Positions 1 through 20,574 of a stretch of 20,574 bases of DNA are shown piece by piece. Each line of letters opens with the position of its first letter. The first letter of the stretch is position 1. The DNA lies in the IMG/VR virus record IMGVR_UViG_3300038309_000047, positions 1 to 20,574 of that record; one strand, given 5' to 3'. The notes under the pieces were generated by a model, which saw only the letters and a program-made list of their open reading frames with translations, had not been told where the DNA came from and searched no databases. Position numbers and translations under genes: made by a program. The DNA comes from a virus.

Positions 1-878
1 ATTAATGCCTGGGCGTCGGCACCTTTGGTATTGCCAATTACATGAGAAAAGCCTTGTTGAACCAGCTTTGACAAAGATGTTCCAGGGGCGGCTTTAAGAA
101 CATTCCCATTTGTGTCTTTATAAACATAATTTCCATTTTCGTCCTGAGAAATTCCAAGGTCAGGCAATATGCTTCCTTCAATAAACTTTTTATTGGAATC
201 CCACATATTGGCAAGATTAAGATAGGTTTCTGCGTTCTTTCCAGCGCCTGAACCAGAAGAACTTGCCATTGACCTATCATGATATAATCCAACATCTGCA
301 GATGTCGGCATGTAGGGTTTTCCATTTTTATCTAATGCGGGTTCATATTTCTGGTTGTCATTGTTCCAGAATAACCATCCTGCTGATGTTTGAACAGGTG
401 GGTGATAGCTCGAATTTGTGTCTTGCTGTGGAAACATGGCCTTATAGCCTTGCGGATCAACAGACGCATAGCCGGCCTTAATGTTTTTAAGCGCAGCCTC
501 TGGATTTTGTTGAAGCATCTGAAGGTCTTTCACCATCATGGTTGGCTGGCCATGCGCAGCTGTCACCCGCTGGATTCCAGCCTGAAGATGTTGAACTGCA
601 TTTTGGGGGTCAGAAAGAACCTTCCTATAAGTATCAATCGCGGCTTCTTTTGACTGTGCATTCGTGAAGCTAAAAGCAGTTTGTGCAGCCTGCTGCATTT
701 GTGGATACTTAATGGCGACCTCTGCGATTTGGTTAGGATCTCCAGACTCATAGGCAGCCTTCATGGCAGCGCTAGCCTCATCCTGCTGCATCTTATTGCC
801 TAACGCATTAACGCCCTGTGACAGCGATTGTATGCCTTGTCCAAAGTTGTTCCCAGGTTGTACATAAAATGGATTCAT
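1..878 (-). CDS. Putative DNA ejection/transfer protein, 3' end outside window (partial)
   Basis: This reading frame starts at an ATG (876-878) and stays open for 292 codons to the left edge, so its C-terminus is missing. The start overlaps the stop of the upstream gene in an ATGA, which fixes the start and suggests coupled translation. The N-terminus reads MNPFYVQPGNNFGQGIQSLS and is followed by a long helical stretch rich in Ala and Gln, with no membrane segment or enzyme motif visible. Position is the main clue: in P22-like phages the genes after the gp10 tail plug encode virion proteins ejected with the DNA (gp7, gp20, gp16), and such proteins are typically Ala/Gln-rich and helical. I infer an ejection-type protein but cannot say which P22 protein it corresponds to. 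Confidence 0.6.
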   Translation of the reverse strand, partial: MNPFYVQPGNNFGQGIQSLSQGVNALGNKMQQDEASAAMKAAYESGDPNQIAEVAIKYPQMQQAAQTAFSFTNAQSKEAAIDTYRKVLSDPQNAVQHLQAGIQRVTAAHGQPTMMVKDLQMLQQNPEAALKNIKAGYASVDPQGYKAMFPQQDTNSSYHPPVQTSAGWLFWNNDNQKYEPALDKNGKPYMPTSADVGLYHDRSMASSSGSGAGKNAETYLNLANMWDSNKKFIEGSILPDLGISQDENGNYVYKDTNGNVLKAAPGTSLSKLVQQGFSHVIGNTKGADAQAL

Positions 879-1696
879 GCAGCCCTCACGCACATATAGC
901 CGTTTACATTGACGATCCGTTCAGGCATGAATCGTATGATTTCGTCTGCCATTGGCCCTTTTTCTTTTCCGTGAAGCCCAAGCTCGGCAGCCTTATCATT
1001 CCATTCCCATTCGTAAATCTGGAAGCCGTCTTTTTCGCCTATTTTTCGAGCGTTCGATTTAAGTCTTGGGTCGCAGAATGCCATGGCTGCCATCATTGCC
1101 ATGTTTCCAAGACCCATCAGATTATTGGTGCTATTTTGCTGTGCCTGTTGTTGTGCCTGGGCTGCTGCTGTGATTCCAGCTGCCTGTGTAGACCCAATGT
1201 TTCCGGTCATTTGGGCAATCTGAGTCGCCGCTGATGGCGTTTGAGCAAGACTTTGAATGCCGCCCATAACCCCTTGCAGTGCTTGTCCTCTCAATAACCG
1301 CTGGGAGTTGGCAATCATCTGATCCGTGGCGCCAGTTCTCAACGCTCCGGTGGCAGATTGGTTCCTTAAAACCGCCTCCTCCATTTGAGGGGCTGAGCCC
1401 ATAATAGCCTGATAGATGGGTGAGTTTTGTGCATTTTGAAGAAATTGATCAGAGGAAACGCTACTGGGAAGGCCATAAGCAGCTGCCATATAAGGCAATG
1501 CTTCGTTTCTGAACTGAGTCGGGAGTGCTTCTTGTTGCTTGAGATAATTCAGACCTTGAAGTTGGGCATTGGCGGCAATATTGGATGCATCAATTGCAGC
1601 ATTTGCAGCATCCTTTCCAGGATTTCCCCCAAGCGCCTTGGCTGGGATTATGCCAAGAGTTGCGACATTTGCGACTTTTCCGAGGACGTCACCCAT
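875..1696 (-). CDS. Putative ejection/internal virion protein with C-terminal S74-like (intramolecular chaperone) motif
   Basis: The product has 273 residues. Residues 1-205 are rich in Ala, Gln and Asn, with a Gln/Ala run at about 179-188, as in phage DNA-transfer proteins. Residues about 207-270 change character: FCDPRLKSNARKIG followed by GFQIYEWEW, GPMADEI and PERIVNVNGYMCV. This matches the pattern 'SDxRLKxxIxxIG...GxxxYxFxY...GVMAQEV...P.AV' of Peptidase_S74/endosialidase-chaperone domains. Such domains usually end tail fibres, where they fold trimers and are then cut off; here one ends a gene in the ejection-protein position. A GTGAGG ribosome site lies about 9 nt before the ATG. It overlaps the upstream gene by 49 nt and the downstream gene by ATGA. 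Role inferred from context and composition. Confidence 0.6.
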   Translation of the reverse strand: MGDVLGKVANVATLGIIPAKALGGNPGKDAANAAIDASNIAANAQLQGLNYLKQQEALPTQFRNEALPYMAAAYGLPSSVSSDQFLQNAQNSPIYQAIMGSAPQMEEAVLRNQSATGALRTGATDQMIANSQRLLRGQALQGVMGGIQSLAQTPSAATQIAQMTGNIGSTQAAGITAAAQAQQQAQQNSTNNLMGLGNMAMMAAMAFCDPRLKSNARKIGEKDGFQIYEWEWNDKAAELGLHGKEKGPMADEIIRFMPERIVNVNGYMCVRAA

Positions 1697-2040
1697 GATT
1701 TTGGCCTCACATAAACGGTTATGCCTTCAGCTTCTCCAATCGGGAAAAAGCCACATTTCTTAATCGTCCTGGCTACAGATTGCTTTCTGACTTGGGCCAT
1801 TACCATGGTTGCCCAGTCGAAGATCCAGAATACGAACTCAACAAACTCATCAATTGCTTGCTTTAAATCTCTCAGGCTATTCTTGTCGCAAGCGAAATGA
1901 CAACTTGCCGCATTGCCACGACGAGACACGGAAAAAAAGATATTTCCGTCTATCCATTTGAAAACAAGGTGATTTTCGTCAACAAGAAGGTCGCCTGTTG
2001 GACCTTCCCATGGAGCAAACTTTATACTATTTGAATCCAT
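1648..2040 (-). CDS. Conserved-looking phage protein, possibly GNAT-like fold (130 aa)
   Basis: The product has 130 residues. The centre carries CHFACDKNSLRDLKQAIDEF, then an aromatic helix FVFWIFDWATMVMAQV and the segment SVARTIKKCGFFPIGEAEG. The arrangement '...S.......GF..iGe..g.....' resembles the end of a GNAT acetyltransferase fold, where the last helix is followed by a Gly-Phe turn, and small acetyltransferase-like proteins of this type occur among phage morphogenesis genes (T7 gp13 is one possible comparison). No clear acetyl-CoA-binding Q/RxxGxG/A loop is visible, so an enzyme role is not supported. GGGAG lies about 10 nt before the ATG. It overlaps its neighbours on both sides (19 and 49 nt) between the tail plug and ejection genes. 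Function unknown. Confidence 0.6.
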   Translation of the reverse strand: MDSNSIKFAPWEGPTGDLLVDENHLVFKWIDGNIFFSVSRRGNAASCHFACDKNSLRDLKQAIDEFVEFVFWIFDWATMVMAQVRKQSVARTIKKCGFFPIGEAEGITVYVRPKSWVTSSEKSQMSQLLA

Positions 2041-2258
2041 CCGGTATTTTCTCCCGGAGATGGGTTAAACCAATACCCTGGCGTTGCGGTATCTACGTAC
2101 ATACCATTGAGATTGGCTGTGTATTTGCCATTTGGATCAGTGTCAGTCCCGTACTGGGGAGTTAATTCTCTTAGCCGGCCCATATAGTCATTGATCAACC
2201 AGTCTGGCCAGCCCACACCTTCTAATTCAGAGTAAGAAAGAAGACTGTCGTGCCTCAT
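2022..2258 (-). CDS. Small hypothetical protein after the gp10-like gene (78 aa)
   Basis: The product has 78 residues. It starts in an ATGA overlap with the stop of the gp10-like gene and its end overlaps the next gene by 19 nt, so it is embedded in a coupled translation chain. The N-terminal half is helical (LLSYSELEGVGWPDWLINDY); the second half is rich in Gly, Asn, Tyr and Pro and looks like loops or beta strands (DTATPGYWFNPSPGENTGW). No signal peptide, membrane segment or catalytic motif is visible. In P22 the gene after gene 10 encodes the tail needle gp26, a long trimeric coiled coil; this protein is far too short and lacks heptads, so it is not an obvious needle. A small tail or joining protein is possible. 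I do not recognise the family. Confidence 0.6.
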   Translation of the reverse strand: MRHDSLLSYSELEGVGWPDWLINDYMGRLRELTPQYGTDTDPNGKYTANLNGMYVDTATPGYWFNPSPGENTGWIQIV

Positions 2259-3658
2259 ATCTCAATGCCTGCCATGCTGAACACTCCAGAACTGTACCCT
2301 CTCAGTTTAACACCGAACCATTGGGGATAATCGCCCAATCTGCGAAGAATCATGCGGTGCTGGTAATCGCCTTGAGATCCGCGTGAAATAGGGATTTCAG
2401 GCCCATACAAAGCGCCATCTTTGGTAGTTGATAGGAAGACGGAATCATTTGCGACAGACGAGTGGCCGGGCGCTGAAATGATTTCAGCCTGTGGAATAGT
2501 TTTTCCTGCTCTCACGATAGGAGTAGAGCAAATCCACTCCACGGAAGCGTCATATTGCGTGCAGGATGTGGAATCGAGCTTTCCTATGTTGGTTCCTTGT
2601 TTATCGCCATAAATCCAGCTGGAGGCCGCATTATCGACATTGCGAGGGTCATAAACACCGTTTATTCCACGCCATGGACTGGTTCCTGAGGTCCAGGTAT
2701 ACCAAATTGGCGTCTGAAGGTAGCCAGAAAGTGTAACGTCATATACCAAGCAATGGTTTGGAAGATGGCAAATAACCAATTGTTGGTCCCGGGTATCTCT
2801 GAACTCTAGCGCAATATTAACCAGCTCATAGTCTGAATAGGTGTCTATAATCGAGTCAATTTCCTTCGATGCGATATTCTGAAATGTGTTGGTAATCAAA
2901 TAGAAAGAGGGGCTGTATTCTTTTCCACCCCCGAAAATAACCCATCGACCATTGCCAATGTTTACCTTTGCATGGGTTCCGACTATTCCAATTGGGTAGG
3001 AAGCGTTTGGAATGCGGGCGAAAGGAAATAAAGTGCCGCCGTTGTTATAGAAGCGATCAGTCGTATATCGGTTGAACGCCAATAATTTGTCGTCTGTACT
3101 TCTGCCAACACCAACTATCTGATCGGGTGCAAAGTCAGATCCTGAGCGTTCGTTTGCGCCAAATGTAGTTTCATCGGCAAGATTGGTATTCCACAGGTTT
3201 TCGCCATCGGTGAAGATGTAGTAACCATCAATCCATACCATGTCTATGAAGCTGCCAGCACCCGCTGGTTTTGTGATGTTCGCCAACGGAGTAGAGGTGG
3301 TCCAACGGTAATAATTCCCATTGGCCACAAAAGCGACCGAATTAAACGAGTTGTCAAGGCTTACATTGCCAGATCCACCGATTGCAAGACTGTTAGATAG
3401 GTCGGTGACTTCGCCAAACTGGCCAACTTCAATGAAGTACTCACCGCTAACTCGGAAATGCTTCTTGAAACGGTCTGACCAGATTCCGCCACGGTCAATG
3501 CCAAGACCAGTCGCATATGACTGCAAGCCATCGGCAGTTCGCATAAAGCCTGTCCAGTCACCTATTGACTGCGCAAATCCAACGAGATTTTGTGGGAGAA
3601 AATCTCGCCATTCTGCGCCATCATCAACTCGCGTTCCTTTTATAAGTGGCAATTTCAT
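2255..3658 (-). CDS. P22 gp10-like packaged-DNA stabilization / tail plug protein
   Basis: The product has 467 residues, very close to P22 gp10 (about 472). It begins MKLPLIKGTRVDDGAEWRDF and continues with N-terminal strands and loops typical of the Phage_stabilise family (LPQNLVGF, ATGLGIDRGG, FRVSGEYFIEV), then a long beta-rich, propeller-like body. In P22, gp10 forms a hexameric plug below the gp4 ring; it closes the packaged head and receives the needle and tailspikes. Context agrees: it directly follows the gp4-like gene with an ATGA overlap (3655-3658), the same order as P22. No transmembrane or signal sequence is present. Assignment rests on length, order and the remembered family pattern. 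Confidence 0.88.
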   Translation of the reverse strand: MKLPLIKGTRVDDGAEWRDFLPQNLVGFAQSIGDWTGFMRTADGLQSYATGLGIDRGGIWSDRFKKHFRVSGEYFIEVGQFGEVTDLSNSLAIGGSGNVSLDNSFNSVAFVANGNYYRWTTSTPLANITKPAGAGSFIDMVWIDGYYIFTDGENLWNTNLADETTFGANERSGSDFAPDQIVGVGRSTDDKLLAFNRYTTDRFYNNGGTLFPFARIPNASYPIGIVGTHAKVNIGNGRWVIFGGGKEYSPSFYLITNTFQNIASKEIDSIIDTYSDYELVNIALEFRDTRDQQLVICHLPNHCLVYDVTLSGYLQTPIWYTWTSGTSPWRGINGVYDPRNVDNAASSWIYGDKQGTNIGKLDSTSCTQYDASVEWICSTPIVRAGKTIPQAEIISAPGHSSVANDSVFLSTTKDGALYGPEIPISRGSQGDYQHRMILRRLGDYPQWFGVKLRGYSSGVFSMAGIEI

Positions 3659-4134
3659 GTGGTTACCGGATCATCGCCTTCGTCTGTCAGAAAATCATTG
3701 CCAGTTTCAATTCGATCAACAGGGTAATAGTAATCAATTCCCCAGGGTTGCTGATTGGCTTGTCCTCGCGGAAAGCCATATGGGTATTGTACATTCTGAG
3801 TTTCCACTGTTTTGGTTAGAATGGTCTGCATACCCAAAGCAGCATTCATCACCAATTGAGGATTTACCGCTTTTTCAAAATAAGGCGCTACATAGCAGGC
3901 CATTGAATTTACAACACCCATGATTGACCAATCTGGAAGGCCTGACTCTTCACTTGGGTCAGGCGTTTCTCCATTTTGAACCCATCCGATTCTTGTTCCA
4001 ATGCCATCGTTGGACATCATCCAATCTTCTGTATGGTTCAGAACATCTTCGATTTCTTCAGGAGACGCTGAGCTTGTGCGGGTATTAATCCCCAGCAAAG
4101 TCAGTATTCTGGTTGCCAGTTGCTGCTTGGTCAT
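3655..4134 (-). CDS. P22 gp4-like tail accessory factor / head-to-tail adaptor
   Basis: The product has 159 residues; P22 gp4 is about 166. Like gp4 it starts with a short helix (residues 4-14, QQLATRILTLL), then a second helix containing EDVLNHTEDWMM (28-40), a loop with WVQNGETPDPSEESGLPDWS (51-70), and a third helix with the NSMACYVAPYFE stretch (76-87). It closes with a Pro/Tyr-rich arm (YPYGFPRGQANQQPWGIDYYYP). In P22 this protein forms a dodecameric ring under the portal and extends its arm along it. The gene overlaps the upstream small gene by 50 nt and the gp10-like gene by ATGA. AAGG lies about 9 nt before the start. The P22 homologue is reported to have cell-wall-degrading activity; nothing here confirms that. 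Confidence 0.87.
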   Translation of the reverse strand: MTKQQLATRILTLLGINTRTSSASPEEIEDVLNHTEDWMMSNDGIGTRIGWVQNGETPDPSEESGLPDWSIMGVVNSMACYVAPYFEKAVNPQLVMNAALGMQTILTKTVETQNVQYPYGFPRGQANQQPWGIDYYYPVDRIETGNDFLTDEGDDPVTT

Positions 4135-4378
4135 CTTGAAGCGCCTTCAAAATAGTTTCAGGCTTCATCCTGTGGTGTGGTTTTTCGCCAAATCGCTCTT
4201 CATAGCGAAGCGCAAGATTGCTCACCTGCACGTCGGGTGCATTTATTTCTTCTGGCGTCTTTTTCCAGCCATTGTGAAGAAGAAATCCGCGCTCATGGCC
4301 ATGCACAGGGCGACCATAAACGCCAGGAGCAACCATATGACAGCCGTCATCAGGATTATTCGTGTAAAGATATTGCAT
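4085..4378 (-). CDS. Small hypothetical protein between coat and gp4-like genes (97 aa)
   Basis: The product has 97 residues. A good ribosome site (GGAG, 5 nt before the ATG) supports the start, and the gene sits in the 278-nt gap between the coat stop and the adaptor start, overlapping the latter by 50 nt. The N-terminal half is rich in Gly, His and Pro (MVAPGVYGRPVHGHERGFLL) and the C-terminal half is helical and charged (LALRYEERFGEKPHH, then PETILKALQDDQA). No zinc site, signal peptide or membrane helix is visible. P22 has no gene between coat (5) and 4, so this is an insertion relative to P22. A small head or decoration protein is possible from position alone. I do not recognise it. Confidence 0.65.
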   Translation of the reverse strand: MQYLYTNNPDDGCHMVAPGVYGRPVHGHERGFLLHNGWKKTPEEINAPDVQVSNLALRYEERFGEKPHHRMKPETILKALQDDQAATGNQNTDFAGD

Positions 4379-4388
4379 AGAAACTCCA

Positions 4389-4406
4389 AAGGGCGTCCAT
4401 GCCCTT
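4389..4406 (-). terminator. Hairpin just after the coat gene (possible attenuator or processing site)
   Basis: On the minus strand, AAGGGC-ATGGAC-GCCCTT forms a 6-bp stem with a 6-nt loop, starting about 6 nt after the coat stop codon. No long U-run follows (TGGAGTTTC), so complete termination is unlikely. A partial terminator or an RNase-stabilising 3' hairpin would help the coat message outnumber those of the downstream genes. Confidence 0.4.
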
Positions 4407-4411
4407 CATTG

Positions 4412-5674
4412 TTAGCCGGTGTAGACCGCGTTTCCATTGCGGGACGGATCTTTGTTACAAGTACCATACCACACGAATGGACGAATGCGGCAGTTCAGAG
4501 TGGTAAGACTGGCATCATAAGCAACATACAACTTCAAGCCGCCGGCCATCGTCTTAGACTCAACCTTCATGCCATTGAACTGATTCAGCAGGTCAAGAGG
4601 AGCGTCGCCGCCAACGATGCAGATGGAGTCTTTAGCCCAGAAAGAACAGGCTTGGCCACCGGTTGCATTGACTTTTGAAACCGTCATTCCAGACACGATT
4701 GCAGTGCTGATGTTGGCATATGCTGCTTGCGCAGTAGTAATGCCAGCCTGGTCAGCAGCGATCGGCTTGGGATATACGGTGATGACGTTGGTTGCCTTGG
4801 AAATGATGCGGAAAGTCATCAGCTGTCCGGTGTCGGTCTTGTCCTTGATACCAAGAGCATTGACGCCGGCAAACGTAATGACATCGCCAACCTGATAGTT
4901 AGTGCCGTCGGTTAGCGTGATTGTTCCGTACCGATAATCCACGTTGACGTTTACCCCGCCGGTAGTGGTATAACCAGCAGGAACCTCAGTCACGTCACTG
5001 GCAACGGTTGTGGTTGTCGCATTAGTGCGGGCTACCACGGTGCCGTAGGTTGGAGCCTTGTAGACGCCAAACCCAGCAACATCGCTGTTGATCAGGCCAG
5101 TGGTGTAAGCAGAGTCAATCTTTCCTGTAATCTCGGCGTTACGCTTGGCCAGATCTGAAGCCATCACCTGATTTACACGAGGCGGAAGAGTAAAGTATTT
5201 ACCCATTCCAGTGTAAATCTGACGCTCTGTCATGATGGTGTCGGCCTCTGCCACAAAATCGAACCCGGTAGAGTTTGATTCGTAGTACATCGTGCCAGTG
5301 GTAGCGATAAGATCAGCAATCGTCTTATTCAGATCAGATTGTAGAGTGCTGGCCGCCGCAATAGCGGAACGCTCCATGAATCGAGGGTCTCGCAGATCGT
5401 CAACGCGGTATTCCATGAAGTCGTTCTGAGGGGTTCCCAGGGTCAGCGGGTAGTACTGCTCGATTGTTCCGGTTTCAAGACCAGTTAAATCCCAGCCAGA
5501 AATCGCCTTGCGTTGTTGTTCCACAGTTCTCCAATACACGTTAGATGAGTTTTGGAGAGTGCCCGGGGAAACGTTATCGACATCGGTTAACGCAGTATAG
5601 AGGTCGTTGTCCTCCATCTGCTTCATCACTTCATCGAAAAAGGTGGCAATGATCTTGCCTGTTGAATTAGCCAT
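4412..5674 (-). CDS. P22-like major capsid (coat) protein
   Basis: The product has 420 residues; P22 gp5 has 430. The N-terminus (residues 1-35, MANSTGKIIATFFDEVMKQM...) and the stretch around 86-115 (FMEYRVDDLRDPRFMERSAI, then an Ala-rich helix) fit the N-arm, E-loop and spine parts of an HK97-type fold as seen in the P22 coat family. Residues about 225-340 form a Thr/Gly/Val-rich beta insertion (TTTGGVNVNVDYRYGTITL, YQVGDVITFAGVNA), matching the location of the P22 'insertion domain' that stabilises the monomer and intercapsomer contacts. The C-terminus returns to core strands (LNCRIRPFVWYGTCNKDPSR). A strong AAGGTG site lies before the ATG. It follows the scaffold gene by only 8 nt, as in P22 (8 then 5). 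Confidence 0.92.
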   Translation of the reverse strand: MANSTGKIIATFFDEVMKQMEDNDLYTALTDVDNVSPGTLQNSSNVYWRTVEQQRKAISGWDLTGLETGTIEQYYPLTLGTPQNDFMEYRVDDLRDPRFMERSAIAAASTLQSDLNKTIADLIATTGTMYYESNSTGFDFVAEADTIMTERQIYTGMGKYFTLPPRVNQVMASDLAKRNAEITGKIDSAYTTGLINSDVAGFGVYKAPTYGTVVARTNATTTTVASDVTEVPAGYTTTGGVNVNVDYRYGTITLTDGTNYQVGDVITFAGVNALGIKDKTDTGQLMTFRIISKATNVITVYPKPIAADQAGITTAQAAYANISTAIVSGMTVSKVNATGGQACSFWAKDSICIVGGDAPLDLLNQFNGMKVESKTMAGGLKLYVAYDASLTTLNCRIRPFVWYGTCNKDPSRNGNAVYTG

Positions 5675-5682
5675 AAATCACC

Positions 5683-6612
5683 TTATGTTTTGAGCGTCAC
5701 GCCCAGCGCCCTAGCCTTTCTCCGAATATCCACCAGCTTGCTAAAATCTTCCTCCTTGTCATACTGCTCTTGGAGTTTTTTAGCTTCGATTGTGGTATCG
5801 GCATCACCTTTCAGTGATTCATCAGGCTCCGGGGCTCGGCTGACTTGTTTTCGTTGCTTGGGTTTCAGTTTTTCGGCCAGGCGCGTCATGTGAGCAATCG
5901 CAGATAATCCATTTGGATCTTTTCGCAATAGCTCTTTCAGTTGCTCTCTGGCGGTTTCGTTCGTACCAAGGTAAAAACCAACACGGTCTTTACCTTCACC
6001 AACAGAATCAAGAAGATACACCATGCTTCCCTCAACGCCTGTTGCTTCATCGATTTCAGACGTTGCTGTGTTCAGTGCATCAGCTACACGGTCAACTGAG
6101 ATTTTGTTTTCGCTGGCGAACTTCGCTGCGGCTCCAGCTACACTTTTCGTATAGCCTTCAATGCGTTTGCGATATTCTTCCTTCGCGTTTTGGTTTGCAG
6201 TCTCAGCCCCTTTATGGCGGTTTTGATAGGTGTCCATATCAGCCCACCATTTCTTAATCGCCGCGTCATACTGCTCTTTCGTCTCGATACCATCCTCATA
6301 CATTTGAGGAAAGGATGGAGCGTCAGAGTGACTTGTCGGGGGCGAAGAGATTCGGCTTTCAAGTTCTGCAAGGCGCTTTTTAAGCTCCTCATTTTCGCCT
6401 TCTGCCGATTGCGCACGCTTACGCTGTTTGGCCAGCTTATGGACCAAAACCTCTTCAGGTGTGTACTGTTGGCTGGGTTCTGGCTCACCCACAAGCTCAA
6501 GCTCGAATTCACCATCAAGTTCAGGTTCCTCAATCTCCACAGGCGTTTCTTGTGGCTCTTGGAAGTCTTCGATTTCGTGATTCTGCTCTTGCTCTAAATT
6601 TTCCAGTGTCAT
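5683..6612 (-). CDS. P22-like scaffolding protein
   Basis: The product has 309 residues (P22 gp8: 303) and is highly charged with almost no aromatic core. Residues 1-50 are strongly acidic (many Glu, e.g. ETPVEIEEPELDGEFELELV). Residues about 57-92 form a heptad-like coiled coil (VLVHKLAKQRKRAQ...EELKKRLAELESRI). The body is helical, and the C-terminus ends in a basic helix (DIRRKARALGVTLKT), the feature P22 gp8 uses to bind coat. Scaffold assembles inside the procapsid with coat and leaves before DNA packaging. Position between portal and coat is the P22 order. GCGGA lies before the ATG. A 71-nt gap separates it from the portal stop. Confidence 0.9.
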   Translation of the reverse strand: MTLENLEQEQNHEIEDFQEPQETPVEIEEPELDGEFELELVGEPEPSQQYTPEEVLVHKLAKQRKRAQSAEGENEELKKRLAELESRISSPPTSHSDAPSFPQMYEDGIETKEQYDAAIKKWWADMDTYQNRHKGAETANQNAKEEYRKRIEGYTKSVAGAAAKFASENKISVDRVADALNTATSEIDEATGVEGSMVYLLDSVGEGKDRVGFYLGTNETAREQLKELLRKDPNGLSAIAHMTRLAEKLKPKQRKQVSRAPEPDESLKGDADTTIEAKKLQEQYDKEEDFSKLVDIRRKARALGVTLKT

Positions 6613-6683
6613 AGATTTTCCGCTCTATTTAACGTTATATGGAAACCGCCATACTCGGTATAGGGATTTGCGCCCTACTCGCT

Positions 6684-8741
6684 TTAGTGAACTCTCATGG
6701 ATGGCGGCATAAGAACCTGCTGTAGCTTCTGCACGTTATCCAGTTTTGTGCCCGTAATTTCTTGCAAGGCATGAGTGCTTTTAATGCCAAGATTTTGTAT
6801 TTCTGCTGCTGTCTTCATGCGCTCGGTTTGTGCTTTAAATGCCTTCACTTGCACATCGGCCTGCTTGGTCTGCGCATTTATTTGGTCAGCCTGAGCCTTA
6901 CCGATTTCTGCCTGAGCAGCCAACAACATCGGGTCCGGCGCTTGATTCTGCTGTGATTGCTGTGCCTGCTGCAAAAATGCTTTCTCTTCATCTGATTCTG
7001 GCTCAATTATGCCCTGCAATATCAACTGCTTCCGCGCATATTCTCGCAAATCATCCATTTTTGGACCATCAAGAAGAGTAAGATAAGTCAGCAGAATTAT
7101 GTTGCCTTCTGGTGTTCCCTGGAGAACTGAGAACAACTCTTTCAGTTCGGCCCTCGCCTGTTCTTTCTGGGTAGAGAATGATGGACCGGGGTCTGCATAA
7201 ACTTCGAACTTACCCTTTGATATGTCATTCAAAACAATATCTTGCTGAGTTTCTGGGTCGAATACTGTTTCCTGTATCTTGACATCCTTCTCTGTACCAT
7301 CAGGTAATGTTATATCAACTTCGCGGGGTACATCATAGAGTTCAGCCGCCATGGATGCATATATTCTGCCGGCCTGCTTCATGGCAAGCGCGAACGAGTT
7401 CTGATAGAGGAACGTCTCCATGTTCTGGAATGATCGCGCCTGCGTGATCTGGGCATCTGTAACCTGCCCTGACAACATCTGGTTTTGATCCAGCTGGGTT
7501 CCAGTAACATCATCCACAGCTCTACGGGTAAGCTCCAATAAGCCTACAATAGATTGAGGTATCTGGGGCGGCGGAGAAGTCGCAATGGGGCCGGGAGGGT
7601 ATGGCTGCCCTGTCAATTTACTGACCTCATTCAATTGACGATAGGGAAGGTCTTCGCCGGCTTGAGTCCAATAGATTTCCTGACCCTGTATTTGCCCAGG
7701 ATAGAAGACAGGCTTTTCCCGGGGTGAGGTTGCTACTGTACCGGCCGTATAACTCATAGACCAGTTATGCAGCCTTTGGGCATCTTGAGCGTCCCAGTAG
7801 ATCCCACGCCAAATCTCCCGGCCTTCTACCCTGGACCAATCCCCATAAACAGGAACTACAGGGATGTGCTCGCCTGGCACCCGCTGAGTTTTTAGAATGC
7901 TTTTGCCATCAACTAGATATTTGGTAACAATCCAGCGATCCTTGAACTTTTGCCCAATCTGTTGAAATCCGCCCTGCTCCATTTCGTCAATCACGTCTTT
8001 GACTTTGCTGGCATATACGGCCATGGTCTGGCCCAGTGGATCTTCGAAAATTAGGACTTTTTCGCGCTTCTTTTCCTTGAAGTAGAATTCAGCTACTTTT
8101 ACTTGGTCTTTGCTTGAACCCCAAAAGAAAACATTGGATGTATTAGGGTCTTTAAATGGCGATGGGCTTTCTTCGTATGTTAACTTGTTTTCCTGGCAAT
8201 ACTGTTTCCAGCCATCCTTTGTGAATGTTGAAAGTACTGCACACCACCGAGCATCAGACTTGTCTTTCTTTTTTGCGTTTGCATCCCAATAAACAACATT
8301 ATTCGCCTCATTGATAGGCTCAGCGCGAATTCGCTGATAGTTGTTCATATCATCAAATTGTGATTCATATTCAGTTACAAATCGGAATGCTCCATATCCG
8401 CAATCAACTTGATCCTGAAGGGCTGTTTCAATAGCTTCCTCTGACCTCAGCATGTCAGCTCGATACATCCCTGAAAGCGTTTCTGCCGCATCAGGATCAG
8501 CACCATCTTTTGCCTTGAATGTAATGTCAATAGGATTGGACCACAGTTCAGCAAGAATGCGATTACGCTTCGACTTGATTAGGTCAAACGTCCCCCTAAA
8601 GTCGGCGTTAACATCCTGCCCTATAATGTCATCCCATTGGCTAATACGGCCAAATACCAGCATGTTACTGGCTTCTTCACGGGTTGCGCTCGTGCTTGAA
8701 TCAGCAGCATCAACGAGTTTTTTGATTTGCTCTAAATCCAT
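6684..8741 (-). CDS. P22-like portal protein
   Basis: The product has 685 residues (P22 gp1: 725). It begins with MDLEQIKKLVDAADSSTS and continues with the P22-family portal pattern: RGTFDLIKSKRNRILAELWS near residue 50, QVDCGYGAFRFVTEYES near 110, clip/stem-type segments (GEHIPVVPVYGDW; SIVGLLELTRRAVDDVTGTQ). From about residue 590 to the end it is Gln/Ala-rich and helical (LLAAQAEIGKAQADQINAQT), suggesting the long C-terminal 'barrel' helices that sense head filling in P22. Portal forms the dodecameric entry channel for DNA at one capsid vertex. It overlaps the 3' end of the terminase gene by 32 nt and precedes the scaffold gene. Confidence 0.95.
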   Translation of the reverse strand: MDLEQIKKLVDAADSSTSATREEASNMLVFGRISQWDDIIGQDVNADFRGTFDLIKSKRNRILAELWSNPIDITFKAKDGADPDAAETLSGMYRADMLRSEEAIETALQDQVDCGYGAFRFVTEYESQFDDMNNYQRIRAEPINEANNVVYWDANAKKKDKSDARWCAVLSTFTKDGWKQYCQENKLTYEESPSPFKDPNTSNVFFWGSSKDQVKVAEFYFKEKKREKVLIFEDPLGQTMAVYASKVKDVIDEMEQGGFQQIGQKFKDRWIVTKYLVDGKSILKTQRVPGEHIPVVPVYGDWSRVEGREIWRGIYWDAQDAQRLHNWSMSYTAGTVATSPREKPVFYPGQIQGQEIYWTQAGEDLPYRQLNEVSKLTGQPYPPGPIATSPPPQIPQSIVGLLELTRRAVDDVTGTQLDQNQMLSGQVTDAQITQARSFQNMETFLYQNSFALAMKQAGRIYASMAAELYDVPREVDITLPDGTEKDVKIQETVFDPETQQDIVLNDISKGKFEVYADPGPSFSTQKEQARAELKELFSVLQGTPEGNIILLTYLTLLDGPKMDDLREYARKQLILQGIIEPESDEEKAFLQQAQQSQQNQAPDPMLLAAQAEIGKAQADQINAQTKQADVQVKAFKAQTERMKTAAEIQNLGIKSTHALQEITGTKLDNVQKLQQVLMPPSMRVH

Positions 8742-10242
8742 TCCGCGAACCCATAGGCCTTATTGGTGGTGGTACATATGCTTCTTGAACAACCGAATGA
8801 ATGCGACCTGCAAGCGCACCCATTGCGATATACTGAAGTGCATCATGAGGATGAGAATATAAATTCTTTTCCGGCTCCTCCTTGTATCTCGCATCACCAG
8901 AGACATTGAGAAGTCGGTATTTATAACCACCCTGGAATCCCTTTCTGATGATCTTGCAGCGCCTATCTATAACCAAGCCGGGCTGCCCATCAACCATTTT
9001 TGTCAGATAGTGTCTTACTGACTCTGTACGCTTCACAATGATATTGCTTGGCGCTCCTTCTGTCAGAAATCCCATTTCCAAAGGAACGGTTTGTTCTTCG
9101 TCATCTGTTGAAATGTCATTCAAGATGTTCAGTGATGCTTTTGCCTCTGTTTCGTGCCTGATCTTTCCAGCCGGATCAGCCATGGAAAGCCCAATACTTG
9201 CAATAGGATATTTTTGTGCGAGAAACGGCTTTACCACGTCTCTGGCGAACTGTTTTACGCCCATATCTGTTGCGGCAAGTTCATCTATTATTCTCAGTTG
9301 TCCCCTGTCAGTAATCTGAACAATTACTATACATGGAGTTAGCCCAAAATCCCATCCTATGCCGATGGGCAAATGAGGAAGGAAGTTAACGCCTGACTCT
9401 GGGCAATGGACAAGATCATTGTATTCTGGGTAAACAGGCTTACCATCGACTACCAAACCATACTCGTTGCCCAGGTTCACCGAAATCCAGTCAGATGATT
9501 TTCCAGCCATACCCTTTTCATAATATCCAGGCGGAAGGTTACTCAGATTCTCGGCGTTCGGGTTAGGCTCAAATATCGGTTGCCCCAATTCGTTTTTCCT
9601 GTCTGTCCTGATAACCCCGCCAGGCTGACGATAGAAATCCCAGCCTTCCGGGTGATCTTCCTCGGCCAGTTTATAATACCAGTGAACATCATCAGGGGCG
9701 TTAGTGTCGCCAATCATACCATGCCAAGTAGGGCCAATACCGCCAGTGGCCATTGATGGGTATCGCCCATGCCGAAGATCGGCCATGTCAACGACCGCTT
9801 TGGGTAATTCTTTAACCTCATTCAGCCAGAACCCTGTGGCTTGCGCTCCGCGTAATTTTTTAACATGCTCAGGCCTATCAAGAGCGAGAAAAATTACCTC
9901 AGTTTGAACCATGGTTCCGTCATCAAGCCTAAATTGCGCTTTCCATGATGGAGGTTCCTTGTTTCCTGCCTTGAAAGTTCCTAGATCGCCAAAAAGTCCG
10001 GTCCAGTCCTTAATCGTCGTTGAAAACAGTTCAGAATATGTGTTCCTGATGGCAATCCATCTGGTTGGCCGAATTCCTTCTTTGTTTGGCTCCTGCTCCG
10101 TCATTAGCTTTATGATTTTTTGGCAAGCCTGAATGGTTTTACCTGAACCAAGCGGCCCCATGATAAAACTTACCCTAGCTCTCGATCTATGGAATTTCGC
10201 AAGGACTTCACCCTGCGCTTTCATCCTGATCTGTGTCTGCAT
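8710..10242 (-). CDS. terL: Terminase large subunit (packaging ATPase and nuclease)
   Basis: The product has 510 residues. The N-terminal ATPase has a Walker A loop GPLGSGKT (residues 29-36) and a Walker B/catalytic Glu segment ATGFWLNE (135-142). An RNase H-like nuclease domain follows: first acidic residue in GIGWDFG (D298), further candidates ELAATD near 321-326 and MADPAG (D356), and a last one in SHPHDALQYI (D467). It docks on the portal, pumps DNA into the procapsid and cuts the concatemer. It overlaps the small terminase gene by 35 nt and the portal gene by 32 nt, a typical packaging cassette. The ATPase start differs from what I remember of P22 gp2, so it may belong to another TerL branch combined with a P22-like capsid. 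Confidence 0.97.
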   Translation of the reverse strand: MQTQIRMKAQGEVLAKFHRSRARVSFIMGPLGSGKTIQACQKIIKLMTEQEPNKEGIRPTRWIAIRNTYSELFSTTIKDWTGLFGDLGTFKAGNKEPPSWKAQFRLDDGTMVQTEVIFLALDRPEHVKKLRGAQATGFWLNEVKELPKAVVDMADLRHGRYPSMATGGIGPTWHGMIGDTNAPDDVHWYYKLAEEDHPEGWDFYRQPGGVIRTDRKNELGQPIFEPNPNAENLSNLPPGYYEKGMAGKSSDWISVNLGNEYGLVVDGKPVYPEYNDLVHCPESGVNFLPHLPIGIGWDFGLTPCIVIVQITDRGQLRIIDELAATDMGVKQFARDVVKPFLAQKYPIASIGLSMADPAGKIRHETEAKASLNILNDISTDDEEQTVPLEMGFLTEGAPSNIIVKRTESVRHYLTKMVDGQPGLVIDRRCKIIRKGFQGGYKYRLLNVSGDARYKEEPEKNLYSHPHDALQYIAMGALAGRIHSVVQEAYVPPPIRPMGSRNGFRANQKTR

Positions 10243-10657
10243 CTTCGCCCGTCAGGTCAATGATTTTAACGGTTTTAACGTTAACATCGTGCTCTTGCTT
10301 GTCTCGCCACTCATCCGGGCGTCGATTCTTGAGCCAGAAAATAGCTGCAACAGTATCAGGAGGGTAGTGTTTAACGGTAGGAACCACCATAGGCTCCCCA
10401 TTATTGTTGAAAATCTTATCTTCAGGGCAACTGTAGCCTGTGGCTCGTTCATACAGAGACCTAACGACCCTTTCGTCAGCCTCGGCCTTCCACTTATCCA
10501 GCATTTCTTTGAATTCTGGATGCGCGTTCTGCCAACGATACCAGGTTGCAATCCCGACATCGAAAAATTCAGCCAAGTCATTGTTAGTGAGGCCTAGCTT
10601 TGCTAGCTTTTCTACTTTTGATAGGTCAATGCCATCAAACTTTGAATTTTGGCCCAT
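10208..10657 (-). CDS. terS: Terminase small subunit
   Basis: The product has 149 residues. The N-terminus contains a helix-turn-helix-like segment (residues about 15-44: VEKLAKLGLTNNDLAEFFDV then GIATWYRWQNAHPEF), used to recognise the packaging site. The core region has the family pattern ERATGYSCPEDKIF, then TVKHYPPDTVAAIFWLKNRR and PDEWRDKQ. The C-terminal tail is acidic. TerS forms a ring that selects viral DNA and feeds it to TerL. The start forms a TAATG overlap with the stop of the upstream basic protein gene, and the end overlaps terL by 35 nt. Confidence 0.93.
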   Translation of the reverse strand: MGQNSKFDGIDLSKVEKLAKLGLTNNDLAEFFDVGIATWYRWQNAHPEFKEMLDKWKAEADERVVRSLYERATGYSCPEDKIFNNNGEPMVVPTVKHYPPDTVAAIFWLKNRRPDEWRDKQEHDVNVKTVKIIDLTGEDADTDQDESAG

Positions 10658-10875
10658 TACTTCTTGCCTTTCTTTTTACCGAGTACTTTATTTGCCTTGG
10701 CGTCAATCTTTGCTTTTGTGCTTGGAGAAATGTTGCCTTTCTTTTCCTGCTGCGCGGCTCGTGCCTTTGCATTGGCCGCGTGCGACTTGTCTGGCATAGG
10801 GTACTTTCGGCTTCCAGGCATCCCAAAATCAGCCTTTGGTAGAGATTTGCGCTTTTTGGTAGTTAGTTTTGCCAT
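10657..10875 (-). CDS. Small basic phage protein upstream of terS (72 aa)
   Basis: The product has 72 residues and is extremely basic (MAKLTTKKRKSLPKADFGMP ... VLGKKKGKK). The middle reads KSHAANAKARAAQQEKKGNI then SPSTKAKIDAKANKV, a pattern I recall from small conserved proteins of phage and prophage genomes. A GTGAGG ribosome site lies 7 nt before the ATG, and the stop overlaps the terS start (TAATG). The net charge suggests binding to nucleic acid, or an internal or decoration role, but no function is established. It is probably co-translated with terS. Confidence 0.75.
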   Translation of the reverse strand: MAKLTTKKRKSLPKADFGMPGSRKYPMPDKSHAANAKARAAQQEKKGNISPSTKAKIDAKANKVLGKKKGKK

Positions 10876-10882
10876 GATAGCC

Positions 10883-11215
10883 TCACGCCGGTGTATAAAC
10901 TGTTGAGCCGTTGTAATCGACCCAGGAGGATGTTGCAGCAGATCCAGACGACCACAAGGGCTGGAGCGTAGTTGAATTGAATACCGGCTTACCCAGGTAT
11001 TTATCTGTAGTGTTTATAGAACTGGCTGCATCTTCGAAATTGGCCGTTGTTGCGGTCGCAGCTGAACTAATCGCGTCAGAAATTAGGCCATTTATCCATG
11101 TTTGCAGTGTGGAAATAGTGGTCTTTTTTAGGTTACCGCTACGTACAATGGGAATCTGGTCTGATGTCTGAGTGTCGGTAACAACAGGATATGCTGTTGA
11201 GGTAATGTCGCTCAT
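10883..11215 (-). CDS. Hypothetical phage structural-type protein (110 aa)
   Basis: The product has 110 residues, rich in Ser, Thr and Ala. The N-terminal part (YPVVTDTQTSDQIPIVRSGN then LKKTTISTLQTWI) looks like the short repeat-like start found on phage fibre and head-fibre proteins, and the C-terminal part (VFNSTTLQPLWSSGSAATSS) looks like beta strands. No membrane or catalytic motif is visible. The start overlaps the stop of the upstream gene (TAATG), and 7 nt separate it from the next gene. Position in a run of small beta-rich genes upstream of terS suggests a virion accessory protein. Function unknown. Confidence 0.65.
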   Translation of the reverse strand: MSDITSTAYPVVTDTQTSDQIPIVRSGNLKKTTISTLQTWINGLISDAISSAATATTANFEDAASSINTTDKYLGKPVFNSTTLQPLWSSGSAATSSWVDYNGSTVYTPA

Positions 11216-11523
11216 TACTCACACTCAACTATGTTGATAGTTGCTGAAGATCCGATGTAAGCAATATGCGTATCTGTTGATTTAAGCCGCAGAAGGTCGG
11301 TCATTCCACTTTGAAACAACATCCCGGTTGTATTAGTTACAGATACAGAGCTATTACCTACTGCAATTCGTGCGTCTGCGCCTTTAACTGATACTCTAAC
11401 AGCCTGACAATTATCATTTTCAATTGCATATTGAGCAGCGGATGCTCCACCTGTCACATCGGAACCCGAAATCATCCGAATTCCCATATCGTATGTATAC
11501 GAAGGATTATCTGGATTTGACAT
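11215..11523 (-). CDS. Hypothetical small beta-rich virion-type protein (102 aa)
   Basis: The product has 102 residues. Alternating hydrophobic/polar residues with many Gly and Ser suggest a small beta-sandwich: QAVRVSVKGADARIAVGNSS, then SVTNTTGMLFQSGM, then AYIGSSATINIVE. The pattern 'aRIAVG.s..vt.TtG.ll..g' is common in short proteins of phage structural regions. A strong ribosome site (AGGGGGAAGCG before ATG) supports the start, which overlaps the upstream gene by 17 nt; the stop overlaps the next start (TAATG). A capsid- or tail-associated role is inferred from context only. Confidence 0.65.
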   Translation of the reverse strand: MSNPDNPSYTYDMGIRMISGSDVTGGASAAQYAIENDNCQAVRVSVKGADARIAVGNSSVSVTNTTGMLFQSGMTDLLRLKSTDTHIAYIGSSATINIVECE

Positions 11524-11746
11524 CGCTTCCCCCTTTGAACCTCAGTTCCTCGTGGCGCTTAGTTAGCTTTTGCTGGCTGGCAAGAAGTTTCTGTCGTTTT
11601 TTTGTGATTGCTTTTATTTTCTGCTCAATTTTAAAAAGCTCACCACTTTTCCATCCAGAGGATATGGAAGATCCTAATGAATATCTGAAAAAATAGGCAG
11701 CTATCGAAATAGCAAAAATAATAGCTCCGACAATGTAGTATGTCAT
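11507..11746 (-). CDS. Small single-pass membrane protein with basic coiled coil (79 aa)
   Basis: The product has 79 residues. An N-terminal hydrophobic helix (about residues 3-24, YYIVGAIIFAISIAAYFFRY) is followed by a Lys/Gln/Glu-rich amphipathic helix (about 40-70, KIEQKIKAITKKRQKLLASQ). The layout of a short membrane anchor plus coiled coil resembles inner-membrane spanin subunits, but it is shorter than typical Rz proteins and lies several genes away from the lysis genes, so spanin is only a possibility. It shares an ATGA overlap with the upstream gene and overlaps the next by 17 nt. No recognised family. Confidence 0.6.
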   Translation of the reverse strand: MTYYIVGAIIFAISIAAYFFRYSLGSSISSGWKSGELFKIEQKIKAITKKRQKLLASQQKLTKRHEELRFKGGSDVKSR

Positions 11747-12090
11747 GGCGTTGTCTCAATCGTTGGAGTTCCGAATATTTCTCTACTTTTAATGCCTGGT
11801 GCGTTTTTCATATATCGCCTAAGTTCTCTGTTCCATTGTGCCTCGTTGTGCGCTTCTTCCAGCATTTTTTTATTACTACCGAGCCCAATAGGAATTCCTG
11901 CTCTCATTAGAATTGCCTGATCTGTCAGGTTTTGTCTTTGCCTCTGTTCATTTTCTATAATGAGCGCTTGCTGGTTAAGCGCAATAGAGAGCGACTTTGC
12001 CACTTCTGGAGGAAAATCAGCTGAAATTTTACCGTTTATCAGCATAACTATTCTTTCGTTATGAATAATAAATCTGATTGCTTCTTTCAT
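11743..12090 (-). CDS. Hypothetical protein (115 aa)
   Basis: The product has 115 residues. It opens with a short beta region (AIRFIIHNERIVMLINGKIS), then helices (PEVAKSLSIALNQQALIIEN, Gln/Arg-rich), and a polar C-terminal half containing EEAHNEAQWNRELRRYMKNA. No membrane segment, cysteine cluster or catalytic motif is visible. ATGA overlaps with both neighbours place it firmly in the late operon. I do not recognise it; a small structural or assembly protein is the default guess from position. Confidence 0.6.
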   Translation of the reverse strand: MKEAIRFIIHNERIVMLINGKISADFPPEVAKSLSIALNQQALIIENEQRQRQNLTDQAILMRAGIPIGLGSNKKMLEEAHNEAQWNRELRRYMKNAPGIKSREIFGTPTIETTP

Positions 12091-12494
12091 AATTTGAAAA
12101 CCTTATTAGATCCACTATCCCATGTCACCGTAATATCTCCACCATTTGGCGTTACCGGAAGCCCTGTTGCAGTATCAATGTCGAACACCAAAATACTTGT
12201 TGATCCTGTCCCGGTATCTTGATAGCACACTATCTGCTCTGCCGATGAACCAGTTACTGCTGAAAATGTAACATCCGCAGCATCAGCCACTCCAGCGCTA
12301 ACTGTTTTAGATGCAAGAGCGCTTGATGTTGCCACAATTGCCCCAGAAGTGATCGCTGATAGATATTGATCTGTGGCAAGAACAGGTGTATAGGTTCCAG
12401 TGTCAATAAGGTTTATTTTTAGCGTATCGGTTCCCCATGCCAGGGCTCCGGATAAAAACGATTCTCTACCGTAATCAAATAATGCGTTTGCCAT
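12087..12494 (-). CDS. Hypothetical phage virion-type protein (135 aa)
   Basis: The product has 135 residues. It begins MANALFDYGRESFLSGALAW, followed by a beta-rich domain full of Thr, Ala, Val and Gly (TDTLKINLIDTGTYTPVLAT; SVTGSS-type loops; ILVFDIDTATGLPVTPNGGD; ITVTWDSGSNKVFKL). This start-and-strand pattern is one I recall from conserved proteins in phage structural regions. GAGAG lies about 9 nt before the ATG, 1 nt after the stop of the repeat-protein gene. It probably contributes to a virion surface or fibre assembly with its large upstream neighbour; this is inference. Confidence 0.7.
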   Translation of the reverse strand: MANALFDYGRESFLSGALAWGTDTLKINLIDTGTYTPVLATDQYLSAITSGAIVATSSALASKTVSAGVADAADVTFSAVTGSSAEQIVCYQDTGTGSTSILVFDIDTATGLPVTPNGGDITVTWDSGSNKVFKL

Positions 12495-12495
12495 G

Positions 12496-13641
12496 TCAAT
12501 TAACTCTCGTTGGATAGCGCCTTGCTACATGCGCCCGAACAAGCGGAAGACTTCCAGCAATAATTGTTCCGCCGCTTAAATATGCGGCACCGAATGCTTC
12601 CGAGCTGCTTATCCCGGATGGCTGAATGACAATTGTTCCGGGTGCTACATTTGTTAATCCAAACAACTCCAATGAATCAATGCTTGATGGTGCGATTATA
12701 TAGCTGGATGTTAAAACTGCTAAACCGAATGCTTCTTGCGTGCTAATTCCTGATGGCAGAATAAATACACCGCCAGGCGCAACGCTCAATGCACCAAATA
12801 TCTCTTGTGATGCAATCGCTGATGGCAAAACAAAAACTCCTCCATTTACGACAGATAGCACACCAAACGCTTCTCTCGACGAAATACCAGCAGGAAGAAT
12901 GGTTACAGATCCAACGGATAACGATTGTGAACCGAATGCTTCTGAGCTTGAAATTCCTGCTGGTGAAACTGTCGTTCCGCCACCACCGCCCGATGGCGTA
13001 AACACAAACCCCGCGCCAATCCCTGAAAACGTGGTCGTCGCGGTGGAATTTATATCCGCTGTATATGCCGCAGTTTCACCTGGAGATGTTTTGTATGCAA
13101 GAGCAACTCCCCGCGAGTTTCCCAAATCAAGTATCGGGATGCCGCCAATATTTTCCGTCGTAAACCCTGATGGGGGAGTGAAACTTAGTGTTGATGTGGT
13201 TCCTGCGTCGGTTGCAAAAAAAACACCCGCTATAAAATCCCCTGAAGATGACGACAAAGACCCCGTACTGCATGGGATGGCCGACACATAGCCTGCGTAC
13301 GTATCATTTGCATTGTGTGATACTATTGTTGATGAAACACCAGTTATAACCCAGCATATACACACCCAGGATGAATATGCAGAGGATGATCCTGTAAAAT
13401 TCCCGCTTTCGGTTCCGTCTGCTGTTTTAGCAAATGTATAGATACCACTGCCAATGCTTGTTTCACCAGCTGTATCTAACGCGGAAAAACCCGCCGGCGG
13501 TGTTATTGTCTGTCCGTTGCCTTTCTGCACAACCCAAATAAATACATCACCAGCAGCAGCGCCAGACGGAACCGCGACAGACGGGGCGTTATCGCTGTAC
13601 GTAACGTATGCGGTCGTGATACTGCCGAAGGCCGCAGTCAT
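12496..13641 (-). CDS. Large beta-rich protein with six C-terminal 23-residue repeats (381 aa)
   Basis: The product has 381 residues. Residues about 1-215 form a Ser/Thr/Gly-rich beta domain (SVAVPSGAAAGDVFIWVVQK; ITPPAGFSALD; a similar TPPSGFTTEN near 155-164), a layout seen in phage receptor-binding or structural proteins. A poly-Gly linker (about 218-222) leads to six near-identical units starting at P227, P250, P273, P296, P318 and P341, each 'P-x-x-I-x-S-x-E-x-F-G' followed by a strand. The spacing is 23 residues, once 22. The C-terminus is basic (LVRAHVARRYPTRVN). It overlaps the upstream gene by ATGA. A fibre, spike or surface protein is my best guess; no enzymatic motif is seen. Confidence 0.75.
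   Translation of the reverse strand: MTAAFGSITTAYVTYSDNAPSVAVPSGAAAGDVFIWVVQKGNGQTITPPAGFSALDTAGETSIGSGIYTFAKTADGTESGNFTGSSSAYSSWVCICWVITGVSSTIVSHNANDTYAGYVSAIPCSTGSLSSSSGDFIAGVFFATDAGTTSTLSFTPPSGFTTENIGGIPILDLGNSRGVALAYKTSPGETAAYTADINSTATTTFSGIGAGFVFTPSGGGGGTTVSPAGISSSEAFGSQSLSVGSVTILPAGISSREAFGVLSVVNGGVFVLPSAIASQEIFGALSVAPGGVFILPSGISTQEAFGLAVLTSSYIIAPSSIDSLELFGLTNVAPGTIVIQPSGISSSEAFGAAYLSGGTIIAGSLPLVRAHVARRYPTRVN
12589..12963 (-). repeat. Six tandem 69-bp coding repeats (23-aa PxxIxSxExFG units)
   Basis: The units encode PAGISSSEAFG, PAGISSREAFG, PSAIASQEIFG, PSGISTQEAFG, PSSIDSLELFG and PSGISSSEAFG. Starts are 69 bp apart, with one 66-bp unit. The DNA copies have diverged more than the protein signature, which indicates selection for the peptide pattern rather than a very recent expansion. 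Confidence 0.85.
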
Positions 13642-13916
13642 TCAGCGTCGCCAGACCTCAATAGCGCATTGGTCACGTCCTCTATTCGTTTTATTCCGTA
13701 GCGCTTGGCAAAATCTGGCCCTATCAACTCGCCTGCTTTTGCGCGGATCATGTAAACGCAAAACTTTTTATCCGCAACGTCTTTAAAAGACCCATCCGGG
13801 CAGACCCTGCCGTCTTTTGTTTCGACCCAGCGGTGTACGTGCTCAATGTGTTTTTTGAGCCTTACGTCCCCAGGCTTTTTCAGCCTATTTTTTCCGGCCA
13901 TTACTGCACCAGTCAT
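13638..13916 (-). CDS. Hypothetical basic protein (92 aa)
   Basis: I chose the ATG at 13914-13916 because AGTGAGGA lies about 8 nt before it and immediately follows the stop of the upstream secreted-protein gene; a longer frame extends to 13970 but would overlap that gene without a clear ribosome site. The 92-residue product starts MTGAVMAGKNRLKKPGDVRL and contains HIEHVHRWVETKDGRVCPDG and KKFCVYMIRAKAGELIGPDF. It is basic, with two cysteines and three nearby histidines, but no classical zinc motif. Its end shares an ATGA overlap with the repeat-protein gene. Family not recognised. Confidence 0.6.
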   Translation of the reverse strand: MTGAVMAGKNRLKKPGDVRLKKHIEHVHRWVETKDGRVCPDGSFKDVADKKFCVYMIRAKAGELIGPDFAKRYGIKRIEDVTNALLRSGDAE

Positions 13917-13926
13917 TTTTGAATCC

Positions 13927-14463
13927 TCACTTAATTGTGATTGACACTGGATACGACTGTGCAGACTCAATGCCGTTAGTGTCGGTCGTGGTTAGTGTGT
14001 AGCTGTGGGGTCCGATTGTTGCAGATGCGAGCGTGGCACTCAAGCTGGATGTTGTCGTCAATGGATGCCCCGCTTCATAAATCGTGTAATGATCAATTTC
14101 TGACGTATCTAACGGACTGCCGTCGGCGCGAGTGGTTGGTGCTGTCCAGGTTATTAGTACAGACCCGCTTGATGCTGTTCCGCTGCCTGCCGGGGGTGAT
14201 GGGCGCCACTCCAGACATGAAATTTTCAGTTTTTTGGTGACAGTCAGCGTTCCGTCGTCTTCCTGTGTAAGCGTGATGTCGCCAATTCTGGTTTCGCTCG
14301 GTAATGTGCAGCCCTTATCGTGGAGAATTACTATAGCGGCATTGCGAGCGGCTTGCTCTTCGTGATGCGTGCTGACAATTGTTTCCGCATAAGCGCAGTT
14401 GATGTAAAACGCAACAAAAGCGATCACTAACGTTGCAACTGCCCACCATTCAATTTTTCTCAC
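13927..14463 (-). CDS. Secreted protein with fibronectin type III-like domain (178 aa)
   Basis: The start is GTG (14461-14463), inside the end of the overlapping 56-aa gene. Residues 1-26 form a clear signal peptide: basic MRK, a hydrophobic core (WWAVATLVIAFVAFYINC) and a likely signal peptidase I site AYA-ET. A central region (about 27-84) carries two cysteines (GC at 52, SC at 83) that could form a disulfide after export. Residues about 98-178 look like one fibronectin type III domain (SVLITWTAPTTRADGSPLDT; IDHYTIYEAG; HSYTLTTTDTNGIES; YPVSITI). A signal peptide is unusual for a virion protein and suggests envelope export during infection or lysogeny. The lack of a lipobox argues against a lipoprotein. 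Function unknown. Confidence 0.75.
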   Translation of the reverse strand: MRKIEWWAVATLVIAFVAFYINCAYAETIVSTHHEEQAARNAAIVILHDKGCTLPSETRIGDITLTQEDDGTLTVTKKLKISCLEWRPSPPAGSGTASSGSVLITWTAPTTRADGSPLDTSEIDHYTIYEAGHPLTTTSSLSATLASATIGPHSYTLTTTDTNGIESAQSYPVSITIK

Positions 14464-14620
14464 GTTTCAACTCCGCTCCGCAAAAAATGCAATGTTTTTT
14501 CCGTTCGGTGCTATTGTGCTCATCAATCCATTTATTCCAGAGCTCGACTGTGAATTTTTTCGGTTCGACGATTCTCTTATCAAATTCATCGTCTGATTGT
14601 TTTTCTTGATCGGCCATCAT
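14450..14620 (-). CDS. Small acidic/basic protein with CxxC motif (56 aa)
   Basis: This short frame begins with ATG-ATG (MMADQEK...); the first ATG overlaps the stop of the upstream holin-like gene (ATGA), and the stop lies 12 nt inside the next gene. It is highly charged, with a Trp-containing helix (FTVELWNKWIDEHNSTERKK) and a C-terminal HCIFCGAEL. One CxxC preceded by His could be half of a zinc or treble-clef site. Coupled overlaps on both sides make it likely to be translated. No family recognised. Confidence 0.55.
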   Translation of the reverse strand: MMADQEKQSDDEFDKRIVEPKKFTVELWNKWIDEHNSTERKKHCIFCGAELKREKN

Positions 14621-15147
14621 TTCCCGATCGCAGCTTTCATTTGTGTGAATGCGCTGACACCTTTCCCAATCTGGCGCAGTCCTGCATATGCAAATGGCAA
14701 TGTGAGCAGAGCGCCGAGAATTACAGGGTCAGGACTTTGCGATTGCAGCGCATAGTAGATAGCAGCAAATAGACTTAGCCAGCTCTGACCTGGCCGGGTG
14801 TAGCGAACAAATGGATATTCCGAGTTATCGCCGTTTCGGATTGTGAGCTGGGTTTGTTCTTGCTCTTTCTGGGCATCCTGGAGCTGTAGATTTGTCATGG
14901 CCTCCAGGTGCTTGCGGATGCTGTCCTTCTCATCATCTGCCAGTTTTTGCAGCGCGATGATGGTTTGCGGATCTTGCTGCAATGCAGAGAGGGCTTTTTG
15001 TGGGTCGTTAGTGCCTGTGGCTGAGCTGATCATTGATATTCCAGCTGCTACAGCGCCAGGTACATTGCCTGTGGCTAGCGATCCAATCAACGCGGCGCCT
15101 TTGCCAGCGTTCTGTTCCAGCCATTTGCCGACATCGGACCAATTCAT
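14617..15147 (-). CDS. Holin-like protein, 3-TM GTA-holin type (176 aa)
   Basis: The product has 176 residues. It begins MNWSDVGKWLEQNAGKGAAL, with an Ala/Gly-rich hydrophobic stretch (about 18-42, LIGSLATGNVPGAVAAGISM). A long polar helical region follows (DPQTIIALQKLADDEKDSIR...). Then comes the family-like segment FVRYTRPGQSWLSLFAAIYY (about 113-132) and a last hydrophobic helix (VILGALLTLPFAYAGL). The order 'helix - charged helix - R-Y-x-R-P - two TM helices' matches the 'holin of 3TMs' family of gene transfer agents and phages. Holins permeabilise the inner membrane and time lysis. It follows the other holin-like gene with an ATGA overlap, so the two may act together or as holin and antiholin. 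Confidence 0.75.
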   Translation of the reverse strand: MNWSDVGKWLEQNAGKGAALIGSLATGNVPGAVAAGISMISSATGTNDPQKALSALQQDPQTIIALQKLADDEKDSIRKHLEAMTNLQLQDAQKEQEQTQLTIRNGDNSEYPFVRYTRPGQSWLSLFAAIYYALQSQSPDPVILGALLTLPFAYAGLRQIGKGVSAFTQMKAAIGK

Positions 15148-15488
15148 TCGTCACCTATTTTTCGATCAATCCATCGATTGATTAGTTTGAAAATGTTCCG
15201 CGTCCCAAGATGTCCGGCAACTGCAGCGGCAGCACACATGCTATAGAGATCAGCGGTAAATGCATGCATTCCCATCCCGATAACAACACCCACAAACGCA
15301 CTCGATGAAACCTCTATCGCACCCTCGCCTATTTTCATAGCCGCATGTCTCGCATGCTGATTGTCAACGTATCTCATGAGTCCACCCCAGGCACCGGCAA
15401 TTAATAATCCGATCAGGGTAGCAAACTGGTCGCGACGTTGTAGTAACCATTGCACAATTTGATTGTAAATGCTTGGATCGTCGTGCAA
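15144..15488 (-). CDS. Phage holin, LydA/superfamily III-like (114 aa), TTG start
   Basis: The product has 114 residues with three hydrophobic segments: about 22-40 (FATLIGLLIAGAWGGLMRYV), 57-76 (AIEVSSSAFVGVVIGMGMHA) and 79-97 (TADLYSMCAAAAVAGHLGT). The C-terminus is charged (FKLINRWIDRKIGDE). GAWGGLMRYV and AAAAVAGHLGTRNI resemble the LydA-type holin family. The start is TTG (15486-15488), with GAGG 7 nt upstream; the nearby ATG at 15491-15493 is out of frame and too close to the GAGG. A weak start codon fits the low, timed expression of a holin. It lies between the endolysin/DUF6527 genes and the second holin-like gene. Confidence 0.78.
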   Translation of the reverse strand: MHDDPSIYNQIVQWLLQRRDQFATLIGLLIAGAWGGLMRYVDNQHARHAAMKIGEGAIEVSSSAFVGVVIGMGMHAFTADLYSMCAAAAVAGHLGTRNIFKLINRWIDRKIGDE

Positions 15489-15603
15489 AACATGACCTCA
15501 GTTCTCTGTATTATGTTTGATCATTTTATGGGTTTTGTCACATTTCGCCATGTTTTTGGATATCATCCCGGGGATTTTCGATACTTCGTGGCGATTTACG
15601 CCA

Positions 15604-15981
15604 TTACAAATCTTGTATATCAGGCAAATCTACAGTTTTGCCGGCCAGATGGTGAGTGCAATCGCTCAGGAACTGGATTTTTCCGTCACGAATGAAGCTA
15701 TGGCAAATTCCACACTTAAAGGAAACTTCTTTTTCTGGATGTTCTTCATGGTATTTGCACCAGCATCCATCTCCATATTTTTTTCCGTCAATGTAATGGC
15801 CAGTGCGAACTAGAACTGATGGGCTGAATGTCGGATCATCCACATTTCCGTTAAATGTCCAGTTTGCTTTTGACTCAGGATTGTTGACATTGACAGAATG
15901 AGAATGTTCGCATCCAGGGCATTGAAAACGATATCCAATTATGATGCCTGTATCGTGTTTAAAAAGAGGCCTTACTTTCAT
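15604..15981 (-). CDS. DUF6527 family protein in the lysis cassette (125 aa)
   Basis: The product has 125 residues. FQCPGCEHSHSV (about 19-30), ANWTFNGNVDDPTFSPSVLV (about 39-58) and CGICHSFIRDGKIQFLSDCT followed by HHLAGKTVDLPD (about 90-122) match the DUF6527 signature of phages and prophages. CPGC and the later Cys/His pairs suggest bound zinc. The function is unknown; members are frequently found among late or structural phage genes. It starts in an ATGA overlap with the endolysin stop, with a good GAGG 7 nt upstream, so the two are co-translated. Confidence 0.82.
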   Translation of the reverse strand: MKVRPLFKHDTGIIIGYRFQCPGCEHSHSVNVNNPESKANWTFNGNVDDPTFSPSVLVRTGHYIDGKKYGDGCWCKYHEEHPEKEVSFKCGICHSFIRDGKIQFLSDCTHHLAGKTVDLPDIQDL

Positions 15982-16469
15982 GACAAAACCTCATCTAGTC
16001 CGAGGTATTCGTGATTGACTCGCGACCAGGTTGCGACGTGTTCACCAGGCCGATTGTCGACGTGTAGCAAATTACCCGGGTGCGTATCTACGTATAGGCC
16101 GATTCCGGTGAATCCAACCACCCTGGCGGTTGCGTAGGCTTCCTGGCGCTCTTTCACCGTCTGCATGTATCTGTAGCCGCCTTTTCCATCGGGCACCTTG
16201 GGGAATACGTCAACTGCTCTCACAACGCCCCAGCGATCGATATTGTGCATACTGTGGCCGTCAGGACCGTTATGGCGTCCACGACTGCCATCAACTGGGG
16301 AAATCTCTACCGGATAGCCCCAGAGTTCGCGGAATCGATCGAGCTTTTTCAACAAGTCAGTGCTCATGTCAGGCCACCACTCGCCGAATTCATCAGGAGC
16401 GAAGTGATTCAGCATGAAGTTTTCAACGTCTTTGACTGCCTGAATTGCCTGATCTGATGCAGAACTCAT
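15978..16469 (-). CDS. Endolysin, peptidase M15-like (zinc D,D/L,D-peptidase type)
   Basis: I chose the ATG at 16467-16469 (MSSASDQAIQ), which has AGG 8-9 nt upstream; a longer frame to 16529 lacks a ribosome site. The 163-residue product has an N-terminal helical region, then the M15A-type zinc pattern: SMHNIDRWG (candidate H75), VRAVDVF (D87) and LLHVDNR (H136, with D138). This fold cuts peptide bonds of peptidoglycan stems. There is no signal peptide, so release depends on the holins downstream. It is the first gene of the leftward late operon, facing the divergent rightward cassette, and overlaps the DUF6527 gene by ATGA. Confidence 0.82.
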   Translation of the reverse strand: MSSASDQAIQAVKDVENFMLNHFAPDEFGEWWPDMSTDLLKKLDRFRELWGYPVEISPVDGSRGRHNGPDGHSMHNIDRWGVVRAVDVFPKVPDGKGGYRYMQTVKERQEAYATARVVGFTGIGLYVDTHPGNLLHVDNRPGEHVATWSRVNHEYLGLDEVLS

Positions 16470-16563
16470 TGTTTTACCTGAAGTTTTGTTGTTACAACCT
16501 GAATCACTTTGATTTTTAGGGACTATCATGTCGATAAACCCGACGAACGGTATCTGTTTTCTG

Positions 16564-16592
16564 TTGCGTTACTAGTAACGTTCCGCTATAGT
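16564..16592 (+). promoter_or_regulatory. Sigma70-like promoter of the rightward cassette
   Basis: TTGCGT (-35, 16564-16569) and TATAGT (-10, 16587-16592) are separated by exactly 17 nt. The predicted start is near 16599, about 45 nt before the first ATG. The spacer holds a perfect palindrome, which suggests repression. Confidence 0.65.
16567..16580. promoter_or_regulatory. Perfect 14-bp palindrome, probable operator
   Basis: CGTTACTAGTAACG reads the same on both strands. It overlaps the 3' end of the rightward -35 box and most of the spacer, and lies at the predicted start of a possible leftward promoter, so a bound dimer could shut both. The repressor is not identified in the window. Confidence 0.6.
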
Positions 16593-16612
16593 TAATTCAT
16601 GAGCTGAGGCAA
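16585..16612 (-). promoter_or_regulatory. Possible leftward (lysis/late) promoter overlapping the divergent one
   Basis: On the minus strand, TTGCCT (16607-16612) and TATAGC (16585-16590) are 16 nt apart. Its start would be near 16578, inside the palindrome, giving a leader of about 110 nt before the endolysin ATG. Both boxes are 4/6 matches, so this is weak. Confidence 0.3.
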
Positions 16613-16643
16613 TGATGCCAAGGTGAAAAAAAGGGGAAACATC

Positions 16644-16838
16644 ATGCAACCCAACCAAATACTGAACCAATTCACTGCGATAGTTGATGGCGTTAACACT
16701 GGGTTTAGCGGATGCGACTCTACTGAAAATTGTCCCAAGGCGCATTTCTGTCTTCGATCGGACCCTATCCTGACGGTACGCGAAAGGCGCAATCCTGAAA
16801 ACTGCCGCACTTTCATTGCAAAAGGCCAAAACGACTAA
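16644..16838 (+). CDS. Small cysteine-containing protein, first gene of rightward cassette (64 aa)
   Basis: I chose the ATG at 16644 because AGGGG ends 7 nt before it; an upstream in-frame GTG (16623) lacks a spaced ribosome site. The 64-residue product begins MQPNQILNQFTAIVDGVNTG and has four cysteines (GC at 30, NC at 37, FC at 43, NC at 54) with basic residues between (LTVRERRNPENCR). A small zinc-binding or disulfide domain is possible, but spacing matches no named motif I know. It lies about 45 nt after the predicted transcription start, and a hairpin follows its stop. Function unknown. Confidence 0.6.
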   Translation: MQPNQILNQFTAIVDGVNTGFSGCDSTENCPKAHFCLRSDPILTVRERRNPENCRTFIAKGQND

Positions 16839-16847
16839 CCAACAACC

Positions 16848-16866
16848 GCCCGGTTCGCCGGGCTTT
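16848..16866 (+). terminator. Possible weak terminator/attenuator after the first cassette gene
   Basis: GCCCGG-TTCG-CCGGGC makes a 6-bp, all-GC stem with a UUCG tetraloop, followed by only TTTA. The stable loop and short U-run suggest partial termination, which would make the first gene's message more abundant than those of the downstream genes. Confidence 0.5.
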
Positions 16867-16881
16867 ATCCGTGGAGGATTT

Positions 16882-17079
16882 ATGAAACTTTCCCAGCAAA
16901 TCGCCAAAATTCAGGCGCTTAAGTCATCTTTCCGCTTTCGGCTGGCCGCTATTTGTGCGCTCAGGCCGGTGTCTGTCAACGGCAAACGCCCGATTGTTGC
17001 GCTGACTCGCCGCAAAGCCCGATTTTCTGTTCCCGCGACTGACTCCGGGTATGGATTCGGAGACCGTTTCCATGGTTGA
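16882..17079 (+). CDS. Small basic hypothetical protein (65 aa)
   Basis: A strong GTGGAGGA ribosome site directly precedes the ATG at 16882-16884, which supports translation. The 65-residue product is basic: MKLSQQIAKIQALKSSFRFR, then LAAICALRPVSVNGKRPIVA and LTRRKARFSVPATDSG. It has a short amphipathic N-terminal helix and no obvious membrane segment. Its stop lies 8 nt inside the next gene, so it may serve to couple ribosomes onto it. I recognise no family; composition suggests nucleic-acid contact, but that is a guess. Confidence 0.5.
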   Translation: MKLSQQIAKIQALKSSFRFRLAAICALRPVSVNGKRPIVALTRRKARFSVPATDSGYGFGDRFHG

Positions 17080-17701
17080 TATGATAGCCGCTCTATTCGT
17101 CGAAACCGATGGCTGTTACTTCAATCTGCCCGATGTCGACCCGTGGGACATGCAGCGCGATGCTCGGCTGTACGATGGCCCTTATGCTGTTGTCGCCCAT
17201 CCGCCATGTCAGCGCTGGGGCCGGTTCTGGCACGGCTCTACTGCCAAGCCGCATCAGTTCAAAAAAGGCGATGATGGCGGTTGTTTTGCGTCAGCGCTTC
17301 AATCTGTGCGCACATGGGGCGGCGTCCTGGAGCATCCCAAGGACTCGCATGCCTGGGAATGGTTTGGGCTGTCTAAACCGCCCCACACTGGTGGATGGAT
17401 CAAAGCCGATAATTGCGGTGGCTGGACGTGTTGCGTCTACCAGGGCCATTATGGTCATTTTTCAGGCAAGCCGACATGGTTATATGCCAATGGCGTTGAA
17501 CTACCGGAATTGAGATGGGGTAAATGTGAACAGCGATTGCACCCCATTGCCCTGGAAAAACACGGCTACGAAAAAGCCCGACGTATCGGAATGATGGCGA
17601 TGGTCGGAGGTAAAGACAAAACCCGCATCCGCAATGCAACCCCTGTTGAATTTCGCGACGCGCTTTTAGACATCGCCAGAACTGTAAAGGTATCTATATG
17701 A
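17072..17701 (+). CDS. PPC-motif protein, possible minimal C5-methyltransferase-like fold (209 aa)
   Basis: I prefer the ATG at 17072, with GGAG 9 nt upstream; the ATGs at 17051 and 17081 are alternatives. The product (209 residues from this start) contains ALFVETDGCYF near the N-terminus, DVDPWD, AHPPCQRWGRFW, GGVLEHPKDSHAW, GGWTC, YQGHYGHFSGKPTWLYA and a C-terminal RNATPVEFRDALLDIA. HPPCQ resembles motif IV (PPCQ) of DNA cytosine-5 methyltransferases, VLEHP could stand for motif VI (EN), and the Q..YG....K..WLY segment resembles motif VIII. A true motif I (FxGxGG) is not seen, so activity is uncertain. Similar proteins occur in other phages, usually without a function. It ends in an ATGA overlap with the next gene. 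Confidence 0.65.
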   Translation: MVDMIAALFVETDGCYFNLPDVDPWDMQRDARLYDGPYAVVAHPPCQRWGRFWHGSTAKPHQFKKGDDGGCFASALQSVRTWGGVLEHPKDSHAWEWFGLSKPPHTGGWIKADNCGGWTCCVYQGHYGHFSGKPTWLYANGVELPELRWGKCEQRLHPIALEKHGYEKARRIGMMAMVGGKDKTRIRNATPVEFRDALLDIARTVKVSI

Positions 17702-17886
17702 AAAAGCCCGTAAATGACGAGATCAAGCGCAAGCAGGGAACTGCACGCCAGGCTAAGCGCAGGGCCAAAATGCGCGAGGATGGCTTTACCGAGGTTCTGG
17801 TAAAGGTTCCCAACACTGATGAGGCCAAGGCTGACATTGAGGCTGCTGCTGAGTATTTGCGCTCGATGAAAAAGTCAGTAGTTTAA
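17698..17886 (+). CDS. Small basic protein, possibly ribbon-helix-helix-like (62 aa)
   Basis: The ATG overlaps the upstream stop (ATGA). The 62-residue product has a very basic N-terminal helix (KRKQGTARQAKRRAKMREDG), one beta-strand-like segment (FTEVLVKVP), then an acidic/alanine helix (DEAKADIEAAAEYLRSMKKS). Basic arm, one strand and a helix loosely resemble ribbon-helix-helix DNA-binding proteins, so it could be the cassette's own regulator; this is speculative. Its stop codon overlaps the A-run that serves as the U-tract of the opposing leftward terminator. Confidence 0.6.
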   Translation: MKKPVNDEIKRKQGTARQAKRRAKMREDGFTEVLVKVPNTDEAKADIEAAAEYLRSMKKSVV

Positions 17887-17918
17887 AAAAACCCGGCGCT
17901 GCGGGGAGACAGGCCGGG
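17885..17918 (-). terminator. Intrinsic terminator of the leftward rfaH-like/gp49-like operon
   Basis: On the minus strand, CCCGGC (17913-17918) pairs with GCCGGG (17892-17897), followed at once by seven T's (17885-17891). It lies about 90 nt after the gp49-like stop and faces the converging rightward gene. In the rightward direction there is no U-run. Confidence 0.75.
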
Positions 17919-17925
17919 GCGAGAG

Positions 17926-17946
17926 AGGCCGGCTAGGGACCGGCTT
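17926..17946 (-). other. Second GC-rich hairpin next to the terminator
   Basis: A 7-bp stem (core GCCGG/CCGGC, with one G-T pair and one A-T pair) closes a 7-nt loop, just upstream of the leftward terminator. No T-run follows on either strand. It may pause polymerase or reinforce the end of the converging transcripts. Confidence 0.45.
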
Positions 17947-18008
17947 AGGTTGACAGGTTCACATCAAAAGCGAATGGCATAAGCCAATCCGTTATGATGC
18001 GAGGGAAA

Positions 18009-18347
18009 TTATGGAGAAATGCTCGGTTCGCAATTTGTGTTGTTTCCGATGTCATGTAATGCCTGTCGCAGCAAATAGCCCTCAAGCGCCCAAATTTTGT
18101 TTCTGGCATTGTCGCGGGCAATCTTACGGCCAAGCTCGGCATCGAAGTTTTCAGGGCTGGCACATGCGCTTTCGCCGATCACGGTATAATCATTCTGCAG
18201 GGTTAGGCAGCATACGGTGACGGTGGTTCCGGGGAAGATATGGTATTGCTCGGTTTTAATAGCATCATCGATTTTCTGAGGCGTCAGGCGCGGGGCGGTC
18301 AGGGATTTGTCTTGGATTTCTTGTTCAACTGCTGTTTCGTTTCTCAT
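18009..18347 (-). CDS. N4 gp49/Sf6 gp66 family protein (112 aa)
   Basis: The start is the ATG at 18345-18347, with GAGGAA about 8 nt upstream; a longer frame reaches 18437 but would overlap the rfaH-like gene and swallow the ops-like element. The 112-residue product contains RLTPQKIDDAIKTEQYHIFP (20-39) and QNDYTVIGESACASPENFDA followed by ELGRKIARDNARNKIWALEG YLL (51-93), the signature of the Phage_gp49_66 family (TGESACxxxxNFDxExGxxxA...iWxlEGYLL). The family is widespread in phages and its function is unknown. It is the last gene before the leftward terminator and the first after the ops-like site. Confidence 0.9.
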   Translation of the reverse strand: MRNETAVEQEIQDKSLTAPRLTPQKIDDAIKTEQYHIFPGTTVTVCCLTLQNDYTVIGESACASPENFDAELGRKIARDNARNKIWALEGYLLRQALHDIGNNTNCEPSISP

Positions 18348-18380
18348 ATCGTCTTCCTCTGTGGGTGATATGTTTTCAGA

Positions 18381-18392
18381 GACGCTACCGCC
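18381..18392 (-). promoter_or_regulatory. ops-like element (RfaH recognition sequence)
   Basis: The minus (coding) strand reads GGCGGTAGCGTC. The established E. coli ops core is GGCGGTAG and the extended element GGCGGTAGCGTG, so the core is perfect and the whole matches 11 of 12. It begins about 19 nt after the stop of the RfaH-like gene and lies 33 nt before the gp49-like ATG, in a 64-nt non-coding gap. RfaH reads ops on the non-template strand of a paused complex; this orientation is correct for leftward transcription. The one mismatch (last G to C) is at the position thought to follow the pause. Confidence 0.7.
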
Positions 18393-18411
18393 AATTCTTG
18401 GCCAATCCAGA

Positions 18412-18891
18412 CTAGCGGCAGATGAATTTGTTTTCAATTGTAATCAAAGACTTCTGATTTAGCAATTTTAGCATGATATGTGAGCGTTTCAAGCCATCTG
18501 GCTCTTTAAATATCGCCGTCAGCCCCTTGAGCGGGCCAGCTGTGATATGCACGACTTCCCCCGATTTGAACCCATCAGAATGCTCTGCATGCTCAAACGT
18601 TTTTTTAATGATTTCAATGGCTTGATTTGGTATAGAGGCGAGGATTCCGCCGAAACTGACCAAGCTTGTGACGCCGATCGTGTTGTTAATCGTGTAGGCT
18701 GATTGGGTTTCAGGATCGAAATTGACAAAAACATAACTGCGAAATGCTGGCTCTATCCTGGCCTCCAGCTTGCCCTTGCGCAATCGCTCCAGGTTGATCA
18801 GAGGCTTGTATGTTTCGAAGCCCTGGCGCTCCAGGTTGTCCTGTGCCAGATCTTCGTTACCATACTTCGTGCGGATCAAATACCAGGCCAT
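18412..18891 (-). CDS. RfaH-like transcription antiterminator (NusG family), 159 aa
   Basis: The product has 159 residues (E. coli RfaH: 162) and aligns by eye along its whole length. The NGN domain covers about 1-100: WYLIRTKYGN at 3-12, LERQGFETYKPLINLER at 20-36, EPAFRSYVFVNFDPE at 47-61, YTINNTIGVTSLVSFG at 66-81. The linker and KOW-type C-terminal domain (about 111-157) has GEVVHITAGPLKGLTAIF and KEPDGLKRSHIMLKLLN. From memory of RfaH, contact residues K10, R23, Q24, T68 and N70 correspond to K9, R22, Q23, T67 and N69, and the autoinhibitory pair E48-R138 to E47-R136. RfaH binds RNA polymerase at ops, suppresses pausing and termination and recruits ribosomes. GGAG lies 8 nt before the ATG, just after the upstream stop. 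Confidence 0.92.
   Translation of the reverse strand: MAWYLIRTKYGNEDLAQDNLERQGFETYKPLINLERLRKGKLEARIEPAFRSYVFVNFDPETQSAYTINNTIGVTSLVSFGGILASIPNQAIEIIKKTFEHAEHSDGFKSGEVVHITAGPLKGLTAIFKEPDGLKRSHIMLKLLNQKSLITIENKFICR
18437..18465 (-). promoter_or_regulatory. Candidate promoter inside the 3' end of the rfaH-like gene
   Basis: On the minus strand, TTGCTA (18460-18465) and TACAAT (18437-18442) are exactly 17 nt apart. Transcription would start near 18430, placing the ops-like element at about +38 to +50 in the leader. The region is AT-rich, so a chance match is possible. Confidence 0.4.
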
Positions 18892-18893
18892 GG

Positions 18894-19151
18894 TTATCTC
18901 CGAGTTGCGACAGAAAGCCTCTGCATATTCAATTCTAGCATATTACACCGTTCGTCTTTTCTCAAAGACTCCATGGCTCGTCGTTCTACCGTTTCAGGAA
19001 GTTCTCCGCTGCTCATCGCGATGAGTTTCGCATGCCGTTTTACTTCTTTCTCGACATCCTGCTTGGATAGATACGCAAACGTCACATCTAGCCATGAGTT
19101 GAGAAATTTGCGCGATTGTTTATCTATTCCGACGTAGTTTTCAAATTTCAT
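18894..19151 (-). CDS. Hypothetical helical protein between RusA-like and RfaH-like genes (85 aa)
   Basis: I chose the ATG at 19149-19151 (MKFENYVGIDKQ), 1 nt after the RusA-like stop; the longer frame to 19217 overlaps that gene and has no better signal. The ribosome site (GGTGAT) is weak, so translation may depend on coupling. The 85-residue product is charged and mostly helical (RKFLNSWLDVTFAYLSKQDV; EKEVKRHAKLIAMSSGELPE; ERRAMESLRKDERCN), without membrane or zinc motifs. It sits just before the RfaH-like gene in the 'nin'-like region. Family not recognised. Confidence 0.6.
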   Translation of the reverse strand: MKFENYVGIDKQSRKFLNSWLDVTFAYLSKQDVEKEVKRHAKLIAMSSGELPETVERRAMESLRKDERCNMLELNMQRLSVATRR

Positions 19152-19152
19152 A

Positions 19153-19671
19153 TCAATCACCAATCGGTACGTTTTCGTGAAGCTGCCCTGCCATGATTTT
19201 GTATTTCCCGTTTTCAATCAGCATCGAATTATCCGTTTTTCGCGCTTTCTCTAACTCCCGCGATGTGATGTTCAGCTGCTTTGATTTTACCCGCAGAACC
19301 ACGGCCATGAATGCGTCACGCCAGTTGAACAATTTTTCTTTGATGCTTGGCTTGTAATCCGACAATTCAAATTCGATAAATTCATCGCCTTTGTCGACGT
19401 TCTCTACTTCAATTATAGCTCGCTTTATTCTGTTGTCGTTGAATCCGTATTTTTTCTGCATGCAGTCAATAAACGGTTTGATTGCATTATCGAAATCCGA
19501 TCCCAAGCTGCTAAAGCCAAAGGTTAGTCTTATGCACATCAAGCCTTCCGGAACTTCTATTTTAGGCAACAATAGCAATACATCACGCTCGTATTTTTCA
19601 TACGCCGGCGTTTTGAATCGGCGTCCCTTCCATGCCTCATTGACGCTCAGCGGTTTTATATCAATCCTCAT
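19153..19671 (-). CDS. RusA-like Holliday junction resolvase with C-terminal extension
   Basis: The product has 172 residues; E. coli RusA has 120. The N-terminus has the family opening PLSVNEAWKGRRFKTPAYEK YER (7-29). The acidic active-site cluster is SDFDNAIKPFIDCMQKKYGF (58-77), giving D59, D61, K65 and D69, followed by NDNRI with D79, which matches RusA's D-x-D-N...K...D...DD pattern. RusA cuts Holliday junctions and in phages resolves branched DNA before packaging. Residues from about 105 on (SIKEKLFNWRDAFMAVVLRV...) are an extra charged helical region not typical of RusA. It starts in an ATGA overlap with the DUF1364 gene, another recombination-linked gene. Confidence 0.85.
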   Translation of the reverse strand: MRIDIKPLSVNEAWKGRRFKTPAYEKYERDVLLLLPKIEVPEGLMCIRLTFGFSSLGSDFDNAIKPFIDCMQKKYGFNDNRIKRAIIEVENVDKGDEFIEFELSDYKPSIKEKLFNWRDAFMAVVLRVKSKQLNITSRELEKARKTDNSMLIENGKYKIMAGQLHENVPIGD

Positions 19672-19961
19672 CTGACCACCAACAATCCTTTTTCAATCCA
19701 AAACAAATGCGTCCTGATCATGGCTCGGCGCGTGTAGAATAATTCATCCAGCTCGCTGCCTCGATGTTGATCTAGCCATTCGTGGCATGAAGAGCAGGAG
19801 ATACAAGCTGATATATCGTCAGTCTTCCCGCCCATTATTCCACCGTCAACTTGGATATGGGCCAAAACTGAAGTCTCCGGATTTCCGTTGCAAACCCCAG
19901 CAACCTGCATTGTGCATTCCTGGCCTTTTGCGGATTCACGAAGTTTTTTTGATATAATCAT
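19668..19961 (-). CDS. DUF1364 / YbcO-like putative nuclease
   Basis: The product has 97 residues. LRESAKGQECTMQVAGVCNG (8-27), NPETSVLAHI (27-36), SACISCSSCHEWLDQ (51-65) and RTHLFWIEKGLL (83-94) follow the family pattern 'LRkaArGreCqvRipGvCngnpeTtVLaHir...iACsaCHd..D' closely. Candidate metal ligands are C16, C24, H35, C56/C59 and H60, in an HNH-like (beta-beta-alpha-metal) arrangement. E. coli YbcO, from the DLP12 prophage, belongs here and is considered a nuclease. Next to RusA in the nin-like region it probably works in phage recombination. ATGA overlaps with both neighbours. Confidence 0.88.
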   Translation of the reverse strand: MIISKKLRESAKGQECTMQVAGVCNGNPETSVLAHIQVDGGIMGGKTDDISACISCSSCHEWLDQHRGSELDELFYTRRAMIRTHLFWIEKGLLVVR

Positions 19962-20164
19962 TCTTCACGCCCAGGCATGCGCCATACCGTTCCGTCGCCG
20001 CGAGATCCAATGACCAGACCGACAGATGCAGGATCAGCGCACACTTTGCTGCCATGTTTTCCGGTGCGATGCCGGTCGAAATTGGAAAGCGTGCTGAAAT
20101 ATTCTCCGCAAACTCCGCAATAGCAAGTGTTGCCTTTAGTTAACTTTGCTTTTGTGCGTGCCAT
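19958..20164 (-). CDS. FDXHR-type putative zinc-binding protein (68 aa)
   Basis: The product has 68 residues. CYCGVCGEYFSTLSNFDRHR (14-33) then TGKH is a C2H2-like finger: C16 and C19, then H32 and H37, with the FDxHR signature of a small phage protein family. A further Cys (42) follows. The C-terminal half (ADPASVGLVIGSRGDGTVWR) is a short beta region. A DNA- or RNA-binding role is plausible, but no function is established. GGTGAG lies 6 nt before the ATG. It overlaps the upstream gene by 29 nt and the DUF1364 gene by ATGA. Confidence 0.78.
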   Translation of the reverse strand: MARTKAKLTKGNTCYCGVCGEYFSTLSNFDRHRTGKHGSKVCADPASVGLVIGSRGDGTVWRMPGREE

Positions 20165-20291
20165 AGAATCTCACCATCCGTTCAAATTCCATTGCCTTCT
20201 GATCTAGTATCATCATATCCCGATCGTAATTAGCCTCAATGAAAAGATAGAACCAGATAAGAAATATTAACAACTCAAAAAAATTATACAC
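20136..20291 (-). CDS. Small single-pass membrane protein, GTG start (51 aa)
   Basis: A GTG at 20289-20291, with GGGAGG 10 nt upstream and overlapping the stop of the preceding gene, is the best start. The frame is open further upstream, but that part overlaps the 70-residue neighbour. The 51-residue product has one strong membrane helix (about residues 2-18, YNFFELLIFLIWFYLFI) followed by a charged tail (EANYDRDMMILDQKAMEFER). It ends 29 nt inside the FDXHR gene. A small inner-membrane protein among early genes could affect host or superinfection functions; no family recognised. Confidence 0.5.
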   Translation of the reverse strand: MYNFFELLIFLIWFYLFIEANYDRDMMILDQKAMEFERMVRFYGTHKSKVN

Positions 20292-20490
20292 GTTTCTTTG
20301 GCCTCCCTGTTCCTGGCTTCTTGTGAATCGAAAACGCTTGGCTGACTTCAGTTGATCGCTGCTGGATTTCTTCACGTTTGATTTTGCCACCTGCTTTCAG
20401 GAACTCCTGAACGTGTTTTTCGATTTCAGAACGTTCCGCATTTTTTAAACTTGTCGAACAGCATTGTGTTGCCCATGCGTCTGGATTCAT
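20284..20490 (-). CDS. Small hypothetical protein (68 aa)
   Basis: I chose the ATG at 20488-20490 because it overlaps the upstream stop (ATGA) and has GGGGTGG just before it; an in-frame GTG three codons earlier is the alternative. The product begins MNPDAWATQCCSTSLKNAER, then a helix with SEIEKHVQEFLKAGGKIKRE, and ends in a Gly/Lys/Arg-rich tail (KKPGTGRPKKRV) that could bind DNA or RNA. The 'EKHVQEFLxxGGKI' helix-loop is a pattern I recall from small phage proteins. Function unknown. Confidence 0.6.
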   Translation of the reverse strand: MNPDAWATQCCSTSLKNAERSEIEKHVQEFLKAGGKIKREEIQQRSTEVSQAFSIHKKPGTGRPKKRV

Positions 20491-20574
20491 GATTGCCACC
20501 CCATCATCCCGCTAAAGTTCTTGTTGGTGTGATCTTTCGCAAGACTTTCGCTATATCCGTTGAATCGCTCTGCC
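20487..20574 (-). CDS. C-terminus of an unidentified protein (partial, 5' end outside window)
   Basis: The frame is open from the right edge to a TGA at 20487-20489 and encodes about 28 residues ending FNGYSESLAKDHTNKNFSGM then MGWQS. The stop forms an ATGA with the next start, which supports it as the true end of a gene. In lambdoid layouts a replication protein commonly sits just before the nin-like genes, but this tail alone cannot identify it. Confidence 0.5.
   Translation of the reverse strand, partial: AERFNGYSESLAKDHTNKNFSGMMGWQS

Follow-up and report, generated by a model that had tools for sequence, protein, structure and literature searches.

RfaH, a textbook fold-switching protein, is a bacterial factor that helps RNA polymerase to continue through long operons; it has been described for surface, toxin, and conjugation operons of bacteria. 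The ops element, where RfaH joins RNA polymerase, has the sequence GGCGGTAGCGTG in E. coli; residues H20 and R73 of E. coli RfaH contact it, and alanine mutants of these residues lose recruitment (PMC5995543). E. coli RfaH mainly counters pausing and Rho, and its effect at intrinsic terminators is weak (PMC7819879). The nearest precedent for the locus described here is AnfA1 with ops at the antifeeding prophage (afp) of Serratia entomophila; ops is also found in Photorhabdus virulence cassettes (PMC6748792). In our literature search, which covered few subscription papers, we found neither a phage whose late operon has an RfaH and an ops of its own nor an RfaH or NusG late antiterminator of a phage. 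Here we describe a phage that carries RfaH and ops just before its lysis and capsid genes, which suggests that an RfaH-type switch stands where lambda-like phages use Q.

The window, that is, the whole stretch of DNA analysed, is a 20,574-bp IMG/VR virus fragment (IMGVR_UViG_3300038309_000047) of a P22/BcepC6B-like phage encoding a P22-type portal and coat. Its TerL is up to 50% identical to that of Pseudoalteromonas phage vB_Pun_Y3 and 48% identical to that of Burkholderia phage BcepC6B; none of the deposited phages closely matches the window, and no Rfam family was found in it. Nearly all of the genes are on the minus strand. Their order is YbcO nuclease, RusA-like resolvase, a small gene, rfaH, ops, and a gp49-family gene, followed by a terminator, two plus-strand genes, the lysis genes, TerS, TerL, portal, scaffold, and coat. 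The features are as follows.

19153..19961, minus strand: recombination genes upstream of rfaH
19668-19961, minus strand: YbcO nuclease
19153-19671, minus strand: RusA-like resolvase
18412..18891, minus strand: phage rfaH, 159 amino acids, RfaH-family NusG paralogue (NGN domain and KOW-type C-terminal domain, CTD)
18437..18492, minus strand: two overlapping sigma-70-like promoter candidates, weak, inside the coding 3' end of rfaH
18381..18392, minus strand: ops element GGCGGTAGCGTC, 11/12 bases of E. coli ops
18009..18347, minus strand: gp49/gp66-family phage gene (PF13876), the first gene after ops
17885..17918, minus strand: intrinsic terminator facing the late direction, stem CCCGGC...GCCGGG and then T7
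17051-17886, plus strand: two genes, one of PHROG 12600 and one a small basic ORF, located past the terminator and ahead of the lysis genes
14617..16529, minus strand: lysis region with small genes, on the strand of ops and downstream of it
15978-16529, minus strand: probable endolysin (weak match)
15144-15488, minus strand: holin
4412..10657, minus strand: packaging and head genes
10208-10657, minus strand: TerS
8710-10242, minus strand: TerL
6684-8741, minus strand: P22-type portal
5683-6612, minus strand: scaffold
4412-5674, minus strand: P22-type coat

The putative lysis enzyme at 15978-16529 (minus strand) differs in kind from its counterpart in L002 and L003, two phage records of the same lineage, where it reads as muramidase-like; this is a module swap.

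The gene at 18412-18891 on the minus strand, a strand that the first-pass annotation had not given, encodes an RfaH-family protein and not a housekeeping NusG. The first-pass annotation had aligned the protein by eye to E. coli RfaH over its whole length, had taken it for an RfaH-type paralogue rather than a general NusG, and had proposed a profile search and a tree as checks. The full-length alignment was reproduced, with residues 2-154 matching E. coli RfaH (PDB 2oug, E=1.6e-26) at approximately 38% identity. The reference sequences used are what we take to be those of E. coli RfaH and NusG, and the former agrees with the 2oug alignment. The score with the RfaH equivalog PRK09014 (NCBIfam) was 136.0 bits, which passes the cutoff of 124, while the cutoff of the RfaH profile TIGR01955 was narrowly missed (138.8 bits, cutoff 144.5). 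The UpxY (73 bits, cutoff 100) and LoaP (62.5 bits, cutoff 125) profiles stayed under their cutoffs, and the NusG equivalog TIGR00922 was far under (32.7 bits, cutoff 135.7). All of the phage copies pass the PRK09014 cutoff, and that of L004 passes TIGR01955 too. In the tree, the copies of the window, L002, L003, L004, and L027 form one clade (95/96), a branch with values of 99/94 unites them with enterobacterial and plasmid RfaH, and NusG is set apart (100/99). The protein thus lies on the RfaH side of the tree, fails the NusG profile, and does not group with housekeeping NusG, as had been anticipated.

The ops element GGCGGTAGCGTC begins 19 bases past the rfaH stop codon on the same strand, beyond the interval covered by the first-pass annotation. 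It keeps positions 1-11 of E. coli ops, including G5 and T6, which are read by RfaH, and G8, which is needed by the non-template hairpin. Position 12 is C, equal to the G12C variant of E. coli ops, in which the U11 pause is lost and RfaH recruitment is retained (PMC5995543). At up to one mismatch, this is the sole ops in the window. The only other 12-mer match at up to two mismatches, 16125-16136 on the plus strand, is within chance.

The arrangement of rfaH, ops after 17-43 bases, and late genes was found in three phage lineages, namely the window with L002 and L003, L004, and L027, which is a phage with other terminase and portal types. RfaH identity between the three lineages is only 42-55% (L004, 55%; L027, 44%). 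The ops matches at 11/12 bases in all five records, and its distance from the rfaH stop codon is 19-20 nt in L002 and L003, 17 nt in L004, and 43 nt in L027. Dinucleotide shuffles gave a chance of ops of 1e-6 per position, so approximately 6e-5 per lineage within 60 nt. The DNA flanking ops has background-level identity between the lineages. Depending on the phage, ops is followed by the gp49 gene, a stretch without a gp49 gene, lysis-region genes, or terS; in L003, L004, and L027, the gp49-family gene does not immediately follow ops. Because different genes come after ops in different phages, ops does not belong to a conserved coding block. The site-specific action proposed by the first-pass annotation is strongly supported by ops adjoining rfaH in three lineages. 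Recruitment of RfaH at the phage ops is strongly implied by these sequences, and this phage protein probably binds this ops.

A genome-contig scan returned enterobacterial, Vibrio, and Photorhabdus RfaH with identities of up to 43%; among the 80 loci kept, no close prophage relative of the phage RfaH was found, and 0/80 had ops within 300 bp of the chromosomal rfaH. Among viral contigs, the motif G[LF]xAIFxEPDG was confined to L004, L002, and a single host-contaminated contig; this RfaH type is thus rare there. The exact 16-mer TTGGCGGTAGCGTCTC occurred in 14 stretches of viral contigs. It was beside rfaH only in L005 (the L003 contig) and L007 (the L004 contig), and the other stretches look like chance. 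The two best RfaH matches in the phage collection were Salmonella chromosome contigs and were set aside. Three records filed as phage (AFYI01000004.1, AGRM01000003.1, and MW495066.1) look like bacterial DNA; such bacterial-looking records hold chromosomal rfaH with tat genes or, in Microcystis phage MaAM05, secE-nusG-rplK-rplA.

Alternatively, rfaH and ops may have been captured jointly from a cellular polysaccharide operon, with ops now functionless. The betaproteobacterial loci L136 and L139 have RfaH and a perfect ops close together before apparent exopolysaccharide genes. However, ops positions 1-11 have been kept in the phages despite a dS of 0.58-0.77 among the rfaH genes of the window, L002, and L003, saturated synonymous divergence from L004, and flanks at background identity. 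The dN/dS among the first three genes is 0.03-0.07; therefore, phage rfaH is maintained under strong purifying selection. Such passive inheritance is highly improbable.

The betaproteobacterial-type RfaH and ops loci (L136:10357-11022, L139:6787-7444, L129:11960, and L135:10334) are on prophage-bearing contigs and also carry serine-type recombinase and ParB-like genes. Their perfect ops is 150-180 bp past the RfaH copy in L136 and L139 and before a winged-helix gene in L129. At L129:5563-6495 and L136:5464-6501, adjacent to prophage lysis genes, ORFs of 310 and 345 amino acids have RfaH behind an N-terminal helix-turn-helix-like extension; these ORFs are possibly fusions or have a wrong start. 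The cellular rfaH-ops cassette of betaproteobacteria may resemble the source of the phage cassette. The alignment of alpha- and betaproteobacterial RfaH was too diverse to use for scanning.

The residue assignments of the first-pass annotation were confirmed. The phage protein keeps K9, R22, Q23, T67, N69, E47, F128, and R136, and the replaced residues are R16 (L15), H20 (N19), and R73 (I72); I93 is also kept, as I92. In E. coli numbering, the ops-contact residues K10 and R23 are therefore kept in the window, and H20 and R73 are changed to N and I. Every phage copy keeps K10, Q24, N70, T72, I93, F130, and R138, and every copy has changed H20 and R73, with N at 20 and I, T, K, or Y at 73. The combination of N20 with L, K, or V at 73 is normal in betaproteobacterial RfaH beside perfect ops (L129, L135, L136, and L139; four such loci, compared with 0.02 expected by chance), and Photorhabdus RfaH also has N20. 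Because betaproteobacterial RfaH beside perfect ops have similar changes, the changes probably do not speak against the use of ops.

All four of the autoinhibition residues (E48, I93, F130, and R138) are present in the window. L027 has K replacing E48; therefore, the E48-R138 salt bridge is not kept across the whole phage clade. This bears on another explanation, in which the phage protein on RNA polymerase displaces NusG and host RfaH genome-wide and shields phage RNA from Rho without ops. Proteins of the RfaH type bind tightly to RNA polymerase and keep NusG off it (PMC7819879), and substituting E48 in E. coli RfaH permits recruitment that is independent of ops (PMC7593976), which would fit L027. 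However, ops is kept beside rfaH in all lineages, L027 included, and the complete set of autoinhibition residues in the window also speaks against this explanation, which we regard as quite improbable.

AlphaFold2 with a mixed alignment of 26 RfaH sequences predicted a helix at residues 133-145; the first helix of the CTD was unformed, and a full hairpin was not obtained. With phage sequences only, the pLDDT of the CTD was below 50. The mixed-alignment model best matches autoinhibited RfaH (5ond, 8pfg, and 2oug; Z ~16, best 16.3; aligned to residue 149). The first-pass annotation had asked whether the CTD is an all-alpha hairpin docked on the NGN domain; the predicted CTD is only partly helical. 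Of the proposed fold-switching, site-specific factor, the site-specific part is strongly supported, and the phage RfaH may or may not switch its fold.

In the window and L004, rfaH and ops are located between replication or recombination genes and lysis or head genes, which is the place of lambda gene Q. In L027, they are directly before terS-terL-portal; this record begins 228 bp upstream of rfaH, and its early side is outside it. The Q families PF06530 and PF03589 were not found in the window, L002, L003, L004, or L027, all of which are fragments; a Q or a late sigma factor may therefore be encoded elsewhere.

We propose that the phage RfaH is probably the late antiterminator, loading at its own linked ops in the place of lambda Q. 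Together, rfaH and ops would make up an antitermination module in which gene and site are linked, placed where the early genes give way to the late genes. RfaH would be produced from the early transcript, and RNA polymerase pausing later at ops, just past rfaH, would recruit it. The RfaH-loaded polymerase would be carried on into the late operon, where RfaH would exclude NusG and Rho, suppress pausing, and possibly couple the ribosome. The position of the gene is what points to a late-gene role; the late genes would presumably need RfaH, and the promoter that starts late transcription is likewise putative.

A different role for the protein would be that of a moron product. RfaH made in lysogens would act in trans on host ops sites (LPS, capsule, and pili) and alter the surface, for example for phage exclusion, and the adjoining ops would serve only the upkeep of rfaH itself. 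In cells, RfaH acts as a regulator of surface operons (PMC7593976), and the phage protein belongs to this family. However, ops comes after rfaH, toward the late genes, in three lineages; the sole ops of the window is the one adjacent to rfaH; rfaH occupies the Q position and not a moron location; and the 80 loci kept from the genome-contig scan were all chromosomal RfaH, with no prophage relative among them. This role is unlikely.

For the late antiterminator, the terminator and the promoters have to be considered. The terminator at 17918-17885, downstream of ops and the gp49 gene, is strong (-28.0 kcal/mol for an 81-nt segment, z -3.4), and L002 and L003 contain the same sequence element. Approximately 30 bp past ops, L004 shows a terminator-like hairpin with T7 whose folding energy is not exceptional. 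Because intrinsic terminators are poorly overcome by E. coli RfaH, getting past the one in the window would take either a stronger effect or a promoter downstream of it. Pattern matching found no sigma-70-like site on the late strand from 18437 to 15706 of the window. The promoter candidates, which are also pattern matches only, are TTGAAA-16-TAAAAT with TG and TTGCTA-17-TACAAT, with -10 boxes 45-73 bp upstream of ops. By the same kind of match, counterparts are present in L002, in L003 (the first one only), and in L004 (the second one only), and in L027 rfaH is preceded by a perfect consensus promoter. The weakness of the candidates in the window and their location within coding sequence are points against a late switch. 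Late RNA would run antisense through the two genes at 17051-17886, because both are on the plus strand between the terminator and the lysis genes.

A broader reading is that several tailed-phage lineages have swapped Q for a self-contained, movable RfaH/ops module, with a fold-switching protein as a dedicated late antiterminator that passes intrinsic terminators; we consider the chances of this to be even. If the late role is true, it links phage Q/N antitermination and that by NusG paralogues, which have hitherto been studied apart. It would also provide diverged RfaH/ops pairs, with H20 and R73 replaced and position 12 of ops changed, for testing how the site is read, and would point to phages as vehicles for the spread of specialised NusG paralogues.

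Compared with E. coli RfaH/ops, the phage system has a protein of the same family, as indicated by the HMM and the tree, a 12-nt site that is the same except at position 12, several of the ops-contact residues, and all of the tested autoinhibition residues in the window. It differs in that the gene is a phage gene, the site is linked to it, and H20, R16, and R73 are changed. E. coli RfaH targets unlinked surface operons, whereas the target of the phage RfaH would be the phage late operon. With lambda Q, it has in common a gene located, in the window and L004, where early genes meet late genes (YbcO/RusA-like genes before, lysis genes after) and, presumably, the task of helping polymerase through a terminator to reach the lysis and head genes. 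However, the two proteins belong to unrelated families, and the phage RfaH would act at an ops pause, whereas Q acts at a promoter-linked Q site.

The afp locus also combines an RfaH-like regulator with a tightly linked operon that derives from a phage tail and carries ops (PMC6748792), but what it encodes is a plasmid-borne tail-like particle rather than the late genes of a phage, and AnfA1 is only distantly homologous to RfaH. Plasmid RfaH/ActX and NusG paralogues in tra operons are likewise carried by mobile elements, in or before the operon that they presumably serve (PMC7593976; L118 and L119). Unlike the phage copies, they have no ops (up to one mismatch) within 1.5 kb and are outside the phage clade in the tree. 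Divergent NusG paralogues of other phages (PHROG 6386; L022:9884-10516, L023:9857-10507, and L029:741-1298, with no ops match) are carried by Bradyrhizobium phage ppBjS10J-1, Agrobacterium phage Rivra, and an IMG/VR phage. They resemble the phage rfaH in their location, which is where the early genes end, a short distance before terS or close to the end of the genome, but are 24-36% identical, with L022 and L029 under the RfaH cutoffs and no ops nearby. NusG-type late regulators may be more widely spread than their RfaH/ops form.
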